Assembly (NCBI GenBank): GCA_020436225.1
Contig: JAGQYE010000027.1
Span: 1 to 48,475, forward strand
Reading direction: 5' to 3'
DNA length: 48,475 nucleotides
Origin: Bacteroidota bacterium
Lineage (GTDB): Bacteria > Bacteroidota > Bacteroidia > Chitinophagales > JADIYW01
Made by a program: the position numbers and the translations under genes. This document shows positions 1-48,475 of this stretch, piece by piece. How positions within the stretch are numbered: the stretch's first letter is position 1; every line of letters starts with the position of its first letter. The notes below the pieces were generated by a model that saw only the letters and a list, made by a program, of their open reading frames with translations, was not told the DNA's origin and made no database searches.

Positions 1-124
1 TATGGATAAAGCCGGCGCTTATAATATCGAAGAATATTTCGGCGTAGAAAAAATTGAAGGCGAATATCAAAATGTAATGGGTTTGCCTATTAAACGCATC
101 TTGCAAGAAATAAAGAATTGGTAG
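1..124 (+). CDS. maf: Maf family nucleotide pyrophosphatase (3' end only)
   Basis: The reading frame open at the left edge encodes 40 residues and stops at TAG 122-124. It contains DKAGAYNIEEYFG followed by a short spacer and VEKIEGEYQNVMGLPIKRI, the C-terminal signature of Maf/YhdE nucleotide pyrophosphatases, which hydrolyse non-canonical or modified nucleoside triphosphates in the cytoplasm. The Asp and Lys of the DKAGAY motif belong to the conserved active-site region of the family. The N-terminal part with the substrate loop is outside the window, so which Maf subtype this is cannot be judged. The next gene is convergent, and the spacer after the stop holds hairpins that could end this transcript. 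The family assignment is firm for so short a piece because the motif is distinctive. Confidence 0.85.
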   Translation, partial: MDKAGAYNIEEYFGVEKIEGEYQNVMGLPIKRILQEIKNW

Positions 125-146
125 CTTTCGTTAAGATTTCTTTCTA

Positions 147-172
147 GCAGTGTCTCTTGAAAAGGACACTGC
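147..172. repeat. 26-nt imperfect palindrome, REP-like hairpin A
   Basis: Arms GCAGTGTC (147-154) and GACACTGC (165-172) are perfect 8-bp complements around a 10-nt centre. Inside, CTT (156-158) can pair with AAG (162-164), leaving a bulged T155 and a three-base loop. It lies just after the maf stop. No strong T-run follows on either strand, so it is not a classical intrinsic terminator. A second palindrome of the same size and style lies at 243-268. Confidence 0.7.
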
Positions 173-179
173 GTTGTTA

Positions 180-219
180 AAGTAATTAGCGAATTAATCA
201 ATTCGCTAATTCGCTAATT
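180..219. repeat. Degenerate octamer array with 12-bp inverted repeat
   Basis: The segment reads as consecutive 8-bp units ending in AATT: AGCGAATT, AATCAATT, CGCTAATT, CGCTAATT from 188 to 219. Within it 184-195 and 200-211 are perfect 12-bp reverse complements with a four-base loop (196-199), and a short T-run follows at 218-222. It may therefore serve as the maf terminator as well as being a tandem array. It lies between the two 26-nt palindromes. Confidence 0.65.
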
Positions 220-242
220 TTTCTGTGTTGTTAGAAATGTAC

Positions 243-268
243 GCAGAGTCCACTATGTGAGACTCTGC
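243..268. repeat. 26-nt imperfect palindrome, REP-like hairpin B
   Basis: Arms GCAGAGTC (243-250) and GACTCTGC (261-268) are perfect 8-bp complements. The inner CAC (251-253) pairs with GTG (257-259), giving an 11-bp stem with one bulged A (260) and loop TAT. Length, arm length and the outer GCAG...CTGC match palindrome A at 147-172, with the bulge on the opposite side. Confidence 0.7.
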
Positions 269-280
269 TTGGAACAAACT

Positions 281-336
281 ATTCAATTATTCAATTAGCT
301 AATTATCAAATTAGCACATCATCAAATCAGCAAATT
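281..336. repeat. Octamer tandem array running into the acyltransferase stop codon
   Basis: Seven successive 8-bp units can be read: ATTCAATT, ATTCAATT, AGCTAATT, ATCAAATT, AGCACATC, ATCAAATC, AGCAAATT. The array crosses the end of the minus-strand acyltransferase gene, whose stop codon is at 322-324, so the last units are coding. The octamer ATCAAATC recurs in the spacer at 33468-33483. Confidence 0.65.
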
Positions 337-1317
337 GCAACCGCGAATATCTGCGTGATTAATGCGTCCAATAATCTCAAATGATGCCTCTTCATGCAGG
401 TTGACCATATCTTGCGTAGCAATAAAAGCACAAGAATTAATATTGGCTAAGTCGATAATATTTAATGCACCTCGACCGCTTGAGTTATCTGTATGCAATG
501 GATTGTAAATATCTCGCTTTAAACATTTCATCCAACTTGGTGCACGAAAAATGCCATTGCCATCAGAGTAAGCTTGCGATAGTAATTCCGTCATGCCATA
601 TTCAGAATGAATTGACGAAACATTAAAACTATTTTTCAATATCTCGTGCACTTCTTCACGCAACAATTCTTTTCTTCTTCCTTTCATGCCACCGGTTTCC
701 ATAATTACGACATCAGATAATTTCATCGGAAATTGTTCAGCGAAATCTAACAAAGCAAACGTAACGCCAATCAAAAGTATTTTTTGTTTTTGCGTTGCTT
801 GTAATAGTTGAGCTAATTTTTGTTGTAATGCAGTCAAATTATGCAAATAAAAACCGGAATTTTCGTTGTTGGTTTTCTTGATTAAATGATCCACCATATA
901 CACTAAAGACGAATTATTGCGCTCTAAATAAGACGGCAATAATGCTAGGATTATCCAATCATTTATATCGCCATAAAATTGCTTAAAACAAGTTTCAAAA
1001 CTCGTTTCGTATAAACTTAAATCGGAAATAAAATGTTTACTGGTTGAATCGGAAGTCGTGCCACTACTTTCAAAAACTTTATTTATTTCAGAAGAAGTGC
1101 TGACGACTTGATGTGTTTTAAAAAATTCAATAGGCAAAAAAGGAATATCTAAAATATTATCTACACTGGTTGCGTTTATGTTTAAATAATCTACATATTG
1201 CCTGTAAATGGAATTGTGTTTATATTGGAAACGAAATACTTCTAATGCAAGTTCATCAAAGTCGAAATTATTCGAAATAAGTATTTTTTCTTGTATTTTT
1301 GATGAAATATCTTGCAC
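322..1317 (-). CDS. LuxE/PaaK-like acyl-protein synthetase/acyltransferase
   Basis: A protein of 331 residues resembling LuxE, the ATP-dependent acyl-protein synthetase of the adenylate-forming superfamily. The adenylation-type motif ESSGTTS is at residues 83-89, a Gly/Arg-rich segment ETGGMKGRRKEL at 207-218 and SEYGMTE at 238-244, all typical of LuxE and the related PaaK ligases. It probably activates a carboxylic acid and passes it to a protein or carrier in the cytoplasm. No LuxC-type reductase lies nearby, so bioluminescence is not implied. The start is GTG at 1317: a perfect -7 element (1322-1329, minus strand) ends only four bases before it, which suggests a nearly leaderless mRNA. The gene is divergent from the lipoprotein gene with an 18-base gap. 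The substrate is unknown. Confidence 0.75.
   Translation of the reverse strand: MQDISSKIQEKILISNNFDFDELALEVFRFQYKHNSIYRQYVDYLNINATSVDNILDIPFLPIEFFKTHQVVSTSSEINKVFESSGTTSDSTSKHFISDLSLYETSFETCFKQFYGDINDWIILALLPSYLERNNSSLVYMVDHLIKKTNNENSGFYLHNLTALQQKLAQLLQATQKQKILLIGVTFALLDFAEQFPMKLSDVVIMETGGMKGRRKELLREEVHEILKNSFNVSSIHSEYGMTELLSQAYSDGNGIFRAPSWMKCLKRDIYNPLHTDNSSGRGALNIIDLANINSCAFIATQDMVNLHEEASFEIIGRINHADIRGCNLLI
1294..1301 (+). promoter_or_regulatory. -7 promoter element for the lipoprotein gene
   Basis: TATTTTTG matches the Bacteroidota -7 consensus TAnnTTTG exactly. It lies 34 bases before the ATG at 1336 and inside the first codons of the divergent acyltransferase gene. No clear TTG -33 element is visible. 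Confidence 0.5.
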
Positions 1318-1321
1318 GAAG

Positions 1322-1329
1322 CAAAGTTA
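1322..1329 (-). promoter_or_regulatory. -7 promoter element, leaderless acyltransferase gene
   Basis: On the minus strand TAACTTTG matches TAnnTTTG exactly and is followed by CTTC and the GTG start at 1317. Transcription would begin at or within about two bases of the start codon. Confidence 0.55.
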
Positions 1330-1335
1330 ATTGAA

Positions 1336-1824
1336 ATGAAAATTAAAAACATCATATTGGCAGTAATAAGTATAACCACTTTTGTTGCTTGTTATAAAAC
1401 GCCTGAATATCCGATTGAGCCAACTGTTCAATTTGTATCTTTCGATAAACCTAATGATGTCTATACTTTAGATGCCGGCGAAGGTGGAAATTTGGTGTTG
1501 AGTTTTACCGATGGCGATGGCGATTTAGGAAAATTAAATAATGAAGATTCTTCTTCAACCGTTGTATATAGAAACTTAAGAGATACAGCATTTTTTGGCG
1601 TTCGTGAGTATGTGATTCCGGTTATTCCAAAGAAAGGAACAACTGATGCTATTAGCGGAAAGATTGAAATTAAGTTGAACGATGCCTTGTTTAATAGTTA
1701 TGCGACTTATTTCATTTTAAAAGGCATTAGTGTAGATACTTTTACTTATCAAATTTATTTAAAAGACAGAGCAGGACATAGTAGCAATGTAATTACAACA
1801 CCTTCAATTGTTGTGAAGATTTAG
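1336..1824 (+). CDS. Secreted lipoprotein, function unknown
   Basis: The best start is ATG 1336, giving 162 residues beginning MKIKNIILAVISITTFVAC: a short basic N-terminus, a hydrophobic stretch and a lipobox ending at Cys19, so a signal peptidase II lipoprotein. The mature part contains an acidic segment with DAGEGGNLVLSFTDGDGDLG and is predicted to be mostly beta strand; the Asp/Gly pattern resembles calcium-binding or Ig-like surface lipoproteins of Bacteroidota. I do not recognise a named family. It is divergent from the LuxE-like gene, with its own -7 element inside that gene. A longer reading from a TTG at 1312 would spoil the signal peptide and is unlikely. Confidence 0.7.
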   Translation: MKIKNIILAVISITTFVACYKTPEYPIEPTVQFVSFDKPNDVYTLDAGEGGNLVLSFTDGDGDLGKLNNEDSSSTVVYRNLRDTAFFGVREYVIPVIPKKGTTDAISGKIEIKLNDALFNSYATYFILKGISVDTFTYQIYLKDRAGHSSNVITTPSIVVKI

Positions 1825-1912
1825 AATCAATCAAGAAATTTCAATTCTTTTCATAAACTTCCCTTAATGCTTACTTAACTCCAAATAAAGGTAGATAGCA
1901 CATTATTTGCGC

Positions 1913-1920
1913 TAATTTTG
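1913..1920 (+). promoter_or_regulatory. -7 promoter element, leaderless FAD oxidoreductase gene
   Basis: TAATTTTG (exact TAnnTTTG) ends five bases before the ATG at 1926, so the mRNA should start about two bases upstream of the start codon. No TTG is seen at the expected -33 position. Confidence 0.55.
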
Positions 1921-1925
1921 CTGTG

Positions 1926-3212
1926 ATGAAGCCCCTTGATGTTATTGTAGTTGGTGCTGGATATTCCGGTATTTCTGCAGCGTATTATTTACAGCGCAAA
2001 GGGTTGAATGTTAAAGTATTAGAAGTTTCCAGTCAAGTTGGTGGTCGAGCGCGTTCAGATAATATGAATGGCTTTACTTTAGATAGAGGCATACATTTTT
2101 ATCATCATTCTACAACAGAGTTATCTAAAATAATTGACTTAAAAAAGTTAGAGTTAAAAAATACGTATCCGGGTTATTTATTGCGCTACGAAGATACGTT
2201 TAACTTATTTACAAATCCGTTATATCAAACATTAGACACTATATCAACAGCATTAGCAAAAAATGCTACGTTTACTGATAAAATCCGATTGTTTGGCTTA
2301 TATGCAAAACTCAAAACTACATCTTATAATAAATTAGTTAAAGAGAATGATTCTTCAACTTATGAATATTTATCTAAAAATGGATTTAGTAAAAAATTGA
2401 TTAATTCATTTTTCCGTCCGATGATTGCCGCCAATATTTTTGATTACAATTTGCAATCGTCTTCTCGTTTTTCAAAAGTGTATTTAAAATCTTTGTTTCA
2501 AGATCATGTAGCCTTACCAAAAGAAGGAATCGGTAAAATTGCTACAGAAATTGAAAAGAAATTAGAATCTGATACTATTTTGTTTAAGACTAAAGTAAAA
2601 GAAGTAACAGAAGATGGTGTGTTGCTTACTAATGGTGAATTTTTAGAATCAAAGTTTGTTGTTATTGCAACAAATGCGATTGATGCTAACAACATCTTAA
2701 ACGACAAGCGCATAGATGCAGAATGTTCTCATGTTTCTACTTTGTATTTTTCTTGTGATCAAGCGCCGGTAAGTAAACCAGTGGTGATGTTGAATGGCGA
2801 TAATGGAACAACTTTAGTTAACCATGTGTTTGTGCCAACTTGTTTGCATCCTGAATATGCACCGAATGGAAAGCATTTGGTAGCCGTGAGCGTTGTTAAA
2901 GACCACGATTTAGATGATGATGAATTGATGATAAAATGCTTGACAGAATTGTCGGGTTGGTTTGGTTTAAAAGTGATGGATTGGTTTCATTTAAAAACAT
3001 ATCATATCAAATATGCGATGCCGTTTAAGCCAATTTTAGATAAGGTTGAATTTACGCATCAACTTTCTGATTCTATTTTTGTTTGTGGAGATAGCATGTC
3101 GGTCGGCAGTATGGAATCGGCATTGCGCTCTGGTAGAGAAACTGCAGCATTGATAGCGCAACAATACACAAAAGGAAACTCACCCAAAGCAGATTTCGCT
3201 GCCGGAATTTAA
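1926..3212 (+). CDS. FAD/NAD(P)-dependent amine oxidase-type oxidoreductase
   Basis: A 428-residue flavoprotein. The N-terminus carries the dinucleotide-binding fingerprint GAGYSGISAAYYLQRKG, then an acidic residue at the end of strand 2 (LEVS) and GGRARS, the GG doublet motif of the amine oxidase/phytoene desaturase/protoporphyrinogen oxidase superfamily. The C-terminus has VCGDSMSVGSMESALRSGRE, the second FAD-binding motif. It probably oxidises an amine, or desaturates or isomerises a lipid; the substrate is not evident. ATG 1926 is preferred over the overlapping GTG 1923 because of the fingerprint and the adjacent promoter element. It is monocistronic and convergent with the next gene (four-base gap). 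Confidence 0.85.
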   Translation: MKPLDVIVVGAGYSGISAAYYLQRKGLNVKVLEVSSQVGGRARSDNMNGFTLDRGIHFYHHSTTELSKIIDLKKLELKNTYPGYLLRYEDTFNLFTNPLYQTLDTISTALAKNATFTDKIRLFGLYAKLKTTSYNKLVKENDSSTYEYLSKNGFSKKLINSFFRPMIAANIFDYNLQSSSRFSKVYLKSLFQDHVALPKEGIGKIATEIEKKLESDTILFKTKVKEVTEDGVLLTNGEFLESKFVVIATNAIDANNILNDKRIDAECSHVSTLYFSCDQAPVSKPVVMLNGDNGTTLVNHVFVPTCLHPEYAPNGKHLVAVSVVKDHDLDDDELMIKCLTELSGWFGLKVMDWFHLKTYHIKYAMPFKPILDKVEFTHQLSDSIFVCGDSMSVGSMESALRSGRETAALIAQQYTKGNSPKADFAAGI

Positions 3213-3216
3213 TTTT

Positions 3217-3837
3217 TCATTTCTTTGAATTGATTAATTGCAATTGCAATTGTTGTTGTAGTCGTAAGACTTCAATTTGTTTCTTTAATTCAATAAGTTG
3301 AAGTTTCAAAGAGTTTATATCATCATTTAAACTTGAAACAGAAATTGGTTGAGGCGGTTGTGTATAATAGATTTTTTGTTCGTTATCTATAGTTGCCAGA
3401 TTGGTCAAACTGTCTGTTGTTGTTTGAATTGAAGTATCTGTTTCTGCTGCAACCGGAATGCTTAATGCTGCTTCTTGTAGTACTTTTTTAGTGATGATTT
3501 TTGTAACGGAATAATTATAAATATCTTCGTAAGCATTCACCGGAATTGTTTTCATTTTTTTTTCTACCTGAACGGTATATTCTGTTCCGTTTACATAATT
3601 GAAATCTATTATATCACTTTGAGGTACAAGTTTTGTTTTTCCATTTTCTAAAACCGAAAAACACTTTTGTTGCTTGTTGCAATCCACTAAGAAACTTTCG
3701 ATTTTCCAAATGGAAGTATTGTTGTTTGAAGGTTTATTTTTTTCTTTATTTTGATTTACATCTTGAAGTATAAAACCTTTTTGAGCTGACACAAAAAATG
3801 GTAAACAAAGAAATAATAAATGAAGTATATATTTCAT
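3217..3837 (-). CDS. Secreted DUF4377-like protein with C-terminal coiled coil
   Basis: 206 residues with a signal peptide (MKYILHLLFLCLPFFVSAQ). Residues about 44-118 resemble DUF4377: a Trp-led strand, VDCNKQQKCF with Cys53 and Cys59, then DIIDFNYVNGTEYTVQVE and a closing strand. This is the small beta domain often found alone or with META domains in envelope proteins. Residues about 165-203 form Leu/Ile-rich heptads, a likely coiled coil. It overlaps the upstream zinc-ribbon gene by four bases (ATGA), so the two are translationally coupled. The family call rests on pattern, not on a search. The partner also has a coiled coil, so direct contact is possible but inferred. Confidence 0.6.
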   Translation of the reverse strand: MKYILHLLFLCLPFFVSAQKGFILQDVNQNKEKNKPSNNNTSIWKIESFLVDCNKQQKCFSVLENGKTKLVPQSDIIDFNYVNGTEYTVQVEKKMKTIPVNAYEDIYNYSVTKIITKKVLQEAALSIPVAAETDTSIQTTTDSLTNLATIDNEQKIYYTQPPQPISVSSLNDDINSLKLQLIELKKQIEVLRLQQQLQLQLINSKK

Positions 3838-5435
3838 AAGTTTTGTTGGATTGGTACATAAGTGAAATCTACAGAAGCATCATATTGATTAGTAGATTTT
3901 ATAAATAAACTTTCTGAAGTATCAATGTTTGTTGGTGTTTCAGCGTTTGAATTAATGGCTTGTGTTGGACAAGTAGCACATTTTTTTAATAAAATAGGAT
4001 TGTTGTTGGTGTTGATAGAAATGGTACAATTTGGAATAGGAGCGAAGCCAAACCAAGCATTTTTTGGTGCAATATTTGAGTAAGTGATATTGGATGTCGA
4101 AATATTTTGCGTGGAATCAGAAAGCATGATAAGCAGTTCTGCATGTGCTTTTGTTTTGCTTTTGTCTTCTAACTGAATGTCAACTTTATATCTTTCTTCA
4201 CTTGCCATTTTTTGATAATCTAAAATAGAGAATGCTTGAATATCTGATAAATTAATTTTATTCCAAGATAATATACCATGTTGAATAATGTTTTGTTTTA
4301 ATGTATTCAACAATGTAGTATCAGCATTTAATTGCGCAATATTTATAGGTGTGAAATTTGTATCTGTATTAGCTAAAACAGTTGGCGTTTTACTTTGTTT
4401 AGTGAATTGAAAAAAACGATTTCTATATTTAAAAAATGCTATTGAAAGTAGTGTTATCGTTAATATTGGAAGCACCCATTTTAACGCATTATTGCTTTTC
4501 TTTTTGTCAATTTTACGAGTTTTAAAATCGTTTCTTGCCAAAAGTTTTTCTTGCAATAAAGCATTTTGTTGGCGTTCGTTTTTTAATTGTTTTTCCAAAA
4601 ATTGATTTTGAAGAAGATAATCTGTTGATTGTTGTTGTACATTTTCTTGTGCTTGTTGCATATTTTTATTTTGTTCCAACGTTTGTTGTAACTCGAATTC
4701 TTTGTCTTTAATTAATTTTTTATTTTGAAGTAAGTTATTTTCTAATTCTTCTTTTTCTTTTCTCTCTTTTTCTAATTGATCTACTAAAAGTTTGAACTTT
4801 TTATTGCGTTCAATTTCTAACAATTTTAATTGTTCTTGTTCTTCAGTAATTCTTTTTTGCTCATTAATGATGAGTTGTTCTTTTTCTTGTCTTTCTTTTT
4901 GTAGTTGTTCTAATAATATATTTTGTTGCTGCTTGTATTCCGCTTCTAATTGTTGTTGAAGTGAGGAAGAATATAGTTCTTCTTGTTGTTTTTTTTGTGT
5001 TGCTTGAAGGTTTAAACGCTCTAACTCAATACGCTCTTTTTCTGCTTGTATAGCTTGAAGTTTTTCTTGTAAAATTTTTTCTTCTTTGAGTTGTTGTTGA
5101 TATAATTTTTCTTGTTCGGCTAATATTTTTTCTTGTTGAAGTTTTTCTACTTTTTCTTTTTCTATTCGTTCTTTTTCTATTCGTTTTTTAAACTCAATTT
5201 CTTTCTCTTTGCGTTCCAAGAGTTCTTTAAATCGGTGTTCTTTTTCTTTGTTGATGCGATCTCGAAGTGCTTGCTCATCGGCTGTTTCGTCTAAACTATT
5301 TTTGTATTCATTCAAAATAATGATGGAATTATTTTCATTTTTATAGAGAAGCAATGAACAGTTGCTACAATATATTTCTTCGCCTTTGCTAATTGGAATA
5401 ATATTGAAAGGAGTATGACAACGGCTACAAATCAT
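3834..5435 (-). CDS. Zinc-ribbon, long coiled-coil, single-pass membrane protein
   Basis: 533 residues from ATG 5435; a reading from TTG 5456 adds seven residues before the ribbon and is less likely. Residues 3-26 carry CSRC and CSNC pairs, a zinc ribbon like the MJ0042 type. Residues about 55-300 are a Glu/Gln/Lys/Leu-rich coiled coil, about 318-336 are one transmembrane helix, and about 200 residues follow outside, including a CATC pair near the end. The order zinc ribbon, linker, one membrane pass, outer domain recalls proteobacterial MJ0042/DUF3426 proteins, but the coil is far longer and I do not recognise the outer domain. The predicted topology has the ribbon and coil in the cytoplasm and the C-terminus in the periplasm. 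It is coupled to the secreted DUF4377-like gene. Function unknown. Confidence 0.7.
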   Translation of the reverse strand: MICSRCHTPFNIIPISKGEEIYCSNCSLLLYKNENNSIIILNEYKNSLDETADEQALRDRINKEKEHRFKELLERKEKEIEFKKRIEKERIEKEKVEKLQQEKILAEQEKLYQQQLKEEKILQEKLQAIQAEKERIELERLNLQATQKKQQEELYSSSLQQQLEAEYKQQQNILLEQLQKERQEKEQLIINEQKRITEEQEQLKLLEIERNKKFKLLVDQLEKERKEKEELENNLLQNKKLIKDKEFELQQTLEQNKNMQQAQENVQQQSTDYLLQNQFLEKQLKNERQQNALLQEKLLARNDFKTRKIDKKKSNNALKWVLPILTITLLSIAFFKYRNRFFQFTKQSKTPTVLANTDTNFTPINIAQLNADTTLLNTLKQNIIQHGILSWNKINLSDIQAFSILDYQKMASEERYKVDIQLEDKSKTKAHAELLIMLSDSTQNISTSNITYSNIAPKNAWFGFAPIPNCTISINTNNNPILLKKCATCPTQAINSNAETPTNIDTSESLFIKSTNQYDASVDFTYVPIQQNL

Positions 5436-5600
5436 AACATTTTGGCGCAAGCCCAAGTTTGTTGATTAAAATTAACGCTTTGCCTACGAATATGCCAATG
5501 AATTCTAAATATCTTTTATACAGATGTTGATAAGCGGTTAATATTTATAAATCTGAATTTATTTCTTCTCTCGTGCATATTGAGTTGATATTTATAGTTG

Positions 5601-5617
5601 TTATATTTACAATATAA
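5601..5617. promoter_or_regulatory. 17-bp inverted repeat upstream of SDR gene
   Basis: TTATATT (5601-5607) and AATATAA (5611-5617) are perfect complements with a TAC centre. The repeat lies 12-28 bases before the ATG at 5629 and overlaps TATATTTA, one mismatch from the -7 consensus. It may be an operator, but AT-rich palindromes arise easily in this genome. Confidence 0.3.
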
Positions 5618-5628
5618 ACTGACTAAAA

Positions 5629-6435
5629 ATGGATAACACATTCTTAGAAAAATATGGTACTTGGGCAATTATTACAGGTGCATCAAGCGGAATAGGAGCA
5701 GAGTTTGCGCGACAAATAGCAGCAAAAGGATTGAATGTAGTTTTAATTGCTCGTCGAAAACAACTTTTAGAAGCATTAGCTCACCAATTAGAAGAAAAAT
5801 ATTCTGTTCATACTAAAACTATCGAAGCAGACTTAATCAAAGATGATTTCCATCATACCATTTTAGATGCAACAAACGACTTAGATATTGGTTTATTAGT
5901 AAATAATGCCGGCATGAATTGCGAAGGACATTTTTATCGTGGAAGTTTGGAACGCAACGTGCAAATGCTGCAACTCAATACACGAGCACCGTTTATTTTG
6001 GCATATGAATTTGGCAAGCGTTTTATCAGCAAAGGCAAAGGCGGCATCATTTTTACTTCGAGTATCAGTGCGTTTAGTGCGCATCCATTTTTGTCGCACT
6101 ATGCTGCCACAAAAGCCTATATTTTGTCGCTTGCAGAAAGCATGAACTATGAATTTAAAGATAAAAATGTAGATGTGTTGGCACTTTGTCCGGGAATGAC
6201 TAAATCAGAAATGACAAAAGGCATGAAAGATGGACCAATGTTGATGGATGCGCCGCCGGTTGTAGAAACGGCATTGAATAACTTGGGAAAAACTGCTTAT
6301 GTTGTGCCTGGATTTATAAACAAAGCTCAGGTGTTTATTAATAGTCGAATTCTTAATAGAAATGGAGCAAAAAATCTTACTGGTGCCATGTTGAAAAAAA
6401 TATTGCCGGCTGCCAATAAGAAGAAAAAGAAATAA
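5629..6435 (+). CDS. Short-chain dehydrogenase/reductase (classical SDR)
   Basis: 268 residues with a complete classical SDR core: cofactor motif TGASSGIG at 16-23, ARRK at the end of strand 2 (basic residues suggest NADP), NNAG at 92-95, catalytic Ser at about 144 and Tyr158-Lys162 in HYAATK. The C-terminus is Lys-rich. The overall pattern (LCPGMTKSEM after the catalytic helix) resembles the DltE/YqjQ-type cytoplasmic reductases of broad substrate range. The substrate cannot be assigned. The gene is followed after 18 bases by the rhomboid gene and is probably cotranscribed with it. An inverted repeat sits just upstream of the start. Confidence 0.88.
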   Translation: MDNTFLEKYGTWAIITGASSGIGAEFARQIAAKGLNVVLIARRKQLLEALAHQLEEKYSVHTKTIEADLIKDDFHHTILDATNDLDIGLLVNNAGMNCEGHFYRGSLERNVQMLQLNTRAPFILAYEFGKRFISKGKGGIIFTSSISAFSAHPFLSHYAATKAYILSLAESMNYEFKDKNVDVLALCPGMTKSEMTKGMKDGPMLMDAPPVVETALNNLGKTAYVVPGFINKAQVFINSRILNRNGAKNLTGAMLKKILPAANKKKKK

Positions 6436-6453
6436 ATCATTTAATAGTTTAAT

Positions 6454-7062
6454 ATGGTTACGTATATCTTAATTGCCATAACAGTATTGATTAGCTTTTT
6501 AGCATTCAACAATCGCAAACTTATGTCGGAGTTAATCTTTAATCCATACGTCATCCAACAAAGAAAACAATATTATCGCTTTATCACGTCGGGATTTATT
6601 CATGCCGATTTTTTTCATTTGTTTTTTAATATGTATGCACTTTATCTATTCGGAAGAATAGTAGAGCATTTCTTTCAATTGATTTTTCCCGGATATGGAA
6701 TATTGATGTATATATTATTGTATGTTTCCGGCTTAATTATGAGTGCAATGTTTTCCTTTTATAAACACAAAGAAAATCCGATGTATAATGCTTTAGGAGC
6801 ATCCGGAGCCGTTTCGGCAGTTTTGTTTGCCTCTATAATACTTTATCCTGCACAAGAGTTAATGATATTTCCTATTCCATTTTTCATTCCATCTTATATT
6901 TTAGGACCGATTTATTTAGCGTATTCGTATTATATGAGTAAAAGAGGCATGGATAACATTGGACATGATGCGCATTTTTTTGGCGCTATTTGGGGAATTT
7001 TGTTCGTCATTGTATTGTGGCACGATGCAATTCAAAACTTTATAGCACAGATGCCTTTTTAG
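6454..7062 (+). CDS. Rhomboid family intramembrane serine protease
   Basis: 202 residues, polytopic. The family landmarks are present: a HADFFHLFFNMYALYLFG stretch (residues 50-67) corresponding to the conserved His/Asn segment of helix 2, the catalytic serine in GASG (Ser117) and the catalytic histidine in DAHFFG (His174). Rhomboids cleave membrane-spanning substrates inside the inner membrane; the substrate here is unknown. The length fits the basic six-helix bacterial form without extra domains. It follows the SDR gene in the same direction, and its stop codon directly abuts the stop of the convergent oxidase-like gene, leaving no room for a separate terminator. Confidence 0.88.
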   Translation: MVTYILIAITVLISFLAFNNRKLMSELIFNPYVIQQRKQYYRFITSGFIHADFFHLFFNMYALYLFGRIVEHFFQLIFPGYGILMYILLYVSGLIMSAMFSFYKHKENPMYNALGASGAVSAVLFASIILYPAQELMIFPIPFFIPSYILGPIYLAYSYYMSKRGMDNIGHDAHFFGAIWGILFVIVLWHDAIQNFIAQMPF

Positions 7063-7686
7063 TTATTTGAAGGCAACAAAAAACAAGAGTAAATACAACC
7101 AAACTATACCTAAGAAATGCCAATAAATTCCAAAAAGATGTAATTGATATTTGGCAATTGGGTCAGTAAAATAAACAAGTGAAGTCGAAAAATCATTTAA
7201 AGTCGTCCGACTTTTCCAGTAAAAATAAGTAAGAAATATCAAGCCACCAATTATATGAATAGCATGCATGCCTGAAATTACATATAAATAAGCTGCAGAA
7301 TGTGCTTGAAATTTTTGTCCGCTATGAAATAGGAGATACCAAGCATAAAGTTGACCAACCAAAAACAAAGTGCCAAGTCCTAAAATATAGAGCAAAGATT
7401 TTTAATAAGGTTCGTATCTGTCGTTTCTAAAATGTGCTTGGGCAACTTCTACAGCAATAGAACTTGCCAACAAAATAAAAGTATTTACGAAAAAAAGAAC
7501 AGGCATTTTAAGAGTTGCTTCTTTTGTGGAAAGATGACTCATAAAATACATGAATGTCAAGCTTAAAAACATAAGTGTTGCGCCCATTAAGAAAAAATAC
7601 AACATCGCTTTGTAATTTTTGTACCGTTTCAAAACGGTATATTGAAACGTTTCTTTATCTTGTCGATGTAGTAAATCTTCTTTCAT
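7063..7686 (-). pseudogene. Cytochrome c oxidase subunit III-like gene with an in-frame stop
   Basis: Two open segments in the same frame are separated by a single TAA at 7402-7404 (codon 95 from ATG 7686). The first, 94 residues, has two membrane helices with KMPVLFFVNTFILLASS; the second, about 112 residues, has three, including LGLGTLFLVGQLYAW, AAYLYVISGMHAIHIIGG and HLFGIYWHFLGIVWLYLL. Together they match a five-helix bacterial COX3 of about 207 residues, the haem-copper oxidase accessory subunit. No frameshift or decay is seen on either side of the stop, so the change is recent, a sequencing error, or tolerated by readthrough or by reinitiation at TTG 7395. Upstream is the Fur-family gene (14-base gap, same strand). 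No other oxidase gene is in the window. Confidence 0.75.
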
Positions 7687-7700
7687 AAATACTATAAAAA

Positions 7701-8117
7701 TCAAGCATTACATAACGCACACGTTCCTTCAATAAGTAAGTTGGCACTTTCAGGTTTATATTTTTTGGGCAAATGCAATTTTGGAATTTCCAATGCATGT
7801 AAACATTCTATTTTTCCGCAATTTTTACATTTAAAATGAACGTGTTCGTCAACAGTGGAATGCGCAATGCTGTCGTGTCGGCACAAAGCATATTTAGCAA
7901 TTCCGGAATCATCGGGAATTTTGTGAATTAATCCATTTTCTAAAAAAGAAGTGAGCGTTCTGTAAATGGTGACTCTGTCGAAATGCTTGGAAAAATGTTG
8001 CTCTAAATCTGCATGCGAAAGTGCTGTTTTATGATTTTGAAAATAGCGTAAAATATCTAAGCGAACTTGAGTTATACGCAATTTATGATGTTTTAAATGT
8101 TGTTCAATTTTATTCAT
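7701..8117 (-). CDS. Fur family metal-responsive transcriptional regulator
   Basis: 138 residues with the Fur fold: an N-terminal winged helix (about 1-75, with FDRVTIYRTLTSFLENGLIHK as recognition region) and a C-terminal metal/dimerisation domain with HVHF at 92-95 and two CxxC pairs (Cys97/Cys100 and Cys133/Cys136) that would hold a structural zinc. It should repress genes when bound to metal or when sensing peroxide; the sequence resembles Zur/Fur-like proteins of Bacteroidota, but the metal cannot be read off. It is divergent from the MerC-like gene, and the 66-base spacer contains a TGCAA/TTGCA inverted repeat that is a natural operator candidate for both. The oxidase-like gene follows downstream. 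Confidence 0.88.
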   Translation of the reverse strand: MNKIEQHLKHHKLRITQVRLDILRYFQNHKTALSHADLEQHFSKHFDRVTIYRTLTSFLENGLIHKIPDDSGIAKYALCRHDSIAHSTVDEHVHFKCKNCGKIECLHALEIPKLHLPKKYKPESANLLIEGTCALCNA

Positions 8118-8137
8118 TTGTTAAGTCGATTAATAAA

Positions 8138-8152
8138 TGCAATTAAGTTGCA
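8138..8152. promoter_or_regulatory. Candidate Fur-family operator, 15-bp inverted repeat
   Basis: TGCAA (8138-8142) and TTGCA (8148-8152) are perfect complements around TTAAG. The site lies in the spacer between the divergent Fur-family and MerC-like genes. The merC -7 element (8162-8169) begins 10 bases to one side, and a one-mismatch -7 element for the regulator gene (8151-8158, minus strand) overlaps the other arm. Repression of both genes by the regulator is inferred. Confidence 0.5.
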
Positions 8153-8161
8153 AATATGTTT

Positions 8162-8169
8162 TATATTTG
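8162..8169 (+). promoter_or_regulatory. -7 promoter element of the MerC-like gene
   Basis: TATATTTG is an exact TAnnTTTG match, 14 bases before the chosen ATG at 8184. It supports that start over an in-frame ORF beginning at 8097, which would put the promoter inside the coding region. Confidence 0.55.
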
Positions 8170-8183
8170 TACTTTCATTGAGC

Positions 8184-8603
8184 ATGAACTTGCATAAAGA
8201 TACGCATAACCACAAACATTACTCAGAACAAATTGCTGTTTTTTTATCAGTATTGTGTACCATTCACTGTGTAATTACACCAATTTTAGTGGTTATTTTG
8301 CCGGCTGTCGGACAGTATTTTGAGCAATATCATTGGGTAGAAAATATAATCATTTTAAGTGTATTTGTGCTAGGTACTTCGGCGGTTTTACATGGCTACA
8401 AAGAGCATCATCACAATAAAATTCCTTCTTTTATATTCTTTTTCGGGTTGATGATATTAAGTGCTTCTTCTTTTGCAAAGTATATCTTTAATATAGAAAA
8501 TGCATCTTTGCATTTTTGGAGTGGACTTGGTGGAATAATCGCAGGCGTTGGTCAGTTGTACAATTTAAAATTGAGTAATACGTACAAAAAAAACTCAAAA
8601 TAA
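8184..8603 (+). CDS. MerC domain membrane protein
   Basis: 139 residues from ATG 8184, starting with a His-rich cytoplasmic tail (HKDTHNHKHY). Helix 1 contains CTIHC at residues 25-29 followed by a Pro four residues on, the Cys/His signature of the MerC family of inner-membrane mercury/metal transporters. Four hydrophobic segments are visible, with a second His cluster (EHHHN) between helices 2 and 3. MerC proteins carry metal ions across the inner membrane; in Bacteroidota they often sit beside Fur-family regulators, which points to zinc or another physiological metal rather than mercury resistance. No merA or merR is nearby. It overlaps the convergent gene by nine bases at its 3' end. Confidence 0.8.
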   Translation: MNLHKDTHNHKHYSEQIAVFLSVLCTIHCVITPILVVILPAVGQYFEQYHWVENIIILSVFVLGTSAVLHGYKEHHHNKIPSFIFFFGLMILSASSFAKYIFNIENASLHFWSGLGGIIAGVGQLYNLKLSNTYKKNSK

Positions 8604-9512
8604 ATCTTCTTCGTCAATTTCCGGAGATTCAATATTAAATAAATTAAATAACTCGATAAGTTGAGTTTCTTTTTCCAGTTGCTTCAATTGTTGGTAGTTG
8701 CAAATTAAATCATTAATTAGTGTTTTAATAATTTCTAAATTATTGCAAGGAGAATAAAAACATGGATGACTTTTGTATTTCATTTGCTCTAAGTAGTGAG
8801 AAATTTCACTACGCGAAAATGCAATACCTTTATTTAAAGGATTGATATAAAACATCACATTTCGTTCTTGATTATTTTGGGTTAATTCATCTTCAGATAA
8901 ATGTTTCTTGCTGTATGCCATAATAAAATGACAAGGCAAATTCACGCCGTAAATTGGAAGATCATTTTTTTGAGCTAATATCAAATAGAGAATGCTTAAG
9001 CTGATAGAATTGCCTCTTTTTGTTTCTAAAAGTTTATTGATGTAGCTGATTTCTGTTTCAATTTGTTGCGATTGTTTTCCGAAAAAACCATGCAATTGAA
9101 AAAATACATGATTGATTACGTGAGCTTCTTCTAAAGGCGATAAAGCCGGATTAAGTTCAATCCAAATATTCTTAGAAATAGCTTGTATTTTTTGAGTTAT
9201 TTTAAGTTCATCTAATTCCGGATATTGAAAACGTGCAACAATTAAAGCGCCTTCCAATAAATCACTGCCGCCGGTTTCTATCCATTTAGATAATCTGTCT
9301 TTGACATTAGAGAATTGAATCTTGTTGATGAGATTTTCTAACCGATGTTGTGTAAGTTGATTGTCGGAAGTTTCCCAAGCAGATTCCAGCATCGGAATGC
9401 CTTCTAATCCAAGAGAAAAAAGCTTATCAGAAACGTGCGTGAAAACTTCGTTATCATTGTCATCCAACAAAGTTATAAGAGCTTTAAATTCTTTTTCAGA
9501 AACGTTCGACAT
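8595..9512 (-). CDS. SirB1/transglutaminase-like family protein
   Basis: 305 residues from ATG 9512 (a TTG 15 bases upstream is less likely). The N-terminal third is helical and the central part contains NHVFFQLHGFFG, then a segment with RGNSISLSILYLILAQKND and PIYGVNLPCHFIMAY. This is the pattern of SirB1/transglutaminase-core-2 proteins, in which the Ser replaces the catalytic Cys of true transglutaminases and the His region is kept. Enzyme activity is therefore doubtful; a structural or regulatory role is more likely. The C-terminus is acidic. It is monocistronic and overlaps merC tail to tail. Confidence 0.78.
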   Translation of the reverse strand: MSNVSEKEFKALITLLDDNDNEVFTHVSDKLFSLGLEGIPMLESAWETSDNQLTQHRLENLINKIQFSNVKDRLSKWIETGGSDLLEGALIVARFQYPELDELKITQKIQAISKNIWIELNPALSPLEEAHVINHVFFQLHGFFGKQSQQIETEISYINKLLETKRGNSISLSILYLILAQKNDLPIYGVNLPCHFIMAYSKKHLSEDELTQNNQERNVMFYINPLNKGIAFSRSEISHYLEQMKYKSHPCFYSPCNNLEIIKTLINDLICNYQQLKQLEKETQLIELFNLFNIESPEIDEEDLF

Positions 9513-9622
9513 AGGTATTGAATGCAATATAGAAGTTAATTTTTAAAATGGCAATATATAATACTTGAAATAAAAACAACGAAAAAATGTTGTTATTTAT
9601 CAAAATTCAGAATAATTTTTGC

Positions 9623-12142
9623 TTATTTCTTCTTCTTTGTTGCAGCTTTTTTGGGTGCTGGTGTTTTCTTTTCTTTCTTGGCAAATGCATTCGGAACTTG
9701 TGTTTCTATCATTTTCTTTAATTCATCTAATGATAGTAAAGCAGCTTCTTCAGCAGTATATTTTTTGCCGGTAAGTTTCAGCATTTTTTTATTGAATCGG
9801 AGGAATGGACCCCAACGTCCATTCTCAACAGAAATTTTTTCTTCAGGAAATTGTAAGATAAATCGGTTGGCTTCTTTTTCTATTTTCTTCTCAATCAATT
9901 CCGCACATTCTTTTGCATTTATTGTATCAAAATTATAAGCACGAGGAATATTGATAAATAAATCATTCCATTTAATAAAAGGTCCAAATCTTCCTTTTCC
10001 TTTGGTTATAGGTTTCCCTTCATAAGTAGCAATCGGAGCATCATCTTGTTGTTTCGCTTTTATAACTTCTATAGCGCGTTCTAAAGAAACTTCTGTAGGT
10101 TCTTCTCCTTTTGGTAAGGATATAAATTGTTCTCCGTGTTTTACATAAGGTCCGAAACGACCTATATTTACAGATACTTCCAAGCCTTCGTATTGGCCTA
10201 AACTCAATGGTAACTTGAATAAATCTAAGGCTTCTTCTAAAGTAATGGTTTCAATACTTTGCGTGGATTTTAATTTAGCATAGCGAGGCTTTTCTTCATC
10301 TTCATTATTTCCAATTTGCACCATCGGACCATAACGTCCTAATTTAGCCACCACTTGTTTGCCACTTTCTTCTTCTATACCTAAAACTCTTTCTCCGGTT
10401 ACATAATCGGTATTTTCTGATGCAATAATTTCTTTGTGAAACGGCGTATAAAATTGCTTTAAAATTTTAGACCAATTTTTGTTGCCTTCGGCAATTTCAT
10501 CAAAATCTTTTTCCATTTCTGCAGTGAAAGAATAATCCATTACTCGAGAAAAATTATCCATCAAATAATCGGTTACTAAAAGTCCGATATCTGTTGGCAC
10601 TAATTTACCTTTTAAGGAACCTGTTTTTTCGGAAAGTTCTTGTTTCTTAATTTCTTTTTTATTGTTGAGTTCTAGTAGATTATAATTCCTTGGTTTTCCT
10701 TCGGCTTCGCCTTTAATTACGTATTCTCTATTTTGAATAGTTGAAATGGTTGGCGCATAAGTAGAAGGACGACCAATACCCAACTCTTCTAATTTTTTAA
10801 TTAAACTCGCTTCCGTATATCGAGCAGGTGCTTGCGTAAAACGCTCTCTTGCTTCTATAGTTTGATATTTCAAATTTTGTCCGACAGAAAGTTTTGGCAA
10901 CATTCCGCTTTCTTCTGTTTCTTCATCATCAGTACTTTCTAAATATACTTTCAAGAAACCATCAAACTTTAATACTTCACCTTCGGCAATAAATTTTTCT
11001 TTTCGTGTTGAGATATCTATTTTGGCAATTGTCTTTTCCAATCTTGCATTACTCATTTGCGAAGCAATCGTACGTTTCCAAATTAAATTGTACAAACGTT
11101 CTTCATCTCGGTTGATGCCTTCGTTGATGTTATCTATATAAGTAGGACGAATGGCTTCGTGTGCTTCTTGTGCACTTTTATTTTTGGTTGAATATTGTTT
11201 GCGATTCGAATATTCTTTTCCGTATTCTTTGTTGATATAACTTTGGATAGAATTAAGAGCAAGGTCAGATAGGTTAGGAGAGTCGGTTCTCATATACGTT
11301 ATCTTTCCACTTTCGTATAGCTTTTGCGCTACCATCATCGTCCTTGAAACTGAAAAACCCAATTTGCGTGATGCTTCTTGTTGTAAAGTTGAAGTGGTAA
11401 AAGGCGCCGCAGGTGATTTTTGTGTTGGTTTTACTTGAATATCTTCAACTTTAAAAATGGCATCTTTAACTGCTTCCAAAAATTTTTGTGCCGATTTTTC
11501 ATCACTCATTTTTTCAGATAATTCTGCTTTAAATAGCTTATTATCAGAGATAAAATAAGCGACAACTTTATAAAAACTTTCAGTATTAAAATTGTTGATT
11601 TCTCTTTCTCGTTCAACAACTAAACGAACAGCAACTGATTGTACACGTCCTGCCGATAAAGTGCGTTTACCTAATTTTTTCCATAAAACAGGTGAAAGCT
11701 CAAAGCCAACTACTCTATCTAAAATACGTCTGGCTTGTTGCGCCTGAAATAATTTATCATCTATTCTACGAGGATTGGCAACTGCATTTTTTATTGCCGG
11801 AGCAGTAATTTCGTTGAATACGATTCGTTTTGTATTTTTTTTATCAAGATTTAAAACTTCACTTAAATGCCAAGAAATGGCTTCGCCTTCGCGGTCTTCA
11901 TCCGTTGCCAACCATACTTCACTGTTTTTTGCCAATTTTTGTAATTCTTTAACTACATGTTCTTTATCTTCTGATATTATGTAAGTTGGTTCAAAATCAT
12001 TTTGAATGTCGATGCCCATTTCCTTCTTTGCTAAATCACGAATATGACCATAACAAGATTTTACGATAAAATCTTTTCCTAAAATTTTTTCTATCGTTTT
12101 TGCTTTTGCCGGCGACTCTACTATCAATAAATTTTTTGCCAT
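9623..12142 (-). CDS. topA: DNA topoisomerase I (type IA)
   Basis: 839 residues, full length. The N-terminal Toprim domain starts LLIVESPAKAKTIEKILG and has the metal-binding DEDREGE at 81-87. The catalytic tyrosine is Tyr283 in ITYMRTDSPN. The C-terminal third has three or more repeats of the form GRFGPYVKHGEQF / GRFGPFIKWND / GRWGPFLRFNKK, the Toprim C-terminal repeats found in Bacteroidota and other phyla in place of Cys4 zinc fingers, then a Lys-rich tail that probably contacts DNA. The enzyme relaxes negative supercoils in the nucleoid. The gene is monocistronic, divergent from purB across a roughly 240-base spacer in which I see no clear -7 element for topA. Confidence 0.97.
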   Translation of the reverse strand: MAKNLLIVESPAKAKTIEKILGKDFIVKSCYGHIRDLAKKEMGIDIQNDFEPTYIISEDKEHVVKELQKLAKNSEVWLATDEDREGEAISWHLSEVLNLDKKNTKRIVFNEITAPAIKNAVANPRRIDDKLFQAQQARRILDRVVGFELSPVLWKKLGKRTLSAGRVQSVAVRLVVEREREINNFNTESFYKVVAYFISDNKLFKAELSEKMSDEKSAQKFLEAVKDAIFKVEDIQVKPTQKSPAAPFTTSTLQQEASRKLGFSVSRTMMVAQKLYESGKITYMRTDSPNLSDLALNSIQSYINKEYGKEYSNRKQYSTKNKSAQEAHEAIRPTYIDNINEGINRDEERLYNLIWKRTIASQMSNARLEKTIAKIDISTRKEKFIAEGEVLKFDGFLKVYLESTDDEETEESGMLPKLSVGQNLKYQTIEARERFTQAPARYTEASLIKKLEELGIGRPSTYAPTISTIQNREYVIKGEAEGKPRNYNLLELNNKKEIKKQELSEKTGSLKGKLVPTDIGLLVTDYLMDNFSRVMDYSFTAEMEKDFDEIAEGNKNWSKILKQFYTPFHKEIIASENTDYVTGERVLGIEEESGKQVVAKLGRYGPMVQIGNNEDEEKPRYAKLKSTQSIETITLEEALDLFKLPLSLGQYEGLEVSVNIGRFGPYVKHGEQFISLPKGEEPTEVSLERAIEVIKAKQQDDAPIATYEGKPITKGKGRFGPFIKWNDLFINIPRAYNFDTINAKECAELIEKKIEKEANRFILQFPEEKISVENGRWGPFLRFNKKMLKLTGKKYTAEEAALLSLDELKKMIETQVPNAFAKKEKKTPAPKKAATKKKK

Positions 12143-12362
12143 CTATACTAATTTATGTGAATTGAAATTTATTTAACAGCAAATTTTATACCTTGATTGA
12201 TAAGCTGAAATAAATTAAACAATTAATTTTTACATGAATTAAAGCGCAAATAAAAGAAAATTTCTATTAGCTAAATAATTTTATAGCATAAAATGACAAT
12301 TTCTGTAAATATAAATTGTTAATAAGTAATAGAGAAAGTCAAAATTCTTGTATCTAAAAGCG

Positions 12363-12370
12363 TATTTTTG
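12363..12370 (+). promoter_or_regulatory. -7 promoter element of purB
   Basis: TATTTTTG (exact TAnnTTTG) lies 16 bases before ATG 12387, giving a predicted leader of about 12 bases. It makes an upstream TTG start at 12348 implausible. Confidence 0.55.
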
Positions 12371-12386
12371 CAAAAAGCCTTATTTA

Positions 12387-13733
12387 ATGAATACATTGCT
12401 TTCAATCTCACCTATAGATGGTCGTTACCGAAATAAAACGGCAATATTAGAAAACTATTTTTCAGAATTTGCCTTGATAAAATATCGCATTCGAGTAGAG
12501 ATTGAATATTTTATTTTTTTAGCAGAAGAGATAGATGATATCGGTGCATTGTCTGATAAACAGATTAAAGCGTTGCGTAAGATATATCAAAACTTTAAAC
12601 TGAAAGATGCAGAACGAGTTAAAGAAATTGAAAAAACAACCAACCACGATGTTAAAGCAGTGGAGTATTTTATTAAAGAACAAATTAAAGATGAAACCTT
12701 AAAGAAAAAAAGCGAGTTTATTCATTTTGGGCTTACTTCTCAAGATATTAACAACACTGCTATTCCTTTATTGTTAAAGGATTTCTTTAATGATATCTAC
12801 TACAATAAATACACCGGAATACAACAACTTATTCTTTTTAAATCAATTGAATATAGTGAAATTCCAATGTTGGCGAGAACACATGGTCAGCCGGCATCAC
12901 CTACGCGTTTAGGGAAAGAAATGGGCGTGTTTGTAGAACGTATAGGTGCTCAATATTCCTATTTTGAGGAAACGCCATACAGCGCAAAATTTGGCGGAGC
13001 AACCGGAAATTTCAATGCGCATCATGTAGCTTTTCCAAATGTTAATTGGGTTGCTTTTGCCAATAATTTTGTCAATTATATTTTAGGTTTGAATCGTTCG
13101 TCAACAACAACGCAAATCGAACATTACGATAATTTGGCAGCATTGTTTCACAATTATATTCGCGTCAATACTATTTTAATAGATTTTTGTCGAGATATTT
13201 GGGCTTATATTTCTATGGATTATTTCAAGCAAAAAATAAAAGAAGGCGAAGTGGGCAGCAGCGCTATGCCACATAAAGTAAACCCGATTGATTTTGAAAA
13301 TGCAGAAGGAAATTTAGGTATTGCCAATGCCATTTTTACACATTTAGCAGAAAAATTGCCGATTAGTCGTTTGCAACGCGATTTAACAGATTCAACTGTG
13401 TTGAGAAATATTGGAGTGCCGATAGCGCATACACTCATTGCTTTTGATTCTATCGAAAAAGGATTGAATAAATTACTGGTCAATGAAGCAAAAATTAAAA
13501 AAGATTTAGAAGATAATTGGATTGTAATTGCCGAAGCCATTCAAACAATTTTGCGTAGAGAAGGTTATGAAAAACCTTATGAAGCATTAAAACAATTAAC
13601 TCGAACCAATACTAAAATAGGAAAGAAGGAAATTCATGCTTTTATTGATACTTTAAAAGTGAGTGATAAAATCAAAAATGAATTAAAACAAATCACACCA
13701 TTTAATTATACTGGTATTGCAATTCTTAGTTAA
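12387..13733 (+). CDS. purB: Adenylosuccinate lyase
   Basis: 448 residues from ATG 12387. This purine-synthesis enzyme splits SAICAR and adenylosuccinate, releasing fumarate. Fumarase/aspartase-superfamily landmarks are in order: ISPIDGRY near the start, TTNHDVKAVEY at about 84-94, the His of ARTHGQPASP at 163-172, and the signature GSSAMPHKVNP at 290-300 with the mobile catalytic serine loop. The length fits the long PurB form of gamma-proteobacteria and Bacteroidota (about 450). An inverted repeat at 12296-12319 upstream is weak and cannot be tied to a purine repressor. The ArsC-family gene follows after 24 bases in the same direction. Confidence 0.97.
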   Translation: MNTLLSISPIDGRYRNKTAILENYFSEFALIKYRIRVEIEYFIFLAEEIDDIGALSDKQIKALRKIYQNFKLKDAERVKEIEKTTNHDVKAVEYFIKEQIKDETLKKKSEFIHFGLTSQDINNTAIPLLLKDFFNDIYYNKYTGIQQLILFKSIEYSEIPMLARTHGQPASPTRLGKEMGVFVERIGAQYSYFEETPYSAKFGGATGNFNAHHVAFPNVNWVAFANNFVNYILGLNRSSTTTQIEHYDNLAALFHNYIRVNTILIDFCRDIWAYISMDYFKQKIKEGEVGSSAMPHKVNPIDFENAEGNLGIANAIFTHLAEKLPISRLQRDLTDSTVLRNIGVPIAHTLIAFDSIEKGLNKLLVNEAKIKKDLEDNWIVIAEAIQTILRREGYEKPYEALKQLTRTNTKIGKKEIHAFIDTLKVSDKIKNELKQITPFNYTGIAILS

Positions 13734-13757
13734 ATTGAATAATCATAAATAAAAAAT

Positions 13758-14099
13758 ATGCTTACCATTTATCACAATAACAGATGCGGAAAAAGTAGAG
13801 GTGCAGTTTGCATCTTGGAAGAAAGAAATGAGCAATTTGAAACCGTGGAATATTTAAAAGATGTTCCATCAATTGAAGAATTAAAATCTATTTTGAAAAA
13901 ATTAAACATCAAACCACACGATTTAATCAGAACGAAAGAGCAAGTATATATCGATAAATATAAAGGCAAGAATCTATCAGACGAAGAATGGATTCAAGCT
14001 ATGCACGAAAATCCTATTTTAATTGAACGTCCGATTGTCATCAACGGAAACAAAGCAATTATTGCTCGTCCGCCTGAAAAAGTTTTGGAAATTTTGTAA
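13758..14099 (+). CDS. ArsC family (Spx/arsenate reductase-like) protein
   Basis: 113 residues with the thioredoxin-like ArsC fold. The N-terminal NNRCGKSR places the redox/active Cys at residue 10 in a CxxS setting, and the C-terminal half contains ENPILIERPIVINGNKAIIARPPE, typical of glutaredoxin-dependent ArsC/YffB-type proteins. Members reduce arsenate or act on other thiol substrates; with no ars genes nearby, arsenate is not proven as the substrate. It may be cotranscribed with purB. Its stop codon directly abuts that of the convergent barrel-protein gene. Confidence 0.85.
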   Translation: MLTIYHNNRCGKSRGAVCILEERNEQFETVEYLKDVPSIEELKSILKKLNIKPHDLIRTKEQVYIDKYKGKNLSDEEWIQAMHENPILIERPIVINGNKAIIARPPEKVLEIL

Positions 14100-14933
14100 C
14101 TATTCTTTCTTTTTCTCTTTCTTAGGAAAACGTATTGCTAAACCTGCACTGCTCAAAATTCTTGGAGAATTTTTTAGCAATCCGGCACCTATTGAAAAGT
14201 CGATTTGCAAAAATCGGTTGATTAAAAATGCAATTCCGGTATTCACTCTTAAATCGAATTTTTCGCCGTGCGGATAGTTGGCATACAATTCAAAGAAATA
14301 TTTTAATTGGCGTTGTTTGGTATCGGTAGATTTAAACAATTTATTGTACGTTGTTGCAATGGCAACTTGATAGGTCGGCTTCGCATCTTCACCATTCCAA
14401 ATCAAACCGTAATTATATTGCAAGCCTACATTTTTTGGTAAAAATTGTTCCATACAAATTCTAAAATACGGGGCAACATACTTAGTACGGAAATTTTTTG
14501 TCGAAATATAGTTGACACTCAAACCACCAGTAAATGAAGCACCGGGCGCATATCGTTTAGCATCTATCATTTTTATTTTCATGCCGATGAACAACGGATG
14601 AAAACCCGTTTTTACAGAATCTGCATATTTATACGTAGTAGCATCGCCGTTAATTCGAAACTCAAAATATTCGCTGATGCCATATTTTAATAAGAAAGAT
14701 GGATGCTGAATTTCATGCATTACATCTTTGTAAAATTTATAATCAACACCAAATTCAATTTGCGCTTTTCCTTTGGGCACCAACAAACATCCTTCAGAAA
14801 ATGATGGTCTGGTCGATGCAAAATGAAACACTTCGTTGGTCTTTATTTCTGCTGTTGACGTTTCGATATTTTCTTGTGCTTTTAAGGTCGAAAACAAGCA
14901 CAAAAACAAGCATAGGCTAAGGATATTTCTCAT
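14100..14933 (-). CDS. Outer-membrane beta-barrel protein, MetA-pathway/transporter-like
   Basis: 277 residues with a signal peptide (MRNILSLCLFLCLFSTLKAQ). After ASTRPSFSEGCLLVPKGKAQIEFGVDY comes a series of alternating hydrophobic strands ending in a basic tail. The ETG/VPKGKxQIExG opening and the strand pattern match the Phenol_MetA_deg (transporter) family of outer-membrane proteins common in Bacteroidota. These form barrels of unknown cargo. No other transport gene lies beside it. The C-terminal KEKKKE tail is unusual for a barrel, which normally ends in an aromatic residue, so insertion details are uncertain. Confidence 0.65.
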   Translation of the reverse strand: MRNILSLCLFLCLFSTLKAQENIETSTAEIKTNEVFHFASTRPSFSEGCLLVPKGKAQIEFGVDYKFYKDVMHEIQHPSFLLKYGISEYFEFRINGDATTYKYADSVKTGFHPLFIGMKIKMIDAKRYAPGASFTGGLSVNYISTKNFRTKYVAPYFRICMEQFLPKNVGLQYNYGLIWNGEDAKPTYQVAIATTYNKLFKSTDTKQRQLKYFFELYANYPHGEKFDLRVNTGIAFLINRFLQIDFSIGAGLLKNSPRILSSAGLAIRFPKKEKKKE

Positions 14934-14976
14934 CGTATAAAAATAGGAATTTGAATTAATTTTTTATATTTATCAA

Positions 14977-15495
14977 ATGAGTAATTACCAACAAAATTTA
15001 GAAGCTAAAGTGATACAACACGAGCGCATTTTTATTGCAGATACAGCGCGCGTTTTAGGAAATGTAGAGTTGCATGATGATGTGTCGATTTGGTTTGGCG
15101 CCGTATTGCGTGCCGACTTTGATAAAATTACAATAGGTAAGCGAACCAACATTCAGGAGAATGCGATTCTGCATGTTGACTTTGGAAAGCCTGTAGAAAT
15201 TGGAGAAGACAATATCATCGGACATGGTGCGATTGTGCATGGCGCAAAAATTGGAAACCATAATTTGATTGGCATGCGAGCCACTATTCTCAACGGTGCA
15301 AAAATTGGAAACGGTTGTGTGATTGGCGCACATGCATTGATAACAGAAAATATGGAAGTGCCGGATGGCAGCATGGTGCTTGGTTCGCCGGGGAAAATCG
15401 TAAAAACTTTGCCGATCGAACATGTGAAAAATGGCGTTTTGTTTGGCGTTAAAGAATATCTTTCTGAAAAAAATAAATTCTTAGGTTTGGAATAA
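14977..15495 (+). CDS. Gamma-class carbonic anhydrase family protein
   Basis: 172 residues of left-handed beta-helix repeats. The three zinc-binding histidines of the gamma carbonic anhydrase/YrdA family are in their normal places: His66 in AILHVD, His83 in GHGAIVH and His88. Arg45 and Asp47 in VLRADFD match the conserved trimer-core pair. Family members form trimers that hydrate CO2 or act as ferripyochelin-binding-like proteins of uncertain substrate. A near-consensus -7 element (TATATTTA, 14965-14972) ends four bases before the ATG, so this mRNA may be leaderless too. The glycosyltransferase gene follows after 49 bases. Confidence 0.9.
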   Translation: MSNYQQNLEAKVIQHERIFIADTARVLGNVELHDDVSIWFGAVLRADFDKITIGKRTNIQENAILHVDFGKPVEIGEDNIIGHGAIVHGAKIGNHNLIGMRATILNGAKIGNGCVIGAHALITENMEVPDGSMVLGSPGKIVKTLPIEHVKNGVLFGVKEYLSEKNKFLGLE

Positions 15496-15544
15496 TTGCC
15501 GATTTATGTTCATTTTTTCTTGAAGAAATTTCTATTTTGTTAGT

Positions 15545-16507
15545 GTGAAAATTCTCCTTATTCGATTTTCTTCTATTGGCGATATCGTGCTGACTTCGCC
15601 AATCATTCGTTGTATTAAACAGCAACTTGCAAATGCCGAAATTCATTTTCTTACAAAAAATAGTTTTAGAGATTTGGTGGAAGCAAATCCAAACATTACA
15701 AAAGTAATTGGATTTGAAAATGACATTAAAGAAGTGCAAGCAACGTTAGAGAATGAGCAATACGACGTTGTTATTGATTTACACGATAATATTCGCTCAC
15801 GTCAGGTTTGTCAGTTTTTAAATGCAAAAGTTTATCGTTACAATAAGCAGCGATTCAAGCGATTTATGTTGGTTCAGTTTAAAATAAATTGGCTCAACAA
15901 TCATATAGTCGATCGATATTTTTCTGCGGCGAAAAAATTAAATGTTTTGAATGATGGCAAAGGTTTAGATTTTTTTATCTCACCAAAAAATGAAATTAGT
16001 TACGATAAATTGCCTTTTACGCATTGTGCAGGTTTTGCTGTAATTGTAGTAGGAGCGAAGCATTTTACCAAGCAAATTCCATTAAAAAAATTAGAAGAAT
16101 TATGTCGAAAGATTTCGATTCCGATTATTTTAATTGGCGATAAAAACGATAGCGAAAAAAGTAATCAATTGGCAAAGATTGATGAATTTAAAATTTATAA
16201 TGCTTGCGGAAAATTCAATTTGCAACAATCCGCATCAATCATAAAAAAAGCAAAATACATTATAACGCCTGATACCGGAATGATGCATATTGCTGCTGCG
16301 TTCAACAAAAGAATTATTGTGGTGTTTGGTGGCACCGACAAACGCTTGGGTTTTACGCCTTATACTTCGAGTGTTAATTGGACAATGATAGAAAATACTT
16401 CGTTATCTTGCCGACCTTGCCATAAACATGGATTAGATGCTTGTCCGAAAAAACATTTTAAATGTATGAATGATTTGGAAATGCAAAAAATAATTGACTT
16501 GCTGTAA
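15545..16507 (+). CDS. Glycosyltransferase family 9 (heptosyltransferase-like)
   Basis: 320 residues starting with GTG at 15545. The N-terminus KILLIRFSSIGDIVLTSPI is the GT9/ADP-heptose:LPS heptosyltransferase opening, and ITPDTGMMHIAAAFNKRIIVVFG is the matching C-terminal nucleotide-sugar site with the Asp/His pair. It probably adds a heptose or related sugar to lipopolysaccharide core on the cytoplasmic face of the inner membrane. A Cys-rich tail (CRPCHKHGLDACPKKHFKC) is also seen in other members from this phylum. A degenerate -7 element (TATTTTG) ends five bases before the GTG. No other lipopolysaccharide genes are adjacent. Confidence 0.85.
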   Translation: MKILLIRFSSIGDIVLTSPIIRCIKQQLANAEIHFLTKNSFRDLVEANPNITKVIGFENDIKEVQATLENEQYDVVIDLHDNIRSRQVCQFLNAKVYRYNKQRFKRFMLVQFKINWLNNHIVDRYFSAAKKLNVLNDGKGLDFFISPKNEISYDKLPFTHCAGFAVIVVGAKHFTKQIPLKKLEELCRKISIPIILIGDKNDSEKSNQLAKIDEFKIYNACGKFNLQQSASIIKKAKYIITPDTGMMHIAAAFNKRIIVVFGGTDKRLGFTPYTSSVNWTMIENTSLSCRPCHKHGLDACPKKHFKCMNDLEMQKIIDLL

Positions 16508-16522
16508 TTCTCTCAATAACCT

Positions 16523-16990
16523 TTATTCATTGTGATATGGAAAATGATGTATAATCGTATAAACTCGATAAAGTTGTTCCATAAAAATAAGTCGAATTAA
16601 TTGATGCGAAAAAGTCATCGAAGAAAGTGAAATTTTATCATTAGCACGAGCATAAATTTTCTCATCAAAACCATAAGCACCACCAATAAGAAATACAATT
16701 TTCTTTATCGACTGATTTTCTTTTTTCTGAATGAAAGCAGCAAATTCAGTCGAAGTAAAACTTTTTCCTTTTTCATCTAACAGAATTAAATAGTCATCTT
16801 GTTTGAGTTTATTTAAAATTTTTTCTGCTTCTAATTTTTTAATGATTTCTGCTTGTTGCTGGTTCTTCACATCTGGAAATTCGACAATATCAACAGCATT
16901 AAATTTCTGAATGCGTTTCAAAAATTCTAGATAACCTTTTGCAACAAAATCTTGAAAGGTTTTGCCTGTCCACCAAATTTCTATTTTCAT
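16523..16990 (-). CDS. rlmH: 23S rRNA (pseudouridine-1915-N3)-methyltransferase
   Basis: 155 residues, the usual RlmH length. SPOUT-family landmarks are clear: LLDEKGKSFTS in the middle, FLIGGAYGFDE for S-adenosylmethionine binding in the knotted region, and the C-terminal LSSMTFSHQLIRLIFMEQLYR ending in PYHNE. RlmH methylates pseudouridine 1915 in helix 69 of 23S rRNA on assembled ribosomes. An exact -7 element (TACCTTTG, 17005-17012 on the minus strand) lies 14 bases upstream of the ATG. The gene is convergent with the glycosyltransferase gene. Confidence 0.96.
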   Translation of the reverse strand: MKIEIWWTGKTFQDFVAKGYLEFLKRIQKFNAVDIVEFPDVKNQQQAEIIKKLEAEKILNKLKQDDYLILLDEKGKSFTSTEFAAFIQKKENQSIKKIVFLIGGAYGFDEKIYARANDKISLSSMTFSHQLIRLIFMEQLYRVYTIIHHFPYHNE

Positions 16991-17004
16991 TCTACTGTTT
17001 TATA

Positions 17005-17012
17005 CAAAGGTA
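17005..17012 (-). promoter_or_regulatory. -7 promoter element of rlmH
   Basis: On the minus strand TACCTTTG matches TAnnTTTG, 14 bases before the rlmH ATG at 16990. No TTG at the expected -33 position is evident. Confidence 0.45.
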
Positions 17013-17064
17013 ACTTGACAAATGCCGTATTATTTATTAAATTGAAGATATAAAACTAAGAGTT

Positions 17065-17256
17065 ATGAAGAAAATATACACTCTTAGAAACATATTAGCT
17101 CTTTTATTTTTGTTTTTTGTTGTGTCGTGCAACAAAGATAAGTCTGAATTACACACTATTTCTTCTGAAGATAAAGATTATCAAGAATACACCAGTGTAA
17201 AACGATACATGGATAAAGAAACCGGTCAGGTTTACTATGTTATTACGAAAGATTGA
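17065..17256 (+). CDS. Small lipoprotein, function unknown
   Basis: 63 residues. The start MKKIYTLRNILALLFLFFVVSC gives a basic N-terminus, a hydrophobic run and a lipobox at Cys22, so the mature protein is a lipid-anchored peptide of 42 residues, mostly charged (SEDKDYQEYTSVKRYMDK). I recognise no family. It lies between the divergent rlmH gene and the convergent rpmA gene, is probably monocistronic, and ends at the bidirectional hairpin at 17280-17306. Small lipoproteins of this kind are widespread in Bacteroidota envelopes. Confidence 0.65.
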   Translation: MKKIYTLRNILALLFLFFVVSCNKDKSELHTISSEDKDYQEYTSVKRYMDKETGQVYYVITKD

Positions 17257-17279
17257 ATTGTAAAATAGAATTACAAAAA

Positions 17280-17306
17280 AAAACTGCATCGAAAAGATGC
17301 AGTTTT
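17280..17306. terminator. Bidirectional intrinsic terminator (rplU-rpmA and lipoprotein gene)
   Basis: An 11-bp stem AAAACTGCATC / GATGCAGTTTT closes a five-base loop GAAAA (17291-17295). On the minus strand it is followed by a run of T, on the plus strand by a shorter T-rich stretch. It ends the rplU-rpmA transcript and can also stop the lipoprotein transcript. Confidence 0.88.
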
Positions 17307-17326
17307 ATATTCTATTAGAAAGAATT

Positions 17327-17578
17327 TTATGCAATTACATGCACAAACGTTCTGTCTTTATAACCTTTTGTAAAGCTTATTTTTCCGTCAGTTAAGGCAA
17401 AAATAGTGTGGTCTTTTCCTAAGCCAACACCTTCGCCCGGATGGAATTTTGTTCCGCGTTGACGAATAATAATATTACCTGCGATGGCAGCTTGACCGCC
17501 GTATAATTTAACGCCTAAACGTTTGCTATGTGATTCTCTACCGTTCTTGGAACTACCGACACCTTTCTTGTGAGCCAT
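17327..17578 (-). CDS. rpmA: 50S ribosomal protein L27
   Basis: 83 residues, normal length. The conserved N-terminal tail [20 protein letters not shown], which reaches toward the peptidyl-transferase centre, is followed by LGVKLYGGQ and [23 protein letters not shown]. The gene starts directly with MAHKK, without the cleaved extension seen in Firmicutes. It is downstream of rplU (27-base gap) in the standard rplU-rpmA operon and is followed by the terminator at 17280-17306. Confidence 0.98.
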
Positions 17579-17605
17579 TTTACTTTAATTTATAGAGTTT
17601 GAAAA

Positions 17606-17914
17606 TTATGCTATTTTATCAATTTTTACTTTTGTAAATGATTGTCTAAAACCATTTTTTACTTTGTAACCTTTTCTACGTTTTTTCTTGAAAACGATTA
17701 CTTTGTCGCCTTTTGTTTGTTCTACAATAGTACCGGAAACAGACGCACCACTAACAGTTGGCGTGCCTACTTTCGTGCCGGCATCGCTGGAAACTAACAA
17801 TACTTTATCAAACGTAACTTGGTCGCCGGAATTGCCTTCCAACTTCAACACAAATATTTCTTGATTCTCGTTTACTTTATATTGATGACCGCCAATTTCA
17901 ACTATTGCATTCAT
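17606..17914 (-). CDS. rplU: 50S ribosomal protein L21
   Basis: 102 residues from ATG 17914; a longer in-frame reading from 17995 would pass through the promoter and is rejected. IVEIGGHQYKV at the start and FKKKRRKGYKVKNGFRQ near the end are diagnostic. L21 binds 23S rRNA helix 80 and contacts L20. An exact -7 element (TATCTTTG, 17935-17942 minus strand) lies 20 bases upstream. It forms an operon with rpmA. Confidence 0.97.
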   Translation of the reverse strand: MNAIVEIGGHQYKVNENQEIFVLKLEGNSGDQVTFDKVLLVSSDAGTKVGTPTVSGASVSGTIVEQTKGDKVIVFKKKRRKGYKVKNGFRQSFTKVKIDKIA

Positions 17915-17934
17915 GATATTATTTTTTGGAGTTG

Positions 17935-17942
17935 CAAAGATA
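17935..17942 (-). promoter_or_regulatory. -7 promoter element of the rplU-rpmA operon
   Basis: On the minus strand TATCTTTG is an exact TAnnTTTG match, 20 bases before the rplU ATG at 17914, predicting a leader of about 17 bases. Confidence 0.55.
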
Positions 17943-18072
17943 GTCAAATTTTCTTGTTTTTCACAGTGTTTATGTTGATTTTTTATTAAGTCCACATCTT
18001 ATCCACAATAACTTTTATAATTTAATTATTTTATTGTAAATCAATTAGTTGTATTTTGTTTAATGATTTTTC

Positions 18073-19326
18073 TTATTTATTCATCAAATTTTTAACGCGT
18101 TCTAATAATGGCGGATGAGAATAATGGAAAAATACATACCATTTATTCGGATTCAAATTCGATAAATTATTGGCAGAAAGTTTTTTCAATGCTGAGATTA
18201 AATGCTCGCCGGTGCCTGTGTTTTGTTGCGCATACGTGTCGGCTTCAAATTCATTCTTGCGCGAGAAAATATTCATAAAAATTCCGGTCAACAAAGAAAT
18301 CGGACTATAAAGCAAACTAAAAGCAATTAAGCCTAAATGAAAAACAGGCACATCGGTTTGCAAACCTAATGCTTGCGATAATTCCGGTTTATTGATAAAG
18401 AGTTGAAGTATAAACAAAATAATGCCCATTTGTGCAATGCCGATTAACATGCCTTTTTGGATGTGTTTCATTTTATAATGCCCAACTTCGTGCGCCAATA
18501 CGCTGACCAATTCTTCTTCAGTTTGTTCTTGAATTAATGTATCAAATAATACAATCGTTTTCTTGCTTCCCAGACCACTAAAATAGGCATTGGCTTTGGT
18601 GCTTCGTTTTGAACCATCAATCACAAAAATATTAGTGAGCGGAAAGTTGACTTTTTGAGCAAATGCTTCGATTTTCTCGCGCAAAGTTCCTTCTTGTAAA
18701 GGCACTAATTTATTAAAAATTGGCACTATCCAAGTGGTATAAAACATCGTGAAAAACAAAGTGAAAACTGTAAACAAAATCCAAGCATACAACCAAAATT
18801 TATTGCCGGCAACTGTATAAAACCAAACAAACAGACTCAACAAAATGCCACCGATAATGGCGCCTAATAAATAACCTTTTATTTTGTCGGCGATATAGGT
18901 TTTCCAAGTCATTTTATTGAAACCGAATTTCTCTTCAATTTTAAAAATGCCATACCATTCAAACGGCATTCCGATAATATCAGAAACGAGCGCGAAACCG
19001 CCAAAGAAAAGCAAAGCTTGCACAATAGGCGAGTGGCTGATTTGTGCTACTTCGAGATGCACATAAGCAAAACCTTTCAACAATAAAAAAGCAAGCAAAA
19101 GTAGCGTACTGAAAACGGTTGTAATTGTACTGAGTCGCTCGCGTGCTTGATGATATTGGCGTGCTTTGGCGTATTTTTCTTCATCATAAATGCCGGCTAA
19201 CTCTTTCGGAATTGGCAAATTCCAAGTTTTGGCATTCAGAATATCCAAAATCGTTTCTAAAATAAAATCGAATAAAATAAATGCAATTATAATTAGCGTA
19301 ATGCTTGAAATTCCTGTCGTTATCAT
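18073..19326 (-). CDS. M48 (Ste24-type) membrane zinc metallopeptidase
   Basis: 417 residues. The N-terminal half is the CAAX prenyl protease 1 N-terminal domain with several membrane helices; the zinc site is HEVGH at 279-283 with the third ligand Glu361 in FEADTYA. This is the Ste24/M48A architecture, an inner-membrane protease with its active site in a chamber; bacterial roles are in membrane protein quality control, and the substrate is unknown. The start ATG 19326 is immediately preceded by CTGT and an exact -7 element (19331-19338), so the mRNA is probably leaderless. It is monocistronic and divergent from ilvE. Confidence 0.92.
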   Translation of the reverse strand: MITTGISSITLIIIAFILFDFILETILDILNAKTWNLPIPKELAGIYDEEKYAKARQYHQARERLSTITTVFSTLLLLAFLLLKGFAYVHLEVAQISHSPIVQALLFFGGFALVSDIIGMPFEWYGIFKIEEKFGFNKMTWKTYIADKIKGYLLGAIIGGILLSLFVWFYTVAGNKFWLYAWILFTVFTLFFTMFYTTWIVPIFNKLVPLQEGTLREKIEAFAQKVNFPLTNIFVIDGSKRSTKANAYFSGLGSKKTIVLFDTLIQEQTEEELVSVLAHEVGHYKMKHIQKGMLIGIAQMGIILFILQLFINKPELSQALGLQTDVPVFHLGLIAFSLLYSPISLLTGIFMNIFSRKNEFEADTYAQQNTGTGEHLISALKKLSANNLSNLNPNKWYVFFHYSHPPLLERVKNLMNK

Positions 19327-19330
19327 ACAG

Positions 19331-19338
19331 CAAAAATA
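19331..19338 (-). promoter_or_regulatory. -7 promoter element, leaderless M48 peptidase gene
   Basis: On the minus strand TATTTTTG (exact TAnnTTTG) is followed by four bases and then the ATG at 19326. Confidence 0.55.
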
Positions 19339-19459
19339 AGAAATGTTTCAGCATCGTTTTTTGATATAAGTATATTTCTATGTGAAATTCTGTGTTTGAT
19401 TGCGTGGATATTCTGCTTGTTTAATTTTCTTTTGTAAAATATATTTTTTAAATTTCAGC

Positions 19460-20359
19460 ATGTTATACCACAACGATAAGTCTGTTTTATTCTTTAATGG
19501 TGAATTTAAAAAGGTAAAAGATTTTAAGATAAGTCCTTTTAACCAAACTCTACATTATGGCTATGGCGTTTTTGATGGCTTGCGTGCATATAATGCGCAT
19601 CAATCGCCGCAAATTTTTAAAATTAAACGCCATTTTGATAGGTTGCAAAAATCGGCAGAAAAAATCAACATCAACATGCCGTTTTCGGTGCAAGAAATGA
19701 TTAATTATGCTTATGAATTGTTGGAGAGAAATGAGCTTCGCGAAGCCTACATTCGTCCATTGGTTTTTATGGATAAAAATATGACGTTGCGAGCTGTAGA
19801 TGCCGATAAACCTAATATTTTGATGACTTGTTGGAAATGGAATCGCTATTATCAAAGCAATCATTTAAAAGTGTTGGTGTCGTCTTGGCGTCGTCCGCAT
19901 CCACGTACAATGCCTGTTGATACAAAAGTAACCGGCAACTATATGAACTCTATTTTGGCAACGCGCGAAGCTCAACAAAACGGCTACGACGATGCTTTGT
20001 TGTTAGATGTAGAAGGTTATATTGCTACAGGTCCTGGTGCTTCTTTTTTTATGGAGAAAAATGGAAAATTGATTGCGCCACCATTAACGAATATTTTTCC
20101 AAGCATTACACGCGCAGTTATCATTGATATAGCTAAACAAATGGGCATTGAAGTCATAGAAAAACAATTTGGTGTAGAAGATGTTATAGAAGCAGACGGC
20201 GCTTTCTTTACAGGCACGGCAGTAGAAGTTGCCGGCATTGAAAGCATAAACAGGCATCCAATGAAATTATCTTGGGAAGATACTATTGGTCATTTATTAC
20301 ACAATAGATACAAACGTATCGTTTCCGGAAAAGACACGAATTTTTTAGAATACTTTTAA
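19460..20359 (+). CDS. ilvE: Branched-chain amino-acid aminotransferase
   Basis: 299 residues from ATG 19460; an in-frame extension to 19400 has no family counterpart. This fold-type IV pyridoxal-phosphate enzyme moves the amino group between glutamate and the keto acids of valine, leucine and isoleucine. Landmarks: HYGYGVFDGLRAY at 32-44, the catalytic Lys156 in DTKVTGNYMNS, GYIATGPGASFFM and FFTGTAVEVAGI near the cofactor phosphate. D-amino-acid transaminase or aminodeoxychorismate lyase would be the alternatives, but the neighbouring ilvC, ilvB and ilvD genes favour IlvE. A 74-residue ORF follows after 29 bases. Confidence 0.9.
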   Translation: MLYHNDKSVLFFNGEFKKVKDFKISPFNQTLHYGYGVFDGLRAYNAHQSPQIFKIKRHFDRLQKSAEKININMPFSVQEMINYAYELLERNELREAYIRPLVFMDKNMTLRAVDADKPNILMTCWKWNRYYQSNHLKVLVSSWRRPHPRTMPVDTKVTGNYMNSILATREAQQNGYDDALLLDVEGYIATGPGASFFMEKNGKLIAPPLTNIFPSITRAVIIDIAKQMGIEVIEKQFGVEDVIEADGAFFTGTAVEVAGIESINRHPMKLSWEDTIGHLLHNRYKRIVSGKDTNFLEYF

Positions 20360-20388
20360 ATCTTTTATAACTCATAAACATAAATATC

Positions 20389-20613
20389 ATGGACACTTGG
20401 TTAACATCTTTGATTACAGAAACACCACAACAAGGTTTTGAATTAGCAATTACATTGAGCAGAAGAGGTGTAAAATATACGCAACCGGACACGGAAGTTT
20501 TACATAAACTGCGTCCGCAATATGCCAACGATCCGGATGCACTTACCGCAGCCAGTCATGTTATTGCCGTCAACTTTCAAACTATAGCAGCCGCTAATAA
20601 TTATTGGAGATAA
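20389..20613 (+). CDS. Small protein of unknown function downstream of ilvE
   Basis: 74 residues, mostly helical, with no signal peptide or membrane segment; it starts MDTWLTSLITETPQQGFELA and ends NYWR. The composition is normal for a folded cytoplasmic protein. It follows ilvE by 29 bases in the same direction and ends just before the shared terminator at 20617-20648, so it is likely the second gene of the ilvE transcript. I do not recognise a family. A real gene is supported by its position between ilvE and the terminator and by the absence of an alternative reading. Confidence 0.6.
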   Translation: MDTWLTSLITETPQQGFELAITLSRRGVKYTQPDTEVLHKLRPQYANDPDALTAASHVIAVNFQTIAAANNYWR

Positions 20614-20616
20614 ATA

Positions 20617-20648
20617 AAAAAAAACTGCCGACATTGGCAGTTTTTTTT
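20617..20648. terminator. Bidirectional intrinsic terminator between ilvE and ilvC transcripts
   Basis: CTGCC (20625-20629) and GGCAG (20636-20640) pair across a six-base loop, and the stem is extended by at least seven A:T pairs from flanking A- and T-runs. The T-run follows on both strands, so it serves both the plus-strand ilvE unit and the minus-strand ilvC unit. Confidence 0.88.
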
Positions 20649-20672
20649 GTTATAATTGGAAATAATTTGTGT

Positions 20673-21716
20673 TTATTTTCCCGGGCGTAAGCTTCGCACT
20701 ACTTTTCCTGTTTGCCACATTTCAGAATCACGCATTTCTGCTAATTCAGCATTTAATTTCTCGCGATAATCCGGTTGTGAGTTCGTGTCGATAGAGCGTT
20801 GAGCTTCTTCGCCAGCAGCAACTTTTGCATATAAATCTTTAAATACAGGCAATACTGCTTCACGGAAAGGCCCTTTCCAATCTAAAGCACCACGTTGTGC
20901 AGTTGTGGAGCAGTTGGCATACATCCAATCCATTCCGTTTTCAGACACTAATTTGATTAATGATTCTGTCAATTCTTCAACGGTTTCGTTAAAGGCTTCA
21001 GAAGGTGAGTGGCCATGTTCGCGTAATACTTTATACTGTGCTTCCATAATACCAGCAAGAGCACCCATTAAAACGCCTCTTTCACCTGTTAAATCAGAAT
21101 ATACTTCTTTTTGGAAAGTAGTTTCAAACAAATAGCCAGAGCCAATTCCAATGCCTAATGCTATAGTTCTGTCATTTGCTTTTCCTGTTGCATCTTGGAA
21201 AATAGCATAAGATGAGTTTAAGCCTTTTCCTTCTAAGAATAATCTTCTTAAAGAAGTACCGGAACCTTTAGGTGCTGTTAAAATTACATCTACATCAGCA
21301 GGCGGCACAATACCTGTTCTTTCTTTATAGGTAATTCCAAATCCGTGAGAAAAGTACAATGCTTTTCCGGCAGTCAAATGTTTTTTCACGGTTGGCCACA
21401 TTTCAATTTGAGCAGCATCTGACAATAAATACATAATGATAGTGCCTTTTGCTAAAGCTTCTTCAGGTTCAAACAAAGTTTCGCCTTCTACAAAACCATC
21501 ATTTAACGCTTTATCCCAAGATTTTGACGGACGTCTTTGTCCTACAATTACATTAAATCCGTTATCTCTTAAATTTAATGCTTGACCAGGTCCTTGCACA
21601 CCGTAACCGATTACTGCAATTACATCGTCTTTTAATACTTCTTTTGCTTTTGCCAATGGAAATTCTTCACGTGTTACAACGTTTTCTTCAATTCCACCAA
21701 AGTTCATTACTGCCAT
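20673..21716 (-). CDS. ilvC: Ketol-acid reductoisomerase (NADP+)
   Basis: 347 residues. It converts acetolactate or acetohydroxybutyrate to the dihydroxy acids, using Mg2+ and NADPH. The Rossmann motif is GYGVQGPGQALNLRDNG with VGQRRPSKSW providing the phosphate-binding Arg/Ser of an NADPH-specific enzyme. The knotted C-terminal domain carries GERGVLMGALAGIMEAQYKVL and the Glu-rich FNETVEELTESL metal site. Length fits class I. It is the last gene of the ilvB-ilvN-ilvC unit (27-base gap from ilvN) and ends at the shared terminator. Confidence 0.96.
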   Translation of the reverse strand: MAVMNFGGIEENVVTREEFPLAKAKEVLKDDVIAVIGYGVQGPGQALNLRDNGFNVIVGQRRPSKSWDKALNDGFVEGETLFEPEEALAKGTIIMYLLSDAAQIEMWPTVKKHLTAGKALYFSHGFGITYKERTGIVPPADVDVILTAPKGSGTSLRRLFLEGKGLNSSYAIFQDATGKANDRTIALGIGIGSGYLFETTFQKEVYSDLTGERGVLMGALAGIMEAQYKVLREHGHSPSEAFNETVEELTESLIKLVSENGMDWMYANCSTTAQRGALDWKGPFREAVLPVFKDLYAKVAAGEEAQRSIDTNSQPDYREKLNAELAEMRDSEMWQTGKVVRSLRPGK

Positions 21717-21742
21717 ATTGATAAAAATTTAGGTTTGATTTT

Positions 21743-21973
21743 TTAATTTAATTGAGCTTCAAAAATGTCTATTTGTTTATTGATTTGTTTTAAAATATTC
21801 TCTGCTGCCCATTGTTCAGCGTTGAATGTTATGGTAAATTCTCCGTCTTCTTCATTTATTTTTTTGAAAGAGAAATCAGTTACTTCAATTCTTCTTCGAG
21901 AGAAAATCAACATAAACCTACCAATTAAAACAGGTTGATTGTAAGATGTAAATTGTATTTTATGTGTTTTCAT
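21743..21973 (-). CDS. Short ACT-domain acetolactate synthase small subunit-like protein
   Basis: 76 residues from ATG 21973, five bases after the ilvB stop. It is one ACT domain: QPVLIGRFMLIFSRRRIEVTDFSF is the ligand-binding strand-helix pattern, although the usual N-terminal Gly-Val of IlvN is modified. The length is close to the short IlvM type and well below the 160 residues of classical IlvN. By position it should be the regulatory partner of IlvB; whether it gives feedback inhibition by valine is not known. Readings that start upstream at 22006 overlap ilvB and are rejected. Confidence 0.8.
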   Translation of the reverse strand: MKTHKIQFTSYNQPVLIGRFMLIFSRRRIEVTDFSFKKINEEDGEFTITFNAEQWAAENILKQINKQIDIFEAQLN

Positions 21974-21978
21974 ATCGT

Positions 21979-23685
21979 TTAAGGTTCTAAGATTACATCG
22001 CTGCAAGCTTTTCCGCTTGGCACCATTGGAAATAAATTTTCTTCTTTCTCTACGACAACTTCTAAAACATAAGGTCCGTTATGCGCAAACATTTTATCTA
22101 AGGCTGCACTTAATTCTTCTCTCTTTTCAACTTTAGCAGCTTCTATTCTAAAGCCTTTGGAAATAGCTACAAAATCAGGATTTTTTAACTCAACTTGAGA
22201 ATATCTATTATCGAAAAAGAGTTGTTGCCATTGGCGCACCATTCCTAAATAGTTATTATTAAAGATGACTATTTTTATGTTGAGATTATTTTGCCAAATG
22301 GTGCCTAATTCTTGTATGGTCATTTGGAAACATCCATCACCGATGATGGCTACAACAGTTCTGTCCGGTGCAGCCATTTGCGCACCGATTGCAGCCGGTA
22401 AAGCAAAGCCCATTGTTCCTAAGCCACCACTGGAAACCCAAGAATTTGGTTTTCTATAATGATAATAGCGCATAGCATACATTTGATGCTGACCAACATC
22501 CGGAACGATAATGGCATCGCCTTTTGTTTTTTCATCAATCAAATGCATAATTTCGCCCATTTTTATGCCACCTGTTGCTTGATGAATAGCAGGTTGAATT
22601 ACTTTTTCGTCTTCTTGTTTATCTAATTCTTTAAAAGTATCTATCCAAGCTGTATGCTTATTTTCATTTATTAACGGAAGTAATGCGTTTAAAGCTTCAT
22701 TTGCATCGGCACAGATGCCGACAGCAGTTTTGACAACTTTATCAATTTCTATCGGGTCAATTTCTATATGAATAATTTGTGCTTGTTTGGCAAAAGTACT
22801 TACGTTTCCGGTTACTCTATCATCGAAGCGCATGCCGATGCCAATCATCACATCACATTCATTCATTTTTTTGTTGACAGAATAATTGCCGTGCATGCCC
22901 GGAATGCCAACATAGTTTTCGTGTTCCGGATTAATGGCACCAAGTCCTTGCATCGTGGTGCAAACCGGAATCCCACTTTTTGAAGAAAATTGTTCTAAGG
23001 CTTCTTTTGCTTTGGAGATGATAACACCTTGACCTGCAATGATTAGCGGCTTTTTTGATGAATTAATAATAGAAGCCGCTTTTTCAAGTAATTCTTGTTG
23101 AGGAACTTGTTTCGGCTGATAACCTCTGATGTTTGAACAAGGATGATATCCCGACCAATCCATCATTTCGAACTGAGCATTTTTGGTGATGTCGATTAAA
23201 ACAGGACCGGGTTTTCCTGTATTGGCAACAAAAAATGCTTTTGCAATAATTTCAGGTATTTCTGACGCTTTGGTAATTTGATAATTCCATTTAGTAATCG
23301 GCATTGTAATACCAACAACATCGGTTTCTTGGAACGCATCAGTGCCAAGTAAATGCATAGGCACTTGTCCGGTTATACAAACCATTGGTGTACTGTCCAT
23401 TGCTGCATCAGCTATTCCGGTAACTAAGTTGGTTGCTCCGGGACCGGAAGTGGCAAAACAGACAGAAGCTTTCCCTTTAATGCGAGCCCAACCTTCTGCC
23501 GCATGTGTAGCACCTTGTTCATGACGTGTTAAAACGTGATTAATTTTATCTTTATAATGCCATAGTGCATCATAAATTGGCATAATTGCACCGCCAGGAT
23601 AACCATAAATGACATCTATTCCTTCTTCAACAAGACATTTTATGACTGCTTCTGCGCCTGAAATTGATTTATTTTCTGCTGACAT
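21979..23685 (-). CDS. ilvB: Acetolactate synthase large (catalytic) subunit
   Basis: 568 residues, full length. This thiamine-diphosphate enzyme condenses two pyruvates, or pyruvate with 2-oxobutyrate. The N-terminus has YGYPGGAIMPIYDAL and the activating Glu in TRHEQGATHAAEG; the central FAD-binding region and the C-terminal ThDP motif GDGCFQMTIQELGTI...NNNYLGM are present. It acts as the first enzyme of the ilv unit here, upstream of the ACT subunit and ilvC. A -7 element (TAGATTTG, 23719-23726 minus strand) lies 33 bases before the ATG, so the unit probably has its own promoter separate from pfkA. Confidence 0.96.
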   Translation of the reverse strand: MSAENKSISGAEAVIKCLVEEGIDVIYGYPGGAIMPIYDALWHYKDKINHVLTRHEQGATHAAEGWARIKGKASVCFATSGPGATNLVTGIADAAMDSTPMVCITGQVPMHLLGTDAFQETDVVGITMPITKWNYQITKASEIPEIIAKAFFVANTGKPGPVLIDITKNAQFEMMDWSGYHPCSNIRGYQPKQVPQQELLEKAASIINSSKKPLIIAGQGVIISKAKEALEQFSSKSGIPVCTTMQGLGAINPEHENYVGIPGMHGNYSVNKKMNECDVMIGIGMRFDDRVTGNVSTFAKQAQIIHIEIDPIEIDKVVKTAVGICADANEALNALLPLINENKHTAWIDTFKELDKQEDEKVIQPAIHQATGGIKMGEIMHLIDEKTKGDAIIVPDVGQHQMYAMRYYHYRKPNSWVSSGGLGTMGFALPAAIGAQMAAPDRTVVAIIGDGCFQMTIQELGTIWQNNLNIKIVIFNNNYLGMVRQWQQLFFDNRYSQVELKNPDFVAISKGFRIEAAKVEKREELSAALDKMFAHNGPYVLEVVVEKEENLFPMVPSGKACSDVILEP

Positions 23686-23718
23686 TTTAGTATTCGATTC
23701 AATTAACTATGCTTCTTA

Positions 23719-23726
23719 CAAATCTA
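23719..23726 (-). promoter_or_regulatory. -7 promoter element of the ilvB-ilvN-ilvC unit
   Basis: On the minus strand TAGATTTG is an exact TAnnTTTG match in the 168-base spacer between pfkA and ilvB, 33 bases before the ilvB start. No leader peptide or attenuator is visible between them. Confidence 0.5.
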
Positions 23727-23853
23727 CTAATTATTAGTATTTATAAAAAGTTAGAGATAGTATGGATTTGATATATAGTAATTTCTTAACAGATTAAAGT
23801 AAACAGTTGTTTTGTTGGATTGAAAATTGTCGAATTTTTTAAGCTTTTCTTTG

Positions 23854-24828
23854 TTAAAAGGATAATAATTTCAGTAAATGATTCCATTCTTTATTGATGG
23901 TGAGAAAATGTTTTTGACATTGTTTGAGAGCAGTAATCGAGATTTTATCGTTTTTAATTCCAATCATGCCATTTTTTTCACCATTTAAAATAGCATCAAC
24001 AGAGGCAACACCTAATCGCGATGCCAAAATTCTATCCGTCGCTGTTGGATTTCCGCCACGCAAAAGATGTCCCAATACCAACGTTTTTACATCATATTCA
24101 GGATGCATTTTTTTAAATGATGCAGCAATTTCCAAAACTCCGCCTGCATCATCACCTTCAGCTACAACTACGATAAAAGATTCTTTATGCTTACATTGTT
24201 TCAGTTTCTGCGAAAGTTCATTCAAATCTGTCTTGATTTCAGGAATTAGAATATCTTCGGCTCCTGCGGCTAAGCCGGCGGTTAAGGCAATGGCGCCGAC
24301 GTCTCTTCCCATTACTTCAACAAAAAATAAGCGTCCTAATGCATTCGCTGTATCTCGTATTTTGTCAATCAATTCAACTGCAGTTTGAACAGCTGAGTTA
24401 AATCCGATGGTAAAATCAGTTCCAAACAAATCATTATCAATAGTACACGGAATTCCAATAATAGAAATATCATGATATTCGGTTGTAAATGCTGTTGCTC
24501 CTTTAAATGTGCCATCGCCACCAAGCACGATTAAAATTTCTATATCATTTTCTTTTAAATTTTGATAAGCTTGTTTTCTGCCTTCTTTAGTTGTGAAACG
24601 TTGACTTCGTGATGATTTTAATATTGTACCACCACGATGAATTATATTGCCGACAGAACGAGATTCTAATTTTTTAAAATGATTATCAATTAAGCCTTCG
24701 TAACCGTTTAAAATACCAAAAACCTGAAAATCATTTTGAATAGCGGTACGAACAATAGCTCGAATGCAAGCATTCATTCCCGGCGCATCGCCGCCGGACG
24801 TTAGTAGAGCAATATTTTTCTTGTGCAT
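23854..24828 (-). CDS. pfkA: ATP-dependent 6-phosphofructokinase
   Basis: 324 residues from ATG 24828 (the in-frame TTG 24849 is unlikely). PfkA phosphorylates fructose 6-phosphate in glycolysis. Landmarks: TSGGDAPGMNACIRA at the start, GGDGTFKGA, PCTIDNDL with the catalytic Asp, MGRDVGAIAL, and HLLRGGNPTATDRILA. The Gly in the GGDGTF ATP site indicates ATP rather than pyrophosphate as phosphoryl donor. Its place inside the ilv cluster, just after a tRNA-Val, is unusual; both are on the same strand. Confidence 0.96.
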   Translation of the reverse strand: MHKKNIALLTSGGDAPGMNACIRAIVRTAIQNDFQVFGILNGYEGLIDNHFKKLESRSVGNIIHRGGTILKSSRSQRFTTKEGRKQAYQNLKENDIEILIVLGGDGTFKGATAFTTEYHDISIIGIPCTIDNDLFGTDFTIGFNSAVQTAVELIDKIRDTANALGRLFFVEVMGRDVGAIALTAGLAAGAEDILIPEIKTDLNELSQKLKQCKHKESFIVVVAEGDDAGGVLEIAASFKKMHPEYDVKTLVLGHLLRGGNPTATDRILASRLGVASVDAILNGEKNGMIGIKNDKISITALKQCQKHFLTINKEWNHLLKLLSF

Positions 24829-24889
24829 AATTCCAATAATGTAGTTCAACTAAATTACTACTTTAAATTGGAATTTGGGTTGAAAGAGT

Positions 24890-24967
24890 TGGTGGGCATT
24901 ATTGGATTCGAACCAATGACTTCTACCTTGTCGAGGTAGTGCTCTAAACCAACTGAACTAAATGCCC
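24890..24967 (-). tRNA. tRNA-Val (anticodon GAC)
   Basis: A complete cloverleaf on the minus strand: acceptor GGGCATT pairs with AATGCCC, D stem GTTC/GAGC, anticodon stem CTACC/GGTAG with loop TCGACAA, T stem ATTGG/CCAAT with loop TTCGAAT, then A and an encoded CCA. The anticodon by position is GAC, reading valine GUC/GUU. Position 33, normally U, is C in this loop. The gene lies between ilvD and pfkA, 16 bases after the ilvD stop. Confidence 0.9.
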
Positions 24968-24983
24968 ATTTCTTATCACAAAA

Positions 24984-26663
24984 TTAAATGTCATCTGTTA
25001 CACAACCATTGCTGGCAGATGAAACTGATTTTGCATATTTGTATAAGATGCCCGATTTTGCTTTTAATTCCGGCGCTTTCCATGCTTGTTTTCTCGTCGC
25101 TAATTCTTCATCACTAATCAACATATCAATGGTATTATTTACTGCATCAATCAAGATATTATCACCGTCTTTTACCAAGGCAATATTTCCACCATTTTGA
25201 GCTTCCGGAGTAACATGACCTACAACAAAACCGTGCGAACCACCACTAAATCTGCCATCTGTAATCAAGGCAACATCTTTTCCTAAACCTTCGCCCATTA
25301 ATACAGAAGTCGGCTTAAGCATTTCCGGCATTCCCGGTGCACCTCGTGGTCCGATATAACGAATAATGACAACATCGCCGGCAACAATTTTTTTGGCTTG
25401 CATCGCATCAATTGCTTCTTGTTCGGTATCAAAACATTTTGCAGTACCTTCAAAACGTTCGCCTTCTTTTCCGGTTATTTTTGCAACTGCACCTTCACTC
25501 GCCAAATTGCCATATAAAATTCTGATGTGGCTCGTTTTCTTGATTGGATTATCTATTGTGTGCAATAAATCTTGGTCTTCCGTTAAATCCGGTAAGTCGG
25601 CAACATTTTCTGCTAAAGTTTTGCCTGTAACAGTTAAGCAATCACCGTGCAATAAACCAACTTTTAATAGATATTTTGTTACCGCAGGAACGCCACCGAT
25701 TTTATGCAAATCTTCCATAACATATTTTCCACTCGGTCTGAAATCTGCCAACATAGGTGTTTCATTTCCAAGTCGAACGAAATCATTAATCGTTAACTTT
25801 ACTCCAATTGTTTTTGCCATAGCAATTAAATGCATTACGGCGTTGGTACTTCCACCGAGAACGATTACCATTCTTATTGCATTTTCAAATGCTTTGAATG
25901 TCATGATATCGCTTGGTTTGATATCTTTTTCTAATAGATTTTTTATGGCAATGGCTGCTTGATTGAGTTCATTTTTTTTATCTTGACTTATAGCAGGATT
26001 GCTTGCAGAATAAGGCAAACTCATCCCTAAAGTTTCAATTGCAGATGCCATAGTATTGGCGGTGTACATACCTCCACAAGCGCCTGCGCCAGGGCAAGCA
26101 TGTTCAATTACGCCTTTGTAATCTTCGTTGCTGATTGTGCCGGCAAATTTTTTGCCCAACGCTTCGAATGCAGAAACCACATCTAATTTTTCGTTTTTAT
26201 AAATTCCTGCTGCAATCGTTCCACCATAAACCATTAAAGATGGTCGGTTTAAACGTGCCATGCCCATAATAACGCCAGGCATATTTTTATCGCAGCCGGC
26301 AATAGAAATGATGCCGTCGTAGAATTGTGCACTGGCATTAGTTTCGATAGAGTCGGCAATAACTTCGCGTGAAACTAAAGAATATCGCATGCCTGAAGTT
26401 CCCATAGAAATTCCATCACTCACTCCAATAGTATAGAAGTTAAGTGCTATTAAATCTTGTTGTTTGACTAATTTATTTAAGTTGGCAGCTAAACCGTTCA
26501 AGTGCATATTACAAGGATTGCCGTCCCATCCAGTTGAAACAATGCCGACTTGTGCTTTTTTAAAATCTTCATCTTTTAAGCCAATGGCGTGCAACATAGC
26601 TTGTGCGGCCGGTTGTGTTGGATCTTGGGTTATGGTTTTGCTGTATTTGTTTATTTCTGACAT
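24984..26663 (-). CDS. ilvD: Dihydroxy-acid dehydratase
   Basis: 559 residues. It dehydrates the dihydroxy acids to the keto acids transaminated by IlvE. The three iron-sulphur cysteines are Cys51 in GNPCNMHLN, Cys124 in AGCDKNMPG and Cys196 in [14 protein letters not shown], the pattern of [2Fe-2S] members of the family. Substrate and metal motifs such as [21 protein letters not shown] near the C-terminus are present. It is the first ilv gene in the minus-strand order, followed by the tRNA and pfkA. A near-consensus -7 element (CATATTTG, 26713-26720) lies about 50 bases upstream. Confidence 0.96.
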
Positions 26664-26779
26664 GATAAAATAAGATTGAAACTGGTTAAAACGAATAATT
26701 TTCCTCGTTATGCAAATATGTTGATAATTGATTAGATATTCGAAAGAAGATAATGTTAAATTAGTGTAAACTCCTTTTT

Positions 26780-26881
26780 ATGGCAAATAAGAAAGTTGAA
26801 ATTGATTTGCATAAGTATTTTGTTATGCTCTTCTTAATTATTTTGTTGATTTTATTTACAGTTGTCTCGATAACATCGTAA
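26780..26881 (+). CDS. Candidate 33-residue single-pass membrane protein
   Basis: ATG 26780 to TAA 26881 encodes a short charged N-terminus (MANKKVEIDLHKY) followed by about 18 hydrophobic residues and a short polar tail, a single-transmembrane microprotein. It fills the spacer between the divergent ilvD and convergent aroK genes, with 13 bases to the aroK stop. No clear promoter is visible. Clean composition and charge asymmetry (basic side in) support a real gene, but its length allows chance. Confidence 0.4.
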   Translation: MANKKVEIDLHKYFVMLFLIILLILFTVVSITS

Positions 26882-26894
26882 TTAATAGAAGATT

Positions 26895-27416
26895 TTATGC
26901 TTTATAAAATATGCTTGTTTTATAGTTTTCTATAATGGGCAATAATTCTTCTGCAGTAATTTTTCCTACTTGAATTTTGGCTTGTTTGTAAAAAGGTAAA
27001 CGTTCTGCCAATTTTTTGTCGTAGTAATCTTCAATTTCTTCTTGAGATAAAGATGCTAATAATGGGCGTTTATGTTTTCCTTTAATTAATCTGCTTATAG
27101 TAACTTCTTTATCTGGATTTATAAAAATACTAAGTCCTTTTTGATTGATGATTTCCATATTATTGAAGAAACATGGAACACCACCGCCTGTACTAATTAC
27201 GATATTTTTATTGGCATCAAGTGTTTCTAAAAAATAGTGTTCGGTTTTTCGGAAATAATCTTCGCCTTTTTGCTCAAAAATTTCCTTTACACTTAACCCT
27301 TCATTTTCTTCGATATATTTATCCATATCTATATAATCATATTGCATTAATGGTGCTAAATGGCGCCCGAGATATGATTTTCCGCAACCCATAAATCCAA
27401 CCAAAAAAATCAACAT
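26895..27416 (-). CDS. aroK: Shikimate kinase
   Basis: 173 residues. It phosphorylates shikimate at the 3-hydroxyl in the aromatic amino-acid pathway. The Walker A motif GFMGCGKS is at 7-14, the shikimate-binding Asp in YIDMDKYIEE, and STGGGVPCF holds the Gly-rich substrate loop. The lid Arg is in KGKHKRPLL. The other shikimate gene of the window, aroC, is 9 kb away. The permease gene lies 33 bases upstream on the same strand, so cotranscription is possible. Confidence 0.95.
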   Translation of the reverse strand: MLIFLVGFMGCGKSYLGRHLAPLMQYDYIDMDKYIEENEGLSVKEIFEQKGEDYFRKTEHYFLETLDANKNIVISTGGGVPCFFNNMEIINQKGLSIFINPDKEVTISRLIKGKHKRPLLASLSQEEIEDYYDKKLAERLPFYKQAKIQVGKITAEELLPIIENYKTSIFYKA

Positions 27417-27449
27417 AAGAAAAACAAAAATGTAGTTTATGAAAAATAA

Positions 27450-28511
27450 TTATCGCCCAATTCTAATTCTTGGATCTAAGACAGCATATAATATGTCAAC
27501 TAAAATATTCATTATAATAAACACAAATGCTGTAAACAAAACGCTTCCCATTGCAACAGGAAAATCAAATTTTTGAAGTGCATCAACGGCAGTGTAACCT
27601 AATCCTTTGATATCGAAAATAACTTCAACAAAAAATGAACCCGCTAAAAGTGAAGCGAACCAACCGGAAATTGCCGTTACAACCGGATTGAGAGCATTGC
27701 GTAATGCGTGTTTGAATAAGACTTTTAAATTGCTTAATCCTTTTGCTTTTGCTGTGCGAATAAAATCTTGAGAAAGCACGTCTAACATGGCACTTCGCGT
27801 AAGCTGAAAAATGATTCCTATCGGACGAGAACCCAGCGCAAATGCAGGCAAAATTAAATTCTTCAGCATCAACACTTCGTTGCCATAATCGTCGATGATA
27901 GTTAATCCGCCGGTTTGGTCTAAGCCTGTATATTGATGCAAAACAATGCCAAAGAAATAACCCAACACAATTGCCGAAAAATAGGACGGCACCGAAATAC
28001 CCAAAACGGAAAGTGACATTGCAATATTATCGAACCAAGAATGTTGTTTTACAGCTGCGATAACGCCGAGAAAAATGCCGACTATACTCGCAATAAACAT
28101 GGCAGCAAATGCCAGGATTATGGTTTGTGGCAAAGCGCGTTTCAGAATGTCGGATACATTTTCTTTGGTTTGATAAGAACGCCGTAAAAACGGTGGTTTT
28201 ATAACTAAAGCATTTGATTTGCCGACGTTAAACAATTTTATATAGTGATATTTTTCTTTTGCTTTTTCGCTGTTTTCGTGAACAGCAATAGGCGAGAGGT
28301 CATTTAGATACAAAGCAAATTGAACATGTTTGGGTTTATCTAATCCTAATTCTTTATTTATGGCTTCTACAGAAGCAACATCGGCGCGCTGACCGAGTGT
28401 AAGACGTGCCGGGTCAACCGGAAGAATATTAAACAAACCGAATACGACAAATGCCACTCCAATTAAAATTAGAATGCCATAGAAAATTTTACTCAGAATA
28501 AATTTTGACAT
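27450..28511 (-). CDS. Dipeptide/oligopeptide ABC transporter permease (DppB-like)
   Basis: 353 residues, inner-membrane protein. The N-terminus FNILPVDPARLTLGQRAD resembles the DppB/OppB opening, and the C-terminal half has the EAA-type loop FIRTAKAKGLSNLKVLFKHALRNA that contacts the ATPase. A periplasmic loop of about 70 residues between helices 1 and 2 is larger than in E. coli DppB but common in Bacteroidota. The usual partner permease (DppC type) is not next to it; a fused ATPase is at 46553-48325. It lies 18 bases downstream of the BT_3928-like gene. Confidence 0.9.
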   Translation of the reverse strand: MSKFILSKIFYGILILIGVAFVVFGLFNILPVDPARLTLGQRADVASVEAINKELGLDKPKHVQFALYLNDLSPIAVHENSEKAKEKYHYIKLFNVGKSNALVIKPPFLRRSYQTKENVSDILKRALPQTIILAFAAMFIASIVGIFLGVIAAVKQHSWFDNIAMSLSVLGISVPSYFSAIVLGYFFGIVLHQYTGLDQTGGLTIIDDYGNEVLMLKNLILPAFALGSRPIGIIFQLTRSAMLDVLSQDFIRTAKAKGLSNLKVLFKHALRNALNPVVTAISGWFASLLAGSFFVEVIFDIKGLGYTAVDALQKFDFPVAMGSVLFTAFVFIIMNILVDILYAVLDPRIRIGR

Positions 28512-28529
28512 AAGTGTTGTGTAAGATAC

Positions 28530-29774
28530 TTATTTCAGCCAACTTTTTTTCAAATCTGCATAATTTGTCAAGTCATTATAATGTAATTTAGCAACGATTA
28601 CACCTTTTTTCAAAATCATAATGCCAGGATTGGAACGCATAATAGTTTTGAGTGGTGTTGCATCGGTATTATAAACTTCGAAAGCATATTCTTTTTGATG
28701 TTGCTCGGCAAATTTCTTCATATCATCTAATACACTTCCTGTTAAGATAAAGACTAATTTGCCATCGTTTGCAGCTGCATCCACAATTTTAATTACTTTA
28801 TTGTAACCATCTACATTTACATTTTTTAATTCAGGAATAATGATGAAGAAAATGTATTGGTCAACAGCAAACATATCAGCAGAAACATCATTTCCATTGG
28901 CATCTTTGATAGCAAAATCTTTCAATTTCGGATCATCGCCTTTTTGAATCATAATATCTTTTCGCTCTACATATTCCCAATTTTCATAATCAGCGGCATC
29001 CGGAAATTGATTTGGCGGAAACGTTTTTAGTTTGCCTGTTTTCTTGTTTTTATACGTATAAATATTTTCATATTTATATGGCTTAGCATTTGCCGGTAAC
29101 TTTAATCCTTCCGGAATAGAAACGCCTAATTTATACGGACGAAAATCGACGATTGGTTCGAAATAAATATTTCGATAAGCAAATGCAATGGCGAGAAGTG
29201 TCAATATACCTAATAAGATTTTTCCCAATGTTTTTTTGAAAAGTTCTTTAATTACTTTCTGATTAAAGACGATAATGAAAATTAAAACTGTCAAGAAAAT
29301 ATCTTTATAAAAAGATTGGATAGGTGCCAATTTTAGAAAATCGCCGAAGCAACCACAGTCGGTTACTTTTCCTGTTTTTGCTGAATATCCTGTTAAGAAT
29401 GTGAAGAATAAAATAATTAAAACTAACAACCAAAGTGTCGATTTTTTCCAAACGCCTAAAATCAATGCAATGCCGAGATAGATTTCTAAAATTATCATCA
29501 AGAAAGAAATCAATAAAGAATGCTCGGCAGAAAATTGCCATAAGAAAGAAAGTAATGGTGTTGATTTTTCAAAGATTTCAAAATATTCTTCCATTTTAAT
29601 AGCTGTTCCGCTTGGGTCGATGGCTTTGACCACGCCTGAAAATATAAACCAAACGCCAACAAAATATCGAATGAAATTTATCGGTAAATTATTTTGGCTG
29701 AATACCATTTTTCCTACAAGCGTAAGCACTGCAGCAATGGCAACAAACATTCCTATAAGTGTAATTAAATCCAT
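28530..29774 (-). CDS. BT_3928-like protein: DoxX/MauE membrane domain plus thioredoxin-like domain
   Basis: 414 residues. The N-terminal half has DoxX/MauE-type helices: an FIRYFVGVWFIFSGVVKAIDP start and the family's redox motif CGCFGD between helices. A fifth helix follows, and then a C-terminal soluble region (about 250-414) ending in a thioredoxin-like core with NPGIMILKKGVIVAKLHYNDL, lacking a visible CxxC. MauE-type proteins handle electrons or disulfides for secreted proteins; here this is inferred. The order BT_3928-like, DUF1599, folP (divergent) is common in Bacteroidota and supports the identification. Confidence 0.8.
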   Translation of the reverse strand: MDLITLIGMFVAIAAVLTLVGKMVFSQNNLPINFIRYFVGVWFIFSGVVKAIDPSGTAIKMEEYFEIFEKSTPLLSFLWQFSAEHSLLISFLMIILEIYLGIALILGVWKKSTLWLLVLIILFFTFLTGYSAKTGKVTDCGCFGDFLKLAPIQSFYKDIFLTVLIFIIVFNQKVIKELFKKTLGKILLGILTLLAIAFAYRNIYFEPIVDFRPYKLGVSIPEGLKLPANAKPYKYENIYTYKNKKTGKLKTFPPNQFPDAADYENWEYVERKDIMIQKGDDPKLKDFAIKDANGNDVSADMFAVDQYIFFIIIPELKNVNVDGYNKVIKIVDAAANDGKLVFILTGSVLDDMKKFAEQHQKEYAFEVYNTDATPLKTIMRSNPGIMILKKGVIVAKLHYNDLTNYADLKKSWLK

Positions 29775-29811
29775 ATTGAATAGTAATTAATGAGATAAAA
29801 TTTGAGTTTAA

Positions 29812-30357
29812 TTATTCGCTGAGTTTTATCAATGCAAAAATGGCATAGTTGACAATGTCCATATAGTTGGCATCAATTCCTTCCGAAATAATTGTTTGAC
29901 CTTTGTTTTCTTCTATTTGTTTTATGCGATGCAATTTTGATAAAATTAAATCGGTATAAGAACTAATGCGCATATCGCGCCAAGCTTCGCCGTAATCGTG
30001 ATTTTTTGCCAAGAATAATTTCTTGATAATATTGTATTGTTCATCAAATAATACTTCGGCTTCTTCGTATTTCAATTCAACAGCAAACTCTTTTTTATTT
30101 TCTAAGTTGAGTTGAATAATGCCAATAATGCCATAATTCACACACGCAATAAATTCTGATTCGATGCTGTCGCCAACTTTATTTTCTCCGGTTTCATCTA
30201 TCGTTCTTATGCGTTTTGCTTTGATGTAAATTTGATCGGTGATGGATCTTGAGCGCAAAATTCTCCAAGAAGTGCCATAATCTTTTGTTTTCTTTAAAAA
30301 CACATCTTTGCACTTAACAAATGCCGATTCATATTGTTGTAAAGTCGTGTTGTTCAT
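29812..30357 (-). CDS. DUF1599 protein, tandem nucleotide-modification-associated domain
   Basis: 181 residues from ATG 30357. Two similar halves are visible: FLKKTKDYGTSWRILR ... IKAKRIRTIDE ... NYGIIGIIQL and FLAKNHDYGEAWRDMR ... SKLHRIKQIEE ... NYAIFALIKL. This tandem DUF1599 (nucleotide modification-associated domain 1) is common next to folP in Bacteroidota; the domain is related to MazG-like/deoxynucleotide-handling folds, but its chemistry is not established. An exact -7 element (30442-30449 minus strand) lies upstream, giving a leader of about 80 bases; the in-frame TTG 30444 lies inside that element and is rejected as the start. It is divergent from folP. Confidence 0.85.
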   Translation of the reverse strand: MNNTTLQQYESAFVKCKDVFLKKTKDYGTSWRILRSRSITDQIYIKAKRIRTIDETGENKVGDSIESEFIACVNYGIIGIIQLNLENKKEFAVELKYEEAEVLFDEQYNIIKKLFLAKNHDYGEAWRDMRISSYTDLILSKLHRIKQIEENKGQTIISEGIDANYMDIVNYAIFALIKLSE

Positions 30358-30441
30358 CAAAATAGAGCTTTCTTTTTCCAATGTTTTCTTTTGATTTGAT
30401 AAATCTTTTAAATAAAGTAGTTTATTCCAATTACCAAAGCG

Positions 30442-30449
30442 CAAAAATA
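30442..30449 (-). promoter_or_regulatory. -7 promoter element of the DUF1599 gene
   Basis: On the minus strand TATTTTTG matches TAnnTTTG. It lies in the divergent spacer opposite folP and is about 85 bases from the chosen ATG. Confidence 0.45.
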
Positions 30450-30497
30450 CATAAATTCGCTCTTGTTTTAAGCTAAATGATAGTTATTTGTTGATTT

Positions 30498-31334
30498 ATG
30501 CAAAAGTTTAGTTGGAATTGCAAAGGGAAATTAGTGTCGTTTGATGCTCCTATTGTCATGGCGATTTTAAACATAACGCCGGATTCTTTTTACGACGGTG
30601 GCGTTTATTCATCTGAAAAAGAAATCTTGCATCAAGTAGAAAAATACATCAACGAAGGCGCAAATATTATTGATATTGGCGGTGCATCAAGCCGACCAAA
30701 TGCAGATTTGATTTCAGTGGAGGAAGAATTAAAACGAGTTGAAAAAATTATCAACTTAATACACCAAAACTTTCCTGAAATTTTATTGAGTATCGACACC
30801 ATACATTGCAAGGTTGCTGAAGTTGCCATTTCAAATGGCGTTTCGATTATTAATGATATTACAGGAACGAATCATGATATAAAAATTGCTGATGTTGCGA
30901 AGAAATATGCTTGTCCGTTAATCATCATGCACACACAAGGATCATTTCAAACGATGCATCAAGCCACTACGTATAATAATATGTTGACTGATATTTATGA
31001 CTTTTTTGTGCAGAAAATTCGTTATATTGAAGAAATTGGCATAAAAGATGTAGTTATAGATGTTGGATTTGGTTTTTCGAAAACGATAGAGCAGAATTAT
31101 GAATTATTGAAAAATTTGAATTTTTATACTACATTAGATAAGCCGATTTTAGCCGGAATGTCGAGGAAAAGCATGTTGTACAAGTTTTTAGGTATTGAAC
31201 CAAGTACTTCGTTGAATGCAACAAGCATAGTAAATACGATTGCTTTGCAACAAGGTGCTTCGATATTGCGCGTACACGATGTAAAAGAAGCGATGGAATG
31301 TATTAAGATATATCAACAATTACAAAAACAATGA
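30498..31334 (+). CDS. folP: Dihydropteroate synthase
   Basis: 278 residues. It condenses p-aminobenzoate with dihydropterin pyrophosphate in folate synthesis and is the target of sulfonamides. The family signatures MAILNITPDSFYDGGVY and NIIDIGGASSRP near the start, SIDT, INDITGTN and IDVGFGFSKT, and the C-terminal RVHDVKEA are all present. A TTATTTG segment ends seven bases before the ATG. The next gene overlaps by four bases (ATGA) and is coupled. In many Bacteroidota folP is followed by a diadenylate cyclase gene; here a secreted protein takes that place. Confidence 0.95.
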   Translation: MQKFSWNCKGKLVSFDAPIVMAILNITPDSFYDGGVYSSEKEILHQVEKYINEGANIIDIGGASSRPNADLISVEEELKRVEKIINLIHQNFPEILLSIDTIHCKVAEVAISNGVSIINDITGTNHDIKIADVAKKYACPLIIMHTQGSFQTMHQATTYNNMLTDIYDFFVQKIRYIEEIGIKDVVIDVGFGFSKTIEQNYELLKNLNFYTTLDKPILAGMSRKSMLYKFLGIEPSTSLNATSIVNTIALQQGASILRVHDVKEAMECIKIYQQLQKQ

Positions 31335-32233
31335 AACCGATTTTTGCTTTTATGCTGCTTTGTTTTTGCTCATTTATGAGCAAAGCAAATGATAATTTAG
31401 TAGGAGATTGGCGCGGCAATATTATTGGTCATGTTGATGATAGAGATTATTATATAAAAGCTACTATTGAAAACAAAAAAGGCAATAAATATGAAATGAG
31501 TTTGCACTTGTTTAGTAAAGATTATTCAGGTGAATTTATATTGCAAACAAGATTGGATAATAACAAATTATTCATTGATAAATTACAGAAAGTAAGTGAA
31601 TTTCCTTATCCGTATTTACATATAGAAGATTGCTTTAGTGGTTATTTTTTATTGAGAAATGAACCAAATGATACAATAGAATTAGATTTGTATCGCGACC
31701 CGATTTATCATAAGATAGAAGAGTTTACCAACATAGATGGAGACGGCAATTTTGTGCCCGGATTTGAGTGTTTTACTTCCGTTGTATTACGTTCAAAATT
31801 GAAAGATACCACTTTGCTTTCACAAGAAAATCAAACTAAAGACTTGGTGTCGTCTAAAAAGAAACGCACCGATGATTTGAATAAACGTAAAGTAGTATCA
31901 ACAAAAAGTATTACTGTAAAAAACCAAACAATTAATCTTCAAGTTTGGGACAACAATAAAGTAGATGGCGACATCATCTCTTTAAAATTAAATGATGAGT
32001 GGATTTTAACTAATTTTGAATTGAGTGGTGAAAAACAAATTATTCCGGTTGTATTGAAAAAACAAAACAACGAATTATTATTGTTTGCCGAAAATTTAGG
32101 AAAAATTCCGCCAAATACGGCAGCCATTATGGTTGAAGACAAACAACATTCAAAAACCTTTATCCTCAATTCGGATATGAGTAAAAGCGAAACCGTAAAA
32201 ATTATTTATTTAGGCGACCAAAACAAGCAATAA
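31331..32233 (+). CDS. Secreted two-domain protein of unknown function
   Basis: 300 residues with a signal peptide (MKPIFAFMLLCFCSFMSKA). The first domain (about 22-155) begins LVGDWRGNI and is beta-rich, like a lipocalin-type domain. After a Lys/Ser-rich linker, the second domain (about 195-295) runs VWDNNKVDGDIISLKLNDEWIL ... NNELLLFAENLGKIPPNTAAIMV, a recurrent C-terminal module in Bacteroidota envelope proteins whose role I do not know. The gene overlaps folP by four bases and ends two bases before the convergent thioredoxin-like gene. Confidence 0.7.
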   Translation: MKPIFAFMLLCFCSFMSKANDNLVGDWRGNIIGHVDDRDYYIKATIENKKGNKYEMSLHLFSKDYSGEFILQTRLDNNKLFIDKLQKVSEFPYPYLHIEDCFSGYFLLRNEPNDTIELDLYRDPIYHKIEEFTNIDGDGNFVPGFECFTSVVLRSKLKDTTLLSQENQTKDLVSSKKKRTDDLNKRKVVSTKSITVKNQTINLQVWDNNKVDGDIISLKLNDEWILTNFELSGEKQIIPVVLKKQNNELLLFAENLGKIPPNTAAIMVEDKQHSKTFILNSDMSKSETVKIIYLGDQNKQ

Positions 32234-32235
32234 AA

Positions 32236-33399
32236 TTATTGCAATGTTTGAATGAATTCTTCTAAAGAATGTGTATCATCGCCATTTGCTTTTGTTTTTT
32301 CTAACGCAACTTTCGCATAAGTCAACGCATCCGTTTTCTTGTTTAGCTTCTGATAAATATGAGCAACTGTATCGTTATTGTCGGCGTTGTTGTTGATTTC
32401 TACAGCAAGCAACGCAAAGTTTAATGCTTTATTTAATGCAGATTTGTCTTCGTAATTTTCGAAAATTTTTCCGGCGACATAATTCAATAATTCGTCATCT
32501 TGTTTACAGAAAGTTTCCGCAAATGCAATGGCTTTAGGGAAATATGCTTTCCAGTCATTCGCTCTACTAAGTAAAGTTAAATCATATAATGCGCAAAGTT
32601 TGTCAGTTTTTTCAGGCAAATATTGTTGGATAACTGCTTTAAATGCAGGTTTGTTTTTTCCACCTTTTCCTGCTTTTTTTGCTTCCGTCCAAACTAAATC
32701 TTCTATAAATGAATTTAGACTTTTGGTGCCAACGAGTTTTTCAAAATAAGGTTTATTTTCTTGAATAATAGTATAACCTGTATCTTGGATATAATTTGTT
32801 GTATTGTACACCAACAGCGCATTTGCAGGCGAAAGTTCATAATCAACAATAGCCAAAAATTCTTTTAATGCATCTTGTGCAGTTTTATCTTGTGCTAAAT
32901 TGGCAGCAGCTATATATTGACGCAAAAATGCTGTATCGCGATTTCTGGATTCGTATTTCTTTTTGAGCACAATAAATTGCATTTCGGGTTTTAATGAATT
33001 GTTGCAAAGTTCAATAAAATCTTTTGCAGGCATCGAGCCTAAACTTCGATGTACTAATTCGCCATTTGGATTAAAAAATAAATACGTTGGATAACTTTTT
33101 ACATTGAATTCTTTTGCCAATGTAATGCCTTCACCTTTTTCCATATCAAATTTTGCGCAAACATAATTTGGGTTGATAGCATCTCCAACTGTTGCTTGCG
33201 GAAATACTTCTTTCGACATCCATTTGCAAGGACCACACCAACTTGCATAAGCATCTAAGAAGATGTATTTATTTTCTTTTTTTGCTTTTTCTTTGATTTG
33301 TTGCCAAGTTAATTCATGCTCGAAATGCATCCCATTTTCATCTGCTAAAATTGGATTTATCAGTATTAAAAAGAAGGTGGCAATTAATATTTGTTTCAT
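32236..33399 (-). CDS. Secreted thioredoxin-fold protein with helical C-terminus
   Basis: 387 residues with a signal peptide (first 19 residues). The thioredoxin domain spans about 28-135 with the redox motif WCGPCK at 54-59 and the cis-Pro in KSYPTYLFF, so it is a periplasmic thiol oxidoreductase. The remaining 250 residues are helical and repeat-like, similar to tetratricopeptide or related modules in Bacteroidota thioredoxin family proteins, suggesting a scaffold role. The 84-base spacer upstream is made of heptamer and octamer repeats reaching up to the ATG, and no -7 element is visible in it. Confidence 0.82.
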   Translation of the reverse strand: MKQILIATFFLILINPILADENGMHFEHELTWQQIKEKAKKENKYIFLDAYASWCGPCKWMSKEVFPQATVGDAINPNYVCAKFDMEKGEGITLAKEFNVKSYPTYLFFNPNGELVHRSLGSMPAKDFIELCNNSLKPEMQFIVLKKKYESRNRDTAFLRQYIAAANLAQDKTAQDALKEFLAIVDYELSPANALLVYNTTNYIQDTGYTIIQENKPYFEKLVGTKSLNSFIEDLVWTEAKKAGKGGKNKPAFKAVIQQYLPEKTDKLCALYDLTLLSRANDWKAYFPKAIAFAETFCKQDDELLNYVAGKIFENYEDKSALNKALNFALLAVEINNNADNNDTVAHIYQKLNKKTDALTYAKVALEKTKANGDDTHSLEEFIQTLQ

Positions 33400-33483
33400 A
33401 TTAGTTGTTTGTTATTAGTTATTGGTTATTAGTTATTAGTTTGACGACTATCGACTATCGTCAAATCATCAAATCATCAAATC
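33400..33483. repeat. Heptamer (ATTAGTT/CGACTAT) and octamer (ATCAAATC) spacer array
   Basis: 33400-33441 reads as six 7-bp units: ATTAGTT, GTTTGTT, ATTAGTT, ATTGGTT, ATTAGTT, ATTAGTT. Then CGACTAT twice, within TTTGACGA (33440-33447) and its complement TCGTCAAA (33458-33465), an inverted repeat with 8-bp arms and a 10-base centre. Then TCAAATC and two ATCAAATC units up to 33483, directly before the thioesterase stop at 33484. The array fills the whole spacer between two same-strand genes. Confidence 0.75.
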
Positions 33484-33879
33484 TCAATACTTACTAATGT
33501 CAATTTTTATTGGCATTTTATCTTCGCCAACTGCAACAAACTTAAATTTTCCGTTGATGGCTAATTCTCGCTTATCGGAGTTCATTAATTCGATGAAAAT
33601 ATCAACATTAATGTCGACGCTGGTATTGCCTAAATGCGTTACTTTTCCAATTAATTCAATGATAGTTCCACTTGGAATCGGAACATTAAATTCTACTTTA
33701 TCTGTAGTAACTGTTACCATTTTTAAGCGAGTAAAACGAGTTGCTGTAATAAAAGCAACTTCATCCATAAGTTGCATAGCTGTTCCTCCAAATAAAGTAT
33801 CGTAGTGGTTGGTAGTGTTGGGAAACACAGCTTTAAAAATATGTGTTTCCGACATTCTTGAGCGTTCTTCAAAAGTCAT
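33484..33879 (-). CDS. Acyl-CoA thioesterase (hotdog fold, YciA/BFIT type)
   Basis: 131 residues, one hotdog domain. The landmarks are FPNTTNHYDTLFGGTAMQLMDEVAFI, which carries the conserved Asn and Gly-Gly and the catalytic Asp in the long helix, then VTTDKVEFNVPIPSGTIIELIGKVTHLGNTS. It hydrolyses fatty acyl-CoA in the cytoplasm. An exact -7 element (TACCTTTG, 33884-33891 minus strand) sits four bases before the ATG, so the mRNA is probably leaderless. A tandem-repeat spacer starts directly after its stop codon. Confidence 0.92.
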   Translation of the reverse strand: MTFEERSRMSETHIFKAVFPNTTNHYDTLFGGTAMQLMDEVAFITATRFTRLKMVTVTTDKVEFNVPIPSGTIIELIGKVTHLGNTSVDINVDIFIELMNSDKRELAINGKFKFVAVGEDKMPIKIDISKY

Positions 33880-33883
33880 ATTA

Positions 33884-33891
33884 CAAAGGTA
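33884..33891 (-). promoter_or_regulatory. -7 promoter element, leaderless thioesterase gene
   Basis: On the minus strand TACCTTTG (exact TAnnTTTG), then TAAT and the ATG at 33879. Confidence 0.55.
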
Positions 33892-33937
33892 TATTTTCTG
33901 TCAAAGAAAATGCAATACATTTTGAAGGAACTAAAGA

Positions 33938-34696
33938 TTATTCATCTTTTTTAGGATTTAATATCGGTTTGGTAAATGTATGCACAAGTCTTGTGTCATC
34001 ATAATAATCTCTAACATTATTGATATTCATTTTATTAGTAGAAGCTAATAAAACTCGATTATAAATTTTATTATTTAAAGAATATTCGTTGTAGATATTT
34101 ACAAATAAAATGCTATCGCCATAAAATTCTAATGCTGCTGTTTCGCCATCTACTTCAAGTGAATCTAGACTTCGTGTAATTGCTGATGAAGTATCCATGC
34201 TATAAACTAATTTATTACAATTTAAATTAAATCGATGACATTCGTTATTGTGATAAATGGATAAGGCGATGAGTGGGCTATAATAAAAACTATCGACAGC
34301 AGAATAGAAAGTTAGTTTAGTATCGTCAGGCAATAGTATAGAACGAACGGTTGAAAGTCTGTCTTTAATGTGTTTTCCATTAAGATTTTCATGATTGGCA
34401 CAAAGTGATTTTTTATTAGAGATACTATCATATATTTGTTCCCAAAATTTTATATTTAATTTGGGTATATCGTCTTTTGTAATCGTTATGGAATCAAAAT
34501 TATTAAGTATAATATTCATTCCATCATCAGCGTCAAATGTGTAAGTATTGGTAGAACTATTATAAGATAAATTTCCACTTGGCTGTACCGCAACACAAGT
34601 TTCTGATTCTGTTTTTTTATCATTCTCTTTACTGCACGATGCAATAAAAATAAATGCTAAACTAAGCATTGTTAAAAGTGCATATTTATTTTTCAT
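33938..34696 (-). CDS. Lipoprotein of unknown function
   Basis: 252 residues. A lipobox in FIFIASCSKEND puts the lipidated Cys at residue 21. The mature protein is polar, with several repeated YNNxSL-type segments and four further cysteines; no family is recognised. It is likely anchored in the envelope. It is flanked by the phosphatase gene upstream and the thioesterase gene downstream on the same strand; the roughly 50-base spacer to the phosphatase has no clear terminator, so partial cotranscription is possible. Confidence 0.7.
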   Translation of the reverse strand: MKNKYALLTMLSLAFIFIASCSKENDKKTESETCVAVQPSGNLSYNSSTNTYTFDADDGMNIILNNFDSITITKDDIPKLNIKFWEQIYDSISNKKSLCANHENLNGKHIKDRLSTVRSILLPDDTKLTFYSAVDSFYYSPLIALSIYHNNECHRFNLNCNKLVYSMDTSSAITRSLDSLEVDGETAALEFYGDSILFVNIYNEYSLNNKIYNRVLLASTNKMNINNVRDYYDDTRLVHTFTKPILNPKKDE

Positions 34697-34747
34697 TATT
34701 TATGATTTTTTTTACTATTAAATATAATAAGAAAAACGGAATATGTG

Positions 34748-36394
34748 TTATTTTATTATGGCTTTGTTAATCGTATTTCCAATACAACCACTCGGCATTT
34801 GAATATGTAAAAGGCTGGTAATGGTTGGTGCGATATCCGTCATATAGGTTTTTGTATATGTTTTGCCTTTATTAATGCCATAACCATAAAATAGCAATGG
34901 AATATGCGCATCATACGGATTCCAGACACTATGTTGAGTGCCTGTTTTATATTTAGTATCTAAATAGCCGGGTTTTAATATAGCCAAGATATCTCCACAA
35001 CGATGTGAATTATATCCATTCGTAAATTGTTCTCTTACCGGTGCCGGAATAGTTGCTTCTTGTATTTTGGTATAATCCACAACTCTGTCGATGTTATCTA
35101 TTTTTTTCAAAAATTGAATAGCAACTTTTACAATCTCATCTCTATCTAAATTATGTTGTTCGATGGCATTAAAATTCAAATAATATTGACTTTTAAAACA
35201 AGCAATAATTAAACTGTCATAGCCAAATTTTTCTTTTAAAAATACATTGAGCGCTTTCTTTGCATCAGAGCTTGAAACATTTCCATTGGGCAATTTATGT
35301 TTTTCTAAAAAGCCGGGAACATGTGCTGCTCCGTGATCAGCTGTCAAGAAAAGTGTGTAATTATTTGCACCAACTTTTTCATCTAAATAATGTAAGAAGG
35401 AAGCTAAATCTTTATCTAATCGGAGATATGTATCTTCTGCTTCTATGGAATTTGGTCCAAAAGAATGTCCAATATAATCAGTGGAAGAAATGGAAACAGT
35501 CAGCATATCTGTAATAGAATCGAGGCCTAATTGCTCTTGTTGAACGGCAGTTTTTGCAAATTCAAAAGTCAAAGAATTTCCATAAGGTGTGCTAAAAAAA
35601 ATATCATAATTATTTTCTTTGATATAGTGTTTTAAATCATAAGGAAAACCTTTTTGGCCATTGAATTCTTCATATTCATAAGTATTTATGTCGCTGTCGC
35701 TTTGAACATAAGTTTCAATTGGATATAGTGTATTCCAATCTTTTTTGTAATAATCCATTACGCGTTTTGGAGCATCAAAATCAACAACCCATTGTGGTAA
35801 TTTTTTCATATAATAAGTTGACGTAATAAAATTGCCTGTTTTCTTATCATACCAATAAGAAGCATCAGCACTATGTCCGGCTGGTAAAATTGCACCTCTA
35901 TCTTTCATGGAAATTCCGATTACTTTACTTCGGAAATTAGTTGCCAATTTTAGTTCGTCGCCAATGGTGGTTACCAATAAATTTTTAGGACTCATTTCTC
36001 CTTTTTTAGAATCTACACCAACAGATTGAACGCTTGTATCTTCCGTGCAATACACAGAACGTTGTTGGTCGTAATCGTACCAATCGTTTCCCACAATTCC
36101 ATTTATGGCAGGCACACTTCCCGTAAAAATGCTGGCATGTCCGGCAGCAGTTACTGTCGGATAATAAGGAATTAAAGTATTTTCACAACTAAATCCTTCG
36201 CGCATTAATCGCTTAAATCCACCATCAGTATATCTGTCGTAAAATCTATATAGATAATCCCAACGCATTTGGTCAATCACAATACCAACCACTAATTTCG
36301 GTCTGTCATTTATGCTTATTTCTTTCTCTGTTTTTTTAGAAAATGTGGAAGTAAGAATGAATATCAAAAAGATAAAAATGCTTGTTTTTTTCAT
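34748..36394 (-). CDS. PafA-like alkaline phosphatase / phosphodiesterase
   Basis: 548 residues with a signal peptide. It belongs to the type I phosphodiesterase/nucleotide pyrophosphatase branch of the alkaline phosphatase superfamily. The first metal ligand is in VIDQMRWD, the nucleophile is the Thr in PYYPTVTAAGHASIFTG (residue about 80), NDWYD follows at about 103, and the metal ligands DHGAAHVPGF are near the middle. This matches PafA, the main phosphate-releasing phosphatase of Bacteroidota, active in periplasm or on the surface. No Pho-box can be defined here. A lipoprotein gene follows downstream. Confidence 0.88.
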   Translation of the reverse strand: MKKTSIFIFLIFILTSTFSKKTEKEISINDRPKLVVGIVIDQMRWDYLYRFYDRYTDGGFKRLMREGFSCENTLIPYYPTVTAAGHASIFTGSVPAINGIVGNDWYDYDQQRSVYCTEDTSVQSVGVDSKKGEMSPKNLLVTTIGDELKLATNFRSKVIGISMKDRGAILPAGHSADASYWYDKKTGNFITSTYYMKKLPQWVVDFDAPKRVMDYYKKDWNTLYPIETYVQSDSDINTYEYEEFNGQKGFPYDLKHYIKENNYDIFFSTPYGNSLTFEFAKTAVQQEQLGLDSITDMLTVSISSTDYIGHSFGPNSIEAEDTYLRLDKDLASFLHYLDEKVGANNYTLFLTADHGAAHVPGFLEKHKLPNGNVSSSDAKKALNVFLKEKFGYDSLIIACFKSQYYLNFNAIEQHNLDRDEIVKVAIQFLKKIDNIDRVVDYTKIQEATIPAPVREQFTNGYNSHRCGDILAILKPGYLDTKYKTGTQHSVWNPYDAHIPLLFYGYGINKGKTYTKTYMTDIAPTITSLLHIQMPSGCIGNTINKAIIK

Positions 36395-36503
36395 GCAATA
36401 ATTTTTTGCAAGTTACTAAAAGCAATATGTTTTATGTTTGTTTTTTGCTTGTTATTTTATAATCAATTATTGATTCTGTTAGAGTTGTAATATGCATTTT
36501 TCT

Positions 36504-36511
36504 TATCTTTG
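36504..36511 (+). promoter_or_regulatory. -7 promoter element, leaderless aroC
   Basis: TATCTTTG (exact TAnnTTTG) ends five bases before the aroC ATG at 36517. A TTG at 36485-36487 is 16 bases upstream, closer than the usual -33 spacing. Confidence 0.55.
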
Positions 36512-36516
36512 TTTAT

Positions 36517-37599
36517 ATGGCAGGAAATTCGTTTGGAGAAATTTTTAAGATTACCACTTTTGGCGAAAGTCATGGTGTTGCACTTGGTGTTATTATTGAT
36601 GGTTGTCCGGCTGGTTTGGAAATAGATACAGCATTTATTCAACAAGAATTAGATAGGCGCAAACCAGGACAATCTAACATAGTTACACAACGTAAAGAAG
36701 CCGACGAGTTTGAAATTTTATCCGGCATATTTGAAGGTAAAACGCAAGGAACTCCAATTGCTCTTATCATCAGAAATGAAGATCAAAAGTCGAAAGATTA
36801 TGCGCACATCAAAGATAGCTTTCGTCCTTCGCACGCAGATTTTACTTACGAAACAAAATATGGCGTTAGAGATTATCGAGGTGGCGGAAGAAGCTCTGCA
36901 CGAGAAACGGCAGCACGTGTAGCAGCGGCAGCTATAGCCAAACAATTGCTTGCGCACTTTAATATTCAAATCAATGCGTATGTGTCGCAAGTTGGTGTTA
37001 TCAAGTTGGAAAAAGATTATTCAACAGTAGATTTATCAAAAACAGAAGATAATATTGTTCGTTGTCCGGACGCTGAAACTGCGGATAAAATGATTGAATT
37101 AATCAAAGAAATAAAAAAAGATGGCGACACAATTGGCGGTTTGGTAAGCTGCGTAATTAAAGGTGTTCCGGTTGGTTTGGGCGAGCCTGTTTTTGATAAA
37201 TTTCATGCCGATTTAGGTAAAGCGATGTTGAGCATAAATGCAGCAAAAGGTTTTGAATATGGAAGCGGTTTTGCCGGTACTACTTTGCGCGGAAGCGAGC
37301 ATAATGATATTTTTTATACTGATGAACAAAATCAAATAAAAACAAAAACCAATTATTCGGGTGGCATACAAGGTGGCATCAGCAATGGTATGGATATTTA
37401 TTTTAATGTAGCTTTTAAACCTATTGCAACAATTATGCAAGCACAATCATCTGTAGATAAACACGGAAATGAAACCGAAGTTACCGGAAGAGGCAGACAT
37501 GATCCTTGTGTGTTGCCACGTGCTGTTCCTATTGTAGAAGCGATGGCTGCATTAGTATTAGCTGACCATTTATTGAGAAATAGAAATAGTAAACTATAA
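36517..37599 (+). CDS. aroC: Chorismate synthase
   Basis: 360 residues. It makes chorismate from EPSP with reduced FMN. The N-terminal signature [20 protein letters not shown], the FMN-binding [21 protein letters not shown] and the C-terminal [18 protein letters not shown] are all clear. It is monocistronic by position and overlaps the end of the convergent beta-helix gene by six bases. The promoter element suggests a leaderless message. Confidence 0.97.
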
Positions 37600-39159
37600 T
37601 TTACTTTTTTTCTTTTTTCTTGTAGATTTTAATTTACAGCATTTCGTTTTTGTTTTTGACTTTGATGTTTGATTGATGTTTTCAGATGAAGTATTTTTTT
37701 CTTGTGAAAAATTAAATGCAAAAGTTTTTATTTGTTTTTGATTGCGCAAATAAGCCTCATTATTCCAAGAATTTACTTTATAAGGAACTCCAATTTTAGC
37801 AGAATAATTTTTATTGATGAGCGAATTTTCAGAAACTGTTCCACTTTGAATTTTTCCTTTTATGGTATTTCCTATTTCAACTTGATTACCACTCAGCATA
37901 AACATACCTTTTAATAATCCGGAGCCTGTGATTTCATTGGCAATAAAGTTCATATTGTTGCCGGAATTGCCATTCATTACAATGCCATAGTTTTCAATTC
38001 TGTTTCTAAAAAAAGTATTATATGGTCCGTTTTCTCCATGCGAATTATCTATCACTAAATTTTGGATGATATTGCCTTCTATTAAATTGGCATAAGGATA
38101 ATTTCCATGCAACACAATATCGCCGGCGGAACTTGAGGGTAACCAATTTTCTGTCCAATATGGATTATATGAATAATTATAGGCAATCACATTTCCATTC
38201 GCTGTTGCCTGTAACAAAAATGAATGACGCAAATGCTGAGCAATATTTGAATAAGCAAAATTATCACTTGCGCCAAACTGCATCACTACGCCATACGCTT
38301 TGCCGCCACTTCCATAGTTAAGAGCATCGTGCAAATAATTTCCGGAAACAGAAATATAGGCTGAGCTTTGTAAGTTGATGTGTGCGTAATTACAATTTTC
38401 AGATTCAACATCAGTTACCCAACAATTAACAGCATAATTAAAAAATAGGTTAGATGTTTGTTGTGTTGTTGCATCATCTCTTTTTATTTTTAAAGAGGCA
38501 ATACCAACATTCTCAACTGGCATAATTTTTTGGATTAGAGGCTTATTTCCCAAAGGAAAATCCAAGTGTAAAGGATTATCAATCGTAATTTCATTTCCAT
38601 TTATTTTTTCAATTTTGGCTATTTGAAAAAAATAATTATAAGCCCAATTAGATGCGAGTAAATTATTGGCTGTTTGTTTTACAAGGATAAAATCGCCTTG
38701 TTTAAAATCGGCAACATTGCTTACTTTAAATTTAGTATCATCTTTTTTTATTGAAGATAAAATTGAAGATTGAATGTTAGAAAGTTTTCCTTGAATAGAA
38801 AATAAATCGCCATTGCCACCTAAATTAAATTCAAGAATGGTTTTATTGCTTCCTTGCCCTTTTATGTAAATATTGGAAGGAATCGAAATTGATTTTTTGA
38901 AATAATAAGTGCCTACAGGGATTTCTATAATACCAAATTTACCATTCAGCGACTTAATGGCATTTTGTAACGCTATAGAATTATCAAAATTTTTATCATT
39001 GGCTTTTGCATTAAATGCATTAAGTTGAAGCGTCGTTGCTGTTGTAGGAATAGGAAAGGAGTTGCCTACTGAACTCCAATCAGTAATGGTTTTTGTGTCT
39101 ATTGCAAAGTTTAGGTTGTAAATAAGAATTGTAAGGATAAGTGTAATCGTAGATTTCAT
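37594..39159 (-). CDS. Secreted right-handed beta-helix protein, pectate-lyase superfamily type
   Basis: 521 residues with a signal peptide. After [11 protein letters not shown] comes an N-terminal pectate-lyase-3-like cap ([30 protein letters not shown], with [13 protein letters not shown]), then a long run of beta-helix coils rich in Asn and aromatic residues. Such proteins often act on polysaccharides at the surface; no catalytic residues can be named here. The last 25 residues are very rich in Lys and Ser with adjacent cysteines. No T9SS-type C-terminal signal is visible, so export beyond the periplasm is unclear. It overlaps aroC tail to tail. Confidence 0.72.
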
Positions 39160-39258
39160 AAAAGGACATTTTTTCTGTTTTCATTCAAATATTATACCAT
39201 TGTCTTTGTTGATTTTAGTCAATTTATTCTATTTGACGAAAAAAAATGAAATTTAGAC

Positions 39259-39289
39259 TTGACAAAATGTTAATTATGTATTAATATTG
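39259..39289 (+). promoter_or_regulatory. Promoter of the T9SS-tailed gene
   Basis: TTG (39259-39261) and the -7 element TAATATTG (39282-39289, one mismatch from TAnnTTTG) are 20 bases apart, the spacing used in Bacteroidota. Transcription from about 39293 would give a leader of roughly 120 bases before ATG 39414. In that leader I see no clear hairpin. Confidence 0.5.
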
Positions 39290-39413
39290 TATGGTAAACC
39301 CTTTATTAATTATTATTAGAAACATAAATAGACACCCAACAATCCTTTTTTAATCTATTTATTTTCTGTAGTTCTTAATAAAAGAAATTAATAACCCTTT
39401 TAAACCCTACATT

Positions 39414-39806
39414 ATGAAACAGTTCCTTTTAAAGTCATTGCTTTTATGTGCTGTTACTGTTGCTTATTTCGGTACAGCTTCTGCACAAAGTGAATTATTC
39501 GCTGGAAATGTTCAATTCTCGCCAAGTAGTATTTCTTCATTTGCACAATCTCCGGACAAAATCACTTTTAGTGAATTAATCCAAGATAATGACAATATGC
39601 AAGTGAATGTTCAAACTCAGTCGCCAACTAAAGTTCAAGTTAAGTATTTTAACATGACCGGCAATATGGCTAAGCAAGAAACATACGACTTAGTGAAAGG
39701 CAGCAACGAATTGAAAGTTAATACTGACAATTTGGATGCCGGCGTGTACATGGTTCAATTCTATTCTGCAAACGGAAGTGCGTTGAGAAGAATAGTAAAG
39801 AACTAA
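39414..39806 (+). CDS. Small secreted protein consisting mainly of a T9SS C-terminal sorting domain
   Basis: 130 residues. The signal peptide is about 24 residues (ending TASAQ). Residues about 60-130 match the type A T9SS sorting domain pattern: a strand with VQVKYFNMTGNMA, then ETYDLVKGSNELKV, then DNLDAGVYMVQFYSANGSALRRIVKN. Only about 35 residues of other sequence lie between signal peptide and tail, so there is little cargo. It is monocistronic, with a strong-looking promoter, a 120-base leader and an intrinsic terminator (39887-39915). It could be a surface peptide or an abundant structural component. A related non-T9SS DUF with this strand pattern is the alternative. Confidence 0.7.
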   Translation: MKQFLLKSLLLCAVTVAYFGTASAQSELFAGNVQFSPSSISSFAQSPDKITFSELIQDNDNMQVNVQTQSPTKVQVKYFNMTGNMAKQETYDLVKGSNELKVNTDNLDAGVYMVQFYSANGSALRRIVKN

Positions 39807-39886
39807 AAGCTACGTTCATAAAGTTATAATCAATAATATAGGTTTAATTCTTTAGAATTAAATAGATCACCTCTGTTTTTTCATAC

Positions 39887-39915
39887 AAAAAAAGTCTGCG
39901 AATGCAGACTTTTTT
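39887..39915. terminator. Bidirectional intrinsic terminator
   Basis: The stem AAAAAAAGTCTGC / GCAGACTTTTTT has a four-base loop GAAT (39900-39903). It ends the T9SS-tailed gene and the minus-strand SDR gene. Confidence 0.88.
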
Positions 39916-39937
39916 ATTTTATTTTCTTTGAATGAAA

Positions 39938-40585
39938 TTAGAATTGAATTTCGAAATCTTTTTTGTCGGAATATAATTTCCAGAATTGCTCAGCTACATT
40001 TTGGAAGTTATATTTTTCATTTTCTTTCTCAATGTGATTGCAAATTGTGAGCGTTCCAACAAAAATATTTCTTGGCTTTAAGGCAAGATGTAAAGAATGC
40101 GCTAAATTTCGAATTCCTGCTTTTCCGATAGAAAGTGAACCTAAATCAGGATTAGGCACTAAAGCATAACCACCGCCGGAAATTAAAATGGCACCTTCGC
40201 CTTTCTTTTCCATATCAGGCAATACCAAATTCACGGCAGTCATTACAGATGCTACATTGATTTTAAAATCGCGCGTAAGTCCGTCGGCTGTTTCTTCTGC
40301 AATATTTACTTTTTTACGTTTGGCAACATTGTAATGTACAACGTCAATATGTTCGTGTTGCTCCCAAATTCTATCAAAAGCATCTTTAATAGAATCACTG
40401 TCGCCAGCATCACCAACATAAATTTGAGTTGGGATGTTTTTTTGTGTCAATATTTTTTGGAGTTCTTCCAATTTTTCTTCTCTTCTTGAGATAAGCACAA
40501 CCGAGAAACCTTCTTTGCCAAATTTTTCTGCTACAGCAAGCGAAATACCTTTGCCTGCACCAATAATTACAATTACTTTACTCAT
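39938..40585 (-). CDS. Atypical SDR-fold protein lacking the catalytic Tyr
   Basis: 215 residues, shorter than the classical 250. The Rossmann start VIIGAGKGISLAVAEKFG differs from TGxxxGIG; NNAG is replaced by NVAK (86-89). The catalytic Lys is K155 in LSIGKAGIRN, but the position four before it, normally Tyr, is Leu151. A Ser at 136 (ISGGGY) remains. Reductase activity by the standard mechanism is therefore doubtful, and a cofactor-binding or regulatory role is possible. It lies one base downstream of the methyltransferase gene, so the two form one transcript. Confidence 0.72.
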   Translation of the reverse strand: MSKVIVIIGAGKGISLAVAEKFGKEGFSVVLISRREEKLEELQKILTQKNIPTQIYVGDAGDSDSIKDAFDRIWEQHEHIDVVHYNVAKRKKVNIAEETADGLTRDFKINVASVMTAVNLVLPDMEKKGEGAILISGGGYALVPNPDLGSLSIGKAGIRNLAHSLHLALKPRNIFVGTLTICNHIEKENEKYNFQNVAEQFWKLYSDKKDFEIQF

Positions 40586-40586
40586 A

Positions 40587-41333
40587 TTAATTTTTCTTAG
40601 CTAACACAATATATCTGTCTGATAGTTTTGCTTGAAATGGATTTAATTGATAATCGCCAAATTCTTTTACCAAAGAAAATCCTGTATTATTTAAAAATGT
40701 ATGAAAATGATGTTGCATTAATGCTTGAACCTCTTCTTTATACATCCAAATTTTTTCTTCTTTTTCTATTTGAATATGTTTGATTATTTTTCCGTTGGCG
40801 ACTTCTTTCCGAATATAAAAATTATAACCATCTATTGTTTTATTTTCTCTTGGAACAAGATTATGTATAACTTTTTCTGCATTCATAAAGTCGATGAGAA
40901 TATGTCCGTTTTCTTTTAATCCATTATGCATGGCTTCAAAAACTTTTTCATTTTCAGGTAGATGATTGAAGTATCCAATACTAGTGAAAAAATTAAAAAC
41001 ATAATCGAAATAGTTGATGCGAAAAGGTGATCGCATATCATGAACATAAAATTCTAAGTTAGGAAGTTGATATGTTGCATTGGCATGTTTGATACTTCTT
41101 TCGGATAAATCGATGCCTACAACTTCATTTCCTTTATCAGCTAAATAATGTGCATGTCGTCCTTTTCCACAAGCTAAATCTAAGATGCTAGCTTGTTGAA
41201 TATTTAGATAACTTACTAAATTATCTATAAAATTATTTGCTTCTTCTTGATTTCTGTTTTTATATAAAATATGATATAATGGTGAATCAAACCAAAGCTC
41301 AAACCAATCTTTTTGCGTGTCAGACATATCCAT
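40587..41333 (-). CDS. Class I SAM-dependent methyltransferase
   Basis: 248 residues. Motif I is ILDLACGKGRHAHYLADKG, motif II GNEVVGIDLSERSIKHA, and the acidic motif LEFYVHDMR. The acceptor is not identifiable. The start could be ATG 41333 or the second ATG six bases on; nothing decides between them. The downstream SDR-like gene starts one base after its stop, so they are cotranscribed. The upstream neighbour is the MATE gene on the same strand, 69 bases away. Confidence 0.88.
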   Translation of the reverse strand: MDMSDTQKDWFELWFDSPLYHILYKNRNQEEANNFIDNLVSYLNIQQASILDLACGKGRHAHYLADKGNEVVGIDLSERSIKHANATYQLPNLEFYVHDMRSPFRINYFDYVFNFFTSIGYFNHLPENEKVFEAMHNGLKENGHILIDFMNAEKVIHNLVPRENKTIDGYNFYIRKEVANGKIIKHIQIEKEEKIWMYKEEVQALMQHHFHTFLNNTGFSLVKEFGDYQLNPFQAKLSDRYIVLAKKN

Positions 41334-41402
41334 GAATTATGGAATACAAGTTACGATGTGCGATTGAAAACAAGAAAAGTTTATTCTATTATTTTTTGGT
41401 TT

Positions 41403-42761
41403 TTAATTATTGTTTTCTTCAGTATCCACATTTTTAATATACTTTCGCCATAAACCGCTATACCAATAAATAGAAGTAAAAACAAATAAAGTAGTCCAAT
41501 AAACTACTTCGCAACCCCACGAAATATATAGTGCACTTTTTTTAGTATAAACAAAAATATAACAATACAAAACGTAGCCGATACAACAACAAATTTCAAA
41601 AACGGTTGGAATAAAAGTAGCTCCTGTACCGGTTATTCCAAAATTCATAATCATGGCAGATGAGAAAAAGATTAATGCAATCATTAACGTATAAAATGGT
41701 GCAATTGCATCTTGTATTAATTTTGGATCATTAGTAAAAACCGACAACACTTGATGAGGAAACAACACAATAATTAAGTTGATGCAGAATGAAATTCCGA
41801 CAGAAAAAGCAATTATCTTTTTTAATGCAGGAACCACTTCTTCTATTTTATTTTGACCAATAATATTACTGACTATTGTATTGCTGGTGCTGGCAAAACT
41901 CCAAACCGGAATGCCGATAAAAATAAACAAACTCTTTAAAATGCCGGAAACTGCTAATTCTTGTCCTCCAATTTTTTCAACGCATAAGAAGAAAAACCAC
42001 CATGAACCAATGCCGATTAAGTTTTGTAATATGATTGGAGTAGAAAGTTTAATGATAGACCAAATGGTTTCTACTTGTATTGTTTTAAATTTAAAAGCTG
42101 CATATTTTTTTATATAATGGAAAAAATAGGAATGGAAAGCATAAACCAGAAACATCACTGTATCTGCAATGGCTGTTGAAATTCCGGCGCCTTTTATGCC
42201 CATTGCAGGAAATCCGAATTTTCCAAAAATTAAAATATAACCAAGTATTATGTTGGTTATTGCCATACAAATTGTTGCAACAGTAATGATTTTGGTTTCT
42301 CCAATTCCGGTATAAAATCCATTAAAACAGAAGCCTAATACAACAGGTAAAACTGCATAATTCATCATATAAATATAGTCTAATGCAGCTGCTTGGATTT
42401 CAGGAGATTTGATGACTAACGGCAATACATATTTTGAAGCATATCCGAAAAAAAACATTAGAAAGATTGATAAAATTCCAGCTATAATTACTAAATGGTC
42501 TAAAGCAGTTCCAATTTTTTTTAGATTATTTTCGCCACTATGACGAGCAATTATGACTTGTGCACCGCGCGCCAAACCACCTGCAATAAAAACAAAAACG
42601 AAATAATAAATGCCGGCAAGTGTAATAGCTTCCAAGGCAACTCTTGAGGAATGTCCTAAGTAGGCCGTATCTATTAATTGATTAATAGAATGCGCCAAAC
42701 TTCCCAAAATAATTGGATAAGATATCTGCCATATTTCTGAATATGTTCCTTTAAGTTGCAT
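41403..42761 (-). CDS. MATE family efflux transporter
   Basis: 452 residues with about 12 membrane helices. The N-terminal half has WQISYPIILGSLAHSINQLIDTAYLGHSS, the DinF/NorM-type opening, and the second half repeats the pattern (IIKLSTPIILQNLIGIGSW). These use Na+ or H+ to export drugs or metabolites. The spacer between this gene and the SDR gene downstream of which it lies (42762-42844) holds a heptamer array that ends exactly at the SDR stop codon. Confidence 0.93.
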   Translation of the reverse strand: MQLKGTYSEIWQISYPIILGSLAHSINQLIDTAYLGHSSRVALEAITLAGIYYFVFVFIAGGLARGAQVIIARHSGENNLKKIGTALDHLVIIAGILSIFLMFFFGYASKYVLPLVIKSPEIQAAALDYIYMMNYAVLPVVLGFCFNGFYTGIGETKIITVATICMAITNIILGYILIFGKFGFPAMGIKGAGISTAIADTVMFLVYAFHSYFFHYIKKYAAFKFKTIQVETIWSIIKLSTPIILQNLIGIGSWWFFFLCVEKIGGQELAVSGILKSLFIFIGIPVWSFASTSNTIVSNIIGQNKIEEVVPALKKIIAFSVGISFCINLIIVLFPHQVLSVFTNDPKLIQDAIAPFYTLMIALIFFSSAMIMNFGITGTGATFIPTVFEICCCIGYVLYCYIFVYTKKSALYISWGCEVVYWTTLFVFTSIYWYSGLWRKYIKNVDTEENNN

Positions 42762-42815
42762 TGTTTGATTTTGTAATTAGTTGAAGGTTAATGGTCGACG
42801 GTCAATAGCACTTCT

Positions 42816-42843
42816 TCTCAAATCTCACATCTCACATCTCACA
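42816..42843. repeat. Heptamer array TCTCACA ending at the SDR stop codon
   Basis: TCTCAAA (42816-42822) is followed by three perfect TCTCACA units (42823-42843). The next base is followed by the TAG stop codon of the minus-strand SDR gene (42845-42847). The array occupies the end of the spacer between the MATE and SDR genes. Confidence 0.75.
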
Positions 42844-42844
42844 T

Positions 42845-43633
42845 CTATGTCAACGATTCACTCCACATTTTCCATTGGTCGCCCCAAAGTCGGTTGCCGG
42901 CATCCACGTATAAAGTTTCTCCTGAAATATAGGAAGCCATCGGCGAAGATAAAAACACGACTGGATACGCAACTTCTTCTGTTGTGCCCATTCTATGATT
43001 TGGAATACTACTCTCAATTCCTTTAATAATTTCTTTTGGATATGTATCCATGCCGGAAGAGCTAATAATTCCTGGAGCTACTGCGTTGACGCGAATATTA
43101 AAACGAACCCACTCGATAGCTAATGTTTTTGTTAAATTATCCACGCCGGCACGTGCTGCTCCGGTGTGTACCATGCCCGGAAATCCTCGATAAATATTGG
43201 CAATGATATTCACGATATTTCCATCTTTTTGTGGAATGAAAAATGTTTTTGCCATTATCTGAGTAACATAAAATGTTCCAATTAAATTATTGTTGATGAC
43301 AGCTCGAAAACCATTATACGAAATATTTTCTGCTGCCGATGGAAATTGTCCGCCTGCGTTATTTACTAAAATATCTAATCTGCCAACTTCTTCTTTTATT
43401 TTATTGGCTAAATTTTCTATTTGTTCAGTTTCTCTAATGTCAGCAATGGTGCTTCGAACGTCGCCAATTTTTTTAAGCTCGTTTACAGCTTTTTCTAATT
43501 TCTCTGCATTTCGCGAAGCGATGAAAACAGTTGCACCTAATTCCAAATATTTTTGGGCTATGGTATAACCAATTCCACTTCCGCCGCCGGTTACTAATAC
43601 GATTTTTCCTTTGAATAAATCTGGTTGAAACAT
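42845..43633 (-). CDS. SDR, 2-enoyl/2,4-dienoyl-CoA reductase-like
   Basis: 262 residues. Cofactor motif TGGGSGIG at 15-22, NNAGGQFPSAAENIS in the middle, and VHTGAARAGVDNLTKTLAIEW near the active site. The last pattern, with no Tyr in a YxxxK motif, is that of peroxisomal trans-2-enoyl-CoA reductase and 2,4-dienoyl-CoA reductases, where the catalytic base differs. The likely role is in unsaturated fatty acyl-CoA metabolism in the cytoplasm. An exact -7 element (TACTTTTG, 43650-43657 minus strand) lies 16 bases upstream. No other fatty-acid gene is adjacent. Confidence 0.82.
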   Translation of the reverse strand: MFQPDLFKGKIVLVTGGGSGIGYTIAQKYLELGATVFIASRNAEKLEKAVNELKKIGDVRSTIADIRETEQIENLANKIKEEVGRLDILVNNAGGQFPSAAENISYNGFRAVINNNLIGTFYVTQIMAKTFFIPQKDGNIVNIIANIYRGFPGMVHTGAARAGVDNLTKTLAIEWVRFNIRVNAVAPGIISSSGMDTYPKEIIKGIESSIPNHRMGTTEEVAYPVVFLSSPMASYISGETLYVDAGNRLWGDQWKMWSESLT

Positions 43634-43702
43634 CTTAAATTATTTGAAACAAAAGTAAGGAATTAAAGCAGATAAAGTATTTAAGTTGGATAAGAAATGA
43701 GA

Positions 43703-44620
43703 TTAGGATTCCACTCTTTTATTTTTCCCATTTGATAGAATACTAATTATCAAAATACCTATTAATACAAATGTTGTTCCTATTAAATGCATCAAAGTAA
43801 ATGCTTCGTTTAAAATATAATAGGATAGAATAATAGTAGCAATAGGACCAATGCTGGCAATGATTGCCATATTCGAAGAACCGATATACGAGATTCCTTT
43901 TGTCATCAAGAAGGAAGGCAAAACTGTACTTAAAACTGCAATAGTAAAACCAATAAAATAAACAGGCGTTGGGAAATTAATAATATCAACTCCATAAATC
44001 AGTAAATAATGAAGAATAACAGCCAAACAGGAAACAATCATGGATATACAAGTAAAGCGTATTGTTCCAATATTTTTTATGAGATTATCACTTTTTACTA
44101 AATAAAAAGCATATGTGAGTGCACTTAGTAAAATAAATATAGTGCCTTTAGTTAAGCTGTCGGATTTATAATAAGCCTTGTCCGAATAAAAAGCGATGAT
44201 GATTCCAATGTAACAAAGTAATACAGCAGTAATTTGTATTTTATTTATCTTTCTATTGTAGAATAGTTTTGATAAAATCAACACAAACGTTGGATAGATG
44301 AAAATGACATTTCGTTCCAATGTTGCACTAACATATTGCAGTCCAATAAAATCAAATAAAGCTGCTAAATAGTAGCCAACCAATCCTAATATTATTACGT
44401 TTGTCCAATCATTTTTACTAATAGAAGTTGGTTTGCGTCGTCTATATTCATTCCATAATATAAGTACATAAAACGGTAAGGCAAACAACATACGCAGCAT
44501 TAAAACTTGTAATCCATTTACATTGTATTGATAGGCTAACTTGGCAAAAATTCCTTTAGTAGAAAAGCAAATTGCACCGAAGAAGACGAATAAAACACCT
44601 TTGAAAAATGGAGATTTCAT
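43703..44620 (-). CDS. EamA/DMT family transporter
   Basis: 305 residues from ATG 44620, with ten hydrophobic helices and two EamA repeats (FFGAICFSTKGIFAKLAY; LSTVLPSFLMTKGISYIGSS). It may export metabolites; the substrate is unknown. A longer reading from ATG 44641 would begin in the loop of the terminator hairpin at 44624-44652. That hairpin lies directly upstream, so the gene's own transcription or readthrough is an open point. Confidence 0.85.
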   Translation of the reverse strand: MKSPFFKGVLFVFFGAICFSTKGIFAKLAYQYNVNGLQVLMLRMLFALPFYVLILWNEYRRRKPTSISKNDWTNVIILGLVGYYLAALFDFIGLQYVSATLERNVIFIYPTFVLILSKLFYNRKINKIQITAVLLCYIGIIIAFYSDKAYYKSDSLTKGTIFILLSALTYAFYLVKSDNLIKNIGTIRFTCISMIVSCLAVILHYLLIYGVDIINFPTPVYFIGFTIAVLSTVLPSFLMTKGISYIGSSNMAIIASIGPIATIILSYYILNEAFTLMHLIGTTFVLIGILIISILSNGKNKRVES

Positions 44621-44623
44621 AAT

Positions 44624-44652
44624 AAAAAAATGGGTAGCCATTTTGGCTACCC
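44624..44652 (-). terminator. Intrinsic terminator abutting the EamA start codon
   Basis: On the minus strand GGGTAGCC and GGCTACCC pair around a five-base loop, followed by A and a run of seven T. The T-run ends three bases before ATG 44620. It most likely ends the coiled-coil protein transcript; because it overlaps the transporter's leader, attenuation is also possible. Confidence 0.82.
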
Positions 44653-44720
44653 GAATTTACTCTTTTAATTATTTGAAATGCTTTAAGTTTTGTTTATGAT
44701 AAAACAAAGCGAATTGCATT

Positions 44721-45680
44721 TTATTTCATTGTGAATGTTGATTGTCCAATTAAGAAACCGTTTTGATATACTTCTACAGAATATTTTCCTGAAGCAAACT
44801 TAAATGTTTGAGCCCAATAAGAACAAACAGTTTTAGTATCGTTTTGGTAATCAGGAGAGATGTTGTAGGTATATGGAATCTCGTTTCCGGTAGTAGCTTC
44901 GTTCAGTGTACCACTTCCTAAACTTGCCATTTGTATGGTTGAACCATCCGGTGAAATAATACGAACAGCTAAATCTGTTTTGCCACTTGGAGCAATTTTG
45001 TTTTGTAATAAATCAAAGCAAACTCTCAATTTTTCGGCATCTTTAGCCTTGCTCACTTCATCTTCTTTACCTTTTTTAGTAATGCGGATTGGTGTGCATT
45101 CCATGTTAGATGTAGAAAGTATAGAAGCTTTGTCGATACGATCTTTCATCTTTTGATTTTCTTCGTCCGCAACTTGTTTTTGTTGAATGGTAGTGTTTAA
45201 TTCACCTGTAATGCTGTCTCGCTCTAATGACAATTGTTGGTTTACGGCTAAAAGGGAGTCAATAGAACTTTGCATTTTTACTTTGTCATCTTCCATTTGT
45301 TTAATCAGAGCTTGTGCTTCAGCTAATAATTTTGCTTTGTTAGCATCGCCTGATTTTAGTTGAGAAACCTCAGAAAGTAATGCATTGATTTTAGCTTTTT
45401 TAGAACTCAATTCCTGTTCTTTTACATTCAATAAACTATCTAAGCCGGCATTTTCAGCTCTGTAGTTTTCAATTTCCTGCATAGATTCAGTGTACTTTTT
45501 GTCGAGTTCATCTTTTAATGCGGTTACATCATCGCGTTGCTTTTCAGTTACTACGATGGTTTCTTTCGATTTTTTTAATCTTAGGTTGGTATAAACCAAG
45601 CCGCCAATTAAAAGTGCAATTAACACAATATACATTGCGTGTAACTTGCTGTTTGATTGGTTGTTGTTTTCTTCACTCAT
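44721..45680 (-). CDS. Single-pass coiled-coil envelope protein
   Basis: 319 residues: a short charged N-terminus, one membrane helix (about 15-33), a long coiled coil (about 37-190) with repeated SSIDSLLAVNQQLSLERDSI-type heptads, then a C-terminal beta domain of about 120 residues with three cysteines (CTPIRI, RVCFDLL, TVCSYWAQ) and a typical closing GKYSVEVYQNGFLIGQSTF. The topology puts the coil and the beta domain in the periplasm. I recognise the type from Bacteroidota, but no function. It has an exact -7 element (45701-45708 minus strand) 20 bases upstream. Confidence 0.75.
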   Translation of the reverse strand: MSEENNNQSNSKLHAMYIVLIALLIGGLVYTNLRLKKSKETIVVTEKQRDDVTALKDELDKKYTESMQEIENYRAENAGLDSLLNVKEQELSSKKAKINALLSEVSQLKSGDANKAKLLAEAQALIKQMEDDKVKMQSSIDSLLAVNQQLSLERDSITGELNTTIQQKQVADEENQKMKDRIDKASILSTSNMECTPIRITKKGKEDEVSKAKDAEKLRVCFDLLQNKIAPSGKTDLAVRIISPDGSTIQMASLGSGTLNEATTGNEIPYTYNISPDYQNDTKTVCSYWAQTFKFASGKYSVEVYQNGFLIGQSTFTMK

Positions 45681-45700
45681 ATTATTTTGTTTACGTTATA

Positions 45701-45708
45701 CAAAAATA
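45701..45708 (-). promoter_or_regulatory. -7 promoter element of the coiled-coil envelope protein gene
   Basis: On the minus strand TATTTTTG matches TAnnTTTG exactly, 20 bases before the ATG at 45680. Confidence 0.45.
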
Positions 45709-45790
45709 TAAAAAAATAGTTATTCTATCTGTGTAAATCGTTATATATTGTGAATTAAATAGTAATCAACCATTTAAATATGAAGTATAG

Positions 45791-46516
45791 ATGTTAGATA
45801 ATGTAAACCTAAATGATGTTCTTTTTATAGATATTGAAACAGTTCCGAATTCGTCAAGTTTTCAAGAATTAGATATTTATCAGAAAGAATTATGGGAAGA
45901 AAAACGCGGAAAATATAGAGGTGAAGCTGATGATGTTTCCGATTTTTATTTTAACAATGCCGGTATATTAGCTGAATTTGGGAAAATAATTTGCATCTCA
46001 ACCGGTTATATGTCTTCTTCAGGAATGTTTCAAGAATTTAATGTTCAATCTTTTTATGGTGATGATGAAAAAACAATTCTGTCAAATTTTTCTGCGTTCA
46101 TACAACAACAACTCAAACAAAAAAGAAATTTGGCATTGTGCGGACATAATATTCGCGAGTTTGATGTACCTTATATATGTAGAAGAATCTTAATTAACCA
46201 GCAAAAACTGCCTGCTTATTTCGAATCATTGCAAACTAAAAAACCTTGGGAAGCTGGTTTGCTCGATTCAATGGATTGGTGGAAATTCGGCGATTACAAA
46301 AATTATATTTCATTAAAATTATTAGCTCATTGTCTGGGAATTCCTTCACCAAAAGACGATATTTCCGGAAAAGATGTAGGGAAAGTATATTGGCAAGATA
46401 AAGGCTTGGAAAGGATAAAAACTTATTGTCAAAAAGATGTGTTAACAGTTGCTCAAATACTTTTAAGATTAAAAGGAGTATCTTTACTTACAGAAGATGC
46501 AATTCGATATCTTTAA
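45791..46516 (+). CDS. PolB-like 3'-5' exonuclease (DEDDy type)
   Basis: 241 residues, RNase H-like exonuclease fold. Exo I is DIET (Asp14, Glu16), Exo II is GHNIREFDVPYI, and Exo III is YCQKDVLTV with the Tyr and Asp of the DEDDy group. The group is known as predicted 3'-5' exonucleases related to the exonuclease domain of PolB, and may trim single-stranded DNA in repair. The gene opens a plus-strand pair with the ABC ATPase, 36 bases upstream of it. No close repair gene is adjacent. Confidence 0.87.
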   Translation: MLDNVNLNDVLFIDIETVPNSSSFQELDIYQKELWEEKRGKYRGEADDVSDFYFNNAGILAEFGKIICISTGYMSSSGMFQEFNVQSFYGDDEKTILSNFSAFIQQQLKQKRNLALCGHNIREFDVPYICRRILINQQKLPAYFESLQTKKPWEAGLLDSMDWWKFGDYKNYISLKLLAHCLGIPSPKDDISGKDVGKVYWQDKGLERIKTYCQKDVLTVAQILLRLKGVSLLTEDAIRYL

Positions 46517-46552
46517 ACACATGAATTCAAATTAATATTTAGAAGAAAATAT

Positions 46553-48325
46553 ATGGCAGAATTACTTTTAGATGTACAAAATTTAGTTACAGAATTTAAA
46601 ACGGAAAATGGAATTGTTAAAGCCGTTAATGATGTTTCATTTCAAGTTAATAAGGGCGAAGTAATTGGTATCGTAGGCGAATCCGGTTCCGGAAAGTCTG
46701 TTACTTCACTTTCAGTAATGCGTTTGATTCCAAATCCACCCGGAAAAATAACCGGAGGAAAAATTAATTATTATGCAGACGGAAAAACACCGATTGATTT
46801 GGTTCAAGTAGAAGAAGATAAAATGCGTGAATATCGTGGCAATGAAATATCTATGATTTTTCAAGAACCGATGACTTCTTTGAATCCTGTTTTTACATGT
46901 GGAAATCAAGTTGTTGAAGCCTTAATGTTGCATCGAAAAATTTCTAAAAAAGAAGCAGAAGAAAAAACTTTAGAACTTTTTGCTCAAGTAAAATTGCCGG
47001 ATCCAAAACGAGCATTAAATGCCTATCCGCATCAACTTTCAGGTGGACAAAAACAACGTGTGATGATTGCCATGGCAATGAGCTGTCAACCTAAAATTTT
47101 AATTGCTGACGAACCAACTACAGCGTTGGATGTTACCGTTCAAAAAACTATTCTGGATTTAATCAATGAATTAAGTAAACAAACCGGAATGTCTACTATT
47201 TTCATTACACATGACTTAGGTGTAATTGCGGAAATTGCCGACAGAGTTTTAGTGATGTATAAAGGTAAGATTGTAGAACAAGGAACGGTGTTGGAAATCT
47301 TTTCAAATCCTAAACATCCATATACCAAAGGACTTTTGGCTTGTCGTCCGCCATTAGAAAAACGCTTGAGTAAATTGCCGGTTATCGCCGATTTTATGGA
47401 TGAAAAAAATGGAGAAATAACTGAGAAAGCAACCGACATGCAAGCATTAGTAGATGCGTTTGTCGTTAGTCCGGAACAAACCAAAAAACGCTTCGAAAAT
47501 TTGCAACAAAATTCACCAATATTGCAATTGCAAAATATAAAAACTTGGTTTCCTTCAAAGACTAATATTTTTGGTAAACCATTAGAATATGTAAAAGCTG
47601 TTGATGATGTTTCTTTTGATGTTTATGAAGGCGAAACCTTAGGATTAGTAGGCGAGAGTGGTTGCGGGAAAACTACTTTGGGTAGAACTATATTGCGTTT
47701 GATTGAGCCGACAGGCGGAAAGGCAATTTTTGATGGAAAAGATATTTATAATTTAGAACAAAGAGAATTGAAAAATTTGCGTGAGCACATGCAAATTATT
47801 TTCCAAGATCCATATTCATCTTTAAATCCGAGAATGACTATCGGTAATGCTATTTTGGAGCCGATGTTGGTACATAAAAAATATGGCAATGATGCTGAAA
47901 GGAAAGATAAAGTAATTGAATTATTGGAAAAAGTGAACATGAAAGCTGAGCATTTTCAACGCTATCCACACGAATTTTCAGGCGGTCAACGTCAACGTAT
48001 ATGTATAGCACGTGCATTAGCTTTAAATCCTAAATTTATAATTTGCGATGAATCTGTTTCGGCATTAGATGTTTCCGTACAAGCTCAAGTATTGAATTTA
48101 TTGATACAACTACGTGAAGAATTTAAGTTTACTTACATTTTTATTTCGCACGATTTATCAGTTGTGAAATTTATGAGCGATAGAATGGTCGTGATGAATA
48201 AAGGTAAGATAGAAGAAATGGGCATTGCTGATGATATTTACAACAATCCACAACGAGAATATACTAAACAATTAATTGCTGCGATTCCAAAAGGAAAATT
48301 ATCCGACATACAAGCAAGATTTTAA
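46553..48325 (+). CDS. Fused double ABC ATPase of dipeptide/oligopeptide type
   Basis: 590 residues holding two complete ABC domains, equivalent to DppD and DppF. First domain: Walker A GESGSGKS at 42-49, signature LSGGQKQR at 162-169, Walker B and ADEPTTALD. Second domain: Walker A GESGCGKT at 367-374, signature FSGGQRQR, CDESVSALD. Linker segments carry the HPYTKGLLACRPPL / REYTKQLIAAIP tails of the oligopeptide-transport branch. Its membrane partners may include the DppB-like permease at 27450-28511. It may be cotranscribed with the exonuclease gene. Confidence 0.93.
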   Translation: MAELLLDVQNLVTEFKTENGIVKAVNDVSFQVNKGEVIGIVGESGSGKSVTSLSVMRLIPNPPGKITGGKINYYADGKTPIDLVQVEEDKMREYRGNEISMIFQEPMTSLNPVFTCGNQVVEALMLHRKISKKEAEEKTLELFAQVKLPDPKRALNAYPHQLSGGQKQRVMIAMAMSCQPKILIADEPTTALDVTVQKTILDLINELSKQTGMSTIFITHDLGVIAEIADRVLVMYKGKIVEQGTVLEIFSNPKHPYTKGLLACRPPLEKRLSKLPVIADFMDEKNGEITEKATDMQALVDAFVVSPEQTKKRFENLQQNSPILQLQNIKTWFPSKTNIFGKPLEYVKAVDDVSFDVYEGETLGLVGESGCGKTTLGRTILRLIEPTGGKAIFDGKDIYNLEQRELKNLREHMQIIFQDPYSSLNPRMTIGNAILEPMLVHKKYGNDAERKDKVIELLEKVNMKAEHFQRYPHEFSGGQRQRICIARALALNPKFIICDESVSALDVSVQAQVLNLLIQLREEFKFTYIFISHDLSVVKFMSDRMVVMNKGKIEEMGIADDIYNNPQREYTKQLIAAIPKGKLSDIQARF

Positions 48326-48433
48326 TTGTCGAATTTCAGCATAAGAGTAACAATTCGAACTTTTTCTTATTTCAGATAATTTTTTGTAAAAAAAATAATT
48401 GCGCAATTAATCTTTTAAGCAATATGTAAAAAA

Positions 48434-48462
48434 AAAGTCCTAACGGAAAAAGTTAGGACTTT
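48434..48462. terminator. Intrinsic terminator at the right edge
   Basis: An 11-bp stem AAAGTCCTAAC / GTTAGGACTTT closes a loop at 48445-48451. On the minus strand it is followed by a run of nine or more T, so it most likely ends a minus-strand gene that begins beyond the window. In the plus direction it may also stop the ABC ATPase transcript, but no T-run follows there. The rest of 48326-48475 shows no gene. Confidence 0.78.
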
Positions 48463-48475
48463 GCTTGTGGGCGCA

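Follow-up and report, generated by a model that had tools for sequence, protein, structure and literature searches.

Subunit III of the heme-copper oxidases is typically, though not obligatorily, encoded beside subunits I and II, and five-helix forms of it include CyoC, QoxC and actinobacterial CtaE. In M. smegmatis, subunit III consists of two pieces, CtaE plus CtaF, of which CtaE alone contains all five helices (PMC8361435). The gene described here lies on the minus strand at 7063-7686 of a 48,475-nucleotide stretch (hereafter the window) from an uncultured, Chitinophagales-type Bacteroidota bacterium, whose genome (G000) is a draft of 141 contigs estimated to be 100% complete. Read through, its protein is like the five-helix proteins in profile and predicted fold. 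However, the gene differs from theirs in being interrupted, in lying outside any oxidase operon and in falling under the COX3 gathering score. It also resembles ordinary pseudogenes made by one nonsense mutation, in that it carries one in-frame stop, is otherwise intact and is absent from sister species. We consider the gene to be a stand-alone paralogue of heme-copper oxidase subunit III that is probably dispensable and was probably knocked out recently, by a nonsense mutation of a single base.

The gene is read in one frame on the minus strand, a strand that the initial annotation had not given. Translation of 7063-7704 yields 94 residues, from the ATG at 7684-7686 to a premature TAA at 7402-7404 (5′ part, 7402..7686, predicted helices 1-2), followed in the same frame by 112 residues ending at the natural stop, TAA at 7063-7065 (3′ part, 7063..7401, predicted helices 3-5). 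This bears out the earlier statement that the halves share a frame and are parted only by the TAA at 7402-7404, which is the sole lesion in 207 codons, with no further stop or frameshift. The TTG that had been placed two codons after the stop is indeed present at 7393-7395, more exactly as the third codon with two intervening; it is the start of no orthologue and is a hypothetical restart codon only. The minus-strand context of the stop, which borders a run of A, is TATTAAAAATCT where relatives have TAT AAA. All six intact orthologues of the same family have AAA (lysine) in this column, one base away from the TAA of the window, and across 15 aligned sequences, among which the window row is the read-through protein with the TAA displayed as K, this lysine hardly varies. 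Homologues run through this column in about 100 homologous places from 60 genomes, as had been claimed for intact family members, and none among them ends and restarts there; bar one weak, short partial match, the stop is confined to the window copy. At a cut-off of 80 residues, no other pair of neighbouring ORFs in one frame makes up a single gene anywhere in the 48 kb; the remaining same-frame pairs belong to separate genes or are shadow frames of a different gene.

The joined protein is 41-54% identical to the intact genus orthologues on both sides of the stop, end to end and ungapped, and 36% identical to the family-level orthologue in G010. An alignment of this kind had been proposed as a check by the initial annotation, and it passes the stop without a gap; the same match rules out the chance pairing of two ORFs. 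As a single sequence the protein matches Pfam COX3 with an E value of 9.3e-5 and 22.8 bits, 1 bit short of the gathering score of 23.8, and matches NCBIfam CyoC and CtaE weakly, far under the equivalog cut-offs. A profile built from the orthologues matches subunit III chains of solved structure across almost the full length (best E value 1.4e-17). Moreover, a structure model of the 207-aa read-through protein, built with the TAA read as Lys, reached a pLDDT of 88, and its top PDB matches were all oxidase subunit III; it resembles CtaE and CyoC (TM about 0.7) and also mitochondrial Cox3. These matches uphold the original call of an oxidase subunit III-like gene, and we interpret it, from sequence and model, as a diverged member of the five-helix heme-copper oxidase subunit III family. 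The stop corresponds to residue 95 of the model, close to where the third long helix (91-121) begins, and therefore the product would retain helices 1-2 only. The Asp of the YWHFVD motif is kept in more distant homologues but is absent from the window gene; in the genus-level orthologues (L005-L009, window 7063-7686) this position is Gly or Ala. The same orthologues evolve fast relative to neighbouring genes.

The window gene is a stand-alone one. A gene for a Fur-family regulator (7701..8117, minus strand) lies about 14 bp upstream of it and is a conserved neighbour of the intact orthologues; the adjacency is retained in G001, G002, G003, G006, G007 and G010. On the other side, a convergent rhomboid-family gene (6454..7062, plus strand) abuts the natural stop. 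The usual pairing with subunits I and II was not found, the neighbours being Fur, rhomboid, SDR and MerC-like genes. In the distant relatives inspected the homologue is mostly stand-alone too, and Fur is not adjacent. From their sequences and setting, the genus-level orthologues appear to form a Fur-linked subunit III paralogue that is diverging and has no oxidase operon close by.

The main oxidase of this organism is encoded elsewhere. Contig C105 of the window genome carries a complete aa3 operon, comprising subunit I, a CtaB-like gene, two intact subunit III genes and a small subunit IV-like gene. The operon's subunit III genes belong to the same family as the window gene; in contrast to it, they are intact and lie beside subunit I, and they are only about 26% identical to it. 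The window gene is thus a stand-alone paralogue, distinct from the subunit III that serves the main oxidase. The initial annotation had suggested searching the genome for another subunit III gene, and had held that the stop decides whether the cell has this oxidase subunit. The search returned the two intact copies on C105, which rule out that the cell has been left with no subunit III at all and make the latter claim misleading. A false worry is thereby removed, as the main oxidase is complete. COX1-family genes of this genome lie on C105 (aa3) and on C18, the latter gene being 703 residues long and, from its length and setting, presumably cbb3-type (CcoN-like). Two near-complete genus members, G001 and G002, retain the subunit III-like paralogue. 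In each of these the sole COX1-family gene is of aa3 type (G001:C3:62126-63562 and G002:C1:69664-71097; L039, L040), and therefore the partner of the paralogue, if any, would be aa3. On these grounds the paralogue may act with aa3.

In a tree built from seven concatenated proteins, the window genome is sister to G004 and G005 with a support of 100, deeper nodes being weak. Both of these genomes are near-complete. In G005 the gene is absent between the same neighbours, with Fur followed by the next gene across a contiguous 36-bp gap. A search of G004 found no orthologue, returning an aa3-operon-type match and a weak distant match; the corresponding gap there is 137 bp and includes Ns, and hence the clean empty site is that of G005 only. 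As the gene is missing from these two genomes and kept in other genus members, it was most likely present in the genus ancestor, lost in the closest sisters and retained as an interrupted copy in the window lineage. We looked for a conspecific genome, or for the same 20-mer elsewhere, and found neither.

The gene is intact in relatives and interrupted here. Of the positions invariant in five intact genus members, the window copy keeps 25/28 in the downstream half and 13/20 in the upstream half. On a fixed topology its branch is 2.7 times its species branch, against about 1.2 to 7 for intact orthologues. Neither relaxed constraint nor extra lesions were found, as branch lengths and conserved positions are comparable to those of the intact, fast-evolving orthologues. 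Given no second lesion, a conserved downstream half and a branch no longer than those of intact orthologues, the lesion, if real, must be recent; a long-standing pseudogene is not supported, since further lesions are absent. For scale, 5.9% of the possible single substitutions in the gene would create a stop.

The initial annotation had left three explanations side by side, namely a nonsense mutation, a base-call error, and a genuine split or readthrough gene. Our data leave the first two as live explanations and do not support the third. In the preferred account, a single-base change in the window lineage would have turned the AAA column into TAA. Translation should then end after helices 1-2 and the resulting fragment should fail to assemble; the cell would depend on the aa3 oxidase with the two intact subunit III genes in its operon, leaving a broken paralogue on its way to loss. 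We infer that the cells themselves carry the stop, that the gene no longer functions because of it and that they can do without the gene. Because the main oxidase is served by intact subunits of its own and the extra gene is missing from the two closest relatives, this would be ordinary ongoing gene loss. The main competitor, although less likely, is that the TAA arose in assembly or base calling, or is a minor population variant that the consensus took up, with the gene intact in most cells. One base, bordering a run of A, separates the window from every orthologue, and a lone consensus error would likewise appear as a single substitution; moreover, the genome is a draft in 141 contigs. The lack of a second lesion and the unrelaxed downstream half, which make a real lesion recent, fit a sequence error too. 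However, the 48-kb window holds no other split-looking gene, so nothing points to frequent sequence errors, whilst the loss of the gene in the closest sister species makes a real lesion plausible a priori.

It is far less probable that the downstream half is made, either by a restart at the TTG at 7393-7395 or by readthrough of UAA. If both halves were translated and assembled, subunit III would exist in two pieces, with the break of the five-helix form lying between helices 2 and 3. Conserved sequence is kept in both halves, and M. smegmatis CtaE plus CtaF offers a precedent for a split subunit III (PMC8361435). However, CtaE alone is a five-helix protein and the CtaF/CtaE boundary lies elsewhere (PMC8361435), and therefore it offers no precedent for the break point of the window gene. 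Nor is any of the roughly 100 homologues split at this point, no Shine-Dalgarno-like sequence is visible by inspection before the TTG, and UAA is the usual stop in this genome, where the 34 tRNAs found include none that decodes it. The least credible reading, of almost negligible probability, is that TAA has been reassigned to an amino acid, for which the one point in favour is the open frame across a single TAA. TAA ends 34 of 46 window genes, and a tRNA with a TTA anticodon is absent among the 34 found, a set from which the draft may have left out a few; on these grounds a change of genetic code and a suppressor tRNA were both rejected. A recent nonsense mutation thus remains our preferred explanation, under which the locus would offer a modest example of a Fur-linked subunit III paralogue in the course of being lost.

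A further gene of this neighbourhood, of ~190 aa (MFGLFKK...), adjoins the subunit III-like gene or Fur in relatives and is absent at the window 7063 junction. A copy lies on contig C50 of the window genome (G000:C50:53385-53963; L082 / L121) and is 89% identical to that of G005, whilst the G004 copy is 53% identical to the G005 copy. The distribution of this gene suggests a rearrangement at the window 7063 locus.
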